Assembly: GCF_002499975.2 (NCBI RefSeq)
Contig: NZ_CP052766.1
Coordinates: 434,001 to 498,000, forward strand
From: Alteromonas pelagimontana
Lineage (GTDB): Bacteria; Pseudomonadota; Gammaproteobacteria; Enterobacterales; Alteromonadaceae
Length of the DNA stretch: 64,000 nucleotides
Direction: 5' to 3'
The translations under genes were made by a program, and so were the position numbers. The notes under the pieces are model-generated. The model was not told where the DNA came from. It made no database searches and was given only the letters and a program-made list of their open reading frames with translations. Positions 1 to 64,000 of the stretch are shown in pieces; the first letter of the stretch is position 1, and the number at the start of each line of letters is the position of its first letter.

Positions 1-675
1 CTTTCTATTGATGTTGTTGGCGCCATGAAAGGCAAGCGCACCATTGATTCTCTCAAAGACGCAGCCGACGGTGAAGTGGCGAAAGCCAAGATTGAAATTG
101 CTAACTACCGTGATGCCGCTATGCAAAACATGCTCGTTATCGCTGACAACCGCGAATTCGACTTCCTATTTAACGACTGGGCGCAGATTGCATTTAAAGC
201 CGCTGATGATTTCAAAGCCCTGGTAACTGCTCGTATCGCAGAACACAAAGAACGTGAAGCGAAGCGTGAAGAAGAACAGCGCGCTCGCATTCGTGCCGAG
301 GAAGAAGCTAAAGCTAGACGTGAAGCGGAAGCTAAAGCCGCCAAGGAAAAGGCCGAACTGGAAGCCCAGCAACGCGCAGAACAGCAACAACGCGAAGCCG
401 AGGAAACCGCGCAGCGCCAGCAGCAATCAAGCTCAGTTAAGGAAGAAGCCAATGAGCCAGAAGCTCAAGAAACTCAAACGCAAACAGCGTCAACTCCGCA
501 GCGTGTGGAGCTATCACAAGTTGGTTCAACAGGAACCACAACCCGCAAGCTAGGCATGATGGAAGTTAATGCCGTGGTCAGTTTTGTAGCCTGGGCCAAG
601 CATGAAGACGCCGCCCTTGCTGACAAGCTTGATGCCCTCTATCAGCAGTATATCGAACAGCGTGAGGTGGCGTGA
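1..675 (+). CDS. Phage coiled-coil protein, 5' end outside window
   Basis: The reading frame is open from base 1, eight codons before the first internal ATG at 25, so the true start probably lies upstream and this is a C-terminal part of about 224 residues. The middle (about residues 80-140 from that ATG) is a charged Ala/Glu/Lys/Arg/Gln-rich helix, certainly coiled coil. A Gln/Ser/Thr-rich linker follows, then a small C-terminal helical domain. I do not recognise a family. It overlaps the next gene by one base (TGATG), as is usual in this prophage gene run. A role in phage DNA metabolism is only a guess from position. Confidence 0.7.
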   Translation, partial: LSIDVVGAMKGKRTIDSLKDAADGEVAKAKIEIANYRDAAMQNMLVIADNREFDFLFNDWAQIAFKAADDFKALVTARIAEHKEREAKREEEQRARIRAEEEAKARREAEAKAAKEKAELEAQQRAEQQQREAEETAQRQQQSSSVKEEANEPEAQETQTQTASTPQRVELSQVGSTGTTTRKLGMMEVNAVVSFVAWAKHEDAALADKLDALYQQYIEQREVA

Positions 676-950
676 TGAAGGAGATTAAGTTACGCCCCCG
701 CGAAATTGATGTGTGGAACACGTCTCTTGATGGTGCGCCTTTCTCCGTAATTGCCGAGCGTCTTTTTATGACAAAGAGAACCGTTAAATGGCACATGGAG
801 AGCATTTATCCGAAAGTTGGCGTCGCTAATCGCCTGGAGCTTGTCATTGTTCAGTATCGCGATTATGGCGGCCAATGGTTACCTGGCGGTAAAGACAGAA
901 TCAACGCCGCTATTACACCGCACTACCCTACAAAACTTAAAGCTGCTTAA
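675..950 (+). CDS. LuxR-type helix-turn-helix phage protein
   Basis: A 91-residue protein made almost entirely of a GerE/LuxR-type DNA-binding fold. An RPRE motif near the N-terminus is followed by the pattern IAERLFMTKRTVKWHMESIY, which is the scaffold and recognition helix pair of LuxR C-terminal domains. There is no autoinducer or receiver domain, so it is a stand-alone HTH, probably a phage regulator. The ATG at 675 overlaps the stop of the previous gene; a GTG at 672 is also possible. The target is unknown. Confidence 0.75.
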   Translation: MKEIKLRPREIDVWNTSLDGAPFSVIAERLFMTKRTVKWHMESIYPKVGVANRLELVIVQYRDYGGQWLPGGKDRINAAITPHYPTKLKAA

Positions 951-959
951 GGAACTGAG

Positions 960-1202
960 ATGAAAAACAGATTATCAGATTTAAACAACCATCTTTTTGC
1001 CCAGCTTGAGCGCTTAGGCGATGAGGATATTAAGGGTGAAGATCTTAAATCCGAGATTGATCGCGGCAAGGCTATGGCATCTGTTGCCAAGGAGATTGTC
1101 AGCAACACCAAACTTCGCTTCGATGCAGCAATGAAGTATGACGAAATGAGCCAAAATGCGAAGCGCCACATCGATGGCATTATGTTGGAAGATAAATCAT
1201 GA
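960..1202 (+). CDS. Small phage protein, unknown function
   Basis: An 80-residue, mostly helical, charged protein with an AAGGAACTGAG ribosome site just before the ATG. The pattern of a leading [12 protein letters not shown] helix, then a [14 protein letters not shown] segment and a lysine-rich tail, is a common type of short early-region phage protein, but I cannot name a domain. It overlaps the HNH gene by four bases (ATGA), so the two are probably translationally coupled. Confidence 0.65.
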
Positions 1203-1990
1203 GCCGATTTGTCTATTCCGTTGAGATGCTCGCATTCCTAGAAGTGGGCTTTAAGCTTTGGCGCCTGCCAAGGCTGACCGAGGAGTTCAACAAGTGGTTT
1301 GGCACAGAAAAGACGCAGAACCAAATCAAAGCTTGCCTGAATAATCACAAAATTACATCCGGACGCGATCCCGGACTGCAGCCTGGGGAGCGGGAGCTTA
1401 AGTATTCCGATGAGCAAATAACGTGGCTTAAGCGTTCGTTCAAGAAAATGTCGGTCAAAGAATTAACACCGCTATTCAATAGCAAATTTGACCTCTCTGA
1501 ATCCGTTAACCAGGTAAAGGCATTTTTGAAGAACCACGGCATCACTTCTGGTAGAACCGGACACTTCAAGAAGGGCCAAGAAAGCTGGAACAAAGGCATG
1601 AAAGGCTTGCAGATTGGTGGTGAGGAAACTCGGTTTAAAAAGGGATCTACCCCGCCAAACCGGAAGCCAATAGGATCTGAGCGCATCTGCAAAAAGGACG
1701 GGTACATCTACATAAAAGTGGCAGAACGTAACCCTCACACTGGCCACCCTACCCGCTACCGCCTTAAGCAACGCTACTTATGGGAACAACATCATGGCCC
1801 CATCCCTAAAGGCATGACAGTGGCGTTCAGAGACAACGACAAGACCAACTGTGACATTGAAAATCTGATGCTCATCAGTCGCGCTCAGCTGGCAATGATT
1901 AACAGGTTTGGCTTAGCTAATTCGCCAGCAGAAATGAAGGACACGACTATCTTGTTCGCCGATTTAACTATGAAGCTGAAAGCTGCCTAA
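1199..1990 (+). CDS. HNH endonuclease with duplicated N-terminal DNA-binding module
   Basis: 263 residues. Two tandem modules of about 45 residues (roughly 12-56 and 73-117) each end in N-x-x-ITSGR and share the L-T-x-x-F-N and N-Q-(I/V)-K-A-x-L spacing, so this is an internal duplication, probably two helical DNA-binding units. After a Lys/Gly-rich linker (FKKG repeated) comes an HNH_3-like nuclease domain around residues 155-225, with [15 protein letters not shown] then a D-N-D-K-T-N segment and ENLMLISR. This matches phage HNH proteins of the homing-endonuclease type. It may be a free-standing homing nuclease or part of the phage programme; sequence alone does not decide. Confidence 0.8.
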
Positions 1991-1999
1991 GGATTTCCA

Positions 2000-2656
2000 A
2001 TGACACACATCGTTATCAAAACAAGTGAATTAAGCGCAGAAGATGCCGCTGATTTATCGCAGTTCCTTGAAGCTTATGAAATCCCTACTGTTGAGTCGCA
2101 TGCAGAAGTGGAGCGTCTGATAGCAGAGGTTGAGCGTTTGAGGAGCGACTTAGAAGCTGAATATGAGAACGCGAAAGATGTTACTCACGATATGCGACGG
2201 TTAGAAATACGTGCCGAAGCCGCAGAGAAACGGGCTGATGAGTTAAAGGGGGAGCGAAATAATTTGCGCGAAGGGGTTAATCAGCTTTGCGTAATACATG
2301 GAATAGGAGAGAAGGCTAGAAATCTTGGAACACTATCAATTTGTGTATCAAATGCGCATCGATTTTCTGGATATCTTCACGCAGTTATCAACGCTCATTT
2401 TGTAAAAAAGAGTCCAATAGATGATGCAATGGAAAGCGCTGTTAGTGTTTGGGGCGCTAAGAGTAAAGAACATGTAGTTGAAGAGTTTGGGAGAGCACTC
2501 GCCGCCCGTGATTTGGAGACGCAGATTAAGGCGCTTGAGTCGCTACTTGAAATACCACTCTCATCATGCGGCCCTGTAAAAGTTGAAATAGTTTCTCACA
2601 GTTCGATAAAAGAGCGCATCCAACAACTACGCCAGCAACAGAAGGGGGTTCAGTGA
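2000..2656 (+). CDS. Phage coiled-coil protein, unknown function
   Basis: 218 residues, preceded by a good AAGGA ribosome site. Residues about 35-100 form a heptad-like coiled coil rich in Glu, Arg, Leu and Ala; the C-terminal part is mixed alpha/beta with another helical segment before a Gln-rich tail. The layout resembles Ea22-like or other accessory early proteins of lambdoid phages, but I see no diagnostic motif. It overlaps the next gene by one base. Confidence 0.6.
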   Translation: MTHIVIKTSELSAEDAADLSQFLEAYEIPTVESHAEVERLIAEVERLRSDLEAEYENAKDVTHDMRRLEIRAEAAEKRADELKGERNNLREGVNQLCVIHGIGEKARNLGTLSICVSNAHRFSGYLHAVINAHFVKKSPIDDAMESAVSVWGAKSKEHVVEEFGRALAARDLETQIKALESLLEIPLSSCGPVKVEIVSHSSIKERIQQLRQQQKGVQ

Positions 2657-2850
2657 TGGAGCTTTTTAAAAACGTTGTGGACGATAAACAGAGTGCGTGG
2701 ATTGAAGTTAGTGGGCCTAATGACACCCACTTAATGATTTGCAATAACGGTTATCAGTCCAGAGGTACAATAATAGGAAGTGTCGAAGTGGCTAAAGCTG
2801 CTAGGGATTCGCTTGATTCCTGGATTCAACAGCAACAGAAGGAGGGGTGA
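2656..2850 (+). CDS. Small phage protein, unknown function
   Basis: 64 residues from the ATG at 2656, which overlaps the previous stop (TGATG); a GTG at 2653 is the alternative. No signal peptide or membrane segment. The fold is not recognisable. Its stop overlaps the next gene's GTG, so it belongs to the same transcript. Confidence 0.5.
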   Translation: MELFKNVVDDKQSAWIEVSGPNDTHLMICNNGYQSRGTIIGSVEVAKAARDSLDSWIQQQQKEG

Positions 2851-3098
2851 TTGTGATTGTAGAAATCTTTACAAAAGAACAGATTGAGGATGTTGTTTCA
2901 ATGCGAGGTGGCGGATGGAAGGCTCGCTCAAACTACAGGAAAAAATTAAAGTCCGATTCAAATGAATTAGTTCTCCTTATTATTTCTGAAATAAATAGTG
3001 AAATAAGGTCATGCAAGGCGTCCGGACTGAAAGAGCAAGATTTGCGAACACTCTACGGCTTCAAGTCAAGAATGGAAAGGAAGTTAATATATGTTTGA
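2847..3098 (+). CDS. Small basic phage protein, unknown function
   Basis: 83 residues with Lys/Arg-rich segments and no membrane helix. The start is GTG at 2847 or GTG at 2853; the strong GGAGGGG just upstream favours 2853. It overlaps the next gene by eight bases. No family recognised; the basic character would suit nucleic-acid contact, which is only inference. Confidence 0.5.
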   Translation: MIVIVEIFTKEQIEDVVSMRGGGWKARSNYRKKLKSDSNELVLLIISEINSEIRSCKASGLKEQDLRTLYGFKSRMERKLIYV

Positions 3099-3363
3099 AT
3101 TTACCAGACCGCCTGTTGTTCAAGCTCAAATTGATAAACTGCCAGAAGAATGGCCCGAACATTTATTGCGATATATAGAAAGGCTTGAGGAGGATAAACG
3201 ACTACTCGACTATCTCGCATCTACTGAGCAAAGCAACGCCCACGTAATGCTCCCTACTAAATGTGTTGAGGCCAATCCCGAAAGCATGAGGAATGCAATT
3301 TTGTGCGCAATGAGTTTAAGTTGCGTTAGAGGCGACCAGATGAAGGACTCCCACAATGACTAA
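3091..3363 (+). CDS. Small phage protein, unknown function
   Basis: 90 residues, starting with ATG at 3091 inside the end of the previous gene, with AAAGGAAG about ten bases upstream. A leucine/glutamate-rich helix lies in the middle. Nothing diagnostic is visible. Overlaps the next gene by eight bases. Confidence 0.5.
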   Translation: MFEFTRPPVVQAQIDKLPEEWPEHLLRYIERLEEDKRLLDYLASTEQSNAHVMLPTKCVEANPESMRNAILCAMSLSCVRGDQMKDSHND

Positions 3364-3808
3364 CCCAACATACACCCGCGAAGAATACGAACGCGACATA
3401 GCTATTCGGGATGGTGCGCCTGATGGAACCATAGGAGTAAATAACTGGGCTTACAAGACCCGCTCAGGAACCCTGTACCTATTACCGGAAGGATGCTCTG
3501 ATTGCTCGCTAGAATATTACCGCTCCCTCTCAGACATCAACCTCTTAATCGCCCAGTACGAGCGTGAGCAGAAGATCAAAGCGTTTGTTCGCGAAGCTGC
3601 AAGTATTTCATTCGAGGGTGGCTCAATGGACGGCGAGAATATTTATGACTGCTTGCTAGATATAGGAGCTTTAGTAGTGGAGCCATACGATCCAGAAAAA
3701 CACGGCGAATGCCAATACGGTAGCGAACCCGGTGATGATTATTATGTTTTTGCAGATTGGATGAAGGACAAGACGCAACCACCACAGGAGCGCACTGATG
3801 AACAATGA
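3356..3808 (+). CDS. Acidic phage protein, unknown function
   Basis: 150 residues, acidic, without signal peptide or membrane segments. It has a run of aromatic and acidic residues near the C-terminus (about 120-140). The upstream GAAGGACTC is an adequate ribosome site for the ATG at 3356. No family recognised. It overlaps the next gene by 11 bases. Confidence 0.5.
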   Translation: MTNPTYTREEYERDIAIRDGAPDGTIGVNNWAYKTRSGTLYLLPEGCSDCSLEYYRSLSDINLLIAQYEREQKIKAFVREAASISFEGGSMDGENIYDCLLDIGALVVEPYDPEKHGECQYGSEPGDDYYVFADWMKDKTQPPQERTDEQ

Positions 3809-4169
3809 ATTTAACCCAACTCCATGCAGTGATTACGGTGGTTTGCTGAAGCAATTCAACTCAATGAGGAGGATGATTAAATCTCTTGAGTCTACGAAGT
3901 CAGCTATGAGTAGAAAAATTACTGAGCTGACAGGTCTTCTCTTAATGGTTAATCAGGACGAAATAAACTCACTTCGACAAACAAATGAAAGACTGACTAA
4001 CAGAGTGTTAGAGCTTGAAAACCGCCCCGCTGAGGAGAGAATTAAAGAAAGAGCAGTAAAGGACTTTTTATCAAACGTCACTGAAACCGGACAATTCTCG
4101 TGGTCAGATAATCAATGGCTTGATGACTATGCAGAAGAATACGCCGACAGCCTGGAGGGTAAATCGTGA
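3798..4169 (+). CDS. Phage coiled-coil protein, unknown function
   Basis: 123 residues with a long central amphipathic helix (about 20-85, serine/lysine/leucine-rich) and a C-terminal acidic, tryptophan-containing segment. An AGGAG lies in front of the ATG. It overlaps the YopX-like gene by four bases (GTGA). Function unknown. Confidence 0.5.
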   Translation: MNNEFNPTPCSDYGGLLKQFNSMRRMIKSLESTKSAMSRKITELTGLLLMVNQDEINSLRQTNERLTNRVLELENRPAEERIKERAVKDFLSNVTETGQFSWSDNQWLDDYAEEYADSLEGKS

Positions 4170-4552
4170 GAGAGATTAAATTTAGAGCTTGGCGCCCTGA
4201 AAAGGGTATGACTCTGACGCCAATACTGAAACGCAGCGATTACACTGGGAAAGTGTATTGTGAGGGGTTCGATAAATCAGGGAAGCTGATTCATCTTGAT
4301 ATGATGCAATACACCGGCCTCAATGATACCAACGGTAAAGAAATCTACGAAGGCGATATTATCGAAATTGATAAAAATCTCCCTCAGTTCAACGCTGTTG
4401 TAGCATGGAATAGCGAGTCGGCTTCGTTTAGTTGCTACCAAGCTAACGACCCGGACAAAGAGTTTTACTGCGACCACATATACGGCATCGATGCTTCGAA
4501 AGTGATCGGGAATATTTATGAGAATGCTGAGTTGTTGGGAGATAAGAGCTGA
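4166..4552 (+). CDS. YopX-family phage protein
   Basis: 128 residues from a GTG start, with GGAGGG upstream. The opening REIKFRAWRPEKG, the MQYTGLNDTNGKEIYEGDII block and the C-terminal IGNIYENAEL block are the signature of the YopX family, widespread in phages and plasmids of both Gram types. The fold is a small beta barrel with an SH3-like look; the biochemical role is not established. It overlaps the next gene by one base. Confidence 0.9.
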   Translation: MREIKFRAWRPEKGMTLTPILKRSDYTGKVYCEGFDKSGKLIHLDMMQYTGLNDTNGKEIYEGDIIEIDKNLPQFNAVVAWNSESASFSCYQANDPDKEFYCDHIYGIDASKVIGNIYENAELLGDKS

Positions 4553-5295
4553 TGAAAAGTTTGTGGTACACATTAAAGCCGGAGTTCCTTAGCGTTGAGG
4601 AATATCGCAGCCACCTGACAGCAGGGGGCATGGCAAAGATATTCTTTATTTCTGGCACTGCTCCAGTGAACTTCATCAATAGACGTAAAATTGAAGGCCG
4701 TCCTGTTCGCGCAAATATTAACAGCAATGGACACAGGTTATTTAAAGTGTCAGACGTCATTGCCGCGGCTAAGGCTTCAGCTAAAAAAATTACCCCTCCT
4801 ATAGCTGGATTTGAAGAAAGGGAGAACGCTGAAAATCGCATTGCTGATTTGCGTGCTATAGAACAGCAGCTGGAAACCAGTATCGATGAGCTGAAAAGCA
4901 AATTGAGTAGCCTAGAGCTAGCCCAGGCTGCGGACTGCAAATTAGGCTTCGCGCTGCTTTCGCAAGAAGCTTTAGCTAAATCTGCCAGCAGAAGTATTCC
5001 TAAAAGCGGGGTTTACTTTTTACTTCAAGATGATGAGGTGGTGTATGTTGGCCAGGGTACAAGCGTTCTTACGCGTATCGGCAACCATATAGCCGATCCC
5101 GAAAAGGAATTTAACGGATACTGCTTCATTGAGTGCGAACCAGAAAGCATGAATTTACTAGAGAGTGTATATATTCATCTTTTCGCGCCCAAGCATAACG
5201 GCAGAATTGGAAGAAACATGGATAGAATACGCGCTCCTCTATCTATGAGTGCTATAAACGAAGCATTCGGCATCACTGTCGATAAGGTGGCGTGA
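4552..5295 (+). CDS. GIY-YIG nuclease domain protein
   Basis: 247 residues. The C-terminal part (about 155-230) is a GIY-YIG domain with all landmarks visible: GVYFL and VYVGQG strands, an arginine in the following helix (LTRIGNH), the catalytic-type glutamate in NLLESVYIHLF, and the asparagine in PKHNGR. The N-terminal 75 residues look like a small winged or excisionase-like DNA-binding domain (FINRRKIEG, then FKVSDVIAAAK), joined by a coiled coil (about 90-125). That architecture suits a site-specific nicking or repair nuclease. It lies directly upstream of the xis-int pair and shares a one-base overlap with the Xis-like gene. Confidence 0.8.
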   Translation: MKSLWYTLKPEFLSVEEYRSHLTAGGMAKIFFISGTAPVNFINRRKIEGRPVRANINSNGHRLFKVSDVIAAAKASAKKITPPIAGFEERENAENRIADLRAIEQQLETSIDELKSKLSSLELAQAADCKLGFALLSQEALAKSASRSIPKSGVYFLLQDDEVVYVGQGTSVLTRIGNHIADPEKEFNGYCFIECEPESMNLLESVYIHLFAPKHNGRIGRNMDRIRAPLSMSAINEAFGITVDKVA

Positions 5296-5510
5296 TGAAA
5301 GCATTATCCCCGACTGAATATGCCGAAGAAGTATGGGGCGGCTCAGTGACAGATAAAACAATTCGGAACTGGATTAACAAAGGGATCCCGCTCAAGGGTG
5401 TGGATAGAGTGGAAACTACCCCTACAGGCAGGTATGTTTTATTTATGAAGGAAGAGGTTAAATCAAACATTGACGCCCTCTTTGAGCAAATGAAAAGGAA
5501 GGTAGCGTAA
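5295..5510 (+). CDS. Putative excisionase / DNA-binding protein
   Basis: 71 residues directly upstream of the integrase, overlapping it by one base. The N-terminal part reads as a MerR/Xis-like winged helix: LSPTEYAEEVWGGSVTDKT, then RNWINKGIPL and a wing with TPTGRYV. The size, fold and position are those of a phage recombination directionality factor. ATG at 5295 overlaps the previous stop; GTG at 5292 is possible. Confidence 0.7.
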   Translation: MKALSPTEYAEEVWGGSVTDKTIRNWINKGIPLKGVDRVETTPTGRYVLFMKEEVKSNIDALFEQMKRKVA

Positions 5511-6664
5511 TGGCGCCACGACGAAGGCAACATGGCAACTCCGATTTACCTATTGGATTATCTCTAGTGAAGCATAGGGGTAAGTTGAAGTGGAGATACC
5601 GTACGCCAGAAGGTAAAGACGTTTGGTTCCCAGATAGCACAGCGAGGCATGAGGCATGTGAGGTTGCGAGGCGGTTCAATGCGGAGCTGCGCAACCCCCA
5701 TAAAATGACCTTAACTCACAACGATAAATACAATCGCCCTTTGTCTGATTGGCTACCTAAAATCATAAAGCGGGTGAAGACTGATGAAAAGCTAAGCCCT
5801 CAGGTGATGAAAACGTTCCTCAGTAATTGCGAAAAGCTAAAGCAGTCACATGGCGATGTGTTATCGAAATCAATCACACTAGAGACAGTTAATGATTTTG
5901 TTCAAGAACATGCTGGCGATAAAAGTGTTGAAGTACAGAACAGAAAGATCATCTTCTTGAACAAGATTTTTGATTATATGGTCGACATGTCGGCAATGGA
6001 TGAAAACGTAGCGCGCAAGAAGAAATTGCGCCCTGTAGCGGCGAAGAAGCGTAAGCGATTAAAGCTTGCTGATTTTCAAGCCATCCATGCTGCGGCGCCA
6101 CACTATCTCAAAACAGCAATGGAGTTGGCTATTCAAACGACTCATGCCGTGCTGGAAGTTAGCCGCCTGAAATACAGCCACTGCCGGTTTTTGCCAACAC
6201 CTGAGGTTATTGAAGGGATGATGGTTTTCGGCTACGTGAGGATCCACCGACAAAAGGTGCAGAAGAAAGAATCGTCGAGAGTGGAGATCCCTATCACTCA
6301 GGCGCTGAAATCCATCATTGAGCAAAGTCGAGCAGACAAGGTGTTAAGCCCTTACGTTGTTCACCGGATCAGCAGTAGCCGTGTTGTACCGAAAGAATGC
6401 GATCATCCTACTCAGATCACCAGTGAGTACATAAGCAAAGCATTCAGTGCATTGCGGGACGAATTAAAGCTATTCGAAAAGATGAATAAAGCCGAACGAC
6501 CAACTTTCCACGAGATCCGCGCATTGTCGATCCATTTATTTACCCAGGCAGGTTATGACCCACAGGCAAGGGCAGCTCATGCGGATGCAAAATCAACCAA
6601 AGTTTACCAAGAAAACCATGTCGAGTGGGTGCGAGTGCCCGCTGGCGAATTGCAGATTGGATGA
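5510..6664 (+). CDS. int: Tyrosine-type phage integrase
   Basis: 384 residues. An Arg-rich N-terminal arm-binding region (about 1-60), a helical core-binding domain (about 80-170) and a C-terminal catalytic domain are in the usual order. In the catalytic domain I see the HxxR box as HEIR (H334, R337), a third-box histidine (H357) and the nucleophile tyrosine (Y366). The beta-hairpin lysine is probably in the QKVQKK segment. The first catalytic arginine, normally in a TGxR motif, is not there: the aligned motif reads TTHA with alanine at 213. The gene is intact and ends about 440 bases from tRNA-Val, the likely target. Confidence 0.9.
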   Translation: MAPRRRQHGNSDLPIGLSLVKHRGKLKWRYRTPEGKDVWFPDSTARHEACEVARRFNAELRNPHKMTLTHNDKYNRPLSDWLPKIIKRVKTDEKLSPQVMKTFLSNCEKLKQSHGDVLSKSITLETVNDFVQEHAGDKSVEVQNRKIIFLNKIFDYMVDMSAMDENVARKKKLRPVAAKKRKRLKLADFQAIHAAAPHYLKTAMELAIQTTHAVLEVSRLKYSHCRFLPTPEVIEGMMVFGYVRIHRQKVQKKESSRVEIPITQALKSIIEQSRADKVLSPYVVHRISSSRVVPKECDHPTQITSEYISKAFSALRDELKLFEKMNKAERPTFHEIRALSIHLFTQAGYDPQARAAHADAKSTKVYQENHVEWVRVPAGELQIG

Positions 6665-7011
6665 AAATTATGACAAGTAAAACAGTTCTTAGGGCAATGG
6701 AGTCGGAATTAAAAAAGCTAGTTAAGAAAGCCGAGACCGCAAAAAGAAAGTGCGATGAAACAATGAGTGCCGCATCTGAAATCATCGAAGTTAGAAAAAA
6801 AGCACATGAAATACTCTCTGGAGATCTTTCGGCTGATGAAAAGCTTAAACTTATCGAGCCTTTAGCTAAAAGGGAAAAGAGGGCATTTACGAACAGCAAA
6901 AGAAACCTTGTAAAGCTGATGGACGCTCAGCACGAAGCAGAAATTGAGCGTGATGAATTGATGCGAGAAATCTCCAGTTATAAATACCGAATGAACCTAT
7001 CTGCAGCTTAA
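6661..7011 (+). CDS. Post-integrase coiled-coil protein
   Basis: 116 residues from ATG 6661, which overlaps the integrase stop by four bases (ATGA), so it is probably translationally coupled to int. The protein is almost wholly charged alpha helix (Lys/Glu/Ala-rich), predicted coiled coil, with no recognised domain. It is the last gene before the presumed attachment site. A gene between int and att is less usual and may be a cargo gene or an accessory to recombination; both are inference. Confidence 0.6.
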   Translation: MKIMTSKTVLRAMESELKKLVKKAETAKRKCDETMSAASEIIEVRKKAHEILSGDLSADEKLKLIEPLAKREKRAFTNSKRNLVKLMDAQHEAEIERDELMREISSYKYRMNLSAA

Positions 7012-7028
7012 TTTTGGATGCTGTATTA

Positions 7029-7058
7029 GGTTACAGAAAGGGTACAGAAAGGTTACAC
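7029..7058 (+). repeat. Three tandem 11-bp repeats, possible integrase arm sites
   Basis: GGTTACAGAAA at 7029, GGGTACAGAAA at 7040 and GGTTACAC at 7051 are direct repeats with an exact 11-base period, about one helical turn. They sit between the end of the last prophage gene and tRNA-Val, where phage attachment regions carry arm-type integrase sites. The binding role is inferred from position only. Confidence 0.5.
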
Positions 7059-7100
7059 TTGGAATGAGCTTTGAGTGATCGGGCTGCAGCCCTTTAAAGA

Positions 7101-7177
<77 letters not shown>

Positions 7178-7222
7178 ATAAATGATGATGCCGACAAACA
7201 CCGTTTGGTGAAGTCGGCGCGT

Positions 7223-7251
7223 ATAATAGCCATGCAAAGGGGAAGGTGCAA
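7223..7251 (-). promoter_or_regulatory. Sigma-70 promoter of tRNA-Val
   Basis: On the minus strand TTGCAC (7246-7251) and TATTAT (7223-7228) are separated by 17 bases. A GC-rich stretch (ACGCGCC) follows the -10, the discriminator type seen at stringently controlled stable-RNA promoters. The tRNA begins about 45 bases downstream. Confidence 0.75.
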
Positions 7252-7328
7252 GCAGATTTTTCTATTGTTGATGTTAACCGCTCGCGAAATAAGCAAGTCG
7301 GATCAAAACTTTGCTTAAGCTAACGGTA

Positions 7329-8405
7329 TTACTGACAGGTAAACGGCAACGGCTTAATTTTATCCATCACTGTGCCATCGGCGGTAATTTTCATAAAGTA
7401 TTCGCCAAGACGATCAGATTCTTGCAGCACCTGTTCCCAATAGCGAATGCGCGCCTTTTCGTTAAGCTTGTCAAAATCCTTTCTGTCGGGAATTTTACTG
7501 TAGGGCAATGAAGCCACAAATTCCGCCGACGGTACCAGCATTACAACATTATCGTAACTGGAAGCGTGTGGCAGTCGCTTCTTCAACCCTTTATCAAACC
7601 ATCCGGGAACGGCATGGGGATAAAAATGCGGATATAACACCAAGCCCGGCTCCGGACCAAACTTCAAATCAAAGTGGTAATCGATAATTCCACCATCCCG
7701 ATAAACGCCGGGCGGCGCTGCGACAATCTTTTCGACGCCATCTATAACAACCGGGATAGCGCCTGATGCCAATAACGCATCTTTGACATTGTTATATCCC
7801 AGCTCCAGCAGTTCAGTCTTAAGATGATACGGATCATCAATACTTAAGCGACTATCAGGCGCAGAAAACACGCTGCGGGAATAGTAACGCTGCAAATGCT
7901 TTCGATGAAGCGCGTTAGCTGCACCGCTCATTGCCAGGCCTGACAATTGCGACATTCGCCCTGCACTTTCCATAATTCCGTGGCAGCGAGCCGCAAAAAT
8001 ATGCGCTTTAAAACGTTCGTTTGTCAGCAAATCCATAATACCGTCTTCACCCAGAAGATGGTTAACCAGATGCTTGGCGCTATCAGTAATTTCTTTAGAA
8101 GTAGGTTTACGCGAATATACGGTGTGGGCGTACACATCAGCCAGGCGATTTATCGCACGTAAAGGATCTTGCTGCACCATACATGCCGCGCGAAATGCAC
8201 CAGCAGATGAACCAATAATCTGGATTTGCCCGCCGCGGCGCTGAAAATATTCTGGAAACAACACCCTATCCAGCCCTGCCAGCACAAACCACTTTGGTCC
8301 ACCCGAAGCTCCTAAAAAATAGTTAAACAGTAATGGATAAAAACCATGTTGCCGCAATGTAGCCAGCGCGCCTGGCCCGGCATAAATATCAAGTGGCGCC
8401 GCCAA
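7329..8405 (-). CDS. Patatin-like phospholipase family protein
   Basis: 358 residues. The serine hydrolase elbow GSSAG (about residues 65-69), the preceding glycine-rich oxyanion stretch FLGASGGPKW (about 30-40) and the DGG of the Ser-Asp dyad (about 237-239) give a patatin fold. No signal peptide, so probably cytoplasmic acyl hydrolase acting on lipid. It is monocistronic here; the gene upstream is divergent across a 480-base gap. The substrate cannot be read from sequence. Confidence 0.85.
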   Translation of the reverse strand: MAAPLDIYAGPGALATLRQHGFYPLLFNYFLGASGGPKWFVLAGLDRVLFPEYFQRRGGQIQIIGSSAGAFRAACMVQQDPLRAINRLADVYAHTVYSRKPTSKEITDSAKHLVNHLLGEDGIMDLLTNERFKAHIFAARCHGIMESAGRMSQLSGLAMSGAANALHRKHLQRYYSRSVFSAPDSRLSIDDPYHLKTELLELGYNNVKDALLASGAIPVVIDGVEKIVAAPPGVYRDGGIIDYHFDLKFGPEPGLVLYPHFYPHAVPGWFDKGLKKRLPHASSYDNVVMLVPSAEFVASLPYSKIPDRKDFDKLNEKARIRYWEQVLQESDRLGEYFMKITADGTVMDKIKPLPFTCQ

Positions 8406-8886
8406 TGCCTGTTTTCCTTAACGATTGCTGAATATTTCCGTAATTTAACAGGTCACTCTTCACTTGAAAACGCCTATGGTTTTTTTCATTCTCTTCTGGC
8501 GATCATCAAAAGATGATCCTTCATATTCGAAAGGTTGATCAATTTCTTTTTATTGACTAAAAGCTCTCTTCCCAGCCTCACAATCCAGAGATTTTCTTCC
8601 TATCTATGAACCTGATGTCAAGCGATAAGTTAGCAGATACACCCGCTTTTTTTACGGTATTTCTATAGCAAGGTGTAGACACGGGCTGTGGAAAATGCTT
8701 GTGAATAGATAAATGTTATCCACTGAACAATGTTTAACCAACAAAGATAAACCATATAATTCAGTAAGTTATGATTCAGCCCCAAACTACTCAACAAACT
8801 TATCCACAGATAAAGTGGATAACACGTGGTACTTGTTTATTTATAATGATTTAATAGGTGCCTCACCCTTTTATCATGAATTCGGA
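8406..8886. other. Long AT-rich intergenic region with DnaA-box cluster
   Basis: About 480 bases without a convincing gene between the patatin gene and the ACT gene. The left part has three GATC sites within 40 bases (8501, 8515, 8537) next to a T-rich tract. The right part has five DnaA-box-like nonamers (8687-8822, listed separately). The open frame of the ACT gene continues upstream to 8713, but that N-terminal extension is low-complexity, covers the boxes and does not resemble the family, so I treat it as non-coding. Confidence 0.6.
8687..8822. promoter_or_regulatory. Cluster of DnaA-box-like sites
   Basis: TTATCCACA, the perfect consensus, is at 8800-8808 on the plus strand. TTATCCACT (one mismatch) is at 8716-8724 on the plus strand and again at 8814-8822 on the minus strand, so the last two boxes are inverted and five bases apart. 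Weaker matches on the minus strand are TTTTCCACA (8687-8695) and CTATTCACA (8700-8708). Such clusters occur in origins, DnaA-titration sites and DnaA-reactivating sites; dnaA itself is not in this window. Confidence 0.55.
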
Positions 8887-9273
8887 ATGCCTCTACAGAC
8901 TCTCGCCGTTTTACCGCAGCAATTTTCTATCCACAGTGTAGAAATAGAAAAAGGGATCCCCACAATGGTTTTGGAAAGTGAGATTTATTTTATTGGAAGG
9001 ACGAAGGAAGAACTGTCTATTGTCGTTCCTTCAGATATTGCAATTGAGTCGCTGGAATCTGACACCCACTGGCGCGCACTTGAGCTTATTGGTCCGCTTG
9101 AACTCTCTATGGTAGGTATTATGGCGCGAATAGGCGCAATTCTCGCGAAAGCTAAGGTAAGTATTTTTGTTGTATCCACTTTTGAAACCGATTTTTTTCT
9201 GATAAAAAACAACAAACTTAAAGACGCTATTGTTGCTCTTGAAAAGGCAGATTATTCTGTAGTACAGGAATAA
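8887..9273 (+). CDS. ACT domain protein
   Basis: 128 residues from ATG 8887. The C-terminal half carries an ACT-type fold (about residues 70-125: LIGPLELSMVGIMARIGAIL, then VSIFVVSTFETDFFLIK), as in the two-ACT CASTOR/ACT_7-like proteins that bind amino acids. The N-terminal block with TLAVLPQQFSI and RTKEELSIVVP matches the first half of those proteins. The first codons lack a strong ribosome site, so the start is uncertain; an upstream in-frame ATG exists at 8713. The EIIA-like gene follows after 12 bases, suggesting co-transcription and a joint regulatory role. Confidence 0.75.
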   Translation: MPLQTLAVLPQQFSIHSVEIEKGIPTMVLESEIYFIGRTKEELSIVVPSDIAIESLESDTHWRALELIGPLELSMVGIMARIGAILAKAKVSIFVVSTFETDFFLIKNNKLKDAIVALEKADYSVVQE

Positions 9274-9285
9274 ATATCACTTACC

Positions 9286-9795
9286 ATGCATTATTTTGAT
9301 TCGCTAATTGCTGAAAACGCGCCTGCATCTTACGTTCATCATATTCCGATTCTTTCCCCTGTAAGCGGAACCCGCATTGCTTCACACGCTATTCCTAATG
9401 AATTAATTCGAGCTGGCATGTGGGGCAAAGGGATGGCGGTTTCACTGTCAGGCAATCAGGTTTTTGCTCCCTTTGATGGCGTAGTTGAAGCTATTCCGGC
9501 AATGGGATATGAGGTACAACTGGTGTCTCCTGCCGGGTTAAGGTTATGGATAAAAATCGGTGTGGGCACAGAAAGATTGTTGGGCGAGAGATGTGAGCGC
9601 CTGGTAAAAGTACGCAATGCTGTCACGCAAGGTACGCCACTGATGTCTTTTGACAAACGCTGGCTGAAACTCCAGCAGGTTGAACCTATTGGTGTAGTAA
9701 CAATCAGGAACCTGGGTAAAATTAAGGCTTTGGTACCCTCGCATGGCCGGCAGTGCCGAGCCATGGAAGATAATCTTTTCACTGTCTATCTGTAA
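9286..9795 (+). CDS. EIIA-Glc-like (PTS_EIIA_1) protein lacking active-site histidines
   Basis: 169 residues, about the size of Crr. The fold landmarks are clear: ILSPVSGTRIASHAIPNELI, then GKGMAVSL, FAPFDGVV, and a IGVGTERLLG block equal to the HFGIDTVEL region of E. coli EIIA-Glc, followed by VTQGTPLMSFD. The phosphoryl-accepting histidine is lysine (K90, in LWIKIG), and the assisting histidine upstream is Gly/Tyr (74-75). It therefore cannot take part in phosphotransfer in the usual way and may be a sensor or binding partner. It lies 12 bases after the ACT gene. Confidence 0.8.
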   Translation: MHYFDSLIAENAPASYVHHIPILSPVSGTRIASHAIPNELIRAGMWGKGMAVSLSGNQVFAPFDGVVEAIPAMGYEVQLVSPAGLRLWIKIGVGTERLLGERCERLVKVRNAVTQGTPLMSFDKRWLKLQQVEPIGVVTIRNLGKIKALVPSHGRQCRAMEDNLFTVYL

Positions 9796-9832
9796 GTAAC
9801 CTGAATTTTGATTAAGAAATCAGCTTAATATT

Positions 9833-10264
9833 TTAATTGTGGAATGAGTAATCCAGAGTAATTTCCGCTTTTAACAACTTGGAAATTGGGCAATTTTCTT
9901 TTGCATCTTTGGCGATAGACGAGAACTCATCTTCATCAATTCCCGAAACTTTAGCTTCCAGCGTCAGCGCTGACTGCGTCACAGTAAAACCGTCTCCGTC
10001 TTTTTCTAACGTTACAGCGGCGTCTACTTTTAATTCGCCAGTATCATAGCCAGCATCAGCCAAAGCGAAAGATAACGCCATGGCGTAACAACTGGCATGA
10101 GCGCCAGCAATCAGCTCTTCCGGATTGGTACCCGATTTATCTTCGAATCGGGTATTAAAGCCGTAAGGTTGTTCAGACATTGCTCCGCTTGCAAGGCTAA
10201 CATGTCCTTGCCCGCCTTTTCCCAGAGGCTGGTAATGGGCTGATGCTGTTTTTACAATTGACAT
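9833..10264 (-). CDS. osmC: OsmC/Ohr-family peroxiredoxin
   Basis: 143 residues, normal for OsmC. The two redox cysteines are visible: the peroxidatic one in AHASCYAMALS (about residue 59) and the resolving one in ENCPISKLL (about residue 124). The N-terminal arginine-bearing GFNTRFEDKSGTNPEEL block is also typical. The enzyme reduces organic hydroperoxides in the cytoplasm. A GGAGAAGC ribosome site precedes the ATG. It is single, convergent with the EIIA-like gene. OsmC rather than Ohr is judged from the GTNPEEL and NCPISKLL forms. Confidence 0.9.
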   Translation of the reverse strand: MSIVKTASAHYQPLGKGGQGHVSLASGAMSEQPYGFNTRFEDKSGTNPEELIAGAHASCYAMALSFALADAGYDTGELKVDAAVTLEKDGDGFTVTQSALTLEAKVSGIDEDEFSSIAKDAKENCPISKLLKAEITLDYSFHN

Positions 10265-10713
10265 AGCTTCTCCTTAGATAGATTAATCGGAACGATTTTG
10301 GCTCGGAAATTCTACCGAGCCACATTTTCTTCACGAGTGTTGCACAACGCGTGCCCAACCGTTATTTATACCAATCCGCACTAACGCGTGCTCACTCAGC
10401 GCGAGAATTTTCAACTTTTGACAAACCAATTTCTGTAGGTTTGGTGGCGCTAGATCAAACGCAATGGGCGCAGCTTAGAAGCTGAAAAAGCCACGCCTGA
10501 AGGGAGATAGAAGAGTCGAGAATGATTCTGTCGGCAAAGGTGACGGCACGGCTTTGCGTCGGAGCAGCAACTATTATGGCTGGCGCTTTTCTCAGGGGAT
10601 AATGAAGTCGATACGCTCTTCAACATGTAAGAGTTTCAACTCGGCTGTACCTTTTGCATCCATTGCAAGGTCGGGATAGACTGGCGTTACCCTTTCCTAT
10701 AGTTACATGCACT
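10265..10713. other. Intergenic region without gene; inverted repeats
   Basis: About 450 bases between the divergent osmC and arsC-like genes. I see no credible coding frame. It contains an inverted repeat CAAACC/GGTTTG (10422-10427 and 10438-10443) and a second, TTGCA-5-TGCAA (10654-10668), just before the arsC-dapE operon. TATACCAATCCGC near 10367 resembles the kind of terminal sequence found in insertion-sequence remnants of this bacterial group, so part of this may be a decayed element; that is weak inference. Confidence 0.35.
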
Positions 10714-11064
10714 ATGACAACAACACTTTTTGGTATTAGCAACTGCGATACCATCAAAAAAGCGCGCAAATGGTTAAATGAAAAAGACATACATTACGTT
10801 TTTCACGATTACCGTAAAGAAGGTATCGATAAGAACTGGCTGGAAGAAACAGAAAAGCGGCTGGGTTGGGAGCAAATGCTTAATAAGCGAGGCACGACTT
10901 TTAGACAGCTTGACGACGCGCAAAAAGCCAATCTCGACAAAGACAGTGCGCTGGAGCTGATGCTTAAGCAGCCCGCTATGATTAAGCGCCCCATTCTCAT
11001 TGACAACGGCAACTATGCGTTGGGCTTTAAACCTCAGGATTATACGGAGTTTTTTGCAAAATGA
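10714..11064 (+). CDS. ArsC/Spx-family reductase-like protein (YffB type)
   Basis: 116 residues. The opening [18 protein letters not shown] has the thioredoxin-like strand and single cysteine of ArsC-like proteins, and [17 protein letters not shown] is the conserved C-terminal block. In E. coli the equivalent yffB also lies just before dapE, and the same coupling occurs here (ATGA overlap). An in-frame ATG exists at 10654, but family alignment supports 10714. Substrate unknown; arsenate reduction is not implied. Confidence 0.9.
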
Positions 11065-12188
11065 GTGACGTGATCGCGCTGGCAAAAAACCTGATCAACC
11101 GGCAATCAGTCACTCCTGAAGATGCAGGATGCCAGGAACTGATAAAAGAGTATCTAGACGCTGCCGGATTTAACAACGAAACCTTGATGTTTGAAGATAC
11201 CACCAACTTGTGGTCGCGCAGGGGCATTGATGGTCCGGTATTTTGTTTTGCCGGGCACACTGACGTTGTTCCCAGTGGCCCTGAGGAAGCGTGGCAAACC
11301 CCGCCATTCGTTGCTACTGAAAAAGAAGGTTACCTTTTCGGCAGAGGTGCGGCAGATATGAAAGGCAGTCTTGCTGCCATGCTGATCGCCACCCGTAAAT
11401 TTGTGAATCACCATCCTGATCACAGAGGCAGCATTGCTTTTCTCATCACCAGTGACGAAGAAGGCCCTTTTATCAACGGAACCACTCGGGTCATTGATAC
11501 GTTAGAAGCCCGCAACGAAAAAATCACCTGGTGTGTGGTGGGCGAACCCTCCAGCACCAGCCGCGTTGGAGATATTGTTAAAAATGGCCGACGTGGCTCG
11601 CTTACCGGTGATTTAGTGATTAAAGGTGTACAGGGGCATGTAGCCTATCCTCACCTGGCTAAAAATCCGATACATGATGCTACTCCTGCGTTAGCCGAGT
11701 TAGCAAACACTCACTGGGATGATGGTAATTCTTTTTTTCCTCCTACCAGCTTTCAGATTTCCAATATGCATGCAGGAACTGGTGCGGGAAACGTCATTCC
11801 GGGTGAATGTCATGTCTGTTTTAACTTTCGCTTTTCCACACAAGTCACTGATAAAGAATTGATTAAGCGCGTTACCACTATTCTTGATCAACATAATTTA
11901 AATTATGAAATCAAATGGACATTTAACGGTCAGCCTTTTTTAACAGATTCGGGAAAGCTACTCGAAGCAACGCAATTTGCCATTGCTGATGTCACCGGCG
12001 TCCCTACACAGCTATCGACGGCTGGCGGCACGTCGGATGGCCGGTTCATTGCTCCTACTGGAGCCGAAGTGATTGAAATTGGCCCCGTCAATGCCACTAT
12101 TCATAAAGTCGATGAGTGCGTGAAAATGGAAGATCTCAATATCTTGAGCGAAATTTACTATTCCATGCTGGTGAGGTTACTAGCGTGA
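11061..12188 (+). CDS. dapE: Succinyl-diaminopimelate desuccinylase
   Basis: 375 residues, the usual length. It hydrolyses N-succinyl-LL-diaminopimelate to LL-diaminopimelate and succinate, a step toward lysine and peptidoglycan. Two-zinc M20 peptidase landmarks are present: GHTDVVPSG (first His), GRGAADMKG (bridging Asp), [11 protein letters not shown] (catalytic and metal Glu), and a C-terminal metal histidine in the [10 protein letters not shown] segment. It overlaps both neighbours by four bases and forms an operon with the arsC-like gene and an M15 peptidase. Confidence 0.97.
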
Positions 12189-12862
12189 TCCCCTCAACCG
12201 TATGGTTAGGCGTTGAGAATCCATTTCTTGCTGATGCAGGCAACGGGCATCGGTTACATCAGGATGTCCTTCCTGCGTATATGGCGCTGAAGGACGCGGC
12301 GCAAGAAGCCGGAATTGATTGCCAGCTGGTTAGCAGCTATCGCGACTTTGAGCGTCAACGGCTTATCTGGAATCGTAAATGGCAAGGTGAGATGCCACTT
12401 TACAACGCAACCGGACAGTTGTTGGACTTCACTACGCTAAACGATAATGAAAAAATTGATGCCATTCTTACCTGGTCTGCATTGCCCGGCACAAGTCGGC
12501 ATCATTGGGGAACCGACATTGATGTATACGACAAATGCGCCGTAGAAAAGGCTTCTCAAAAATTTGAACTGATTGACAGCGAATATCGCCAAGGAGGACC
12601 CTGTTTTGCCTTAGCAAAATGGCTGGACATTAATGCTGCGAAGTACGGGTTCCACCGCCCGTTTTTAAAATACAATGGCGGCGTCGCTTGCGAATTATGG
12701 CATTTAAGCCACACTGAACAAGCTCACCCGTTTGAAGCTGCACGTTCGATAGATTCGTTAGTTGCGACCATTGATGGGGCCGACATATTGGGTAAAGATG
12801 CCGTTCTGAGTCGAATTGATGAACTGTTTCACCGTTACATTTTAAATAGAGGAAGTGTATGA
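12185..12862 (+). CDS. M15-family D-Ala-D-Ala carboxypeptidase-like protein (VanY type)
   Basis: 225 residues starting at GTG 12185, overlapping the dapE stop (GTGA). Motifs of zinc peptidase family M15 are visible: [23 protein letters not shown] (His and Asp zinc ligands) and ELWHLSH (catalytic Glu and third ligand). Such enzymes trim D-amino-acid ends from peptidoglycan peptides. No signal peptide is seen from this start, which is odd for a cell-wall enzyme; cytoplasmic recycling of peptides is an alternative. Coupling to dapE links it to diaminopimelate and wall metabolism. Confidence 0.85.
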
Positions 12863-13038
12863 GTACTTTGTGGATAGTGTTAATTGTGCTGCTGGTACTT
12901 GGCGTAGTAGTGGGAAACGTGATGCTGCTAAAATCCAGCGCCAGATTTAAACTTCCCAAAGACTATGTTCCTCCAAGCAAAGAAGAAAAGGCAGAAATTG
13001 AAAAAAAGGAAAAAGATAAACCATCCTCATTCTTCTGA
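12859..13038 (+). CDS. DUF2897-family small membrane protein
   Basis: 59 residues, overlapping the M15 gene by four bases (ATGA). A single N-terminal transmembrane helix (about residues 3-24, Leu/Val-rich) is followed by a LPKDYVPPSKEEK segment and a Lys/Glu-rich tail. This is the pattern of DUF2897 proteins of marine gammaproteobacteria. Probably an inner-membrane protein with a cytoplasmic tail; function unknown. Confidence 0.85.
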   Translation: MSTLWIVLIVLLVLGVVVGNVMLLKSSARFKLPKDYVPPSKEEKAEIEKKEKDKPSSFF

Positions 13039-13159
13039 TCATTGCTAAGGAACAGCAATGATTATTCGCTTCGCTGCTTTTTCTTTTTGTTGATAAAGTC
13101 GTAAAGGGGCATCGCCTCCCCACCTAGTACAATAGTAAAGGATATAGGTTAGTTCAATA

Positions 13160-13489
13160 CTAAGCGTTATCCACCACCTTTACTGCTGTACCACTAATAC
13201 TCACCATAAGCATGCTGCCCTTTTCACCAATAACTTCATAGTCGATATCAATGCCAACGACAGCGTTAGCGCCCATATTTCGCGCTTCTTGTTCAAGCTC
13301 AGCGAACGCGAGTTTGCGTGCTTTGGTAAGTTCATCTTCGTAGGCTCCAGAACGGCCGCCAACAATATCCCGAATAGACGCAAACATGTCTTTAAACAAA
13401 TTGGCGCCCATAACCGCTTCGCCGATAACGATACCGTAGTACTGTTCGATACGCTTACCTTCCAGCGTGGGAGTGGTTGAAATAATCAT
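13160..13489 (-). CDS. YbjQ/UPF0145-family protein
   Basis: 109 residues, typical length for YbjQ. The opening [19 protein letters not shown] and the block [14 protein letters not shown] are the signature of this family, which is a pentameric all-alpha/beta fold sometimes called a heavy-metal-binding domain; a biochemical role is not settled. It overlaps the HIT gene by four bases and is last in an operon with astE and the HIT gene. Confidence 0.9.
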
Positions 13490-13902
13490 CGCTTATCCTC
13501 CATGTTAAGAAAGGTTTTGAGCTGCTGACATCTAAGCTGCGCAGACTGGCTATCATAGGGTATTGCAGGTTGCCTGCCCCATATCGGCTGCGGCCAGGCT
13601 ATATCGTCGCGATACCGTGCAATATGATGTACGTGCAACTGCTTCACAATATTGCCCAGAGCAGCCACATTCAGTTTATCAGGTGCGTACAACGATTTTA
13701 GCGCCAGACACACCTGGCGGGATTCCGCTAACAGTTGCAGTTGATCCGCTTCTGTCAGATCAATTGTATCCTGAACCCCGGCGCGTTTCGGCACCAGAAT
13801 AATCCACGGGAACTGGCGGTCATTCATTAACAACACGCGGCTAAGGGGCAGCTCGCCAACCACGTAGGTGTCTGCTGCCAAGCGGCTGTCGAGTTCAAAC
13901 AT
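13486..13902 (-). CDS. HIT-family nucleotide hydrolase/transferase
   Basis: 138 residues. The histidine triad is seen as LHVHHIARY (HxHxH-like, about residues 90-96), preceded by [10 protein letters not shown] and [14 protein letters not shown] proteins hydrolyse or transfer nucleotides linked through phosphoramidate or phosphoanhydride bonds. It overlaps the end of astE by eight bases and the start of ybjQ by four. Confidence 0.9.
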
Positions 13903-14941
13903 CTGACGTCTCCAACCTTGCAGGCACTACGGTAAGTAGTGCTCGCTGACCAATGGCTACGTTGGCATTAGGAAAAACAATAGCTTCGCCATCTTGTTCA
14001 GCAGAATATGTTGCTCCCGATTCTGTAGCTAATACCGCGCCTTTGCTAAAGGCTGTGAAATTTGGTAAATCATCAGCAAAATGTAGTACAAAATCGTCTT
14101 GCTGACGATTAATAACCTGATTCACCCTAAAAATTTCCAGCTCTTCAAGTTTAACTGTAGGCGCATAATCTTCTTCTGTCAGCAACGCCGTCAGGGCGAA
14201 CTGCGCGTCCGCGAAGCGCGACATATCATTGTGACCGAATGGCCGAACTTTTCCTAACTCTACAGTAAACGCGTGGGCGCCATGATGAAATGACGAATAG
14301 TAGCTAAATGTAGTAGTGGGGCTTTCCGAAAGCAAAATAGTTTTTACGCCACATGCGGCAAGAAAAGCCAGTTGCGAGCGACTATGAGGTTTGCTATGCA
14401 AAAAAGGATAGACAGCAAATTTTTCATTTTTGGATTCACGAATGGCCGTGTGCAAGTCATAGTGATGACGACTGTCACCTGCCGGGGCCTCCGCGAAAAA
14501 TGCCGTTACCGCATCTTCAAGTATTTTTGCTCTGCGTCTTTCTTCGTTACACAGCCCGGCACCCTGAGAATGCGCACCACTAAACAGCCGATTCATATTT
14601 TCGCTGATAAAACGTTCAGCTACATCCATGGCAGGTAAGTTGCCGAACAGAAAAAGTACGCGATGCGCGCTTCTCAACGATTCGGTGAGTAATTCCTTTA
14701 CTATTGAATCGCAAATTTCAATAGGCGCGGTTTCATTGCCATGAATGCCGCAGGAAATGACGATATGCTTGTTTACCTTCAAACGTTTAGCTGGTTCGAA
14801 ACAGATGATACCAGGTGCAAAAACAGATACAGTAGTGCCGTTCGAAAGAAGATAGCTTTTTGGTGTGGCTACGGATTGAGGTTCGAAACGAGAAAGTGCT
14901 AGAAACTCTCCCTCATCTAAGAGTCGACGTTCCATCGGCAT
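13895..14941 (-). CDS. astE: Succinylglutamate desuccinylase / aspartoacylase family
   Basis: 348 residues from ATG 14941, which has GGTGACAG upstream; an earlier in-frame start at 15046 would overlap the EAL gene and adds unconserved sequence. Zinc carboxypeptidase-like landmarks are SCGIHGNETAP (His and Glu ligands) and HYDLHTAIR (third ligand and arginine), with a substrate-binding NMNRLFSGAH segment. AstE removes succinate from N-succinylglutamate in the last step of arginine succinyltransferase catabolism. The other ast genes are not here, so the assignment rests on sequence; a related acyl-amino-acid hydrolase is possible. Confidence 0.88.
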   Translation of the reverse strand: MPMERRLLDEGEFLALSRFEPQSVATPKSYLLSNGTTVSVFAPGIICFEPAKRLKVNKHIVISCGIHGNETAPIEICDSIVKELLTESLRSAHRVLFLFGNLPAMDVAERFISENMNRLFSGAHSQGAGLCNEERRRAKILEDAVTAFFAEAPAGDSRHHYDLHTAIRESKNEKFAVYPFLHSKPHSRSQLAFLAACGVKTILLSESPTTTFSYYSSFHHGAHAFTVELGKVRPFGHNDMSRFADAQFALTALLTEEDYAPTVKLEELEIFRVNQVINRQQDDFVLHFADDLPNFTAFSKGAVLATESGATYSAEQDGEAIVFPNANVAIGQRALLTVVPARLETSDV

Positions 14942-15038
14942 GCTGTCACCAATTATGTTGAAATAAAGTAAAGGCCACAGTTTACCGATTTCCTCGATCA
15001 AAAGCCAAGCAGGTGTTGCGCGGTTTCGATCGCGGGTT

Positions 15039-16349
15039 CTACACAATCACTCTGCGCAATGGCGAACTTCCCACAATAATATCGGCACTTGCCAAAGTAA
15101 TAAATTCGTTTATTGGCACTGCTCGAGAGAAAAGATACCCCTGCCCCATCGTGATGCCTATCTCGCGCAATATATGCAGCTGTTCCAGTGTCTCAACGCC
15201 CTCAGCAATAACATCACAACTTTTCGCCTTACCAATAATTTTTGCTGCTTCAATAATGGCTCGATTAACCGGATTATTAGAAAGCTCCATGACAAAGGTT
15301 TTGTCTATCTTAAGAGCGTTAAGATTAAGCTCACGAATATAAGCTAAATTGGAGTAACCTTTGCCAAAATCATCTACGGCAATCGCCACTTTTTGCTCTC
15401 GAAGCTGAGATAATTGTCTTTTAACCATTAAAGAATTAGAAAGCGCCACATCTTCAGTAAGCTCTAACTCAAATCGTGAAAGCTGAATACCGTGCCGTTT
15501 ACTTAAGTTAAGTAATGTGGGTATCAGTTTGCTGTCATAGAGTTGCGTAGGAGAAATATTAATAGAAAGAGAAATTCGCAGACCAGCACTATCAAGCGTC
15601 GCCATACTTACGAATGCCTGCTCAAACGTCCAGTACGCTAGCTCATTCATCATATTGTAGGATTCAGCGGCTTCAATTAGCGGGCCGGGAAATAACACCC
15701 CGTCAAGTGGATGATTCCATCTTAATAAACACTCGGCACCGATAATCTCCAAAGTTTGTAGATTTACTTGTGGCTGAAAATACAACTCCAGCTCATTCTG
15801 TAAAAGCGCGCGTTTTAAATCTGCTTTGAGTGCAAGACTTCGGCCGGTATCTGCTTTTTCTTCATGGGTTAACAGGTAAAAATTTTCATATTTGTTTTCT
15901 TTCGCCTGCTTCAGCGCTGTTTCTGCCCGCGAAACAAAAAGCGTAAGATCAAAATCATGTTTGCCGGTAGATACCACACCCACATTGAAGTCGGCAATAA
16001 ATGCATGATTATCGTATTGCATGGGAACTTTAAAATGCTCAACCAGCTTTTCAAAACGGCAAAGCATCTGCGTTCGGCCTGTTCTTTTTGGAAAAATAAT
16101 ACCAAATACATCACCGCTTATTCGGCCAAAGCTGATGTCTTCGTTAAATAGCAAGATAATTCGATTGGCGATCTCCAGCAGGAACTGGTCTCCTACGGTA
16201 ATGCCCAGACTGGTTGTTACATCTGAAAAACGTACCACGTCCACCAACATAAGAGAAAACTGATCATGTTGTTGCGCGCACTTGTCAATTGTATCGATAA
16301 ACGCATAGCGATTCGGGATTGTCGCCAAAGATTGGTGCAATCGGCTCAT
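15039..16349 (-). CDS. GGDEF-EAL protein with degenerate GGDEF
   Basis: 436 residues with no sensor or membrane domain. The N-terminal half is a diguanylate-cyclase-like domain whose active motif reads SGDVF in place of GGDEF, so synthesis is unlikely. The EAL domain (about 190-430) keeps most residues: ECLLRW for EALLRW, NISPTQL, ELTED, DDFGKGYSN, LKIDKTFV and AEGVET. It is therefore a probable c-di-GMP phosphodiesterase, possibly with a GTP-sensing GGDEF remnant. GAGGAAG precedes the ATG, and a TATAAT lies about 40 bases upstream on the minus strand (16390-16395). It runs into the astE operon, with about 95 bases between. Confidence 0.9.
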   Translation of the reverse strand: MSRLHQSLATIPNRYAFIDTIDKCAQQHDQFSLMLVDVVRFSDVTTSLGITVGDQFLLEIANRIILLFNEDISFGRISGDVFGIIFPKRTGRTQMLCRFEKLVEHFKVPMQYDNHAFIADFNVGVVSTGKHDFDLTLFVSRAETALKQAKENKYENFYLLTHEEKADTGRSLALKADLKRALLQNELELYFQPQVNLQTLEIIGAECLLRWNHPLDGVLFPGPLIEAAESYNMMNELAYWTFEQAFVSMATLDSAGLRISLSINISPTQLYDSKLIPTLLNLSKRHGIQLSRFELELTEDVALSNSLMVKRQLSQLREQKVAIAVDDFGKGYSNLAYIRELNLNALKIDKTFVMELSNNPVNRAIIEAAKIIGKAKSCDVIAEGVETLEQLHILREIGITMGQGYLFSRAVPINEFITLASADIIVGSSPLRRVIV

Positions 16350-16722
16350 TCGGACGCTTCCTCGCCTATAAACAAGCTAAGTTATTGTTATTATAAAATT
16401 CTTAGCGCTATAAGAGCACGGCGGAGAGGCCGACGCAACCGGAAATTCGTATCACCTCAAATACCTGGTTATTATACCTACTGCATAGATATGTGATCAG
16501 CTTAAAGAACGCACTTTTTTCGTTTCAACGTGCATCATTGAAGGCACGTTGAACTGAAAAACGCTTTAGCGCGGAGATGGGAAGCGCTACTTTCTCCCGT
16601 CGGCTAGCTTTACGGCTGTGTGAAGACTTGCCCATGCGGATCGGCATCAACCTCATCTTTGAAGCCAGACCTGCGAGAATGGAAAAATAAAGCAGTGTTA
16701 GTCCTGACCACTTGCTTGACGC
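16350..16722. other. Intergenic region, no confident gene
   Basis: Between the GGDEF-EAL gene and the glgP terminator. A short, very basic minus-strand frame (16525-16737, SR/KR-rich) begins inside the terminator hairpin and is not trusted. Nothing else is seen apart from the presumed promoter of the EAL gene. Confidence 0.5.
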
Positions 16723-16750
16723 AAAAAAGCCTGACATCGTCAGGCTTTTT
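16723..16750 (-). terminator. Intrinsic terminator after glgP
   Basis: A perfect 8-bp stem AGCCTGAC/GTCAGGCT with an ATC loop, flanked by A and T runs on both sides, so it can work in both directions. It lies 20 bases past the glgP stop. Confidence 0.85.
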
Positions 16751-16769
16751 AAGAAGCGTGTTAACTGCT

Positions 16770-19253
16770 TTACTTATCTACAGTACAAGGCTGCAGTTTC
16801 CAAATCCGTTCGACATAATCTTGAATTGAACGATCTGAAGTAAATTTACCCATTTTGGCAGTGTTAATAATAGCCATGCGTGCCCAGCGGTCCTTATCCC
16901 GATATGCTTTGTCTACCTTTTCCTGCGCATCGGCGTAGGCGCGGAAATCTGCCAGTACAAAATAAGGGTCGCCATAATCTAACAAACTTTGCTTGATTGA
17001 CACTAACGCACCGGGTTTACCTGGCGTGAAATAATCGGTTTCCAGCCAATCCAGCACAGCTTTAATTTCTGGATCACGATAGTAATAATCGTGGGGGTTG
17101 TACCCTTTTTCCTGCAGTTCGTGCACTTCATCAACGTTTAAGCCAAAGATAAAGATATTGTCTTCACCGACTTCTTCAGCTATTTCAATATTAGCGCCAT
17201 CTAATGTGCCTATTGTCAGAGCGCCGTTAAGAGCAAGTTTCATATTGCCTGTACCCGAAGCTTCTTTTCCTGCGGTACTAATCTGTTCTGATACATCAGA
17301 AGCCGGGATCATTTTTTCTGCCAGGGAAACACGATAGTTAGGTAAAAACGCAACCTTCAGCTTGTTTTTTACCCGTGGGTCCTGATTAATTTTATCTGCC
17401 ACTTTGTTGATGGCAAAGATAATATCTTTAGCAAGTTTGTATCCTGGTGCGGCTTTTGCGCCAAAAATAAATACGCGTGGATGCATATCATAATCCGGAT
17501 TTTCCAAAATCCGGCGATAAAGCGCCATAATATGGAGTAAATTTAGGTGCTGACGCTTATACTCATGCATCCGCTTAATTTGCACATCAAAAATAGCGTT
17601 TACATCGACATCAATATTTAAGGTATTTTTTATTTCATCTGCCAACAGCTGCTTATTCTGCTGCTTAACCTGCATGAACTGTTTCTGGAATGTTTTATTA
17701 TCGGCGTACTCCAGCAGGCCTTCCAACTTTTTCAGGTCTAGTGGCCAGTTTTCCCCAATCTTCTTATCAATTAATCTGGACAGCGGCGGATTACACGCTT
17801 TTAACCAACGTCTGGGCGTAATGCCATTGGTCACATTGGTAAGTTTATCAGGCCACAATTCGTTGAACTCGGGGAACAGGTTTTGTTTTACCAAACGGGA
17901 ATGGATTTCAGCTACACCGTTTACTTTAAAGGAACCGATCACAGAAAGGTGGCCCATGCGCACCATCTTTTCGCTGCCCTCTTCAATAATAGAAAGCTTA
18001 GTCTTTTTACTGGTATCACCTGGCCATTTTTTATCTACTTCAGCCATAAAGCGGTGGTTGATTTCATAGATAATCTCCAGATGCCGTGGCAGAATTTTTT
18101 CCAACATTCGAGCGGGCCATTTTTCCAGGGCTTCCGGTAGCAGCGTGTGGTTTGTATAAGCAAATACTTTTGTACAAATTCCCCAGGCTTTATCCCAATC
18201 CAGTGCTGCACGATCCACTAAAATTCGCATGAGCTCAGGAATGGAAATAGCCGGATGGGTATCATTTAACTGAATAACTACCTGATCGGTAAAGCGGCTC
18301 CAATCGTCGCCATGGGCGCGTTTATACCGGCGAATAATATCTTTTAGTGAGCAAGAGCAAAAGAAATATTGCTGAATGAGTCGCAGCTCTTTACCCGCTT
18401 CAGTTTCATCATTGGGATACAGCACTTTTGATATGGTTTCAGCTTGAACATTTTCCCGTTGCGCATCGACGTAACCGCCCGCATTAAATACGTCCCAGTT
18501 AAAATATCCTGACGACTCGCTTTTCCATAAACGAAGAACGTTTACGGTTTTACCGCCGTAGCCAACAACAGGAATATCCCACGGCACACCTTTTACAATA
18601 GAACCCGGATGCCATTCTTTCTGAATTCGTCCGTTGTCTCCGTATTTTGTTTCCACGTACCCGAACAACGATACTTCCTGGATCGATTCTGGGCGGCAGA
18701 TTTCCCACGGATTACCGAAGTCACGCCAGCTATCTGGTCGCTCAATTTGCGCGCCGCTTTTAATTTCCTGTCGAAACAGTCCATGCTCATAATGGATTCC
18801 GTAACCTATTGCTGGTAATTCCATGGTGGCTAAAGAATCAATAAAGCACGCTGCCAGGCGACCCAAGCCGCCATTACCTAATGCCATATCTGGCTCTTCT
18901 TCCATGATATCGGCAAGCTCAACGCCTAATTCTTTTAATGCTTCCGCAGCTGCATCGTATAAACCGAAGTTTTGCAGGTTATTTGACAATAAACGGCCCA
19001 TTAGGAACTCTGCGGAGAAATAATGTACTGCACGGGTGTCATTGAGGTAATGGGTTTTTTGGGTCTTTCTTAACCCTTCCAATACACGTTCCTGCATGGC
19101 TGCACATGTGGCTTTCCACCAAGCATGGTTATTCGCCTTATTTTCATCGGTTCCCAATGTACAGTGTAAATGGCGAATAATGGACGATTTAAAATCTGAT
19201 TTATAACTCTGACCGTCTGACTGAGCTTTGGCTTTAATCACTTTTGCGTTCAT
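16770..19253 (-). CDS. glgP: Glycogen/alpha-glucan phosphorylase
   Basis: 827 residues, usual length. It releases glucose 1-phosphate from alpha-1,4-glucans using pyridoxal phosphate. Family landmarks are the N-terminal [11 protein letters not shown] and [13 protein letters not shown] segments, the [12 protein letters not shown] block, RMHEYKRQ, and the cofactor lysine in [27 protein letters not shown]-type sequence (here shown only in part: [11 protein letters not shown]). The pgm gene lies upstream on the same strand, so the product can flow to glucose 6-phosphate. The synthesis genes glgA, glgB and glgC are not in the window. Confidence 0.96.
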
Positions 19254-19412
19254 AGCGGTTTCTCACTGTTAAGATTGGGCGTGAATAAAAGAGCTTGCTC
19301 CTTGGGAACAAAATCACGCGAAATCGTAATAAAATTACAAATGAATAAGCAGTAATAACAGCAATATAGCAGCGTTTAAAATGTTTTTGTGTAAAACTAT
19401 TGTGAATTCCCG

Positions 19413-19452
19413 TAAAAAACGGATGAAAACGTATGCATTCACCCGTTTTTTA
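19413..19452 (-). terminator. Intrinsic terminator after pgm
   Basis: Complementary arms AAAAACGG(A)TGAA and TTCA(C)CCGTTTTT around a ten-base loop, in the 240-base AT-rich gap between pgm and glgP. On the minus strand the hairpin is followed by a T run. It lies about 45 bases after the pgm stop. Confidence 0.75.
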
Positions 19453-19496
19453 ACAAATTATCAGCAATATTTTTGTAACCTACTTACAAATAGAGA

Positions 19497-21149
19497 TTAT
19501 TTAATAATTTTCCCCACTAAATCTTCAGCTTCCTGAATGAGTTCTTGTAAATGATTTTCACCGTTAAAGCTCTCAGCGTAGATTTTATAAATTTGTTCTG
19601 TACCTGAAGGTCTTGCTGCAAACCAGCCATTCTTTGTCGAAACCTTCACACCGCCGATCGCAGCATTGTTACCCGGTGCCTGAGTCTGTATCGAAAGGAT
19701 AGGTTCTCCCGCAAGGGTATCGTTGGTTATTACAGATACGTCCATTGCTGACAGCTTTTTCTTTTCTTCTAGCGAGGCAGCAACATCAACCCGAAGGTAG
19801 TACGGGGAGCCGAATTTTTGTGTAAGCTCATTATAATGCTCGCCGGGATCTTTGCCCGTGACTGCAAGAATCTCCGCGGCTAAAAGACACAGAATAAAAC
19901 CGTCTTTGTCCGTGGCCCAGGTATTGCCGTCTCTTTGCAGGAAAATACCGCCAGCACTTTCTTCACCCGCAAAGCCAATGTCACAATCTGCCAAACCTTG
20001 AACAAACCATTTAAAGCCCACAGGCATTTCAGCAATTTCACGCTCTAACGACATGGCGACGCGATCAATCATGGAACTGGAAACGAGGGTTTTGCCTACT
20101 TTGAGTTTTTGTGACCACTCGGGGCGATGTTGATAAAGGTAATTTATCACCACGGCTAAATAATGGTTTGGATTCATTAAGCCGGAACTTTTGCACACGA
20201 TACCATGACGATCAAAGTCAGGATCATTACCCCACGCGAGGTCGAATTTGTCCTTTAGCTCAATAAGACCCGCCATGGCGTAGGCCGAAGAACAATCCAT
20301 GCGCAGTTTGCCGTCTTTATCTCTGCGCATAAATCCAAACTGTGGATCAACCCGCTCATTGACCACAGTAATATTGAGATTGTATTTTTCAGCGATTCTA
20401 TCCCAGTACCCAACCCCTGCACCGCCAAGAGGATCCGTGCCCAGCGTCAGGTTAGCACCTGCAATCGCTTCCATATCAATTACCTGGTCGAGGTCATCAA
20501 TATAAGCTTCCATAAAATCATCTTCTTTTACCAAATCGCTATCCATCGCCTGGCGCAAATGTATTCGCTTTACATCTTTATTTCCGCCCGCGATTAACAG
20601 ATTGGCGCGCTCTTCGATAACTTTCGTTACATCGCTGTCGGCAGGGCCTCCATGCGGCGGGTTATACTTAAAGCCACCGTCTGCGGGAGGATTGTGCGAA
20701 GGGGTAATCACAATACCATCAGCAAATTCTTCCTTTCTATCGCGATTATAACGAATAATAGTTCGGGAAATTACCGGGGTGGGTGTATAGCCGCGGCTGG
20801 CGTTGTCGCTACGTTGGATGACTACGTTGATGTTATTGGCAACCAGTACCTCAATAGCCGTTAACATTGCAGGCTCGGATAACGCATGAGTATCTTTACC
20901 AATAAAAATAGGGCCGGTGATTTGTTGATGTGTTCGATATTCAGCTAATGCCTGGCAAATTGCCGCGATATGCGTATCTGTAAAGGTTACAGACATGGCT
21001 GTGCCACGGTGCCCGGAAGTGCCAAAGCTCACAGCCTCACTTGCCTCTTTCGGATCGGGCACATACGCATAATATTGACTGACCAGTTGCGCAACGTTAA
21101 TCAGCTGTTCCGGCGCGGCAGGTTTACCTGCCTGTGGATGTAATGCCAT
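19497..21149 (-). CDS. pgm: Phosphoglucomutase (alpha-D-glucose phosphate-specific)
   Basis: 550 residues, close to E. coli Pgm. It interconverts glucose 1-phosphate and glucose 6-phosphate. The phosphoserine loop TPSHNPPADGGFKYN, the metal loop DPDFDRHG, the sugar-binding GEESAGG and the phosphate-binding RPSGTEQIYKIYAES are all visible. It follows seqA on the same strand with a 70-base gap, the same pair as in enterobacteria and vibrios. Confidence 0.97.
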   Translation of the reverse strand: MALHPQAGKPAAPEQLINVAQLVSQYYAYVPDPKEASEAVSFGTSGHRGTAMSVTFTDTHIAAICQALAEYRTHQQITGPIFIGKDTHALSEPAMLTAIEVLVANNINVVIQRSDNASRGYTPTPVISRTIIRYNRDRKEEFADGIVITPSHNPPADGGFKYNPPHGGPADSDVTKVIEERANLLIAGGNKDVKRIHLRQAMDSDLVKEDDFMEAYIDDLDQVIDMEAIAGANLTLGTDPLGGAGVGYWDRIAEKYNLNITVVNERVDPQFGFMRRDKDGKLRMDCSSAYAMAGLIELKDKFDLAWGNDPDFDRHGIVCKSSGLMNPNHYLAVVINYLYQHRPEWSQKLKVGKTLVSSSMIDRVAMSLEREIAEMPVGFKWFVQGLADCDIGFAGEESAGGIFLQRDGNTWATDKDGFILCLLAAEILAVTGKDPGEHYNELTQKFGSPYYLRVDVAASLEEKKKLSAMDVSVITNDTLAGEPILSIQTQAPGNNAAIGGVKVSTKNGWFAARPSGTEQIYKIYAESFNGENHLQELIQEAEDLVGKIIK

Positions 21150-21219
21150 GTGATGTCCTTCTACGTGTTTTTAATTTGAAATTCGTTTCATTTACGCCAG
21201 CAGCGCGGCCCATGGATGC

Positions 21220-21819
21220 TTAATCGAATTTAGCCACCACTGCGCGGGTAATGTCTTCGTCATACCCAAGAATTTGCAAGACATGCTCCAACATAGCGAC
21301 TTTTTTCGCTGTGTTATTATTGGTTACTACCCAATACGGGCTGTCGGGAATTGCTTTGGGATTTGTGCTGCTACCGTTTTCCAGTAACTCCTCTTTTGAG
21401 GTTGCAAAATAAGTACGATTTTTTCCCTTAATCTGTTCAACCTTGGCAAAAGCATCGGGATGCAGATGATGCAATTCAGAAAGAATGAAAACAAACTGAT
21501 CCACCCTTTTGGTGTAGGCGGCCAGGGCTTTATCAGTAAGGCGTGCAAGAATATCGCCTTTACCATGCACCACCGACGGCGCGGCTTCATCCGAAGGCGG
21601 TGGAGCCGATGGCTTTTTCGCTTGCGACGTTTTGGCTGGGGTTGCTGGTATATCTGTTCGTGCGCTACCCACAGCGCCAGAATTCTGAACTTTCTTCGCT
21701 GGTGCCGGTGTTTCCGGCATTAATAGCCGTCTAAGAATATCTGACGCACTTTCACCAATATGCTTGGTCTGGCTGGCGATAAAACCATATAAATCTTCAT
21801 CAATATCAATTCTTTTCAT
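21220..21819 (-). CDS. seqA: SeqA, negative modulator of replication initiation
   Basis: 199 residues. The N-terminal oligomerisation segment KRIDIDEDLYGFIASQTKHIGESASDILRRLL (quoted only in part) and the C-terminal hemimethylated-GATC-binding domain, with a NRTYFATS segment and NNNTAKK near residue 170, match SeqA. The linker between (about 35-95) is longer and Ala/Pro/Lys-rich than in E. coli. SeqA sequesters newly replicated origins and GATC clusters, and implies Dam methylation in this organism. Upstream is a divergent MoxR operon instead of the enteric ybfF. Confidence 0.95.
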   Translation of the reverse strand: MKRIDIDEDLYGFIASQTKHIGESASDILRRLLMPETPAPAKKVQNSGAVGSARTDIPATPAKTSQAKKPSAPPPSDEAAPSVVHGKGDILARLTDKALAAYTKRVDQFVFILSELHHLHPDAFAKVEQIKGKNRTYFATSKEELLENGSSTNPKAIPDSPYWVVTNNNTAKKVAMLEHVLQILGYDEDITRAVVAKFD

Positions 21820-22026
21820 AAAATGCTTCCTTAGTTAACTGCGCCATTATAATCAACCCCTCACGCTATCGCAGCACTTAATCAGGGCAATTTTAACGCC
21901 TTTATCTTTGTTTTGGGCAATAGAGGGTGAGCTAACTATACTTACGTATCAATCAAATTATCTATCAGTCTTCGCGACTTGGTAACATGCTTAATGACCA
22001 AAGTCGAATTCAATCCAAGGCTTACT

Positions 22027-22944
22027 ATGAAAGCAGAGTTTCACAGTGCCATAAATGCACTAAGCCAACATATCATTGGTAAACCCGAACAAATAAAACT
22101 GGCAATCACCTGTCTGCTAGCCAACGGCCATTTATTAATTGAAGATCTGCCAGGTATGGGGAAAACAACACTGTCGCATGCCTTGGCCAGTGTATTTGGT
22201 CTGGAGTTTTCCCGCATTCAGTTTACCTCCGATTTACTACCCGCAGATATGCTGGGGGTCAATATCTTTAATGCGCAGAAACAAGCGTTTCAATTTCAGC
22301 CAGGGCCAGTATTTAATCAGTTGGTGCTGGCTGATGAGATAAACCGCGCCAGTCCCAAAACCCAGAGCGCCTTATTAGAAGCTATGGAAGAACAACAAGT
22401 TAGTATTGATGGTGTAACTTATGCCCTGCCCACTCCGTTTTTTGTCATTGGTACGCAGAATCCCAGTCATCAGGCGGGAACCTACCCACTGCCAGAATCG
22501 CAGTTAGATCGGTTTCTAATGCGAATTTCTTTAGGGTATCCTTCCTGGGAGGCGGAAAAAGCTATGTTGAACGCCGGTAGCCAGCGCAATCATTCTAGTC
22601 TTGAGACTGTGGTTGCTAAAGAAACGCTCCTAGATATGCAGCAACAGGTCTCACAGCTTCATTGTAGTGATGCTGTTATTAACTATATTCTTCGACTGGT
22701 AAATTTGAGCCGGGATGACAGCACTTACCCTCACCCCCTTTCGCCCCGTGCGTCCAAAGCACTAATGCAGGCCGCTAAAGCATGGGCATTTCTACATGAT
22801 AGACGTTATGTCGTTCCCGAAGATGTGCAAGCTACATTTACTGCAGTTGCCGAGCATCGTTTGCGTCCAACCGCTGACGCATACCACAATGAAGGGATCC
22901 TCAGTGACCAGCTACTGGAAAGCGTAGACCCTCTTGCTGCGTGA
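22027..22944 (+). CDS. MoxR-family AAA+ ATPase
   Basis: 305 residues from ATG 22027, which has CCAAGG upstream; an in-frame ATG at 21979 is less likely. Walker A is GMGKTTL, Walker B is LVLADEINRA, and the sensor region GTQNPSHQAGTYPLPESQLDRF is diagnostic for MoxR. These ATPases act as chaperone-like factors for partner proteins encoded beside them. It starts an operon with a DUF58 protein and a transglutaminase. Confidence 0.93.
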   Translation: MKAEFHSAINALSQHIIGKPEQIKLAITCLLANGHLLIEDLPGMGKTTLSHALASVFGLEFSRIQFTSDLLPADMLGVNIFNAQKQAFQFQPGPVFNQLVLADEINRASPKTQSALLEAMEEQQVSIDGVTYALPTPFFVIGTQNPSHQAGTYPLPESQLDRFLMRISLGYPSWEAEKAMLNAGSQRNHSSLETVVAKETLLDMQQQVSQLHCSDAVINYILRLVNLSRDDSTYPHPLSPRASKALMQAAKAWAFLHDRRYVVPEDVQATFTAVAEHRLRPTADAYHNEGILSDQLLESVDPLAA

Positions 22945-22956
22945 CAGGAAAGCTAC

Positions 22957-23928
22957 ATGCAGTTAATTGCTAAACACTGGCGGCAACGGCTGTTGCAATG
23001 GCTGGACAAGCGTATTCCCGCCAGTCAACAGCATCAGCTTGATCTGCGTTCTATTTTTATCTTTCCCGGCTGGTTTGGCCTCGGGTATCTGGTGATGTGC
23101 ATCTGCCTGTTTGTATTAGGTACCAACTATCAGAACAATCTCATGCTTTTCCTATGTTACTTTTTGCTTGCGCTTTTTCTGTTGAACCTGTTTTCCAGCT
23201 ATTTAAACTTCGCTCGTATTCAAATAAAAGCTGAAACTGTTACGCCGGTTTTTGCTGGTGATATTGCCGTTATCTGCCTACGAATAACAACTGACAACGA
23301 GCCGTCTGCGCATGGGTTATTGCATGCTAGCTGGTGGCAAGAAAAAAGCAGGATCACGATAGATCTGGATACAGATTTGCCGCATATTGTTCTGCCTTTC
23401 GCGACTCAGCAGCGAGGTGTAATCCCCCTTCCCCGCATTACCTGTTACACCGAATATCCGTTGGGGTTATATAAATGCTGGACCCATCTCGATTTTTCAC
23501 AGACCTTAAACATCTATCCAGCGCCGGTGCCTTGCGCAATTGACCTGCAACATAACCAGGCTGACACTGGGAATATCGCCACTGAACATGCAGGCCATGA
23601 TGATTTCAATGGCCTGAAAAATTATCAAGCGGGGGAGCCTTTACACAGAGTAGCCTGGAAAAATGTAGCAAAAGGAGGTGATTGGGTAAGTAAGTCGTTT
23701 AGTGAACAACAATCTGCAACGGGTTATCTCGTACTCCCGTCTACCTATACTGATTTAGAAACCGAGCTGGGTAAGCTGGCTTATCAGGTAATTAAACTCA
23801 CTGATAAAAAAATTGAATTCGGTATGCAACTGCAGAACATTGAAATACCTGTTGCAAAAGGAGAGCGACATAAGCACCAATGTTTAACTGCTCTCGCCCA
23901 GTTTAATAGGCAGGAAAAAGTAAAATGA
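22957..23928 (+). CDS. DUF58-domain membrane protein
   Basis: 323 residues. Two adjacent transmembrane helices (about 30-75) precede a beta-rich region and the DUF58 block with GLKNYQAGEPLHRVAWKNVAK, the form of the usual RxYxxGDxxRxIxW motif. The ribosome site AGGAAAG precedes the ATG. DUF58 proteins accompany MoxR ATPases and transglutaminase-like membrane proteins in many bacteria; biochemical role is unsettled. Overlaps the next gene by four bases (ATGA). Confidence 0.9.
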   Translation: MQLIAKHWRQRLLQWLDKRIPASQQHQLDLRSIFIFPGWFGLGYLVMCICLFVLGTNYQNNLMLFLCYFLLALFLLNLFSSYLNFARIQIKAETVTPVFAGDIAVICLRITTDNEPSAHGLLHASWWQEKSRITIDLDTDLPHIVLPFATQQRGVIPLPRITCYTEYPLGLYKCWTHLDFSQTLNIYPAPVPCAIDLQHNQADTGNIATEHAGHDDFNGLKNYQAGEPLHRVAWKNVAKGGDWVSKSFSEQQSATGYLVLPSTYTDLETELGKLAYQVIKLTDKKIEFGMQLQNIEIPVAKGERHKHQCLTALAQFNRQEKVK

Positions 23929-25955
23929 CAGCGGGCCGCCTTCCCATTGCCGGACACCGTGCGAGCTTGATCATTGCGCTGTTTTTTGCAGCTGTCAGTC
24001 TCGGCCTTTTTTCATCATTGATGCTCTGGGTGTTGTTACTTATGCTATGCGCGGTCATGGTGCGTATTTCTCTGTACATCGGCAAATATCGGCACGCGCC
24101 GAAAAGCCTCACTGTTAACCTGTTAGCAGTACTTTGTGCAATCACCCTCGCCTGGTTTACGCCCCAATTAGGTTTGCTCCTCGCTATGGTCAATTTATTG
24201 GTAATGGCCTGCGCGCTGAAATTGATGCTGTTAACGCGACGCAGAGACTTTTTACATTTATTCGGGTGTGGGCTTTTCCTCATTGGATGCGGGTATATCT
24301 TTAATCAGTCTGTTTTCAGCGCTGCCTTTCATTTGCTTTTACTGCTGGTCTGTCTTGTTGCGTTGTCTGCCGTCTATGCTCCCGGGCAAGCCTTACCCCG
24401 TCAAATCAGAAGTTTAACTGTTGTTTCAGTTCAGGCTATTCCTATTGCCTTGCTGCTTTTCCTCATTATTCCCCAGTTGCCTCCACTCTGGAAAATGCCA
24501 ACCGGCAGTTCCACCACTTCCGGGCTAACCGAAAAAGTGACTCCTGGCGATATCGCCAAACTCACCTTATCTACTGACTTAGTTTTCAATGCCACTTTTA
24601 CAGGTGCAGTTCCTGATAAAAATGAACGCTACTGGAGAGCCATTACACTTGAACATTTCGACGGCAAAAGCTGGCAGGTAAGTGAACTGCGCAAACAAAC
24701 ACGCAAGCAGTACCAGTCTTCAGGCGCTGAATTTTCGCCGGAAGTCGTTGGTGCTGCATACCATTATCAGGTAATAGCTGAACCTACCGGTGAGACATGG
24801 CTTTACGCAATTGATGTTGCCTTAGCGAACAATTTTAGTAGCAGAGATTACATCTGGCAGAGCGCCGACTATCAGCTTATTGCATCGCAACCGCTGAGAA
24901 GCAAATGGGCGTACGATGTCTCTTCCTACCCCGCTACACCGTTAAACCAGTCATTGCTTAGTGTAGACCGTCGCATCAATCTGCAATTACCTCAATCGGG
25001 AAATCCGCGAACGGCGCAATGGGTAAAACAGTTGCGACAGACATTTTCTGACGATAGTCGTTTTATTAATGCCATTATGGCGCACTTTGCACAACCGGTT
25101 TTCCGCTATACGTTAACGCCTACGCCTATGCCTTTGAATCCTGTAGATGCATTTCTCTTTGACCATCAGGCAGGTTTTTGCTCGCACTACGCGAGTGCCA
25201 TGGCTTATGCTTTAAGGCTTGCAGGGATCCCCGCAAGAATGGTAACAGGTTACCAGGGCGGCGAAACATTAGCGGCCAATGTTCTTAGTGTACATCAGTA
25301 CGATGCCCACGCTTGGGTAGAAGCGATGCTAGGTGAACAAGGCTGGGTACGTTTTGATCCCACCAGCGTGGTAGCACCTGCCCGCTTGCAATTTGGCTTA
25401 CAGGAAGCCATTGAAGAATCAGGTGAACTATTAGATAACAACCCGTTTTCCGGATTAAGACAGTTACCGGTGCTGGCGAACCTACGTCATCTGTTTGCCA
25501 ATATGGATTACTTGTGGAGCCGCTGGGTTCTGGGGTTCAACGCTAACATGCAGCAAAACTTATTAACGCTGATTTTGGGCAAAATAACGCCGCTTCGCCT
25601 CACCGTTTTGTTTCTCGCTATTATGGCCGTCATTGCGGGGCTACTCGCACTCTACTTCCTCCCCAAGTGGCGCAGAAATCCACCTCCTGAACATTTCGCA
25701 ATTTACCATAAAGGAGTGACGCTTGTAGCTCGTTTTTCTGGTATACCCAGAATGCATCTTGCTCCCCGCCAGTATATGGAAAAAGTGCGGCCTTGTTTGC
25801 CTCTACCTGCGGCAATGCAATTTAGCAGCTTAACTCAGAAATTCGAGATTATTGAGTATCATCCGGCTACCGGCGACAGAGTCAGTAAGGAAATGATCCG
25901 GATGAAAGTAACGCTACGGTTACTGAAAAAATCGCTACAACAGAATAAAAGATAA
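23925..25955 (+). CDS. Membrane-bound transglutaminase-like protein (TgpA/DUF3488)
   Basis: 676 residues. Five to six N-terminal transmembrane helices (about 15-185, the DUF3488 part) are followed by a periplasmic transglutaminase-like domain. The Cys-His-Asp triad is readable: GFCSHYASAMAYALR (Cys), AHAWVEA (His) and RFDPTSVVAP (Asp). A last transmembrane helix lies near 560-580, then a cytoplasmic DUF4129-like tail. In Pseudomonas the homologue TgpA is essential. Same operon as MoxR and DUF58. Confidence 0.93.
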   Translation: MTAGRLPIAGHRASLIIALFFAAVSLGLFSSLMLWVLLLMLCAVMVRISLYIGKYRHAPKSLTVNLLAVLCAITLAWFTPQLGLLLAMVNLLVMACALKLMLLTRRRDFLHLFGCGLFLIGCGYIFNQSVFSAAFHLLLLLVCLVALSAVYAPGQALPRQIRSLTVVSVQAIPIALLLFLIIPQLPPLWKMPTGSSTTSGLTEKVTPGDIAKLTLSTDLVFNATFTGAVPDKNERYWRAITLEHFDGKSWQVSELRKQTRKQYQSSGAEFSPEVVGAAYHYQVIAEPTGETWLYAIDVALANNFSSRDYIWQSADYQLIASQPLRSKWAYDVSSYPATPLNQSLLSVDRRINLQLPQSGNPRTAQWVKQLRQTFSDDSRFINAIMAHFAQPVFRYTLTPTPMPLNPVDAFLFDHQAGFCSHYASAMAYALRLAGIPARMVTGYQGGETLAANVLSVHQYDAHAWVEAMLGEQGWVRFDPTSVVAPARLQFGLQEAIEESGELLDNNPFSGLRQLPVLANLRHLFANMDYLWSRWVLGFNANMQQNLLTLILGKITPLRLTVLFLAIMAVIAGLLALYFLPKWRRNPPPEHFAIYHKGVTLVARFSGIPRMHLAPRQYMEKVRPCLPLPAAMQFSSLTQKFEIIEYHPATGDRVSKEMIRMKVTLRLLKKSLQQNKR

Positions 25956-26009
25956 CTTTTACAATAGGTATTACACCCGGGCAATCTTAACCAGTCGTCG
26001 TGTTTATCG

Positions 26010-26405
26010 TTATAACAGCTGGGGCGTAAGTGTGTGTTCCTGATAGCATTCCACATGACTAATTTGCGCAACAGGAAAAAGCCGCTTAGCTCGACTTGCC
26101 ACTCGAGGTACAAGACGTGGAGATAACCAGATTTCTGCCATTAGGAAAGGTCCCGCCAGCAGGCAAATACATCTTGGAGAACACTGTATGGTGGTAATCA
26201 TTTTTGCCGGTAGTATTACGCATCTGTCCAATCGCAACACAGAGGAGACCGTTGGCCGGACGATAACTATCGCGCTTCCTTTCAATGATGTGGACACCAG
26301 CATCCCGTTAATTACCCCCGAACGCCCCCATACCAGATAGCAAATTACAGCTAATGTAAGTGGCAACATAAAAAAATTGAAGAAGATGAAATAGACCTCG
26401 GACAT
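26010..26405 (-). CDS. Possible small membrane protein, unverified
   Basis: A 131-residue frame on the minus strand, with one hydrophobic N-terminal segment (residues 3-25) and a cysteine-rich middle. There is no clear ribosome site at either ATG 26405 or the in-frame TTG 26420, and no family is recognised. It fills an otherwise empty 620-base stretch between the transglutaminase gene and the fusA terminator. Chance open frame is quite possible. Confidence 0.3.
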   Translation of the reverse strand: MSEVYFIFFNFFMLPLTLAVICYLVWGRSGVINGMLVSTSLKGSAIVIVRPTVSSVLRLDRCVILPAKMITTIQCSPRCICLLAGPFLMAEIWLSPRLVPRVASRAKRLFPVAQISHVECYQEHTLTPQLL

Positions 26406-26516
26406 AAGTAGTAGGGACAAGACATAACTGACACTACTTTAAATGCTGTGGCCCAATTTACAAGATCAGGTTTCGGACAGTTTTTACTGAAATGAAAGGA
26501 TTAACGGAAAAAATAT

Positions 26517-26550
26517 AAAAAATCCCCTGTCATCAAAAATGGCAGGGGAT
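26517..26550 (-). terminator. Intrinsic terminator of EF-G 2 gene
   Basis: On the minus strand ATCCCCTGCCA pairs with TGACAGGGGAT across a short T-rich loop and is followed by a TTTTTT run. It lies about 30 bases past the fusA stop. Confidence 0.85.
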
Positions 26551-26579
26551 CCTTTATAAAGCGGCTAGCGCAAACGAAA

Positions 26580-28667
26580 TTATTTCTTCGCTTTACGCGC
26601 TTTAGCTTCTTCGATTACTTTTTCAGCAACGTTTGCTGGCGTTGGAGAGTAGTGACTGAACTCCATAGAGAACTGACCACGACCTGACGTCATCGTACGC
26701 AATTGACCAATGTAACCGAACATCTCAGAAAGCGGTACGTCAGCTTTAACGCGAACACCTGTGGCGCCAGCTTCCTGATCTTTGATCATACCGCGACGAC
26801 GGTTCAAATCACCAATTACATCACCAACGTGATCATCTGGCGTAAACACGTCCACTTTCATCACTGGCTCAAGTAACTGAGGACCAGCTTTAGGCATTGA
26901 CTGACGGAATGCACCTTTGGCTGCAATTTCAAACGCGATAGCCGAAGAGTCAACGGCGTGGAAGCCACCATCGTAAAGTTCAACTTCAACGTCCAGTACC
27001 GGATATCCTGCCACCGGGCCTTCGCCCATCATGCCTTTAAAGCCTTTTTCAATTGCTGGGAAGAATTCCTTCGGAACGTTACCGCCCACAACCGTTGACT
27101 TAAAGGTGAAACCAGAGTTTTGCTCGCCAGGTCTGATGCGGTAATCAATTTTACCAAACTGACCAGAACCACCAGATTGTTTCTTATGCGTGTAGCTATC
27201 TTCAATTTCTTTGGTGATAGTTTCACGATAAGCAACCTGAGGCTGCCCCACGACCAGCTCAACACCATAAGTACGTTTCAGGATATCGACTTTGATATCC
27301 AAGTGAAGTTCGCCCATCCCTTTAAGAATAGTTTCACCAGAATCTTCATCAGTTTCAACCTGGAAAGATGGATCTTCTGCAACCATTTTACCAATAGCTA
27401 CGCCCATTTTTTCAGTTGAACCTTTATCCTTTGGCGCAACAGCAATCGAGATTACTGGCTCTGGGAAAATCATTGGCTCAAGTGTACATTCATGGTCTGG
27501 ATCGCACAGCGTGTGACCAGTCTGAACGTTCTTCATACCTACGATAGCAAGAATGTCACCGGCATGAGCACCCGCTAATTCTGTACGATCATTTGCATGC
27601 ATTTCAACCATTCGGCCGATACGTTCAGTTTTGCCCGTAGCAGAGTTTAAGATGGTATCGCCTTTCTTCAACTTACCGGAGTAAATACGAATAAAGGTAA
27701 GCGCACCGAAACGGTCGTCCATGATTTTAAATGCTAAAGCACGGAACGGCTCATCTACTGATACTTTCGCTACTTCACCAGTAGGTTCACCGGTTTCAGG
27801 ATCAGTCAGATCCTGCGGATCAACTTCTGTCGGGCTTGGCAGATAATCAACAACTGCGTCCAGTACGTTCTGTACGCCTTTATTCTTATATGCTGAACCA
27901 CAATAGGTTGGGAAGAAGGTAAGATCCCGCGTACCTTTACGGATACAACGCTTAATGTCAGCAATAGAAGGTTCTTCACCATCCATATACGCCATCATCA
28001 AATCGTCATCTATCTCAACAGCACTTTCAATTAACTGTTCGCGATACTGAGCTACTTTCTCTTTCATGTCTTCTGGGACATCTTGAATTTCGTAGTTTTC
28101 TGGCAAGCCAGAATCGTCCCAAACGTAGGCTTTTTGTTCAAGTACATCAACAACGCCGACGAAGTCATCTTCAATACCGATTGGCAATGTCATAACCAGT
28201 GGGTTAGCGCCCAGAACTTTCTTAACCTGTCCAACTACACGGTAAAAATCTGCACCCATACGGTCCAGTTTATTTACGAAGATGATACGGGCAACTTCTG
28301 AATCGTTAGCATAACGCCAGTTAGTTTCAGATTGTGGTTCAACACCGCCAGAGCCACAAAATACGCCGATACCACCATCAAGTACTTTTAGTGAACGATA
28401 CACTTCGATAGTAAAGTCAACGTGTCCCGGAGTATCGATAACATTTAGGCGATGATCTTTCCAGAAACAGGTAGTCGCAGCTGACTGAATGGTAATACCT
28501 CGCTCAGCTTCCTGTTCCATAAAATCTGTGGTTGTCGAACCGTCATGGGTATCACCACTTTTGTGGATTCTACCGGTTAGCTTCAAAATACGTTCTGTAG
28601 TGGTAGTCTTACCCGCGTCTACGTGGGCGAAAATACCAATGTTTCTGTAATGAGATAAGTCTGCCAT
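26580..28667 (-). CDS. fusA: Elongation factor G, stand-alone second type (EF-G 2)
   Basis: 695 residues. GTPase motifs are [18 protein letters not shown] and NKLDRMG, followed by the EF-G domains II-V. The opening [19 protein letters not shown] and the [15 protein letters not shown]-like block (here [14 protein letters not shown]) belong to the second EF-G found in Vibrio, Shewanella and Pseudomonas, not to the str-operon copy. The gene is single, without rpsL, rpsG or tuf, which supports a duplicate. It may act in translocation or in ribosome recycling; the exact split of tasks is unknown. Confidence 0.93.
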
Positions 28668-28831
28668 TAGTTCACTTTCGTTGGTTCAGAGTAAAAAAAC
28701 GGCGGGATTATAAAGGATTTTGGTATCACTTTTACACCTTTTTCCGCAGAAAGTATAAAACTTACGCAGCGGATCCGCGCCACCATTTATTTTTTTATAT
28801 ATAATTCAATCAATTAAGCAATAGAATGAAA

Positions 28832-29905
28832 TTATTGTCTAATCACAGTTACCGTGATTTCATCCCTATCATGGTAAAGATGCCTGTGATTCAGGTTAAA
28901 ATTACCACTGATATTTTGTAATCGCTTTTGCAAGCCATCTATTGCTGTCGTTACGGTTTCATAGCGACGTTTCATGGGCAGCTTCAAATTAAAAATTGCA
29001 TGCTCCGCCCAGCCTTTTACCAGCCAGTCACCCATTAATTTAGCTACCCTCTCAGGTTGCTCTATCATATCACATACCAGCAAATCTACACGGCCAAATT
29101 GTGGACGATAAGTGAATCCGTCTGCGGCGAAATGTTCAACCTGGCCGGAAGCCATTAGCGCATCATCAATGCTGCCATTGTCCACAGCTTCAACAAATTG
29201 CCCGCGCTGAACCAGTTGATAGGTCCATCCGCCCGGACACGCGCCCAAATCCACAGCCCTTCCGCCAGCTCTAAACACCGATTGTTGCTGCGCCGCAGTC
29301 AGCATAGTAAGAATGGCTTCTTCTAATTTTAACGTTGATCGGCTAGGCGCAGATGAGGGAAATTTTAACCTGCAGATCCCATTGGCAAACTCCGAACGGC
29401 AATCGGGATAACTATAACCAACTAAAGCTTTATCAGTCCGACAAAAAAAAACGTGGACCGCCCGCAATTCAGGCTTTTCTTTAAATGTCAGTAAGCGATG
29501 CTTTCGTAATGATTGACGTAGAGGCACAGCAAATTTGCGGCAAAACTTCGCCAGGTCCTTTCCTTCTTCAGTATCGGCATGTTCGACGAAAAGCAGGCCG
29601 TTCTGCCAGTGATCGCTGCGAAAGGACGCCACCGCTTCAACAATAGGAGATATGCGATCAGCGGTATCCAAATCTTCTAATTCAGCAACTGCTACAATCA
29701 ATTGTCGCGCAAAGATGGTGCTGGATACACGTAATTCAAGCCCAAGTCGATCAGCATCGGTATGATTTTGTACTTTAAAATTTATAAATCCCTGCCCGGA
29801 ATCAAAAGTACAATAGCCGTAAATACCTAAAATTGCTGCTCGCTCAGTTATCTCCTGAGCGGTGTCAGCTTCGTAGCCGGGACGGCAATAGGCGAGAATG
29901 CTAGT
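28832..29905 (-). CDS. rlmM: 23S rRNA 2'-O-ribose C2498 methyltransferase
   Basis: 357 residues from ATG 29905, which has AAGGAAGTG upstream; 29941 is too early. A THUMP-like N-terminal half (about 1-165) is followed by a RrmJ-like methyltransferase with SAM site DLGACPGGWTYQL and an LLVCDM block. The enzyme modifies C2498 in 23S rRNA. It is preceded by DUF423 and, two genes back, gcvA, as in E. coli (gcvA-ygdD-rlmM). Its start overlaps the previous gene by five bases. Confidence 0.95.
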   Translation of the reverse strand, partial: TSILAYCRPGYEADTAQEITERAAILGIYGYCTFDSGQGFINFKVQNHTDADRLGLELRVSSTIFARQLIVAVAELEDLDTADRISPIVEAVASFRSDHWQNGLLFVEHADTEEGKDLAKFCRKFAVPLRQSLRKHRLLTFKEKPELRAVHVFFCRTDKALVGYSYPDCRSEFANGICRLKFPSSAPSRSTLKLEEAILTMLTAAQQQSVFRAGGRAVDLGACPGGWTYQLVQRGQFVEAVDNGSIDDALMASGQVEHFAADGFTYRPQFGRVDLLVCDMIEQPERVAKLMGDWLVKGWAEHAIFNLKLPMKRRYETVTTAIDGLQKRLQNISGNFNLNHRHLYHDRDEITVTVIRQ

Positions 29906-30290
29906 CATTGCCACTTCCTTGAATTGCTGCGGCAACCACACCCATCCATCCGGCCATTAAAAATAAACCACCCAGAGGAGTGATAGGTCCTAAAAACTTC
30001 ATATCTGCAATAGCCAATAAATATAAGCTCCCGCTAAAAAGCAGAGTGCCTGCAACAAACGCCCACCCTGCAATGGTTACCGTGCGGGGACGAAAATGTG
30101 GCGCGAGTGCGACCAAAAGTAATAGCGCCAGCGAATGATACATTTGGTACCGCACTCCAATTTCGAACGTTTGAAGCGCCCCAGCATCAAGTATCTGTTT
30201 TAAACCATGAGAGCCAAACGCGCCAAGCACGACAGCCAGAAGCGCGCCACTCGCCCCGATAAGTATAAAATGTTTCATTTTTTGCACCAT
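29901..30290 (-). CDS. DUF423 membrane protein (YgdD type)
   Basis: 129 residues with four transmembrane helices. The segments GAFGSHGLK and PITPLGGLFLMAGW are the family signature. Role unknown; conserved next to rlmM. A second in-frame ATG at 30278 is also possible; neither has a strong ribosome site. Confidence 0.9.
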   Translation of the reverse strand: MVQKMKHFILIGASGALLAVVLGAFGSHGLKQILDAGALQTFEIGVRYQMYHSLALLLLVALAPHFRPRTVTIAGWAFVAGTLLFSGSLYLLAIADMKFLGPITPLGGLFLMAGWMGVVAAAIQGSGND

Positions 30291-30910
30291 GAAAGAATGA
30301 ATTCAGCAGTCAAATCTGCCGCTTGCTCTAAGTGTTGCTGATGAGTAAAGCCACTGGCTTTTCTTGGCTTTAGACTGTGATCGCCGTCCGTCAAAAAATT
30401 AACAGAAACTGCGGGCGATAAGTCGTATTTTTTGCATTCCTCTTGCGAACCGAATGTATCACGACTGCCCTGAATAATTTTTACCGGCTTCGTCAAAGTT
30501 TCCAGATGAGCCGTCCGTAACTTTTCAGGTTTACCGGGAGGATGAAAAGGATAGCCAAACACCACAGCACCTTCAGTCGTAGTGTTTCCCAATATCGTAG
30601 TAGCAATACGCCCACCCATAGATTTACCACCCAGAAAAACAGGTAGCATTGGGAATTCTCGCTTCATTTGCTCGCACAAAGCAACAAAGTGCGCCTGAAG
30701 CTTCTCACTGCTATCGGGAGGGCGACGCTTTCCCGTGTCAGTCATCTGTTGCATGTAAGGGAAGTCGAACCGAATCACCGCAATGCGTCGCGCTACAAGT
30801 AAGGATGCTATTTCCTCAATAAAAGCCGAAGATTTTCCAGCTCCGGCACCGTGCGCCAACAGCAAAAGCGCCTGTGACGCTTCAGCGTCCTCTCGGATAT
30901 AGCTAAACAT
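30275..30910 (-). CDS. Alpha/beta hydrolase of the KANL3/Tex30-like type
   Basis: 211 residues from ATG 30910, with GCAGGAC upstream; the earlier in-frame start at 30961 lies within gcvA and is rejected. LLLAHGAGAG gives the oxyanion strand, GGKSMGG the nucleophile elbow (serine about 95) and GDHSLKP the catalytic histidine. This is the small family of dienelactone-hydrolase-like proteins. Substrate unknown. It is inserted between gcvA and ygdD and overlaps the gcvA end by eight bases. Confidence 0.85.
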   Translation of the reverse strand: MFSYIREDAEASQALLLLAHGAGAGKSSAFIEEIASLLVARRIAVIRFDFPYMQQMTDTGKRRPPDSSEKLQAHFVALCEQMKREFPMLPVFLGGKSMGGRIATTILGNTTTEGAVVFGYPFHPPGKPEKLRTAHLETLTKPVKIIQGSRDTFGSQEECKKYDLSPAVSVNFLTDGDHSLKPRKASGFTHQQHLEQAADLTAEFILSWCKK

Positions 30911-31802
30911 CGTCCTGCTCTTCCTCGACCAGCGCCAGGATCCACTCTCTGAATGCAGCAATTTTTCCTAAATCCGCTTGCGACTGATCACACACCAGAT
31001 AAAAAGCATCACGACTTTCTACTTTATCGGGAAAAGGAATAATCAGCCTTCCCGCATCTAACTCCGGACGAGCCAAAATCGTATTTCCCAATGCTATACC
31101 CTGACCCAAAGCTGCGGCTTGTAAGACTAACATCGAATGACTGAATACCGGCCCCTGATTCACATTCACGCCGTGCACGCCCACTTGTTTTAGCCAGTCC
31201 TTCCACGCTGAGCGGCTGGAATCGTGCAACAGCACATGATGCTTTAAATCGTTCAGGCTTAAAAGAGGCTTTGGGCCATTAAACAACAACGGCGAACATA
31301 ACGGAGTCAGGAACTCGGTATGCAGTTTATCTGCCTGAACGCCGGACCAGCGGCCCTTTCCGTAGTAAATAGCTACGTCTACATCGTCTTGTAAAAAGCC
31401 TTCATCGTAATCAACGGCTTTAATGCGTACATCAATGTCAGGATGAGCATTACTGAATTTACTAATTCTGGGAACTAGCCACTGACTGGCAAAACTCGGC
31501 GGCATGGCCACCGTAATTGCGCCTTTACTGCCTCTGGCCAGCAAACGTTCCGTGGCATCCTGAAGACTTTTGAAGATATCCTTAAGTTCGAGAAAATAAG
31601 CCTGTCCTTCTTCTGTAAGCAGCAATGTTCGATTGCGGCGAATAAAGAGCTTCATGGATAAGAAATCTTCCAGCGCCTTAATTTGATGACTCACCGCGGC
31701 CTGAGTAACAAACAATTCGTCGGCTGCACGGGTAAAACTAAGGTGTCGCGCCGCGGCTTCAAAGGCTTTGAGCGCATTTAATGGTGGCAGCCGTCGTTGC
31801 AT
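30903..31802 (-). CDS. gcvA: LysR-family regulator, GcvA type
   Basis: 299 residues. The winged HTH at the N-terminus, LPPLNALKAFEAAARHLSFT and QAAVSHQIKALE, is the GcvA form. The effector domain follows. In E. coli GcvA controls the glycine cleavage operon, and the neighbourhood gcvA-ygdD-rlmM is conserved. The gcv genes are not in this window, so GcvA function is inferred from sequence and synteny. Confidence 0.9.
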   Translation of the reverse strand: MQRRLPPLNALKAFEAAARHLSFTRAADELFVTQAAVSHQIKALEDFLSMKLFIRRNRTLLLTEEGQAYFLELKDIFKSLQDATERLLARGSKGAITVAMPPSFASQWLVPRISKFSNAHPDIDVRIKAVDYDEGFLQDDVDVAIYYGKGRWSGVQADKLHTEFLTPLCSPLLFNGPKPLLSLNDLKHHVLLHDSSRSAWKDWLKQVGVHGVNVNQGPVFSHSMLVLQAAALGQGIALGNTILARPELDAGRLIIPFPDKVESRDAFYLVCDQSQADLGKIAAFREWILALVEEEQDDV

Positions 31803-32018
31803 AACCTATCAAAATCCCGATTGAAATCGATTCGAATTTTACATTAGTTTTCCTAATGAAGATACCCTACTTTTACTCGTTTTATCTTTTACGCTAATTT
31901 GCTTATTATTTATCCGCACCCTAAAAACATCTTTTTTAATCAGATGCTTACGGATGCAAAATGTTAACGCGATTAACAAGCTTTAAACGTATTTTAAATT
32001 AAATTAATTAGGTGTGAT

Positions 32019-32306
32019 ATGAATAAATTTCTTTTTTCTACTATTTTTGCAGTGGTAGCCACCACTGGCTCTGTTCACGCAGCTGAACAACCTCTTAGTA
32101 CCGACCCGCTTGCTAACTTATCAGCAACCGCCCACGCTCACCTTAAGGAGCAAATTGCAAAACCTGAGATTTTCTTTAATGAAAGCATCCAGGCACAAGC
32201 ACTCACTACGCTGGCAGAAGAAAGCCAAAAAGTGCTGGGAAAAGGCTTACTGGTACTGAATAAAAACGCTGATCAGAAAGCCGAAGCACTTTCACGCAGC
32301 GAATAA
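32019..32306 (+). CDS. Small secreted protein, unknown function
   Basis: 95 residues with a clear Sec signal peptide (about 1-21, cleavage after VHA). The mature part of about 74 residues is helical, alanine/glutamine/lysine-rich, without cysteine. AGGTG precedes the ATG. It is a single gene with its own terminator. I do not recognise a family. Confidence 0.75.
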   Translation: MNKFLFSTIFAVVATTGSVHAAEQPLSTDPLANLSATAHAHLKEQIAKPEIFFNESIQAQALTTLAEESQKVLGKGLLVLNKNADQKAEALSRSE

Positions 32307-32328
32307 TTACTCTACACACCTGATTCGC

Positions 32329-32353
32329 ATGCTGGCGGCATCGCCGCCAGCAT
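32329..32353 (+). terminator. Hairpin terminator between secreted protein and kdsA
   Basis: Perfect 11-bp stem ATGCTGGCGGC/GCCGCCAGCAT with a three-base loop, between two converging genes. The T run is weak on both strands, so it may act with Rho or only as an RNA end. Confidence 0.65.
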
Positions 32354-32370
32354 TCGTCTCCAGATGAGTT

Positions 32371-33231
<861 letters not shown>

Positions 33232-33243
33232 TTACCTATTGGT

Positions 33244-33618
33244 TCAGAAAAACAAAGGTTGTTTGGTGAAAGCTACATGCGCTGTAGAAGCCAGCACTAC
33301 CAGTGCAGCAATAAAACACAGCCACCGACCCTGTGCTGTTTTTGCTTTTTTTAGCGCAAACAATCCCAATACAATATACAGCACCACACCAATTAATTTA
33401 AATGTCAGCCAGCCGGTGACCAGTGGGTACTGAGAAAGGAGAAAACATAACCAGATTGCGCTGGCCAATAAAACAGTATCAATAATGTGGGGAACAACTT
33501 TTGCCCATTTTTTTTGCAATATAGCAGGGTTAAATTGCGCCCACATAAAACGCAGCACGAATAAAAATATGCTGAGCCCTACGGCCGTCAGGTGGAGGTG
33601 TTTGGCCATCATATACAT
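33244..33618 (-). CDS. SirB2-family membrane protein
   Basis: 124 residues with four transmembrane helices. The AKHLHLTAVGLSIFLFVLR opening and the DTVLLASA and WLTFKL segments mark SirB2 (YchQ). TAGGAAG precedes the ATG at 33618. In E. coli sirB2 and sirB1 lie between prmC and kdsA; here sirB1 is missing. Role unknown. Confidence 0.9.
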   Translation of the reverse strand: MYMMAKHLHLTAVGLSIFLFVLRFMWAQFNPAILQKKWAKVVPHIIDTVLLASAIWLCFLLSQYPLVTGWLTFKLIGVVLYIVLGLFALKKAKTAQGRWLCFIAALVVLASTAHVAFTKQPLFF

Positions 33619-33627
33619 AGTGACTTC

Positions 33628-35199
33628 CTAGTTGTTGTTATTTTCTTGTTCTTCAAGATCGGGCAGCAGCTTTTGTACCGCCAGAAAACTATCAAAATTT
33701 TGCAGAAGATAGTCCACAAGTTGTGGATCGAAATGACTACCACGTTCGGTGCGTAGCGTAGCGGCCACTTGGTCGGCTGGCCAGGCTTCTTTATAAGGGC
33801 GCTTATTCAGTAACGCATCAAAGACATCAACCAACGCTGCAATACGACTTTCTAACGCTATTTCCTCCTCTTTCAGCCCCTCCGGGTAGCCGCTACCGTC
33901 CCAGCGTTCATGATGTTGTTTAGCCAGAATTGCTGCCAGTTGGATCGTAGGACGGTCGGAATCTTTTAATATTTGGTATCCAAACTCAGCATGCTGGCGA
34001 ATATCAAAAATTTCTTCTGCTGTGAGTGGAGCCGTTTTACGAAACACATACGAAGAAACATGAGAATTGCCTACATCATGCAGGGGGATAGCAAGACGCA
34101 ACGTGGTGATTTGGCTTTCGTCCATCTGAATACCGCGGGCCAAAATTTCAGACATGGCAACCATACGTGCAATATGTTGACTGTTTTTGACATCGCTTTC
34201 CATAGCTTTACCAAGGCGTTCAATAATTTCTCTTTGCGTACATTCAATTTCGTTATTCAAAAGGAGATTTTCAAAAGCTATCTGCACATTGTCAGAAAAC
34301 AGCTTCACCAGTCGCTTATCAGTTTCGCCAATGCGCCTGGGCAACCCTGACAGATAGAGCAGTGAACCATTGTGAGCCTTACTGTTGCAGTACGCTACAA
34401 GATGATCTTCTGCGTAAACGATAGTCTTCTCTTGTAGTGCTTGCTTACATAGCCGAAATTCCTCATCAGAAACTGCCTCTTTTAGTTTAACGCCCTCTTT
34501 ATCTGCATATTCGCCATTTCCCGCAAACACGTACAATTCCGCGGGATCGAGTTGATGAATGGGTTGTGGCGCAGCAACGGCAGTGGTGATATAGGCAGCA
34601 TCTTGAGAACAGCCCAGAATTGATGCTAATTGTTGAATGATCCCCTGCATAAACTTTTCCAGCGATCGCGTAGAAAAGAGATCAGCCGAAGCATCTATAA
34701 TTTTTTCTAAACCAGCGCGATTTTCTTCTATTACAATAATGTCGCGATAGGAACGCAGCGCTGCAATAATGACAGTAAACAGCTTCTGCGCTGTCAGTTC
34801 CGTTTTGGATTTGTAATCATTAATATCATAATTAATGATTACATCTTTTTCGGGGGCCTGGCCGGGTTGGCCGGTACGCAAAATGATACGGGTAAAGTGG
34901 TTATCTAAATCATTTCTGACATAATCAGCTACTTGCAAACCTGCATCGTCTGTTTCCATGACGACATCCAGCAACACCACGGCTATATCGTTATTTTCCC
35001 GAAACATCTTTTTGGCTTCGGCGCCGCTATAGGCACTGATAAACACCAAGCGTTTATCATTAAGCACAAAATCGCTTAGGGCAAGTTTAGTGACAGCGTG
35101 AACTTCGGGTTCATCATCAACAATGAGTACTTTCCAATACCCTAATTCCTCGATCTCGACCTCTTCAACTTCATCCACAAATAGTAAGTCGTCGTTCAT
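33628..35199 (-). CDS. Response regulator with DUF3369 and HD-GYP domains
   Basis: 523 residues. A receiver domain (about 22-145) has LIVDDEPEV, VVLLDVVMETDD and the KS of DYKSKTE. A DUF3369 (GAF-like) domain follows (about 170-320). The HD-GYP domain at the C-terminus has LHDVGNSHV (HD) and HHERWDGSGYPEG (GYP), with the metal ligands in place. It is a likely c-di-GMP phosphodiesterase controlled by phosphorylation. No histidine kinase gene is adjacent. It sits between prmC and sirB2, where enterobacteria have no such gene. Confidence 0.93.
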   Translation of the reverse strand: MNDDLLFVDEVEEVEIEELGYWKVLIVDDEPEVHAVTKLALSDFVLNDKRLVFISAYSGAEAKKMFRENNDIAVVLLDVVMETDDAGLQVADYVRNDLDNHFTRIILRTGQPGQAPEKDVIINYDINDYKSKTELTAQKLFTVIIAALRSYRDIIVIEENRAGLEKIIDASADLFSTRSLEKFMQGIIQQLASILGCSQDAAYITTAVAAPQPIHQLDPAELYVFAGNGEYADKEGVKLKEAVSDEEFRLCKQALQEKTIVYAEDHLVAYCNSKAHNGSLLYLSGLPRRIGETDKRLVKLFSDNVQIAFENLLLNNEIECTQREIIERLGKAMESDVKNSQHIARMVAMSEILARGIQMDESQITTLRLAIPLHDVGNSHVSSYVFRKTAPLTAEEIFDIRQHAEFGYQILKDSDRPTIQLAAILAKQHHERWDGSGYPEGLKEEEIALESRIAALVDVFDALLNKRPYKEAWPADQVAATLRTERGSHFDPQLVDYLLQNFDSFLAVQKLLPDLEEQENNNN

Positions 35200-35252
35200 G
35201 CTAACTTATCCTGTTATCACTACACAGAAACAGCATACTTTAAGAATAATTA

Positions 35253-36095
35253 TTAGCAAGTTCGCCATAATCCCATGGTGATACGATCGTGTCCGCTTCC
35301 GTCCTTGACCGTAGTTACCTGATGAAAACCTCGTTGGTTGAAAAAGGTATGTACCGCTTGCCCTTGCTGATAGCCATGTTCTAACAAAAGCCAACCTTGA
35401 TGATGAAGCCAGTCTGGCGCCTGCTCAATAATTATCTTAATATCCTTTAAACCATCAGGACCGGAAGTAAGCGCCGATTTGGGTTCAAAACGGACGTCCC
35501 CTTCTTGTAAAAAGGCGCTCGTTTCCTCCACGTACGGTGGATTGCTGACAATCATGTCAAAACGTTTATCTGAAAGGGCTGAAAACCATTCGCTGTGAAC
35601 AAAGCAGACATGTTCAAGCTTGTTGCGCTTAGCGTTTTCCTTAGCCAGCGAAACGGCAGCGGGAACAACATCAACGCCCGTTATGAGCGCATCAGGCCGC
35701 TCGGTGGCGATAGCTAATGCAACAGCCCCTGTTCCGGTGCCCAAATCACAGACGGTCGGGCGGCTTGAGGGCAGCCGCGCCAACGCCAGTTCAACCAGCA
35801 ATTCTGTTTCCGGTCGAGGGATCAGTGTGGCTGGATTTACTGCAAGAGACAACGACCAGAAGTCCCGCTCGCCCGAAATATACGCAATCGGTTCGCCCTT
35901 CTGCCGGCGCTCGATAAAAGCACAAAAGGTGCGCCACTGCGCATCTGTTAAAATGGCCTCAGGCCAGGTAAACAAATACGTCAGCGATTGGTTTATGCTA
36001 CGTGCCAGTAAAATACGGGCATCCAGAAGCGGCGATTCACCTTGCGCAAGCTCGGCTTTCGCCCACTGAAGCGCCTCGGTGACCGTTTTAGTCAT
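35253..36095 (-). CDS. prmC: Release factor glutamine methyltransferase
   Basis: 280 residues from ATG 36095 (an in-frame TTG lies two codons upstream). PrmC N5-methylates the glutamine of the GGQ motif in release factors. The SAM site [15 protein letters not shown] and the catalytic NPPY are clear, and [11 protein letters not shown] is the family hallmark. It overlaps prfA, its substrate gene, by eight bases. Confidence 0.96.
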
Positions 36096-37173
36096 CGGCA
36101 AGTGAAGCTAACAAATCAGCTTGATGCTCCTGACGAATAGGCTCAAGTAAAGCGTTTAAATCCCCTTCCACTACCTCGTCCAGACGGTATAGAGTGAGAT
36201 TGATGCGATGATCTGTCACCCGGCCCTGAGGAAAATTATAGGTTCGGATACGTTCTGAACGGTCACCACTTCCTACCAGATTGCGCCGGGTTGTGGCCTC
36301 TTCCGCAGCACGTTTTTCTTCTTCAATACGATTTAAACGCGCCTGCAGTACCGACATCGCTTTTGCACGATTTTTATGCTGTGAACGTTCGTCCTGACAT
36401 TCAACTACCAGGCCAGTGGGAATATGGGTAATTCGTATCGCCGAATCGGTTTTGTTTACGTGTTGGCCGCCCGCGCCAGAAGCACGAAAGGTGTCGATAC
36501 GTAAGTCGCCCGCGTTAATTTCAATAGCCTCTGATTCTGGCACTTCAGGTAAAACAGCAACGGTACAGGCTGAAGTATGAATTCTTCCCTGAGATTCAGT
36601 TTCGGGCACCCGCTGAACACGATGACCGCCTGACTCGAACTTCAGTACGCCATATGCGCCGTCGCCGGAAACATTGGCAATGACTTCTTTGAATCCGCCA
36701 TGTTCACCTTCGTTGGCACTTACCACTTCTACTCGCCAGCGCTGCGTCTCGGCGTAACGGCTGTACATACGGAATAAATCGCCAGCAAAAATAGCGGCTT
36801 CATCACCGCCAGCTCCTGCGCGAATTTCCAAAAAGCAATTATGATCGTCATTGGGATCGCGCGGTAGCAGCAATAGCTGCAATTCATTTTCCAACCGTTC
36901 CAGCTCTGCTTTGGCAGCCTTTATTTCTTCTTGCGCCATTTCACGCATTTCCGCATCATCTTCTTCAAGCATTTCCTGCGCAGAGGCAAGATTATTCTCG
37001 GCGCGCTGATAAGCATTAAAACCGGCGACAACATCTTCTAGCTGGCTATATTCTTTGGATAGATTGCGAAACTTATCCTGGTTTCCGATGACCGCAGGAT
37101 CGCCAAGCAGTGCTTGTAATTCCTCAAAACGCTCAACCAGATTTTCGAGCTTCCTGACAACCGATTCTTTCAT
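36088..37173 (-). CDS. prfA: Peptide chain release factor 1
   Basis: 361 residues. The GGQ loop is in [16 protein letters not shown] (about residue 233-235), and the tail region is of RF1 type. It reads stop codons UAG and UAA. It lies 15 bases after hemA and overlaps prmC, so hemA-prfA-prmC form one operon. Confidence 0.97.
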
Positions 37174-37188
37174 AAATGTTTATTTACC

Positions 37189-38460
37189 TTATTCGTCTTG
37201 CTGACTGTTATCATCAAGATCCAGAGCCTGCCCCAGCCATTGGGTCAGTGCCGCGTTATTTTCCGCCGCTGCTTCACGCAGGACGCGAGTGGGGCCATGC
37301 ATCAGAGCATTCGTGAGCTTATAAGCCAATTCATCGATAACATCATCGGCAGTTTTGCCATCTGCCAATTGATTTTTGGCCCGCTCAACCCATTCATCTC
37401 TTTGCTGCATCCCTTTGTGCCGGTATTGTCGTACCAGATTAATTGAGCGTTGCGCCTGCTTCCAGTTCAGATAAACGTCTACCTGATCCTGAATGATCTT
37501 TTCTGCTTCCTGAGCGGCCATTTCTCTTGAAGCCAAATTTTGCTCAACAATGTGCTGTAAATCATCAACGGTATATAAGTAAGCGTCGCCCAGCTCATTA
37601 ACCTGTGCTTCAATATCTCGTGGTACCGCTAAATCCACCAAAAACATAGGTAAGTTACGGCGCTGACGCAAGGCTTCTTCTACCATCCCTTTTCCTATTA
37701 AGGGTAGCTGACTTGCAGTAGAACTGATGACGATATCAAAATCTTTCAAGTGCTCGGGAAGTTGCGACAGAGTAAGTACATCTGCATCAAGTTTTTCTGC
37801 TAAGGCCTGAGCTCGAGCAACCGTACGATTGGCAACCGCTAAACGACCCACGCCCTGTTCTTTCAGATGCTGAGCGACCAGTTCTATGGTTTCACCCGCC
37901 CCCACTAAAAGAACGGATCGCTTGGGAAGTGCTGAAAAGATATGCTTGGCCAACTGCACGGCCGCATAAGCAACAGAAACAGCATTGGCACCAATTTCTG
38001 TCTCGCTGCGCACCCGCTTGGCAACAGAAAAAGTATGCTGAAACAGTTTTTCGAATTGCGTGCTCACTGTGCCAGAATGTTTAGCGTCACTGTAGGCTTG
38101 TTTTATTTGCCCTAATATCTGCGGTTCACCCAGAATCAAAGAGTCTAAACCGCTGGCTACACGCATTATGTGGCGTACCGCCTCGCTTTGCTCCAGCATA
38201 TAGCTGTTTTGCCGTATGAGAGCGATATCCAGGCGGTGAAAATCCGCCAGCCATTTGAGCAGCTGTTCCGATTCTTCCTGCTCTCCGTTGACGTAGATTT
38301 CAGTTCGATTACAGGTAGATACAATTACCGATTCATCCACGCCGTCTAATTTTTTCAGCGACGCCAGAGCCGCCACCAGCGAATCCGGTGTGAAAGCCAC
38401 CTTTTCTCGTAGTGCAACTGGTGCTGTTTTATGATTAATTCCGACGGCAGTTAGGGTCAT
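37189..38460 (-). CDS. hemA: Glutamyl-tRNA reductase
   Basis: 423 residues. It makes glutamate-1-semialdehyde for tetrapyrrole synthesis. The catalytic cysteine lies in VSTCNRTEIY, the NADPH site in LLVGAGETIELV, and GLDSLILGEPQILGQIK is conserved. The N-terminal TLTAVGINHKTAPV is typical. It is divergent from lolB across 119 bases. Confidence 0.97.
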   Translation of the reverse strand: MTLTAVGINHKTAPVALREKVAFTPDSLVAALASLKKLDGVDESVIVSTCNRTEIYVNGEQEESEQLLKWLADFHRLDIALIRQNSYMLEQSEAVRHIMRVASGLDSLILGEPQILGQIKQAYSDAKHSGTVSTQFEKLFQHTFSVAKRVRSETEIGANAVSVAYAAVQLAKHIFSALPKRSVLLVGAGETIELVAQHLKEQGVGRLAVANRTVARAQALAEKLDADVLTLSQLPEHLKDFDIVISSTASQLPLIGKGMVEEALRQRRNLPMFLVDLAVPRDIEAQVNELGDAYLYTVDDLQHIVEQNLASREMAAQEAEKIIQDQVDVYLNWKQAQRSINLVRQYRHKGMQQRDEWVERAKNQLADGKTADDVIDELAYKLTNALMHGPTRVLREAAAENNAALTQWLGQALDLDDNSQQDE

Positions 38461-38579
38461 TAAGTTTCATGTGGCGACTTCGGAGCGGCATTGTACGAAA
38501 AAGCCAAAATGATTGAAAGTGTTGCTGAATATGTGTTCCTATATATGCTGATAAATTTGAATAAGATGTTAGCCCACTT

Positions 38580-39185
38580 ATGCAGCTAAGATGGATTTTT
38601 CTCACTTTAGGATTGCTGCTGCTTTCAGCTTGCTCGACTCTGCCCTCTGGCCCTGACACCGCAGTGAATTTGCCTGCGCAATTACAAGCACTTGAACGGG
38701 TTACACATTGGAAGGCGCAGGGAAAAATCGCGTTTCGAGATAGTACTCAAGCTCTTAGTGCTAACTTAATATGGCGCACGCAACAGCCTGAATTTCATTT
38801 CCGCATGACAAACTTACTTGGAATAACGTTGGTTGATTTACAGGTAACCGAGCAGCTCTCGACGTTGAAAAGTAACGATAAAACCTATACAGATACCGAT
38901 CCTGCAGAATTGATCAGTCGCACAACCGGCTGGGAGATTCCGGTTGCCCAGTTGCTTAATTGGATGAAAGGCCTGCCGGGAAAAGGGGATAAATATTCCT
39001 TTACCGAACAAGGGCTGGTGGATAGGTTGACGCCAAATTGCGCAGATTGCACTAACTGGCAGGTTAATTATGACAACTATGGTGATGTTGAAGGAGTCTG
39101 GTTGCCGCATTCCCTTACTCTCACTCAAACCGATAATCCCGACACTTTTATAAAAATACGTATCGATAGATGGACACTGAACTGA
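38580..39185 (+). CDS. lolB: Outer membrane lipoprotein localisation factor LolB
   Basis: 201 residues with a lipoprotein signal (lipobox LLSAC, cysteine about 18) and the LolB region VTHWKAQGKIAFRD. LolB takes lipoproteins from LolA and inserts them in the outer membrane. It overlaps ispE by 16 bases, and the lolB-ispE-prs order is the conserved one. Confidence 0.95.
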   Translation: MQLRWIFLTLGLLLLSACSTLPSGPDTAVNLPAQLQALERVTHWKAQGKIAFRDSTQALSANLIWRTQQPEFHFRMTNLLGITLVDLQVTEQLSTLKSNDKTYTDTDPAELISRTTGWEIPVAQLLNWMKGLPGKGDKYSFTEQGLVDRLTPNCADCTNWQVNYDNYGDVEGVWLPHSLTLTQTDNPDTFIKIRIDRWTLN

Positions 39186-40057
39186 AATTTCCTCACCACC
39201 AGTGGTGGCCCAGCCCGGCTAAATTGAATTTGTTTTTGCATATTCTCGGGCGTTATGAAAACGGTTATCACCAGCTACAAACACTTTTTCAGATGCTGGA
39301 TACGGGTGATCGTCTACACTTTTCTATTAATAATTCGGGAAAGGTTTTACTTGCTACGGCTATCCCTGGCGTCGCCCACAAAGACAATCTCATTGTGCGT
39401 GCTGCAAAGCTGCTACAACAACAGGGGCAATGGTGTAGTCACGGCGTTACCATCCATTTAGATAAACAGCTTCCCATGGGCGGCGGAATTGGTGGCGGTT
39501 CATCTAATGCTGCCACGACATTGGTGGCGTTGAATGACTTGTGGCAGTGTGGATTAGATGAAAACGAACTGGCCACCCTCGGCCTGCAACTTGGCGCAGA
39601 TGTTCCCATTTTTATCAGAGGGCAAACCGCCTTCGCGGGCGGTGTTGGGGAAGAGATTTCTCCCGTTTCGCTGCCAACGCGGTGGTATCTTGTGGTTAAT
39701 CCGGGAATACATATTAGTACAGCGGACGTCTTCCGCGAGCCGAACCTGCCACGGAATACGCTGCCGATGGAATGGAAAGATTATTCCTTTGCTGACTCGC
39801 ATAACGATTGTCAGCAAATTGTCTGCGATCGCTATCCGGAAGTTGCAAAATTATTACAGTGGTTGGTACACTACGCACCGTCGCGAATGACGGGCACGGG
39901 AGCGTGTGTGTTCGCCACCTTTTCTGATGAAAAATTAGCCAGGCAAGTGCAATCTTTTGTGCCCGCGCCATGGAAAAGTTTTTTGGCAAAAGGTGTCAAC
40001 CAGTCGCCTCTAAAACAAAAACTATATGAAGTGAACGCCACATCAGACACTAATTAG
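39170..40057 (+). CDS. ispE: 4-diphosphocytidyl-2-C-methyl-D-erythritol kinase
   Basis: 295 residues. A GHMP kinase of the non-mevalonate isoprenoid pathway. [22 protein letters not shown] is the family opening, [15 protein letters not shown] the ATP loop, and [10 protein letters not shown] and [10 protein letters not shown] are conserved. The tRNA-Gln gene begins six bases after the stop. Confidence 0.96.
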
Positions 40058-40062
40058 TTTAT

Positions 40063-40138
40063 TGGGGTATAGCCAAGTTGGTAAGGCAGCGGGTTTTGAT
40101 CCCGCGATTCGTTGGTTCGAGTCCAGCTACCCCAGCCA
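40063..40138 (+). tRNA. tRNA-Gln (TTG), between ispE and prs
   Basis: 76 bases with encoded CCA. Acceptor TGGGGTA/TACCCCA, anticodon stem GCGGG/CCCGC around TTTTGAT (anticodon TTG), T-arm with TTCGAGT. Identical to the two copies at 50163 and 50276. It begins six bases after ispE and ends 31 bases before prs, so it is probably processed out of the lolB-ispE-prs transcript. Confidence 0.96.
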
Positions 40139-40169
40139 CCTCTTTTATCAATGCACTGAGGAAACACTT

Positions 40170-41117
40170 GTGCCAGATATGAAGCTCTTTGCAGGTAATG
40201 CTGTACCAGAACTTGCCCAGAAAGTCGCCGAACGGCTTTATACCAAGCTTGGAAACGCCAGTGTCGGCCGCTTCAGTGACGGTGAAATTTGCGTAGAAAT
40301 TCATGAAAACGTCCGTGGTTCGGACGTTTTTATTATCCAGTCGACATGCGCTCCTACCAACGATAATCTGATGGAGCTAATTGTAATGATAGACGCTCTG
40401 CGCCGTGCCTCTGCAGGACGCATAACCGCTGTCATTCCCTATTTCGGCTATGCCCGTCAGGATCGGCGGGTACGCTCAGCACGGGTGCCCATTACCGCAA
40501 AGGTAGTGGCTGATTTTCTATCTAACGTAGGCGTCGATCGCGTTCTTACCATTGACCTGCACGCGGAACAGATCCAGGGCTTTTTTGATGTTCCTGTCGA
40601 TAATGCCTTCGGTACACCCATTCTGCTGGCAGATATGATGCAACGGGATTTTGTGGATCCTGTAGTCGTTTCACCGGATATTGGCGGTGTTGTTCGCGCG
40701 CGGGCAACGGCTAAGTTAATGAACGACACTGACTTAGCAATTATCGACAAGCGCCGCCCTAAAGCCAACGTTGCTCAGGTAATGAACATCATTGGTGACG
40801 TAAAAGGCCGTGATTGTATTATTGTGGATGACATGATTGATACTGGCGGCACCCTGGCGAAAGCGGCTGAAGCACTAAAAGCCCATGGCGCGCGTAAAGT
40901 ATACGCTTATGCGACTCACGCCATCTTCTCTGGGAATGCGGCTAATATCCTGAAGAATTCGGTCATTGATGAAATTATTGTCACTGACAGCATTCCGCTA
41001 AGTGAGGAAATGAAGACGATTGATAAAGTCAAACAGCTGACCCTTTCAGAAATGCTGGCCGAAACCATCCGCCGTATCAGTAACGAAGAATCTATTTCGG
41101 CTATGTTTGAATATTAG
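40170..41117 (+). CDS. prs: Ribose-phosphate pyrophosphokinase
   Basis: 315 residues, starting at GTG 40170 behind GAGGAA, the same start type as in E. coli. It makes PRPP from ribose 5-phosphate and [27 protein letters not shown], the PRPP loop DDMIDTGGT and the C-terminal [11 protein letters not shown] are visible. Frames running from upstream cross the tRNA and are not used. Confidence 0.97.
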
Positions 41118-41242
41118 TCATAGTTATGGCACTGCAGTCCTCTACGCGGTGCCGCCTCTTCGTAGTTCATAAGCCGTTCAGTTTCTTTCTTGCATTATTA
41201 TTCCACCAGTATTTCGACCTTTTTCCGAAAGGATTATAAAGA

Positions 41243-41641
41243 ATGATGACACGTATGATGCTTACCGCGGTGCTAGGCGGCTATTGCGTAACCGGCTGTG
41301 CACAGCAGGAGCGACACCAAGTTTCTGCTGAACAGTCCCAGCAAAATACACTCGTTGAGGTAAAAAAGGAAAATACAGTGAAGAAAACCAGCAGCATGAA
41401 AGGGACAATTGTTTACAAGAGCATGGAAGGCGGCTTTTATGCATTTATCAGTGATTCTGGTGAACATTTTACGCTGCAAGGATTAACTGCAGAATATCGT
41501 AAAAATGGACTGAAAGTCGCAGTTAAAGGCATACCGTTAAAAGATGTAATGACGTTTACGCAATTTGGTACTGTATTTAAAGTAAGTGAAATAACGGTAC
41601 TTGATGACTCCCAAGTTAAACCTATCAATCAGGTCCGGTAA
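41243..41641 (+). CDS. Putative lipoprotein, unknown function
   Basis: 132 residues with a short hydrophobic leader and lipobox-like VTGC (cysteine about 19). The mature part has a Gln/Lys-rich linker and then a small beta-rich domain (about 55-125) with FYAFISDSGEHFTLQGL, which looks like an OB-type barrel. I do not recognise a named family. It begins the accessory segment after prs. Confidence 0.65.
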   Translation: MMTRMMLTAVLGGYCVTGCAQQERHQVSAEQSQQNTLVEVKKENTVKKTSSMKGTIVYKSMEGGFYAFISDSGEHFTLQGLTAEYRKNGLKVAVKGIPLKDVMTFTQFGTVFKVSEITVLDDSQVKPINQVR

Positions 41642-42027
41642 GATTGCGGTGATATTTGCAGTTGTTTTGTCGTCCTGTACTTAGATTACGAGCTCAAGAT
41701 ACAGACATTACGCTGTATGAAAATACCACTGCGCCAATTGCCCCTGTCCACTTTCCCTTCAATGACACAGTTCTAAATTAGAGTTTTCCCGTTGTCCCGA
41801 TACCTTCCGCTATCCGACGCCCGATGGGAATTTGAATATAACCAAGAAAAATCCTGAGTACAGGTATTTTTTTTAAAGTCTAGGTTTCAGAGATTCTTGT
41901 GATGGAACACCAAGTATGGTTTGGCAAGCGCTGGATTTAAACCCGCCTAGCGCTTGTATACATGTAAGCCTATTGAGCAGCGAAAAATCAGGCTATTCCA
42001 ACATTCGCTTAAGGACAACGAAGACTG
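41642..42027 (+). other. Intergenic region, possible degenerate coding fragment
   Basis: A 386-base stretch without an intact gene. A plus-strand frame of about 40 codons (about 41657-41782) reads like protein with no start codon, ending in a stop, and could be the tail of a decayed gene; I cannot identify it. The rest shows nothing recognisable. Confidence 0.3.
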
Positions 42028-42505
42028 TTAAAGGGGCTCAAACCATGGCTGTTGATGTAAAAAATCAGTCAATGCTGTGCGGAATGCTTTAGCTCTGGCA
42101 GATATAGTTTTTTGATAAGGCCATACCAGATAAAGCTTTCTGGCAGGCCCTTGCCACTCAGGCAGCACATGTGTCAATTCACGCTTTTCTATAGCCTCAT
42201 ACACCATGCTCAAGGGTAATAACGCGATACCTGCCCCCGCTTTAGCAAGATTGAAATTTACATTCATATCATTGCAAAAATGCGTATGAGTTTTCAGCAC
42301 CTTAAACTGAACTGTCTCATCGTTTATATTTTGAAGAGTCCAGTCACTGAAAATATCAGCTGCAATTGTTTTTGAAAAAATCAGTTCCTGGGGTGTTTGA
42401 GGAAAGCTTTCTTCGTCACGAATATTTCCCACAAGTATGGGAGTAATACTACCAAGGCCGGTTTGAATGAGTGAAGAATCTTCCTGTTGCCCTGAACATA
42501 AAGCA

Positions 42506-42514
42506 ATATCAGAA
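42506..42514 (+). repeat. Target site duplication, left copy
   Basis: ATATCAGAA, directly adjoining the IS left end; matches the right copy exactly. Confidence 0.92.
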
Positions 42515-43759
42515 CAGGGCGGGATTCTACTTCGCACATTATTTAACCAAAAAGCAACTCTGTTCTGAATTCCGGACTCCACAGAGCAGCTCGTCGTTTC
42601 CCTGCGATGCTATCCTTCTTGCCCATATGTTGCCGTATTAAGCTAAGACATGCCCGGTTGAATAACGCCAGGTGTGTAGCACCTGTTGGGTCACCGATCT
42701 TAAGCTCGTCTTCTCGAAACACCACATCCAAAACCCAATGCAGTTGATTCTCCACAGCCCAATGATCCCGCACGATACCGGCAGCCTGCTCGGCATTAAC
42801 GGGCAATGAGCTTGCGTACCAGCGTGATGAGCAAGCAGTGGTGTTTTTCACACACCGTTCGCTAGCGACCTCAATGAAAGTCTGGACATGCGGCCATTTT
42901 TGCTTGAGTTCTTTGGGTAATTTGGCCTTCATTTGCATCACAGTACGCTTTTCCTCACGTCCGTGCCCGCGGTTAATCTGCTCGAAAGTGGCCAGTTCCG
43001 GATTTTCATACTGTTCGGCGAAACAAGTTTTTACATGCTGACTTAAAGTAGGCTGATTTCCCTTTAACTGGATCACAAAATCGCCTTTACCTTTAATCAC
43101 CGCTTTCATGGTGTCGGCCTGGCAGTGTAATGCATCCAGTGTGACCACCGCATTGTCCAGTGTGAGTGCGGCAATAACCTGACGCGCCACGTCCCCCTCA
43201 TGTCCTTTACTGTCTGAGCTCCCTTGATAAAGCGCAACGCCATTACCTACATCAAATGCACTCACCACATGTAGGGCTTTGCTGGCATCGTCGCGCCAGG
43301 CTCCGCGCATCGTCTTACCGTCCAACGCAATAACTTGTTTCCCTTGTTGCTTACGCTGGTCGTTAATCCAGCCAAATACAGCTTTCAGCAACACTTGAGT
43401 ATCCAGCGCCTTGATAATGGTAGCGATACAGTGCCGTCTTGGAATACCATTAGCAAATCCACGATGTTGACGCAGCCATTCAAGCTGTAAGTCGCCAAAT
43501 TGCTGAATAGACTTCCATCCATCAGCACCGCTGAGCACGGCAGCTAGAGTGAGGAAAATGACATCAATCAGGTCATGCTTTTTATTGATATCGTTGCGGT
43601 GGTCGGTGATGATTTCCAAGTGTTTTAATAAGCTCATGTCAGTCTTTAATGAAATGAAAACTGATCTGATCGTACAAATCAACCAGAGTTCCATGGTGCT
43701 TATACCAATAGCTGATCAATAAAGCGGTTGCTATACCAAAAAGTTAGGATCCCGCCCTG
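42515..43759 (-). mobile_element. ISAs1-family insertion sequence, complete
   Basis: 1245 bases. The ends are CAGGGCGGGAT (42515-42525) and its exact inverse ATCCCGCCCTG (43749-43759), with partial pairing further in. Both sides carry the same 9-base ATATCAGAA duplication (42506-42514, 43760-43768), within the 8-10 bases usual for ISAs1 elements. One intact transposase gene lies inside. Family named from the transposase and the CAGGG ends; a specific IS name needs a database. Confidence 0.93.
42543..43637 (-). CDS. ISAs1-family transposase
   Basis: 364 residues from ATG 43637 (a frame extending to 43694 includes untypical sequence). The N-terminal DDE_Tnp_1-associated region has IITDHRNDINKKHDLIDVIFL, then AVLSGADGWKSI. 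The DDE catalytic core has IALDGKTMRG, a VTLDALHCQ aspartate and a VENQLHWVLDVVF-type glutamate block. This is the H-repeat/ISAs1 transposase. It looks full length with no frameshift, so the element may be active. Confidence 0.93.
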   Translation of the reverse strand: MSLLKHLEIITDHRNDINKKHDLIDVIFLTLAAVLSGADGWKSIQQFGDLQLEWLRQHRGFANGIPRRHCIATIIKALDTQVLLKAVFGWINDQRKQQGKQVIALDGKTMRGAWRDDASKALHVVSAFDVGNGVALYQGSSDSKGHEGDVARQVIAALTLDNAVVTLDALHCQADTMKAVIKGKGDFVIQLKGNQPTLSQHVKTCFAEQYENPELATFEQINRGHGREEKRTVMQMKAKLPKELKQKWPHVQTFIEVASERCVKNTTACSSRWYASSLPVNAEQAAGIVRDHWAVENQLHWVLDVVFREDELKIGDPTGATHLALFNRACLSLIRQHMGKKDSIAGKRRAALWSPEFRTELLFG

Positions 43760-43768
43760 ATATCAGAA
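43760..43768 (+). repeat. Target site duplication, right copy
   Basis: ATATCAGAA, directly adjoining the IS right end; pairs with the copy at 42506. Confidence 0.92.
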
Positions 43769-44274
43769 CTCTTCGACAGCACACTTTCATTGGGATCAGC
43801 TAGTATAATATTCAACGCTATCTGCGGATATGCCGCAGAAAAGGTTTGCCAAAAATTATTTAACGGCCCACTTCCAATATTAATAGGTGCCACCACTTTT
43901 AATGGACCTTCAGGGTCATTTATTGTGGCATCAAGATTGATTAATTTTTGGCTTAAATCGTTTACAGTGTCTGCACACTCACGATAGTAATCATTGCCGC
44001 TAGATGTCAGCATTAAGCCTTTATTACTGCGATGGAACAGCTCAACTCCCAAACTTTTTTCTAACTCAGCAATCCTTCGCGACACTGTCGCTATTGTCAT
44101 GCTAAGACATTTGGCGGCTCCCGAAAAACTCCCTTTTTCAGCAGCAGTAATAAAAATTCGCAGATTATCCAGCATTGCTTCTCATATTTGCAAACGGGCT
44201 TTTCATTATGAACCATACCGGAGAAATATGTAAACGCGTAACATCGCCCTTCTATAATAAGAGGAGAGAAAGAA

Positions 44275-44499
44275 ATGAAGCATCGTGTGGTTTTTGCAGT
44301 AATGATATCCCTAATACTGACGTTTTTTATGTCAGCATGGGTAACATTTTTAAATGTAGGTATTATCGAGAATTTCTTTGAACTTTGGATGCATGCTTGG
44401 TTTTTAGCGTGGCCAGCAGCAGGGATTATCTCCTTTGTCTGTGCCCCAAGGCTTCACTCACTTGCACATCAGCTAATTAACATGAATCAAAATGAGTAG
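44275..44499 (+). CDS. DUF2798 small membrane protein
   Basis: 74 residues with two transmembrane helices (about 5-30 and 38-58) and the WLAWPAAG-type motif of DUF2798 (here FLAWPAAGIISF). AGAGGAGAG precedes the ATG. It is divergent from the disrupted LysR gene with about 100 bases between, so it is a likely target of that regulator and now without its control. Confidence 0.85.
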   Translation: MKHRVVFAVMISLILTFFMSAWVTFLNVGIIENFFELWMHAWFLAWPAAGIISFVCAPRLHSLAHQLINMNQNE

Positions 44500-44780
44500 A
44501 AGCAGTTCGGAAGTTATTCCCTTCGCGGCCAGACGCGAATGTACGTAGGGATAGGTTGCAAATATTTTTACAATAAGTGAAGATTTCTTAGCCGAACTTT
44601 TGATGCAAGGATGCTCCAGCAGAGCCATTAAAGATGTTTTTACGATTTTCTTTCAGGGTTTTGGATGAGAAATTTTTACTTATTTCTCGAGCTGCTGAAA
44701 TTTCACCCATTCATGCTCTTGTCCTGCCACTACACGATATAATCTCGAAGCAGCCGTTTAGACTCATTGTAGAGATCAAA
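44500..44780. other. Intergenic region, nothing recognisable
   Basis: No credible gene, RNA or repeat seen between DUF2798 and the fragment that follows. It may hold scars of earlier insertions in this variable segment. Confidence 0.4.
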
Positions 44781-44980
44781 TTATAGTGGTCGGGGGTTAA
44801 TCGATAGGCCATAAGCCAATATTTTCTCTGTGACTTCTGGGATCACACCACCGTTGGCATCAGAACGCTGCTCTTGGTAATTCACCGTATCACTGATATG
44901 ACTGACAATGGTAGTCACAGCGCTTTGCCCCTACCATTGCGCCTTAATTTGCTTCAGAATGGTAATTTTATAATCAGGAG
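44781..44980 (-). pseudogene. Possible gene remnant with in-frame stop
   Basis: On the minus strand a frame of about 65 codons looks like protein, with one TAG in the middle (44931-44933) and a stop at 44781. It contains SAVTTIVSHISDTVN and GGVIPEVTEKILAYG. No family recognised. It ends beside the ppnP ribosome site, so any 5' part is lost. A chance frame is possible. Confidence 0.3.
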
Positions 44981-44986
44981 ACTTCC

Positions 44987-45271
44987 ATGGCATTTACTGT
45001 AAATAGTTATTTCGACGACAACGTACGCTCAATTGCTTTTGAATCGGTCAGCGGCCCGTGTACATCAGGCGTGATGGCACCCGGCCAATATACATTTTCT
45101 ACCAATACCCACGAAGTAATGAAAGTCATGGAAGGAGAGCTGGTGGTTCGTCTTCCGCAAAGCGATGAGTGGCAATCTTTTCCTGCTGGTACCCAGTTTG
45201 CTGTAGATGCCAACCTATCTTTTGATGTAAAGGTGTCCACCCCCACTGCATATCTTTGCTTTTATAGCTAA
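44987..45271 (+). CDS. ppnP: Pyrimidine/purine nucleoside phosphorylase (DUF1255)
   Basis: 94 residues, the family length. NSYFDDNVRSIAFE, GVMAPGQYTF and HEVMKVMEGEL, a small cupin, identify PpnP (YaiE). It splits nucleosides with phosphate to bases and ribose 1-phosphate. A TCAGGAGAC ribosome site precedes the ATG. Alone among accessory genes here. Confidence 0.93.
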   Translation: MAFTVNSYFDDNVRSIAFESVSGPCTSGVMAPGQYTFSTNTHEVMKVMEGELVVRLPQSDEWQSFPAGTQFAVDANLSFDVKVSTPTAYLCFYS

Positions 45272-45391
45272 CGGAATTATCGGCGCCTTCGCAATGGTCG
45301 TTGGCGCTAACTTAAATAAAACCTGTCCGGCCATTATTTTTCGCCTAAAACCCCCTACTCTCATACAGTGTCCACCGGATTCGGATTTCGC

Positions 45392-45418
45392 TATAGTGCC
45401 TGAGTGACAGGAAGTCAC
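45392..45418 (+). promoter_or_regulatory. Candidate promoter/operator of bacteriocin-like locus
   Basis: A -10-like TATAGT (45392-45397) is followed by an inverted repeat GTGAC-5-GTCAC (45404-45418), ending 24 bases before the start codon of the first peptide gene. The -35 is poor. The repeat could be a repressor site overlapping the transcript start. Inferred from layout only. Confidence 0.35.
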
Positions 45419-45442
45419 GGTTTTAGAAACTAAGGACATACT

Positions 45443-45682
45443 ATGACAAATCAGACAGATTTATTTGAGCTGACTGGCGAAGAAATGCAGTTGGTCACAG
45501 GTGGGAGCGCTCTTGCTGCAGGAATAAAGGGCGGCATGACTGGCGCTGGTGTTGGAGGTGCTCTGGGAACAGGCGGCGCATTGATGGCCGCGGCGAACGG
45601 TGCCCGATGGGGCATGATTGGTGGCGGTGCAGGTGCGTTTGTCGGCGCGGCAGTCGGCCTTATAGTTTACGCCTACTATTAA
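45443..45682 (+). CDS. Double-glycine-leader glycine-rich peptide A (class IIb bacteriocin-like)
   Basis: 79 residues. The leader of 21 residues ends in LTGEEMQLVTGG, the double-glycine type cut by C39-peptidase ABC exporters. The mature peptide of 58 residues is hydrophobic and dense in Gly/Ala with several GxxxG steps, one Trp, and a VYAYY tail, as in two-peptide pore-forming bacteriocins (lactobin/cerein type). CTAAGGAC precedes the ATG. The second peptide gene follows after 11 bases. No exporter gene is nearby. Target range unknown. Confidence 0.78.
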   Translation: MTNQTDLFELTGEEMQLVTGGSALAAGIKGGMTGAGVGGALGTGGALMAAANGARWGMIGGGAGAFVGAAVGLIVYAYY

Positions 45683-45693
45683 GGAGTGAACAA

Positions 45694-45903
45694 ATGAGAA
45701 CACTGTCGCATCATGAAGTTGAAGAAGTATCCGCGGGCTCAATGGCGTCTAAGGCGGCAATGGGCGGGTTAGACGGTTTCGCCGGCGGATTTACCCTCGG
45801 CGCCTCGGTAGGTTTTGTTGGCGGTCCAGCGGGAGCATTAGTAGGTGGTATGATTGGCGGGATGCTTGGCACTATTGGCGGCGTCTACGTCAGTTTCCAC
45901 TAG
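45694..45903 (+). CDS. Double-glycine-like-leader peptide B (class IIb bacteriocin-like)
   Basis: 69 residues from ATG 45694 behind a strong AAGGAGTG. The short leader is LSHHEVEEVSAG, a variant ending in AG in place of GG. The mature part of about 54 residues is Gly/Ala-rich with many GxxxG repeats and one hydrophobic helix. Similar to peptide A in composition but not in sequence, as for paired class IIb peptides. Confidence 0.75.
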   Translation: MRTLSHHEVEEVSAGSMASKAAMGGLDGFAGGFTLGASVGFVGGPAGALVGGMIGGMLGTIGGVYVSFH

Positions 45904-45980
45904 TCACTTCCGCTCATTTTTCAAGTTCGTATATAGGCGGGCGTACTTTGCCCGTCTACAACGTAATTAAGGTACGGGAG

Positions 45981-46145
45981 ATGACTGATAAAAAACTTTT
46001 TCGGCCCAGTTCATTAGTCTGCTTCATTTGCATCATTCCTGGAACAGTCAATTTACTGACTGAAAACATAATGATTAAAGCCATTGCATTAGCCTTCATC
46101 ATTTTATTATTGGGATTCGGCTGGAAAATTGACAAGCAAAGATGA
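45981..46145 (+). CDS. Two-helix membrane protein, candidate immunity protein
   Basis: 54 residues from ATG 45981, with TAAGG eight bases upstream. Two transmembrane helices (about 11-25 and 31-48) and basic ends. It follows peptide B after 77 bases. Small membrane proteins in this position serve as immunity proteins of class II bacteriocins; here that is inference. No homologue recognised. Confidence 0.6.
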   Translation: MTDKKLFRPSSLVCFICIIPGTVNLLTENIMIKAIALAFIILLLGFGWKIDKQR

Positions 46146-46245
46146 ATGAAGGATTTGGTCGTACAGCCGTGCAAATTTTCAGATGGATTAATTTATAGCG
46201 CTATTTAAGCTAACAATCAGAATGTTAACCACGTAACACAGAAAA

Positions 46246-46274
46246 TTGTATATCCCCACCAGTGGTGGTAGAAT
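46246..46274 (+). promoter_or_regulatory. rplY promoter with palindrome in the spacer
   Basis: TTGTAT (46246-46251) and TAGAAT (46269-46274) are 17 bases apart. The spacer holds CCACCAGTGGTGG (46256-46268), an inverted repeat with arms CCACCA/TGGTGG around one base. It could be an operator or just a hairpin. Confidence 0.55.
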
Positions 46275-46386
46275 TCGCCGCCCTCGAAATTCGAAGGCAC
46301 AGTTGCGTAATGCGTTACCAGCTGTCCAGATGGATTTTGGTCGCAAAAATCCATACTACACTTAATTATATTATTGGAGACATTCC

Positions 46387-47022
46387 ATGTCTGATGCAAT
46401 TTTTAAACTGGATGCTCAAGTCCGTACTGACCTGGGGAAAGGTGCGAGCCGCCGCCTACGTCATACTGACAAAGTACCTGCTATTATCTATGGCGGCGAT
46501 GAAGCGCCACTTGCTATTACTTTGGACCATAACAAAGTAAATAATGCTGCTGACTTTGAAGCATTTTACTCTCACGTTCTGACTCTGAACATTGATGGGA
46601 AAAGTGTTGAAGCGCTGGTTAAAGATATGCAGCGTCACCCGTACAAGCCAAAAATTACCCATATTGACTTTCAACGTGTAATTGCTGGTCAGAACGTACA
46701 CACTAACGTACCTCTACACTTCGTTAACGAAAGCAAATGTAAAGCTGTTAAAGAAGAAGGCGGTATCGCTGAACATCATGTCAATGAAATTGAAATCACT
46801 TGTCTACCTAAAGACCTGCCGGAGTTCATCGAAGTTGACATGGCTGGTGTAGAAATGGGTCAAACGCTTCACCTTTCTGATCTGACTCTGCCTGCAGGTA
46901 TTACTTCTGTAGAACTGGGTAAAAACGATGAAGCGCATAACCTAGCTGTAGTAACTGTTAAGCCTGCTCCTAAAGCACCTGCTGCTGATGAAGACGAAGC
47001 TGAAGAAGGTACTGAGGAATAA
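46387..47022 (+). CDS. rplY: 50S ribosomal protein L25/general stress protein Ctc
   Basis: 211 residues, the longer Ctc form, with an N-terminal L25 domain that binds 5S rRNA ([24 protein letters not shown]) and a C-terminal TL5 beta domain (about 100-185), then an acidic tail. TTGGAGAC precedes the ATG. pth follows after five bases. Confidence 0.95.
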
Positions 47023-47027
47023 TCAGC

Positions 47028-47621
47028 TTGCCTGATATTCGTCTTATCGTGGGCCTGGGAAATCCAGGCCCCGAATATGAAAATACTCGACACAATGCCG
47101 GCGCATGGTATGTGCACCAGTTGGCGAACCATTTTCATACTTCATTAATCCCAGAAAGCAAATTCTTTGGAAAAACCGGGCGTATCTCTATAGCCGGTCA
47201 AGATGTTCGTCTTCTCTACCCTACTACCTTTATGAATCGAAGTGGTCAGGCCGTTGCCGCCATAGCAAACTTCTATCGTATTGAGCCAGAACAGATAATG
47301 GTTGCTTTTGATGAGCTTGACCTTCCTCCTGGTGTGGCGAAATTTAAGATAGGTGGTAGTTCTAGTCAGAATGGTATTCGCGATATTGTCTCAAAAATGG
47401 CTAATAATAAAGACTTTCTGCGTTTACGGATCGGCATTGGACATCCTGGACATAAAAGTAAGGTCACCGGCCACGTGTTAGGTAAGCCGCCCGGTAATGA
47501 AAAAGAAGCTATCAACAGCGTAGTTGATGAAGCAATACGTTGTACTGATATTCTTCTTAGTGACGGTCTCACACCCGCACAAAACAGGCTTCACTCCTTC
47601 AAAGCCGAAGTTTCCAAATAA
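47028..47621 (+). CDS. pth: Peptidyl-tRNA hydrolase with altered active-site loop
   Basis: 197 residues from a TTG start. It frees tRNA from stalled peptidyl-tRNA. [20 protein letters not shown] (catalytic His), TTFMNRSG (Asn) and FDELDLPPG (Asp) are conserved. The usual GGGHGGHNGL loop is here GGSSSQNGI: one residue shorter and with Gln114 in place of the histidine. The rest of the protein is normal, and the gene sits in the conserved rplY-pth-ychF operon, so it is likely the working cellular enzyme. Confidence 0.93.
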
Positions 47622-47642
47622 ATAACGAATTAAGGATCCATC

Positions 47643-48734
47643 ATGGGTTTTAAATGTGGCATTGTCGGCCTGCCAAATGTGGGTAAATCGACACTTTTTA
47701 ATGCGCTGACCAAAGCCGGTATCGAAGCGGCAAATTTCCCGTTTTGTACAATTGAGCCAAACACTGGCGTGGTTCCTGTGCCGGATCTTCGTTTAGATAA
47801 ACTGGCTGCTATTGTAAAACCACAACGGGTTGTTCCTACAACTATGGAATTTGTAGACATTGCCGGACTAGTAGAAGGCGCGTCCAAGGGTGAAGGGCTA
47901 GGTAACAAATTTTTGGCTAACATTCGTGAAACTGATGCTATTGGTCATGTTGTAAGATGTTTTGATGATGACAATATTGTTCACGTTGCCGGTAAAGTCA
48001 GTCCAATAGATGATATCGATATTATCAACACCGAACTGGCCTTAGCTGATTTGGAAGCCACTGAAAAGGCTCTGTTGCGAGTTGCTAAACGCGCAAAGGG
48101 TGGCGATTCCGAAGCGAAGTATGAAATTAAAGTACTGGAAAAAATTAAGCCTCACTTAGACGAAGGTAAATTGTTACGGTCTTTGGAGTTAACCAAAGAA
48201 GAGTACGCTGCTATCAGTTACATGAATCTGCTCACATTAAAGCCTACCATGTATGTGGCTAACGTAAGCGAGGAAGGATTCGAAAACAATCCTTATCTGG
48301 ATCAGGTTCGCGCCATTGCTGAAACAGAAAACGCAGTCGTTGTTGCTGTTTGTGCTGCTATAGAATCAGAGATAGCTGAACTTGATGACGATGAAAGAGC
48401 CGAGTTTATGGAAGACATGGGCTTGGAAGAGCCTGGTTTGAATCGCGTGATCCGCGCAGGCTACAATTTGCTATCTTTGCAAACTTATTTCACTGCCGGT
48501 GTAAAAGAAGTGCGAGCCTGGACCTTTCCTGAAGGCTCGACTGCTCCGCAAGCAGCGGGAAAAATCCATACTGACTTTGAGAAAGGGTTTATTCGAGCGG
48601 AAGTTATCGGCTACGATAACTTCGTTCAATATAATGGCGAGCAGGGTGCCAAGGATGCAGGAAAATGGCGCTTAGAAGGTAAAGAATATATTGTTAAAGA
48701 CGGTGATGTTATTCATTTCCGATTCAATGTCTAA
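47643..48734 (+). CDS. ychF: YchF/OLA1-type redox-regulated ATPase
   Basis: 363 residues. G1 is [10 protein letters not shown]3 is [10 protein letters not shown], and the C-terminal TGS domain has [28 protein letters not shown] (part quoted). YchF binds ATP rather than GTP and associates with ribosomes. It has AAGGATCC upstream of the ATG and follows pth by 21 bases. A terminator comes after it. Confidence 0.97.
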
Positions 48735-48751
48735 TTGAGTAATTAAAGAGA

Positions 48752-48782
48752 AAGCCCCGCCTGCCTTAGTCGGGGCTTTTTT
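48752..48782 (+). terminator. Intrinsic terminator after ychF
   Basis: AGCCCCG/CGGGGCT stem with a 12-base loop and a T6 run. Confidence 0.9.
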
Positions 48783-48889
48783 GTTAGTCCAAATCGTAGT
48801 ACATTTCTCAACGCATATTTCCTTTTTCCTGTATTCCCATAAAACGGTTATAAAAGAAGGTTTTCCATTTACTGCAAGGGCACATTTTC

Positions 48890-49777
48890 ATGACGCGTCG
48901 CGTAATCAGATATCTCTCTCTCTTACTAAAGACAAGTACGATTGCCGGAGGACTGTTTTTTCAACATCAAAGTTTCGCCGAGAATGAGGAACACTGGTAC
49001 ACCGTTCCGCAATCAGATTTGGTGTATATGCAAACTAACCAGGGCGCGGTTGTGGTGGCGCTGACCGATGCCATTGCCCCGCACCATGTATCTCAGTTTA
49101 AAACGCTGATTCGACACCGGTTTTATGACAACCGCTACTTTTATCGGGTAATTGAAGGGTTTGTTGCTCAGGCAGGAACCAACGGTACTCATGATCCCAC
49201 AGAATATACCAATCGTATTGCTGCGGAATTTTCAGCATCTTCAGTAGAAGGCTTTTACGAAGTAGAGCGCCCTGCTCCATTTGCTCCCGTTAGCGGTTTT
49301 ATAAACGGTTTCCCCGCAGCCACCACAGTAACCCGAGAATCTTATTGGCTGGCAAACTGTCCTGGCGCCCTGGCTATGGCCCGTGACAATAAGAAGGATT
49401 CCGCTGACACTGAATTTTATATTGTGATTGGTCAGGCACCTCGTCATTTGGACCGGAATATGTCGGTATTTGGGCGAGTGATGGATGGGATGGCAGCACT
49501 GCAGAAATTGCCTCGGGGAGAAGCTGAAAACGCGGGGGTAATAAAAGATTTTTCAGAAAAAAGTGAAATCCTCTACGTCAGGCTCGGTGAAGATTTACCG
49601 AAGTCTGAGCAACGCCACTTCCGTATACAGCTACCCAGCCATCCTCAATACCAGAAGAAAATCGCGACGGCCAAAGAACTGGATAATCCTTTCTTTGTGG
49701 ATAAGCAACTCGCTCCTCGCCCTATAGATATCTGCTACTATCAAACAGATGTTGAGGAAGTTTACAGCCCCAAATAG
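48890..49777 (+). CDS. Periplasmic cyclophilin-type peptidyl-prolyl isomerase
   Basis: 295 residues with a signal peptide (about 1-30, FAENEE after it). The cyclophilin domain has RFYDNRYFYRVIEGFVAQAG (catalytic arginine), TEFYIVIGQ and VFGRVMDGM. A tail of about 60 residues after the domain has a cysteine near the end. Enzyme helps folding of periplasmic proteins. Single gene in front of the tRNA array. Confidence 0.9.
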   Translation: MTRRVIRYLSLLLKTSTIAGGLFFQHQSFAENEEHWYTVPQSDLVYMQTNQGAVVVALTDAIAPHHVSQFKTLIRHRFYDNRYFYRVIEGFVAQAGTNGTHDPTEYTNRIAAEFSASSVEGFYEVERPAPFAPVSGFINGFPAATTVTRESYWLANCPGALAMARDNKKDSADTEFYIVIGQAPRHLDRNMSVFGRVMDGMAALQKLPRGEAENAGVIKDFSEKSEILYVRLGEDLPKSEQRHFRIQLPSHPQYQKKIATAKELDNPFFVDKQLAPRPIDICYYQTDVEEVYSPK

Positions 49778-49890
49778 TCAAAATACTGTTACTGCACCGG
49801 CTTTACAGGTGATTTATTCTGCAAAGCGTTTAATTTTTCGCCCCGCAAGCTCACATATTAGGCAGTTAAAAAAAGTTGTCAAAAAAGGGG

Positions 49891-49919
49891 TTGACGACCC
49901 TGGGTCATATCAGCATAAT
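49891..49919 (+). promoter_or_regulatory. Promoter of the tRNA-Met/Leu/Gln array
   Basis: TTGACG and CATAAT are 17 bases apart, followed by ACGCGCC, a GC-rich discriminator as at other stringently controlled stable-RNA promoters. It lies about 35 bases before tRNA-Met. Confidence 0.85.
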
Positions 49920-49954
49920 ACGCGCCACTCCTCAAGGGGAGTGAACAACACGGA

Positions 49955-50031
49955 GGCTACGTAGCTCAGTTGGTTAGAGCACATCACTCATAATGATGGG
50001 GTCGCAAGTTCGAATCTCGCCGTAGCCACCA
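49955..50031 (+). tRNA. tRNA-Met (CAT), elongator type
   Basis: 77 bases with CCA. Acceptor GGCTACG/CGTAGCC fully paired (so not the initiator), anticodon loop CTCATAA, T-arm GCAAG/CTCGC with one weak pair. First gene of the array. Confidence 0.95.
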
Positions 50032-50037
50032 ACACAC

Positions 50038-50058
50038 AACCCATTCATTGGGTTTTTT
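50038..50058 (+). terminator. Terminator-like hairpin inside the tRNA array
   Basis: AACCCA-TTCAT-TGGGTT followed by TTTT, seven bases after tRNA-Met and 16 before tRNA-Leu. Flanking CACACAA and TTGTGTG may extend the stem. It may reduce read-through to the later tRNAs or just assist processing. Confidence 0.5.
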
Positions 50059-50073
50059 ATTGTGTGATGTTAT

Positions 50074-50158
50074 GCGGAAGTGGTGGAATTGGTAGACACG
50101 CTGGATTTAGGTTCCAGTGCTTCACGGCGTGAGAGTTCAAGTCTCTCCTTCCGCACCA
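50074..50158 (+). tRNA. tRNA-Leu (TAG)
   Basis: 85 bases with CCA and a long variable arm, as for leucine tRNAs. Acceptor GCGGAAG/CTTCCGC; anticodon loop TTTAGGT (anticodon TAG). Confidence 0.95.
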
Positions 50159-50162
50159 GTGT

Positions 50163-50238
50163 TGGGGTATAGCCAAGTTGGTAAGGCAGCGGGTTTTGAT
50201 CCCGCGATTCGTTGGTTCGAGTCCAGCTACCCCAGCCA
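50163..50238 (+). tRNA. tRNA-Gln (TTG)
   Basis: 76 bases, identical to the copy at 40063. Anticodon TTG in loop TTTTGAT. Third gene of the array. Confidence 0.96.
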
Positions 50239-50275
50239 TTTTTCCTGCATAATTGTAATATCTACAGTTATCTTC

Positions 50276-50351
50276 TGGGGTATAGCCAAGTTGGTAAGGC
50301 AGCGGGTTTTGATCCCGCGATTCGTTGGTTCGAGTCCAGCTACCCCAGCCA
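50276..50351 (+). tRNA. tRNA-Gln (TTG)
   Basis: 76 bases, identical to 40063 and 50163. Last gene of the array, with a terminator right after it. Confidence 0.96.
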
Positions 50352-50359
50352 TATTTTCA

Positions 50360-50395
50360 AAACGCCGGTCTTTCGATCGGCGTTTTTGTTTTTGC
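50360..50395 (+). terminator. Intrinsic terminator of the tRNA array
   Basis: AACGCCG/CGGCGTT stem with a ten-base loop and a T-rich tail (TTTTTGTTTTT). Confidence 0.88.
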
Positions 50396-50470
50396 TTTAC
50401 AGGCATAGCAAAGGTCGGCAGACTAACTTCCAAAATTTTATAAAAATCATCAATTAAACGGGAATTATAC

Positions 50471-51874
50471 GTGATAAACGAGATAGTCTCTGCGGTGAAC
50501 AATGTATTGTGGGGCGATGGTCAGGTTCTCATCGTCATGCTGCTGGGTTGTGGCATCTGGTTTACCTTGCGTTTGGGTGGCGTTCAAATCCGTCACTTTG
50601 GTCACATGTTTACTTTGCTGCGAGGAAGTACTACTTCCACCAAAGAAGGCATTAGCTCATTTCAAGCCTTATGTACCAGTTTGTCTGCTCGGGTGGGTAC
50701 CGGCAACCTTGCAGGTGTAGCAGTAGCCATTTCGTTAGGAGGCGCAGGCGCCATTTTCTGGATGTGGGTAATTGCCTTGTTAGGAATGGCCACTGGCTTT
50801 GCTGAAAGCGTTCTGGGTCAGCTTTATAAAGTTAAGGATGAAAATGGTGAATTTCGCGGTGGGCCTGCTTATTACATTAAACAAGGATTAAATAAAACCT
50901 GGCTGGCGGTGGCATTTTCTCTCTGTTTGTTCTTTGGCTACGGCTTTGTCTTTAGTGCGGTTCAAGCCAACACCATTACTGATGCTTTAAACAACGCGTA
51001 CGACATCCCTACGCTTTACTCTGGAATTGCTATTATTCTCTTAGCGTCACTGATCGTTGTGGGCGGTTTGCGCGGTATTGCGCGCTTCGCAGAATGGGTA
51101 GTGCCCTTTATGGGGATCAGCTATGTTGCGGCGGCGCTGATTATCACCTTCATGAACTTATCATTGGTTCCGGATGTGCTCTATAACATTGTGACCTCTG
51201 CTTTTGGGCTACAGGAAGCGGGTGCCGGAGCATTAGCCGCGGCAATAAAGAACGGCATCCAACGCGGCTTGTATTCCAATGAGGCGGGGTCGGGAAGTGT
51301 ACCTCATGCTGCTGCCAGTGCTGCCCCCTTCCCTAACCATCCAGTTTCCCAAGGATATGTGCAAATGCTTGGAGTCTTTTTAGACACCATGGTTCTATGT
51401 ACTGCCACAGCATTTATTATTCTTTTGGCTGGCGGTTCGGCTTCCGGTCAGATGGAAGGTATTGGCATGACCCAGGCAGCGATGAGCGCACATATTGGCG
51501 ATAGCGGAACGGCTTTTGTTTCTGCGGCGATTTGCTTTTTTGCTTTTACTTCTGTCGTGGCCAACTATGCTTATGGCGAAAGTAATCTGCACATGTTTAA
51601 ACTGGATAATAAGCTCGGACGAATAGCATACACAATTGGCTATCTCGGCATGATCCTCTGGGGCTCTGTGGCTGCCTTACCACAGGTATGGGCAATGGCG
51701 GATATGGCTCTGGGTCTTATGACCGTCATCAATATTATCGCCATTGTATGGATGACGCCGACCATTGTATCTATCAGTAAGGACTACTTTGGCAAACATG
51801 CTAAAGGTGAAAAACCTGAGTATAAAACCGGTGATTGCGAGATTCAGGGAGAATCGGAAAAAGGCATCTGGTAA
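50471..51874 (+). CDS. Sodium:alanine/glycine symporter (AGCS family)
   Basis: 467 residues from GTG 50471 with ACGGGAA upstream. About ten to eleven transmembrane helices. Family signature: SARVGTGNLAGVAVAI (substrate/sodium loop), GGPAYYI, and NEAGSGSVPHAAA. It takes up alanine or glycine with Na+, a usual choice in marine bacteria. Single gene with its own terminator. Confidence 0.94.
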   Translation: MINEIVSAVNNVLWGDGQVLIVMLLGCGIWFTLRLGGVQIRHFGHMFTLLRGSTTSTKEGISSFQALCTSLSARVGTGNLAGVAVAISLGGAGAIFWMWVIALLGMATGFAESVLGQLYKVKDENGEFRGGPAYYIKQGLNKTWLAVAFSLCLFFGYGFVFSAVQANTITDALNNAYDIPTLYSGIAIILLASLIVVGGLRGIARFAEWVVPFMGISYVAAALIITFMNLSLVPDVLYNIVTSAFGLQEAGAGALAAAIKNGIQRGLYSNEAGSGSVPHAAASAAPFPNHPVSQGYVQMLGVFLDTMVLCTATAFIILLAGGSASGQMEGIGMTQAAMSAHIGDSGTAFVSAAICFFAFTSVVANYAYGESNLHMFKLDNKLGRIAYTIGYLGMILWGSVAALPQVWAMADMALGLMTVINIIAIVWMTPTIVSISKDYFGKHAKGEKPEYKTGDCEIQGESEKGIW

Positions 51875-51883
51875 TACTTAATG

Positions 51884-51913
51884 AAAAACGGCAGATAACT
51901 ATCTGCCGTTTTT
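51884..51913 (+). terminator. Intrinsic terminator after the AGCS symporter
   Basis: AAAAACGGCAGAT-AACT-ATCTGCCGTTTTT, a perfect 13-bp stem with A and T runs; works in both directions, so it may also serve the minus-strand genes coming from the right. Confidence 0.92.
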
Positions 51914-51968
51914 CATTTACATGTCTCTTCTCTAACTACGATCTCTGCCACTCATCGTTCTACCGCGC

Positions 51969-52148
51969 TTACCCTCTGAACATCATCATAATAAGTTGAA
52001 GAACCAGCATTATCATTATTAACGGCCAAATCCAGCGGGAGATCTTAGATGCTGTCTCGCTGCTCACCCGAAGCTTTGAACGCTCTAAAAGAGGAATAAC
52101 AATAATCAGTGCCAGAAAAAGTATACCTAACAGTATCAGGACTTCCAT
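51969..52148 (-). CDS. Small two-helix membrane protein after ubiF-like gene
   Basis: 59 residues. Two transmembrane helices (about 3-21 and 38-57) joined by a short basic/serine loop; the end is methionine-rich. The ATG at 52148 overlaps the end of the hydroxylase gene by 13 bases in another frame, so translation may be coupled. No family recognised. It is too short for usual gene-finding cut-offs but the overlap and membrane pattern look real. Confidence 0.55.
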   Translation of the reverse strand: MEVLILLGILFLALIIVIPLLERSKLRVSSETASKISRWIWPLIMIMLVLQLIMMMFRG

Positions 52149-53317
52149 TCATTCATCCCCAATGCGTAACGTAAAATCTGCTTTTTGGCAGGCGTGGCAT
52201 GTTGGGTAAATTTCAACATGGCTTTTCTCAACCATTTAACTGGGGGTATATCGTTGCTAAACAAGAGATAAAATCCGTCCATTGCTGACATCATTAGTAA
52301 GTTGTCGCGCTGTCTGGGCTTCTCATACTCTTTCTTAAGAAGCTGAAAATCAGCTTCGGCGCCAGTACCTGCCATTTTTGCAGTCAGCTTCAACAATACA
52401 TTTACGTCTTTAAAACCGAGATTGACGCCCTGCCCGGCGAGCGGGTTAATAGTATGAGCCGCATCACCTACCAAGATGACATTGGGCCTGATATATTCCG
52501 AGGCATGGGAGCGCGTAAGTGCAAAGGGGGCTTTGGCTATGACGGAAAAATCAGGAAGAACATCAGGAAATGCCCGAATAATTTCCTGTTTTAGCGCCTC
52601 TGGCGCCAACATTTTGAGCTTCGTTATTGTAGCGGCATCGTCGTACCATACCAGCGAGCCGAAATTATCATACATTGGCAGGAACGCTCTGGGTCCGCTA
52701 GAATGAAACTCTTGCCACGTCCAATTTTCAACTTTATCAGCCAACTCAATAGTAATGCCTAGTGCCTGCTGCGAATACTGCCACCCGGAATGACCAATTG
52801 CTGCTTGCTGTCTGACCAGCGAACGGGCACCGTCGGCCCCAACTAACCATTTGGCCGTAAGGGAATGTCCGTTATCCAGGGTAATCTCGCAGTGCGAATG
52901 AGGAACAACGCGGCACCCGTCTATCTTTGCGCCGGTGATCCAACTGAGATTCTCTGCGTGTTTTGCGGCTTGATAACAACCTAGCTGGATGAGACGATTT
53001 TCGACAAAATAGCCTAACTGAGGTTCATTTACCGATGCGGCGGAAAAATCGGTTCGGCTCTCAGGCGACTCCCACACCGACAATTTATCGTATGCGCGCA
53101 GCCGCGTTTGCTGAATATGTGTCCAGGCACCGACTTCCCGTAATAATTTTACCGAGGCCATATTGATAGCAGAAACACGCAGATCTGGCGGTTGCTCAGG
53201 AGAATGCCCCTGCGGCATCGCCTTCTCAATCACCGCCACGTGATACCCCTGCTGGACTAATCCCGCTGCTAATGCAGCACCGACCATTCCCCCACCGTTA
53301 ATACAAAAATCGTACAT
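52136..53317 (-). CDS. ubiF: FAD-dependent ubiquinone-biosynthesis hydroxylase (UbiH/UbiF family)
   Basis: 393 residues from ATG 53317 behind GGGAGAAGC; the in-frame start at 53371 is earlier and untypical. FAD-binding GGGMVGAALAAGL, the DG motif in GADGARSLVRQ, and LVGDAAHTINPLAGQGVNLGF are clear. Position next to and divergent from miaB is that of ubiF in enterobacteria, which hydroxylates the demethoxyubiquinol ring. The family has close paralogues (ubiH, ubiI), so the symbol rests on synteny. Confidence 0.85.
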   Translation of the reverse strand: MYDFCINGGGMVGAALAAGLVQQGYHVAVIEKAMPQGHSPEQPPDLRVSAINMASVKLLREVGAWTHIQQTRLRAYDKLSVWESPESRTDFSAASVNEPQLGYFVENRLIQLGCYQAAKHAENLSWITGAKIDGCRVVPHSHCEITLDNGHSLTAKWLVGADGARSLVRQQAAIGHSGWQYSQQALGITIELADKVENWTWQEFHSSGPRAFLPMYDNFGSLVWYDDAATITKLKMLAPEALKQEIIRAFPDVLPDFSVIAKAPFALTRSHASEYIRPNVILVGDAAHTINPLAGQGVNLGFKDVNVLLKLTAKMAGTGAEADFQLLKKEYEKPRQRDNLLMMSAMDGFYLLFSNDIPPVKWLRKAMLKFTQHATPAKKQILRYALGMNEWKS

Positions 53318-53644
53318 AGCTTCTCCCGCGCGTAATGCGTCATTATGACGCAAAGCTGATTGCGCTGTCATGAATACCGTTACTTCTTTTGTGATAGATC
53401 ACTTTAGCACCGTTGGCTAAGCCTTTGGGCCGCTAAGCCGCCGGTACCCATCATAGTTATGGTTCAAACGCTGCTGAATGGCACAAGTAATCGCTGGGCA
53501 AAGCGTGCGAGAACAGGTAAAATATGCAGCTATTTTGAACATCGACCAGCACGTGCTCAACCTTTTCGAAACCAGGGTTTCGTCCGGACGCTGTCTTACG
53601 TCCTTTTCCCGGTGCTGGCTTACTAGGGTAATAATGTCGCTGCT
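53318..53644. other. Divergent promoter region ubiF/miaB
   Basis: About 330 bases with no gene. A short inverted repeat GAAACC-AGG-GTTTC (about 53568-53581) is the only structure noted. It must hold promoters for both genes, but I cannot place them with confidence. Confidence 0.45.
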
Positions 53645-55081
53645 ATGACTAAGAAGCTGTATATCAAGACCTGGGGCTGTCAAATGAACGAGTATGACTC
53701 GGAAAAAATGGCTGACCTGCTGGATTCCACGCATGGATACGCGCTGGCCCAAGAGCCGGAAGACGCAGATGTGATTCTACTGAACACCTGTTCCATTCGT
53801 GAAAAGGCACAGGAAAAGGTATTTCACCAATTAGGGCGCTGGAAAAATCTCAAAAAGAATAAACCTGATCTTATTATTGGTGTCGGCGGCTGTGTTGCAT
53901 CACAGGAAGGTGACGTTATCCGTCAGCGCGCGCCCTTTGTCGATTTGGTTTTTGGACCGCAAACATTGCATCGTCTACCGGAAATGATCAATCAGATCAA
54001 AAATGGTGAGAAAGCAGTGGTTGATATCAGCTTCCCGGAAATCGAGAAGTTTGATCGTTTACCTAGTCCTCGCGCTGAAGGACCCACTGCATTTGTTTCG
54101 ATTATGGAAGGCTGCTCAAAATACTGTAGTTTCTGCGTAGTACCTTACACGCGGGGTGAAGAAGTCAGCCGGCCCGTAGATGACGTACTGTTAGAAATTG
54201 CCCAGCTCGCCGAGCAGGGCGTGCGTGAAGTGAATCTGTTAGGGCAAAACGTAAACGCCTTTCGTGGTGAACACTACGACGGTACCATTTGCCGTTTTGC
54301 AGAATTACTCGAACTTGTATCCGCTATTGATGGCATCGATCGCATTCGTTATACCACATCGCATCCGGTAGAGTTCACGGACGATATTATTGATGCGTAT
54401 GCCAGTATTCCCGAACTGGTAGATCATCTTCATCTACCGGTACAAAGCGGATCCGATCGTATATTGAACCTGATGAAGCGCGGCCATACCGCACTTGAAT
54501 ATAAATCAAAGATTCGCAAGTTGCGAAAAGTGCGTCCAAATATCAGTATGTCTTCCGACTTTATTATTGGCTTTCCCGGTGAAACCGATACCGATTTTGA
54601 AGCCACCATGGATTTGATTCAAGCGATTGACTATGATCTCAGCTTTAGTTTCATCTATAGTGCGCGCCCGGGTACGCCGGCTGCCGATGCAGTAGATGAT
54701 GTTACTGAAGACACGAAAAAGCAGCGTCTGTATTTATTACAGCAAAGGATTAACCAACAGGCACTTCGCATTGCCCGCAACATGGTCGGCACTGAGCAAC
54801 GAATTCTGGTTGAAGGCCCTTCTAAAAAGAACCCAATGGAGCTGTCTGGTCGTACTGAAAATAATCGTGTGGTAAATTTCGAAGGCACTCCCGATATGAT
54901 TGGGGAATTCCTCGATGTCAGAATTACAGATGTATTTGCCAATTCCCTGCGCGGTGACGTAGTTCGCCGGGAAAGTGAAATGGGGTTGCGTGTGGCAGTT
55001 TCGCCCCAATCTATTATGGCAAAGCATAAGATGGAGCAGGCAAACACATTAGGTGTTAACCAGTTCCTTCCCACCGCCTAA
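53645..55081 (+). CDS. miaB: tRNA-2-methylthio-N6-isopentenyladenosine synthase
   Basis: 478 residues. Radical SAM methylthiotransferase: N-terminal cluster cysteines in [22 protein letters not shown] and GVGGCVAS; the SAM cluster CSKYCSFC (CxxxCxxC) near residue 158; TRAM domain at the end. It modifies A37 of tRNAs reading UNN codons. First gene of miaB-ybeZ-ybeY-ybeX-lnt. Confidence 0.97.
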
Positions 55082-55105
55082 TTTTTTTGCGAGGATAGTA
55101 GAAAC

Positions 55106-56182
55106 TTGAGTACATTGGTCAGCAACGAAATAGCCCTAGAACCTGAAGACAATAAACGTTTATCCAGCCTGTGCGGCCCGTTTGATGATAATATCAAGCA
55201 AATTGAACGCCGTTTGGGGGTGGAGATTACCTACCGCAACAACGCTTTTAAAGTATTGGGCGATGCACAACAAGCCAACGGCGCGGCGGAACTACTCAAG
55301 CTATTGTACATTGAAACTCAGCCCGTTAAAGGAGTGATTCCCAGCTTAAGTTCCGAGCAGGTGCATTTGGCTATTCAAGAAGCCAGGTGCCTGGAAAGAG
55401 AGGAATCCTCTCCCTACGCAAAAGAAGTCACGATAAAAACCAAACGTGGTGTCATCAAGCCTCGCAATCCCAATCAGGGCCAGTATGTTGCGAACATTGT
55501 AAATCATGATATCAGCTTTGGTATCGGCCCCGCCGGAACCGGTAAAACGTATTTGGCTGTTGCCTGCGCAGTAGATGCTCTTGAAAGACAGGAAATTCGC
55601 AGAATTCTCCTAACCCGTCCGGCAGTTGAAGCAGGCGAAAAGCTGGGGTTTCTACCTGGAGATCTTTCGCAGAAAGTCGACCCGTATTTACGCCCTCTTT
55701 ACGATGCATTATTTGAAATGCTCGGATTTGAGAAAGTTGAAAAGCTTATCGAGCGGAATGTTATCGAAGTGGCACCACTTGCTTATATGCGTGGGCGTAC
55801 GCTTAACGATGCCTTCATTATTCTGGATGAAAGTCAGAATACAACGGTAGAGCAGATGAAGATGTTCCTTACCCGTATTGGCTTTAATTCAAAAGCGGTC
55901 ATCACCGGCGACATTACTCAGGTAGATTTACCTCGCGGTGTGCGCTCGGGCTTACGTCACAGTATTGATGTGCTGAATAAGGTGCCGGATATCTCTTTTA
56001 ATTTCTTTACGGCTAACGATGTGGTTCGTCACCCGGTTGTGGCGCGAATCGTTCAAGCGTATGAAGCCTACGATGCTGAACAGGAAAAGCTCCGCCTTGC
56101 GAAGAAAGAGGAAGCACTGCGCGAAAATGCACAGGCCAACCAATCGAATAACGACGAAAATAAGAACAACTCCAGTTCGTGA
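55106..56182 (+). CDS. ybeZ: PhoH-like ATPase YbeZ
   Basis: 358 residues from a TTG start with GAGGAT upstream. Walker A is [12 protein letters not shown] and Walker [11 protein letters not shown]. An RNA-binding KH-like N-terminal part precedes. Acts with YbeY in rRNA maturation and stress. The tail is Asn/Ser-rich. Overlaps ybeY by four bases. Confidence 0.95.
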
Positions 56183-56652
56183 CCGCCATTATTGATCTGC
56201 AGCAGGCGTATGAACAGCCAGATGAAGCGCTTGCTGCCGTACCCGCTTTCGATGATTTACAAACCTGGGCCGACTGCGCGTTTGCGGCCCTTAATCTGCA
56301 AGATCTGGAGTTTACTGTTCGCATTGTTGATGAAGAAGAGTCGCAGTCGCTTAACTTTCAATACCGCAATAAAGATAAATCGACGAATGTATTGTCGTTT
56401 CCTTTTGAATGCCCGCCGGGTGTTGAATTAAACCTACTGGGCGATCTAGTAGTTTGCGCGCCGGTTATTTTGAGAGAAGCGCAGGAGCAAAACAAGGACA
56501 CCGACAATCATTATGCACATATGATAATCCACGGCCTGTTACATTTACTGGGCTATGATCATATTGAAGATGCCGATGCCGAGGAAATGGAAGCTTTGGA
56601 AATTGCTATTTTGTCACAATTAGGGATTGACGACCCTTATCAAGAGCATTAA
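56179..56652 (+). CDS. ybeY: Endoribonuclease YbeY
   Basis: 157 residues from GTG 56179. Zinc motif [11 protein letters not shown] (three His) is clear, and [10 protein letters not shown] is the family block. Needed for 16S rRNA 3' end maturation and ribosome quality control. Overlaps ybeZ; ybeX follows after 33 bases. Confidence 0.96.
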
Positions 56653-56685
56653 CGTTGCTGTTGAACGAATAATTAAACGGATACT

Positions 56686-57543
56686 ATGAGCGACGATAAC
56701 CCCCACTCTACCAACGGCTCTTCGAGCAAAAGTTGGTTTGAAAAAATGCGCCTGACTTTTTCTGGAGAGCCGAGAAGTAAAGAAGATTTGGTCGATGTCA
56801 TTACTGACGCCGAATTAAGAGAGGTCATTGATCCCCAAACCCGAGAAATGATTGAAGGGGTTATTGGAGTCAATGAAATGCGGGTCAGGGATATTATGAT
56901 CCCGCGAGCGCAAATGACGACTATCGACATTAACCAGAAGCTCGAAGAATTTCTGCCAATGATGCTCGAAACCGCTCACTCCCGTTTTCCTGTCATCAGT
57001 GAAGATAAAGATCATATTGAAGGCATTCTGCTTGCCAAAGATTTGCTCAACTTCATGTTTAATTCTGATACCGATTTTCAGCTACGGCAGGTTATTCGCC
57101 CCGCAGTGATTGTGCCTGAAAGTAAACGTGTGGATGTCCTTTTAAAAGAATTCCGGCAACAGCGTTATCATATGGCTATCGTAGTTGACGAATATGGCGG
57201 TGTGTCAGGACTGGTTACAATTGAAGATATATTAGAGTTGATTGTTGGTGAAATTGAAGATGAATACGATACCGAAGACGACGGCACCGACGATATCCGC
57301 CCACTAAATAAATATACCTATTCGGTTAAAGCGTTAACCCCAGTGGAAGATTTCAATACCTTCTTTGAAACCCAGTTTAGTGAAGAAGAAGCAGATACCA
57401 TTGGCGGCATTGTGTTAAAAGCGTTTGGTCATATGCCTTCAACAAATGATGAAATCGTTATTGGCGACATCCATTTTAAAATCTCAAATTCGGATAAGCG
57501 TCGGTTGTTGCAGCTCAAAGTCACCATTCCTTCTTTGGAGTAA
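56686..57543 (+). CDS. ybeX: CorC/YbeX-type CBS-domain protein
   Basis: 285 residues, soluble. Two CBS domains (about 65-125 and 135-190; VRDIMIPRAQM and AIVVDEYGGVSGLVTIEDILE) and a C-terminal CorC_HlyC transporter-associated domain. Linked to magnesium/cobalt homeostasis and to ribosome maturation. Conserved position between ybeY and lnt. Confidence 0.94.
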   Translation: MSDDNPHSTNGSSSKSWFEKMRLTFSGEPRSKEDLVDVITDAELREVIDPQTREMIEGVIGVNEMRVRDIMIPRAQMTTIDINQKLEEFLPMMLETAHSRFPVISEDKDHIEGILLAKDLLNFMFNSDTDFQLRQVIRPAVIVPESKRVDVLLKEFRQQRYHMAIVVDEYGGVSGLVTIEDILELIVGEIEDEYDTEDDGTDDIRPLNKYTYSVKALTPVEDFNTFFETQFSEEEADTIGGIVLKAFGHMPSTNDEIVIGDIHFKISNSDKRRLLQLKVTIPSLE

Positions 57544-57558
57544 CTGGCGCTGAAAGGC

Positions 57559-59052
57559 ATGATCCCGTATTTGTTGGTGCTGTTAAGTGGCGCCAGCCTC
57601 ACATTTGCTTTTGCTCCCTTTTCTGCGTGGCCTGTAACCTTTCTTGCAGTGGCAGTTGCCGTGCGGCAGTTATTGCGAACGCCGGGCAAGGGTTTTCTTT
57701 GCGGCTGGCTTTTTGGCCTTGGCTGGTTTGGCGCAGGCATTTCCTGGGTCCACGTCAGTATTGCCGATTTTGGAGGCCTGCCATTAATTGCATCGGTGGG
57801 CGCAATGGCATTGCTTTGCGCTTATTTGTCCATTTATCCAGCACTTGCTTTCTATTTTACAAAACGTTTTTTCCCCAGCCGGCTTTGGCCGTTGGCTATG
57901 CCTTTCTTCTGGATGCTTCTGGAATGGGTAAGAAGCTGGATGTTAAGCGGTTTTCCATGGTTGTCTTTAGGATATAGTCAAATTGACAGCCCGCTAAATG
58001 GCTGGTTGCCCGTTATTGGAGAGACCGGCGTGACCGCGCTGGTAATTTTGCTTGCCAGCGCCGTCGCTGTTTTGCCTCTGTTTCAACGCTGGCCTGCGTT
58101 AGTTGCCATTTACTTTATTGCGTTTAGCAGCGGTTGGGCAGTTAATCAATACAATTGGGTTGTCCGTGATAAGCAGTACCAGGTGGCAATGGTACAAGGA
58201 AACATTCAGCAGTCTTTACGCTGGGTTCCTGAACATGATGAACCCACAATGCAGAAATATCAGAACCTCACCGCTCCGTTATGGGATGCCGATCTGATCC
58301 TGTGGCCAGAAGCCGCGGTACCCAAGCTTGAAAATCTAGCGACGCCTTTTCTTACCGACCTGAACGAGCAAGCGGTAGAGCATAATACCGCTTTAATTAC
58401 TGGTATTGTAAATTTCAACTGGGAGTCCAGTGAGGCTTGGAACAACCTGATTGTCCTGGGCAAAAAACATCGTAGTGATGAATTCGGCGATTATTCTTAT
58501 TTTCACAATAACCGTTATTCTAAGCATCATCTTCTGCCTATCGGTGAATTTGTACCTTTTGAAGATTTGCTCAGACCACTGGCGCCGTTATTCGACCTTC
58601 CTATGTCGTCGTTTTCGCGGGGCGGATATCAACAAACCAATCTAATAGCCAATGGAATTTATCTGGCCCCTGCTATCTGTTTTGAAATTGCTTTTCCCCA
58701 CCAGGTTGCTGCCAACTTACATGAGAACACCGATATGATATTGACGGTGAGCAATGATGCGTGGTTCGGGCATTCACATGGCCCTGCCCAGCATCTTGAA
58801 ATCGCTCGAATGCGCGCGAAGGAGTTTGGCCGACCGGTACTGCGCGCCACCAATAACGGCATTACCGCATTTATAGATTTTCGCGGTAACATTACGTCTC
58901 GCTTACCGCAGTTTGAAGCCGGTAGCCTTCGTTCACCAGTGATAACTACACGCGGTTTCACCCCTTACCGCTACTGGGGCGACTACGCTGTCGTGATGTT
59001 GACTTCAATGCTTGCTCTCATTGCGCTTTACTTAAAAAGACGCGCAAGCTGA
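57559..59052 (+). CDS. lnt: Apolipoprotein N-acyltransferase
   Basis: 497 residues. Six or seven transmembrane helices at the N-terminus, then a nitrilase-like periplasmic domain. The triad is in LWPEAAVP (Glu), the lysine in YSKHHLLPIGEFVPFE, and the cysteine in PAICFEIAFP. A final transmembrane helix is near 475-490. It adds the third acyl chain to lipoproteins in the inner membrane. Last gene of the miaB operon. Confidence 0.96.
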   Translation: MIPYLLVLLSGASLTFAFAPFSAWPVTFLAVAVAVRQLLRTPGKGFLCGWLFGLGWFGAGISWVHVSIADFGGLPLIASVGAMALLCAYLSIYPALAFYFTKRFFPSRLWPLAMPFFWMLLEWVRSWMLSGFPWLSLGYSQIDSPLNGWLPVIGETGVTALVILLASAVAVLPLFQRWPALVAIYFIAFSSGWAVNQYNWVVRDKQYQVAMVQGNIQQSLRWVPEHDEPTMQKYQNLTAPLWDADLILWPEAAVPKLENLATPFLTDLNEQAVEHNTALITGIVNFNWESSEAWNNLIVLGKKHRSDEFGDYSYFHNNRYSKHHLLPIGEFVPFEDLLRPLAPLFDLPMSSFSRGGYQQTNLIANGIYLAPAICFEIAFPHQVAANLHENTDMILTVSNDAWFGHSHGPAQHLEIARMRAKEFGRPVLRATNNGITAFIDFRGNITSRLPQFEAGSLRSPVITTRGFTPYRYWGDYAVVMLTSMLALIALYLKRRAS

Positions 59053-59186
59053 AACGGCCCTAAGTACTATTAGCTTAACCCGAGAGATCCTTACACTTAC
59101 CGCATATGCACTGTACCGCAGTGAAAATGCGTTGTTAAAGTACGAAAAAATTTCCCCTCTAATTACTGATGAAGAAAGGAAAACCA

Positions 59187-60458
59187 ATGAAGCGGTTAAT
59201 GATGCTACTCTTCCTCGGCGTAACTTCAAGCGCCTTAGCTAAAACCACAGTTCTCACCGCCGATCGTTTGGTGGATGTGGAAGGCGGTAACCTTGTGAAG
59301 AACGCAGTGGTCATCGTAGAAGATGATAAAATTATTGCTGCAGGAACCGCAAAGGAGGTCGTAATTCCCCCAAACGCCGAATTAATCGCGCTTGGCGATC
59401 ATACGCTTATGCCGGGCCTCATGGATATGCACGTTCATTTAACCAGTAACGCCACCGATCACGGCTACAGAAGTTTGGCAGTTTCACTTCCTCGCGCCAC
59501 GATTAACGGCGTCAAAAATGCTCAGCTAACCTTAATGGCAGGTTTTACCACGGTACGCAATGTAGGCGCCCCAGGCTTCGCCGACGTTGCGCTTCGCGAT
59601 GCCATTAATAATAACGATATTGCCGGGCCCAGAATGTTCGTATCCGGCCCCGCTTTGGGAGTTACCGGCGGTCACTGCGATAATAACCTGCTGCCTTACG
59701 AGTTCCACGATACCGGCGAAGGTGTAGCAGACGGACCGTGGGAAATCAGAAAAATGGTGCGCAGGAATATTAAATATGGGGCAACCGTCATAAAGTTTTG
59801 CGCCACAGGTGGCGTACTTTCTAAGGGTACAAAGGTAGGTGCACAACAATATTCTCTGGAGGAAATGAAAGCACTTGTAGAAGAAGCACACTTGCGCGGC
59901 TTAACGGTGGCAACCCATGCACACGGCACGTCGGGAATTAAAGATGCTATTCGTGCAGGGGTTGATTCGGTGGAACATGTAAGTTTGTTGGATGATGAAG
60001 CCATTAAGATGGCATTAGACAAAGGAACGTACTTCTCTATGGATGTCTATGTTACTGAATATATACTCAACGAAGGAGAAAAGGCGGGCATTTTAGAAGA
60101 AAGTCTGGCGAAAGAACGCCTTGTCGGCTCTCAGCAACGAGAGAACTTTCGTAAGGCTGTCGACGCTGGTATAAAGCTGGTATTTGGCTCTGATGCAGGT
60201 GTTTATCCTCATGGCGATAACCCTAAACAATTTGCACGAATGGTGAAATTTGGCATGACACCCATGCAAGCAATTCAAGCAGCAACCATCAACTCGGCCA
60301 CCTTACTGAAACAACAGGATTCGCTAGGCAGTGTGAAGCCCGGAAAGTTAGCCGATATTGTAGCGGTAAAAGGTAATCCGATGGAAGATATGTCGTTGAT
60401 GGAAAACGTAGGTATGGTGATGAAAAAAGGCCGGATTATAAAATCTCTCGCTATGTGA
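59187..60458 (+). CDS. Exported metal-dependent amidohydrolase (Xaa-Pro dipeptidase-like)
   Basis: 423 residues from ATG 59187 behind AAAGGAAAACC; a start at 59169 is less likely. Signal peptide about 1-18 (cleavage after ALA). Amidohydrolase metal sites: MDMHVHLT (HxH), TVIKFCATGGV (carboxylated lysine), THAHG, and FGSDAGVYPHGDN. Similar proteins hydrolyse Xaa-Pro dipeptides or acyl-amino acids; the substrate here is open. Two-metal active site appears complete. Confidence 0.88.
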   Translation: MKRLMMLLFLGVTSSALAKTTVLTADRLVDVEGGNLVKNAVVIVEDDKIIAAGTAKEVVIPPNAELIALGDHTLMPGLMDMHVHLTSNATDHGYRSLAVSLPRATINGVKNAQLTLMAGFTTVRNVGAPGFADVALRDAINNNDIAGPRMFVSGPALGVTGGHCDNNLLPYEFHDTGEGVADGPWEIRKMVRRNIKYGATVIKFCATGGVLSKGTKVGAQQYSLEEMKALVEEAHLRGLTVATHAHGTSGIKDAIRAGVDSVEHVSLLDDEAIKMALDKGTYFSMDVYVTEYILNEGEKAGILEESLAKERLVGSQQRENFRKAVDAGIKLVFGSDAGVYPHGDNPKQFARMVKFGMTPMQAIQAATINSATLLKQQDSLGSVKPGKLADIVAVKGNPMEDMSLMENVGMVMKKGRIIKSLAM

Positions 60459-60477
60459 AAAAAAATCAGTTTTTTCT

Positions 60478-60507
60478 CTTGAAAGACATTTAAGCAATAC
60501 CTATATA
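60478..60507 (+). promoter_or_regulatory. Sigma-32 (heat-shock) promoter of hsp20
   Basis: CTTGAAA (60478-60484), then 15 bases, then CCTATATA (60500-60507), close to the RpoH consensus CTTGAAA / CCCCATnT. It lies 120 bases before the hsp20 start, directly in front of the structured leader. Confidence 0.8.
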
Positions 60508-60509
60508 TG

Positions 60510-60602
60510 GATTGTCGGTGCTTCATAGCAAGGCCGACAACAATGCCGCCGTTCGTCGGGGCCATTTTATAACATGTTGCTTAATATTTTGAGGATATGA
60601 CT
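60510..60602 (+). promoter_or_regulatory. ROSE-like RNA thermometer in the hsp20 leader
   Basis: The leader has a hairpin TTGTCGG...CCGACAA (60512-60542), a GC-rich second hairpin, and a last one in which TTGCT (60577-60581) faces AGGAT (60592-60596), the ribosome site. The UUGCU/AGGA pairing with a G-G mismatch is the core of ROSE elements, as in E. coli ibpA. Heat would open it and allow translation. Pairing was done by eye. Confidence 0.75.
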
Positions 60603-61052
60603 ATGCGTACTATCGATCTTTCTCCCCTTTATCGTTCATTTATCGGTTCTGATCATCTTGCATCGTTAATTGATGCAGCAACTCGCGCGGAAAAGCAAAG
60701 CACTTATCCGCCTTACAATATCGAGTTATTAGCCGATGATAAATACCGAATTACTATGGCGATTGCGGGTTTCAGCAAAGATGATGTAACGATTGAAGTT
60801 CAGGAAAATACACTTAATATCACAGGTACGAAAAACGGTGAGGAGAAGAAAGCTGACGAACGTAAGTTTCTTCACAAAGGTATTTCCGAACGTAACTTCG
60901 AACGTAAATTCCAGTTGGGTGATCACGTGAAAGTGTTAGCCGCAGATATGGAAAACGGTTTACTTCACATTGATCTGGAGCGCGTTATCCCTGAGGCCAA
61001 AAAGCCTCGCCAAATTGAAATTGGTAGCAGCCGACTATTAGAAAACAAATAA
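60603..61052 (+). CDS. ibpA: Small heat shock protein Hsp20 (IbpA type)
   Basis: 149 residues from ATG 60603; the ATG at 60597 leaves no room for the ribosome site. MRTIDLSPLYRSFIGSD matches the IbpA start. The alpha-crystallin domain (about 35-125) ends in GLLHIDLER, and the I-x-I-like tail is QIEIGS. It binds unfolded proteins. Controlled by RpoH and by the leader thermometer. The symbol could equally be written hsp20. Confidence 0.93.
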   Translation: MRTIDLSPLYRSFIGSDHLASLIDAATRAEKQSTYPPYNIELLADDKYRITMAIAGFSKDDVTIEVQENTLNITGTKNGEEKKADERKFLHKGISERNFERKFQLGDHVKVLAADMENGLLHIDLERVIPEAKKPRQIEIGSSRLLENK

Positions 61053-61067
61053 TAGTCCATACGCATT

Positions 61068-61096
61068 ACAAACGGCGCCTTGGGCGCCGTTTGTTT
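61068..61096 (+). terminator. Intrinsic terminator after hsp20
   Basis: ACAAACGGCGCC-TTG-GGCGCCGTTTGT, a perfect 12-bp stem with a short T run. Confidence 0.88.
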
Positions 61097-61247
61097 ATTC
61101 TTAGCTTCTAACTACCTCAGTCAGCTATTTTAGTATATTGCGCGATTACCTACGTAGGGGTCTACGGCTTGAAAGAGCTACAACGTAGACACTACAATGA
61201 TGACAGTAAAGGCGCGGCTTATCCCGGGCTCAGAACCGTTGCGAACA

Positions 61248-61718
61248 CTAAGGTAAATGCTTAATAGAAGGAGATTCCAGAACAGATTTTCGAGGATGGT
61301 GTTCTCGAATCACAGCGGTACCAGCGAGATGATCATGAAGTCCCTGCTTCTTCTTGTCCCACCCAATCCAAAAGAATCCCAAGAACAAGGGAACGGTTGC
61401 TGGAATGTAAGCGAAGTAGCGGCCTATTGACTGGCGCAGGGTCATTTTCTTACCGGTTTTTTCATCCACAATCTTTAACTTTAATATCATTTTTCCTGGA
61501 GTGCCGAGAAAACGTTGCCAAAACCATAGCGTTAGCAGAACGGGAACAACATAAGAAATAATGCCATCCCACACACCATAATAAGCGGCTTCCCCGCTCC
61601 AATAGCGAGTGCCGTAAATAAGTGTAAGAGGTAGAGCTGTGAAAACAGAAAGCAGTAGCATATCTATGCAGACCGCGGTAAAGCGGATCCAGAAGCCCGC
61701 ATATTCTTTATTTACCAT
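61248..61718 (-). CDS. RDD-family membrane protein
   Basis: 156 residues from ATG 61718 (an in-frame TTG at 61739 is less likely). Three to four transmembrane helices; RFTAVCIDMLLL holds the R and DD-type positions, and GTPGKMILKLKIVDEKTGKK and KKQGLHDHLAGTAVI are typical. Transport role presumed for the family, not shown. Single gene. Confidence 0.88.
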   Translation of the reverse strand: MVNKEYAGFWIRFTAVCIDMLLLSVFTALPLTLIYGTRYWSGEAAYYGVWDGIISYVVPVLLTLWFWQRFLGTPGKMILKLKIVDEKTGKKMTLRQSIGRYFAYIPATVPLFLGFFWIGWDKKKQGLHDHLAGTAVIREHHPRKSVLESPSIKHLP

Positions 61719-61819
61719 GATAATGTCTTTCCACTTCAATCGCCATTAAGCTACTTTTACAGGTTTCACGCGCAGGTGAGATGCGTTTGCCTGAATAAGA
61801 ACAATTTTTCAATGTGCGG

Positions 61820-62377
61820 TTAGATAAGCCCTTTCAGACGCGCTAACCCAAATGCATTGCATGACGTAGCATCTTTTATTTCACCCGCTTTTATTCGCTG
61901 TTCCAATTGCTGAATTGACAGCTTATGCGTAACTAATCCTTCTTCTTCGGGATCCAGATTTCTTTGCGTCATCGTCAGACCCCGCGCCACCCAGATATGA
62001 TACCCCTGATTACAGAACCCGTACGCTAAATACTGGTATCCGACGTGAATAAGCTCATCGGCAATAAAACCGGTTTCTTCGCGCAATTCACCAGCAGCTA
62101 AAGCTTCCGGCGAGGCATCCGGCTTCTCTTCCCAAGCACCTTGAGGAAATTCCAGCTGACGTTCATTTATTGGGTAGCGGTATTGCTCTACCATATAAAT
62201 GTCGTTTCTCTCTATCGGAATAATAATGGTGAAATCGGGCTTCTCAACTACCGAATACAAGCCTTTCGCACCGCTCTGCCGCCTAATTTCATCCTCCCGC
62301 AAGGTCATCCATTTATTTTGGTAAACCTTCCGTGTAGTGACAGTTTCTATTTCCCGTTGCTGAGGTACGTCTGTCAT
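61820..62377 (-). CDS. NUDIX hydrolase, ADP-ribose pyrophosphatase-like
   Basis: 185 residues from ATG 62377 behind GAGGAGAAG; the start at 62491 lies within the previous gene. Nudix box: GAWEEKPDASPEALAAGELR then EETGF. The position in front, FPQGAWE, is like ADP-ribose hydrolases. Catalyses nucleoside-diphosphate derivative cleavage with Mg2+. It follows the lipoprotein hydrolase gene with one base between stop and start, so one operon. Confidence 0.88.
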   Translation of the reverse strand: MTDVPQQREIETVTTRKVYQNKWMTLREDEIRRQSGAKGLYSVVEKPDFTIIIPIERNDIYMVEQYRYPINERQLEFPQGAWEEKPDASPEALAAGELREETGFIADELIHVGYQYLAYGFCNQGYHIWVARGLTMTQRNLDPEEEGLVTHKLSIQQLEQRIKAGEIKDATSCNAFGLARLKGLI

Positions 62378-62378
62378 T

Positions 62379-63419
62379 TCACTTCTCCTCGAAAGAGTCT
62401 GTTTGGTTATACTCACTGATATCTCCGGTATTGAGGTACACGGCGGGTTCAATATTGGCTGAAATCCAGGTGCTAATAGCCCGGTGCTCAAGATTATCTA
62501 TTACCGGCGTGGACATGTGATTCTCACTTTTTACCACATGTCGCGTTACATTGGGCATATTCCATTGAGCAGCCTCATTAATATTACTGATGGTATCTTT
62601 GCGGCCACCGTAGACAAGAATTGGCAACGTTAGTGAGGACAGGTCGTCGAACATGTCGGTTTGTTCTATGTCCACACCTGCATTAGACAAAGCAATTTTT
62701 GCCCCCTCTTTTAATGAGAAATCAGGTATCAATAAGCTTGTCCATGGCCGAAAAGACATCGCCACACCTACCGTGGCTATGTCAAATCGATTCATAGGAG
62801 AAAGCAGAATCAGCCCGCTGATTTGGTTACTCAAGGTAGCGGTTTTAACCGCTGCCAGCGCGCCCATCGAATGTCCGACGACTATCAGAGGTTGAGTGAC
62901 CGTATCACGCTGATTATCAAGAAATTCAGTAAGAAGTTCGGCATCCTTCACTCCGTAACTCAGCGGCGGCGAAGCTGCGTCCCGGCCAAACAAGCCGGGT
63001 ACAAGAACGTGAAAGCCAAGTAACTGGAAATATGTTGCCGCATAACGCATTTCTTCTTTATCCGCGCCAAACCCATGCAATAACATCACCGTTCCCTCAA
63101 ACCGGGGGACGGCAGAAGATATTAACGTTAACGACTTATCAAATGTCATGGTAGCGGGGTTAGTCAGACTTACGCTAAAGGATAAGTCGCTTTCGCTAAG
63201 GGGCTGTGGGGCCCCATAAAAATAGGAAAAGCAATATAACCACGTGTCGCTGCAATACTGCTTATCAAAAGTAAGAAGGGTTTCGGCTAATTTTTCAAAA
63301 GATTCGCTGGTAGAAAAAGTATAGGGGTTTGAAGAAGATTCAATTTCCCGAGCCACGAAGGTAGCGCACGATGCCAGTGTGAATAATGTGGCCAACACAA
63401 TTGCGATTCGGTGAGCCAT
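62379..63419 (-). CDS. Alpha/beta hydrolase lipoprotein
   Basis: 346 residues with a lipoprotein signal (lipobox TLASC, cysteine about 18). Alpha/beta hydrolase motifs: MLLHGFGADKEE (oxyanion), VVGHSMGALAAV (nucleophile elbow, serine about 188), VYGGRKDTIS (acid) and ENHMSTPV (histidine). Probably an outer-membrane esterase or lipase facing the periplasm. CAGGAG precedes the ATG. Operon with the NUDIX gene. Confidence 0.88.
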   Translation of the reverse strand: MAHRIAIVLATLFTLASCATFVAREIESSSNPYTFSTSESFEKLAETLLTFDKQYCSDTWLYCFSYFYGAPQPLSESDLSFSVSLTNPATMTFDKSLTLISSAVPRFEGTVMLLHGFGADKEEMRYAATYFQLLGFHVLVPGLFGRDAASPPLSYGVKDAELLTEFLDNQRDTVTQPLIVVGHSMGALAAVKTATLSNQISGLILLSPMNRFDIATVGVAMSFRPWTSLLIPDFSLKEGAKIALSNAGVDIEQTDMFDDLSSLTLPILVYGGRKDTISNINEAAQWNMPNVTRHVVKSENHMSTPVIDNLEHRAISTWISANIEPAVYLNTGDISEYNQTDSFEEK

Positions 63420-63477
63420 GCCCTACTCCTGTGGCGAGATAGGTGGTAAATCTGAAGTTCGTAACAAATAAAATGAA

Positions 63478-63498
63478 GGGTGAGACTGATGCTCACCC
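63478..63498 (-). terminator. Hairpin after greA
   Basis: GGGTGAG-7-CTCACCC just after the greA stop on the minus strand, followed by a mixed T-rich stretch. Confidence 0.55.
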
Positions 63499-63505
63499 GA
63501 CGAGG

Positions 63506-63982
63506 TCAAATATATTCAACCTCAGTAATTTCGTATTCAACCGGACCTGATGGCGTTTGAATATTTACAATATCGTCTATCTCTTTTCCAATCAAACCAC
63601 GGGCAATAGGTGAATTCACTGAAATCAGATTACTTTTAATATCCGCTTCATCATCACCCACAATTCGGTATGTCGTTTCTTTTTCGTTTTCCAGGTTCAT
63701 AATGGTAACCGTGGTGCCAAAAATGACCTTACCTGTGTTGTCCATCTTGGTGACATCGATAATTTGTGCGTTGGATAGTTTGCCTTCAATATCCTGAATG
63801 CGCCCTTCACAAAAACTTTGTTGTTCCCGGGCAGCATGATACTCCGCATTTTCTTTTAGATCACCGTGTTCACGGGCTTCAGCAATGGCCTGAATAATTC
63901 GCGGGCGTGTTACAGATTTGAGTTCATTTAGCTCAGCGCGCAATAACTCCGCACCACGAGCTGTCATTGGGTACTGACTCAT
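63506..63982 (-). CDS. greA: Transcription elongation factor GreA
   Basis: 158 residues. The N-terminal coiled coil carries [20 protein letters not shown], with the tip acidic residues for transcript cleavage. The C-terminal FKBP-like domain has [25 protein letters not shown] (part quoted). GreA rescues backtracked RNA polymerase. Complete in the window. Confidence 0.97.
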
Positions 63983-64000
63983 GAATGTCGTCTCACTTAC

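What the first reader, a model, noticed from the sequence alone, without database searches (positions are those of the whole stretch)
45392..46145. Orphan two-peptide bacteriocin-like locus with candidate immunity gene
Two adjacent small genes encode double-glycine-type leaders (one GG, one AG variant) followed by Gly/Ala-rich peptides full of GxxxG steps, the features of class IIb two-peptide bacteriocins. A two-helix membrane protein follows, and an inverted repeat lies before the first gene. Such pairs are best known from Gram-positive bacteria; in this Gram-negative context the locus has no C39 exporter nearby, so it would rely on an exporter elsewhere. It sits in the variable segment between prs and rplY.
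Basis: partly seen in the sequence, partly recalled or inferred. Interest (0 to 1): 0.75.

Follow-up and report, generated by a model that had tools for sequence, protein, structure and literature searches.

The report
Orphan two-peptide bacteriocin cassette in Alteromonas
A marine bacterium carries a three-gene unit for two small glycine-rich killing-type peptides and a likely protector, without its own export pump; related species carry similar units in other places, and they probably rely on a pump encoded far away.

Summary
pepA (45443-45682, GG leader), pepB (45694-45903, AG leader) and ORF3 (45981-46145, small membrane protein) lie between prs and rplY, with no exporter nearby. The inverted repeat is chance-level. 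The genus is Alteromonas.

The unit is a conserved cassette. An A-B locus with an ORF3-type gene lies elsewhere in genome G179; G177 has A-B plus another membrane protein; G100 has one peptide that looks like an A/B fusion, plus an ORF3 homologue. G115 and G071 carry similar pairs flanked by a membrane-fusion protein and a C39 exporter.

Leader peptides away from exporters are common here: none of 38 leader hits in 59 Alteromonas genomes lies within 10 kb of a strong C39 match (only 14 share a contig with one). The window's genome holds seven leader peptides, including a second pair, and one C39 exporter, in a genus-wide graspetide locus whose leaders share the recognition pattern.

Best reading: a two-peptide glycine-zipper bacteriocin resembling Cdz and class IIb, ORF3 as immunity, exported in trans by that exporter. 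Killing, immunity and export are inferred. It fails curated cut-offs and the Cdz survey's 10-kb exporter rule: a new variant of a known kind.

The parts
45443..45682 (+). pepA: 79-aa precursor; leader 45443-45505 ends LVTGG; mature part 58 aa, 31% Gly, 26% Ala
   Evidence: counterparts in G179 and G177 (z 5.8 and 4.9, 0 of 2000 shuffles each)
45694..45903 (+). pepB: 69-aa precursor; leader 45694-45738 ends EVSAG (atypical AG); mature part 54 aa with 11 GxxxG steps
   Evidence: homologues in G179, G177, G100
45981..46145 (+). ORF3: 54-aa small membrane protein, candidate immunity gene
   Evidence: hydropathy; homologue downstream of the G100 peptide gene (z 6.6, 0 of 2000) and in G153 (z 5.2, 0 of 2000)
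45934..45958 (+). strong stem-loop between pepB and ORF3, no T-run after it; possible expression-tuning element
   Evidence: segment 45904-45980 z -4.19, 0 of 200 shuffles fold as well
45404..45418 (.). short inverted repeat GTGAC-N5-GTCAC upstream of pepA; present but at chance level

Best explanation
A mobile-looking, exporter-less two-peptide bacteriocin cassette. pepA and pepB would be made as precursors, recognised by their double-glycine-type leaders, cleaved and exported together by a C39-peptidase ABC exporter with its membrane-fusion partner. That machinery lies about 2.28 Mb away in a locus kept across the genus, whose own cargo is a graspetide. The mature Gly/Ala-rich peptides would insert by glycine-zipper helices into the membrane of competing, probably related, bacteria; ORF3 in the producer's inner membrane would give immunity. 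Shown: genes, leaders, conservation of the cassette in other places, one C39 match in the genome, shared leader pattern. Inferred: export by that exporter, pairing, killing, immunity.
For: A-B order plus an ORF3-type gene in G179 at another locus: A z 5.8, B z 17.5; A-B gap 10 bp there, 11 bp here. A-B pair in G177. G100: one peptide whose first half matches G179 pepA (z 8.0; G179 pepB z 0.3) and second half G179 pepB (z 14.3; G179 pepA z 0.4), followed by an ORF3 homologue. pS 0.63-0.82 against pN 0.30-0.46 in 11 gene pairs. Similar pairs flanked by MFP and C39 exporter with a 132-137-aa hydrophobic protein in G115 and G071; the same pair without exporter in G116. Own genome: a leader model holding only pepA and pepB from this genome found five further leader peptides (E 2e-5, 0.008, 0.026, 1.2, 1.9), including an adjacent pair plus a 59-aa hydrophobic protein. 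One C39 match in the genome; Cys, His and Asp expected of the active site are present by eye. Of the 60 strong C39 matches in the other genus genomes I fetched 40 with flanks: all 40 match the own ABC and MFP, 37 of 40 lie near hslU or the amidohydrolase, 31 of 40 have an ATP-grasp match. 32 graspetide precursors and 7 own leader peptides share V at -4 (30 of 32; 7 of 7), L at -12 (26 of 32; 7 of 7) and GG, GA or AG at the end. Pneumococcal ComAB and BlpAB share substrates, directed largely by residues at -15, -12, -7 and -4 (PMC7018657, passages); the microcin V exporter is reported as promiscuous (PMC10231218, abstract).
Against: The pepB leader ends AG, not GG; processing may be poor, although a VSAG leader recurs in another own peptide and in one graspetide precursor. 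ORF3 matches the G179 protein poorly when compared directly (z 1.3, 222 of 2000) and is linked only through G100 and G153; G177 has an unrelated protein there (z 0.1). pepA and pepB match no curated family at cut-off. Composition shuffles do not keep the glycine periodicity, so z values between Gly-rich peptides are inflated: A177 against B177 gives 7.3. The leader model is not very sensitive or exact: a hit at E 0.31 that I dropped ranks above two that I kept, and the same model missed the G179 pair. [quoted passage not shown] G100's exporter is not at the hslU locus. No expression, export or activity data; no structure could be predicted.
Confidence: 0.62

Rival explanations
1. A decaying relic: the cassette lost its exporter, the pepB leader drifted to AG, and it is now inactive or kept only for ORF3 immunity.
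For: Decay is visible elsewhere: MFP remnant with a stop beside an own leader peptide (L217), C39 fragment with a stop beside a G185 peptide; G153 keeps the ORF3 homologue with only a Gly-rich tail upstream, by eye.
Against: Both window frames are intact with upstream ribosome-site-like sequence; protein-level constraint in pairwise comparisons; intact cassettes without a nearby C39 exporter recur in several species.
Confidence: 0.15
2. Exported glycine-zipper peptides with a non-killing role, such as signalling, surface aggregation or biofilm; ORF3 is a receptor or accessory protein.
For: GG peptides can act as signals or in biofilms (PMC7018657, passages); CdzC forms surface aggregates (PMC5380434, passages).
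Against: Sporadic distribution, fast divergence and an adjacent small membrane protein fit bacteriocin-immunity units better; among the ORFs next to the genes I saw no intact sensor or regulator (LysR halves lie upstream).
Confidence: 0.15
3. pepB with ORF3 is a single-peptide microcin and pepA is a separate or dispensable neighbour.
For: G100 has one peptide gene plus the ORF3 homologue; most Cdz-like systems have one toxin gene (PMC5380434, section 13).
Against: The A-B order is kept in G179 and G177, and the G100 gene looks like an A/B fusion rather than pepB alone.
Confidence: 0.2
4. Chance ORFs or parts of a longer gene.
For: Low-complexity Gly/Ala-rich sequence; a longer ORF frame (98 aa, ATG 45607) covers pepB.
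Against: Homologues start at the same leader, with stops between genes, in other genomes.
Confidence: 0.02

Closest known systems
Cdz system (CdzC, CdzD, CdzI; Caulobacter crescentus; PMC5380434)
   Same: Two adjacent small glycine-zipper precursors, small membrane immunity protein, type I export, Gram-negative.
   Different: cdzAB lie beside cdzCDI; here no exporter lies nearby. CdzI has three predicted TM segments, ORF3 about two. The paper's survey dropped hits without a type I system within 10 kb, so loci like this were excluded. CdzC and CdzD sequences were not compared here.
Class IIb two-peptide bacteriocins of Gram-positive bacteria (lactobin/cerein families)
   Same: Adjacent leader-bearing peptides with GxxxG steps and one candidate immunity gene.
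   Different: No match of the window peptides to TIGR03949 or PF10439; Gram-negative host with a membrane-fusion protein in the export system.
Class II microcins (microcin V, E492)
   Same: MRTL-like leader (resemblance to microcin V recalled), C39 exporter plus membrane-fusion protein in the genome.
   Different: pepB gives only 12 bits against PF17508 (cut-off 27), pepA none; two peptides; exporter not in the cluster.
Pneumococcal blp/com shared GG-peptide export (PMC7018657, passages)
   Same: Leader-bearing peptides exported by an exporter not necessarily beside them.
   Different: Gram-positive; there the sharing is shown by experiment, here it is inferred.

Membership tests
Cdz-like systems (criteria in PMC5380434, section 13) | Precursor of 60-151 residues | tested here: met
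   79 and 69 aa
Cdz-like systems (criteria in PMC5380434, section 13) | Leader ending in G followed by G, A or S | tested here: inconclusive
   pepA GG; pepB AG, or GS only if the register shifts by one
Cdz-like systems (criteria in PMC5380434, section 13) | Glycine zipper flanked, not interrupted, by proline or charge | tested here: met
   By eye on the sequences: K and R flank the pepA zippers, P flanks the main pepB zipper
[quoted passage not shown]
   pepA ends LIVYAYY, pepB ends VYVSFH: no charged tail
Cdz-like systems (criteria in PMC5380434, section 13) | Type I secretion genes within 10 kb | tested here: not met
   No exporter match in the 64-kb window at E 1e-3; the genome's one C39 match is about 2.28 Mb away
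Cdz-like systems (criteria in PMC5380434, section 13) | Contact-dependent killing, immunity by the small membrane protein | not testable with these tools
   Needs competition assays
Class IIb bacteriocins | Two adjacent leader-bearing peptides with one immunity candidate | tested here: met
   order kept in G179
Class IIb bacteriocins | Match to curated families TIGR03949 or PF10439 | tested here: not met
   No hit of either window peptide at E up to 1; some relatives match them below the cut-offs
Class IIb bacteriocins | Synergy of the two peptides | not testable with these tools
   Needs purified peptides or gene deletions
Class II microcins (PF17508, NF051486) | Match to the curated families | tested here: not met
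   pepB 12 bits against cut-off 27 for PF17508; no NF051486 hit for either window peptide
Class II microcins (PF17508, NF051486) | C39 exporter plus membrane-fusion protein available in the genome | tested here: met
   L002 7021-9222 and 9222-10475
DUF5325 (PF17259) for ORF3 | Pfam gathering score | tested here: not met
   16.2 bits against 25

The most novel reading that the evidence does not exclude
Alteromonas runs a hub-and-spoke peptide arsenal. One core-genome C39 exporter, kept for a conserved graspetide beside hslVU, serves as the shared port for a scattered and rapidly changing set of exporter-less bacteriocin cassettes. These can be gained, lost, and fused from two peptides into one as units of under 1 kb.
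Probability: 0.45. Interest if true: 0.68.

Novelty: new variant of a known kind. Interest (0 to 1): 0.55.

Why it matters
Surveys of Gram-negative bacteriocins that require a transporter within about 10 kb, as the Cdz survey did, miss such cassettes. If one exporter serves many scattered cassettes, bacteriocin content can change by very small gene transfers, and the producer repertoire of a marine genus is larger than exporter-guided mining shows. The A, B and A/B-fusion forms give a natural test of whether two-peptide bacteriocins need both partners.

Tried and rejected
Family libraries gave no assignment for pepA, pepB or ORF3. A viral-contig scan with pepA, a genome-contig scan with the pepB alignment and a plasmid tblastn with pepB found no relative. 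The inverted repeat was rejected as signal, and no shared operator was seen upstream of the own leader-peptide genes: only A/T runs recur. No exporter remnant was found in the window at E 1e-3. Many hits of the four-row pepB profile across the order (75 of 394 genomes) lie inside longer frames or cover only part of the profile; I followed G116, G447, G514, G430 and G012 and did not count the rest as relatives. The hits of pepA in G129 and G117 cover only about 30 residues in frames over 400 aa and were dropped. The ORF3 hit in G136 lies antisense to a long helicase-like ORF (my reading) and was dropped. G023 and G050 hits of the ORF3 profile were not examined. In one search I dropped the hit at 1181743 (E 0.31), which covers 10 of 16 positions. 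A link between C39 loss and loss of leader peptides is too thin: the two genomes without a strong C39 match (G148, G184) have no leader hit at E 0.01 or better, against 26 of 57 others. My first distance count left out the C39 matches weaker than about 4e-7; one search repeats it with all rows. My first leader scan around the exporters had no positive control; one search repeats it with controls. Structure prediction never ran.

Literature: no paper on double-glycine bacteriocins of Alteromonas appeared among the rows listed; these are the top rows of longer result lists in one open-access library, for these terms only. What I saw: PMC5380434 passages and section 13; PMC9746304, PMC7018657, PMC8939145 and PMC8386478 passages; PMC10231218 abstract and outline; all others search listings only.

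Full report
Setting. The window is G000:C1:434001-498000 of a 4.31-Mb single-contig genome. Its genus is Alteromonas: several same-genus handles have contigs of the same length as named Alteromonas records, for example 572791 bases for A. ponticola and 969036 for A. lipolytica.

The observation. pepA has a leader ending LVTGG; pepB has MRTLSHHEVEEVSAG, with AG at the end. The mature parts are 31% Gly each; pepB has 11 GxxxG steps, pepA 9. Among window ORFs of 40-130 aa no other combined leader pattern and Gly/Ala-richness. ORF3 has two hydrophobic stretches. The inverted repeat before pepA is chance-level. A strong stem-loop without a T-run lies between pepB and ORF3 (z -4.19).

The site. prs-rplY is a variable interval: 142 to 5787 bp in the 69 of 80 named loci where both ends could be measured. 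No locus held a comparable peptide pair; the scan's only hits were five short ORFs of 39-45 aa, four of them overlapping the rplY end.

Relatives. The first searches sampled few genus members: pepB found a same-genus homologue in G100 and leader-bearing peptides in G115, G071 and G057. A genus-wide search of 59 genomes with the two-row pepB profile gave matches in 10 genomes; those in G148 and G157 are partial and lie in frames of about 250 aa. Among the other eight, G179 has a pepA counterpart, a pepB counterpart and a 53-aa ORF3-type gene, with gaps of 10 bp and -1 bp. G177 has A, B and an unrelated 80-aa hydrophobic protein. G181, G192, G189 and G187 have another peptide pair followed by a hydrophobic-looking protein of 110-114 aa. 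G100 has one peptide: its first half matches G179 pepA (z 8.0, 0 of 2000 shuffles) and not G179 pepB (z 0.3), its second half matches G179 pepB (z 14.3) and not G179 pepA (z 0.4), which suggests a fusion. G153 keeps an ORF3 homologue with, by eye, only a Gly-rich tail upstream. ORF3 itself matches G100 (z 6.6) and G153 (z 5.2) but not G179 directly (z 1.3); G100 against G179 and G179 against G153 are strong (z 20.1 and 15.9). Shuffles keep composition but not glycine periodicity, so z values between Gly-rich peptides are optimistic. In 11 gene pairs pN is below pS (0.30-0.46 against 0.63-0.82), with synonymous sites near saturation.

Paired peptides with their exporter. In G115 and G071 two adjacent leader peptides and a 132-137-aa hydrophobic protein sit between a membrane-fusion protein and a C39 ABC exporter. 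The same pair and third protein recur in G116 with no exporter match in about 9 kb on either side. So forms with and without an adjacent exporter coexist in the family.

Leader peptides away from exporters. A 16-position leader model run over 59 genus genomes gave 38 hits at E 0.01 or better, in 26 genomes. None lies within 10 kb of any of the 61 strong C39 matches (57 genomes); two lie within 10 kb of one of the 53 weaker rows, a fragment with stops in G185 and a 314-aa frame in G129. Caveats: many genomes are drafts, and only 14 of the 38 hits, seven of them in the window's own genome, are on a contig that also holds a strong C39 match; the model includes seven leaders of the window genome; and it is not very sensitive, missing both G179 peptides. 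Of 29 hit loci printed (E up to 0.02), 27 show a small ORF of 42-93 aa with the leader near its start, one of them interrupted by a stop; two were mis-assigned by the script. Around the G179, G177, G181, G192, G189, G187, G153 and G100 loci, about 6-10 kb on either side, tblastn found no membrane-fusion protein and no C39 domain, only ABC transporters without one in four of them.

The window's own genome. A leader model containing only pepA and pepB from this genome found five further leader peptides: at 2536566 (E 2.1e-5; beside an MFP remnant with a stop and a CAAX-type protease), 1676632 (E 0.008; again a VSAG leader), an adjacent pair at 3949230 and 3949374 (E 0.026 and 1.2) followed by a 59-aa hydrophobic protein, and 1666707 (E 1.9). 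One more hit, at 1181743 (E 0.31, 10 of 16 positions), was dropped although it ranks above two that I kept; those two have full leaders at the start of small ORFs. The two members of the second pair resemble each other (z 8.2).

The exporter. The only C39 match in the genome is a 733-aa ABC exporter with a 417-aa membrane-fusion protein, at C1 about 2754020-2757474. Beside it lie a LuxR-like regulator (by eye), an ATP-grasp enzyme with an MvdD-like domain and a 64-aa precursor ending in YYITLAIGEDGGKLPDLETF. I fetched 40 of the 60 other strong C39 loci of the genus with flanks: all 40 match the own ABC and MFP, 37 of 40 lie near hslU or the amidohydrolase, 37 of 40 have the LuxR-like match, 31 of 40 the ATP-grasp match and 26 of 40 the precursor match. 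No ORF of 30-140 aa in those loci reached 12 bits with the leader model, which found its targets in five of six control loci. The 32 precursors recovered (some by weak matches, E up to 0.58) share with the seven own leader peptides V at -4 (30 of 32; 7 of 7), mostly L at -12 (26 of 32; 7 of 7) and GG, GA or AG at the cleavage site. G100's exporter is elsewhere and has no ATP-grasp or hslU match. Work on pneumococcus shows that such residues direct export and that exporters can share substrates, but also that some do not (PMC7018657, passages). The microcin V exporter is reported as highly promiscuous (PMC10231218, abstract).

How it most likely works. Leader-directed cleavage and export through the resident C39 exporter, joint action of the two glycine-zipper peptides on a target membrane, and protection by ORF3. 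The genes and their conservation are shown; export, pairing, killing and immunity are inferred.

Known or new. The nearest described system is Cdz, a Gram-negative two-protein glycine-zipper bacteriocin with a small membrane immunity protein (PMC5380434, passages and section 13). Its survey found two adjacent toxins in 14% of candidates and dropped hits lacking a type I system within 10 kb, a criterion this locus fails. I did not compare CdzC or CdzD sequences. Curated microcin and class IIb families are not met. I therefore call it a new variant of a known kind: a conserved two-peptide cassette that occurs without an exporter.

Noticed in passing
L002 5170-10475 (G000:C1 about 2752169-2757474): Graspetide-type cluster (ATP-grasp with MvdD-like domain, 64-aa precursor, LuxR-like regulator, C39 exporter, MFP), found beside hslU or the amidohydrolase in 37 of 40 fetched genus loci; 32 precursors with a TLAIGEDGG-like core.
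   Followed up: partly
L218 8922-9446 (G000:C1 about 3948921-3949445): Second exporter-less pair in the same genome: 49-aa and 41-aa leader peptides plus a 59-aa hydrophobic protein.
   Followed up: partly
window 42543-43694: Transposase (DDE_Tnp_1 with DDE_Tnp_1_assoc; ISAs1-like by recall) lying between what look like two halves of a LysR-type gene (42028-42582 and 43744-44175, minus strand; by eye).
   Followed up: no
window 45934-45958: Strong stem-loop without T-run between pepB and ORF3; no second copy in the window or in L002, L217, L218, L219 at up to 4 substitutions.
   Followed up: partly
L217 8127-9665 (G000:C1 about 2536126-2537664): Orphan 46-aa leader peptide between an MFP remnant with a stop and a CAAX-type protease gene: looks like a decayed bacteriocin cluster.
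   Followed up: partly
L221, L222, L223: More distant genomes of the order carry 2-3 adjacent leader peptides (one matches DUF5862 above cut-off); by eye no exporter among the ORFs listed within about 8 kb.
   Followed up: no
L325 / L316 1489-1635: G153 keeps an ORF3-type gene with only a Gly-rich tail upstream: possible immunity gene without its toxin.
   Followed up: partly
L239 1489-1970: G129 has a 60-aa leader peptide followed by a 91-aa hydrophobic ORF, 4.5 kb from a weak C39-like match in a 314-aa frame: another candidate toxin-immunity unit.
   Followed up: no
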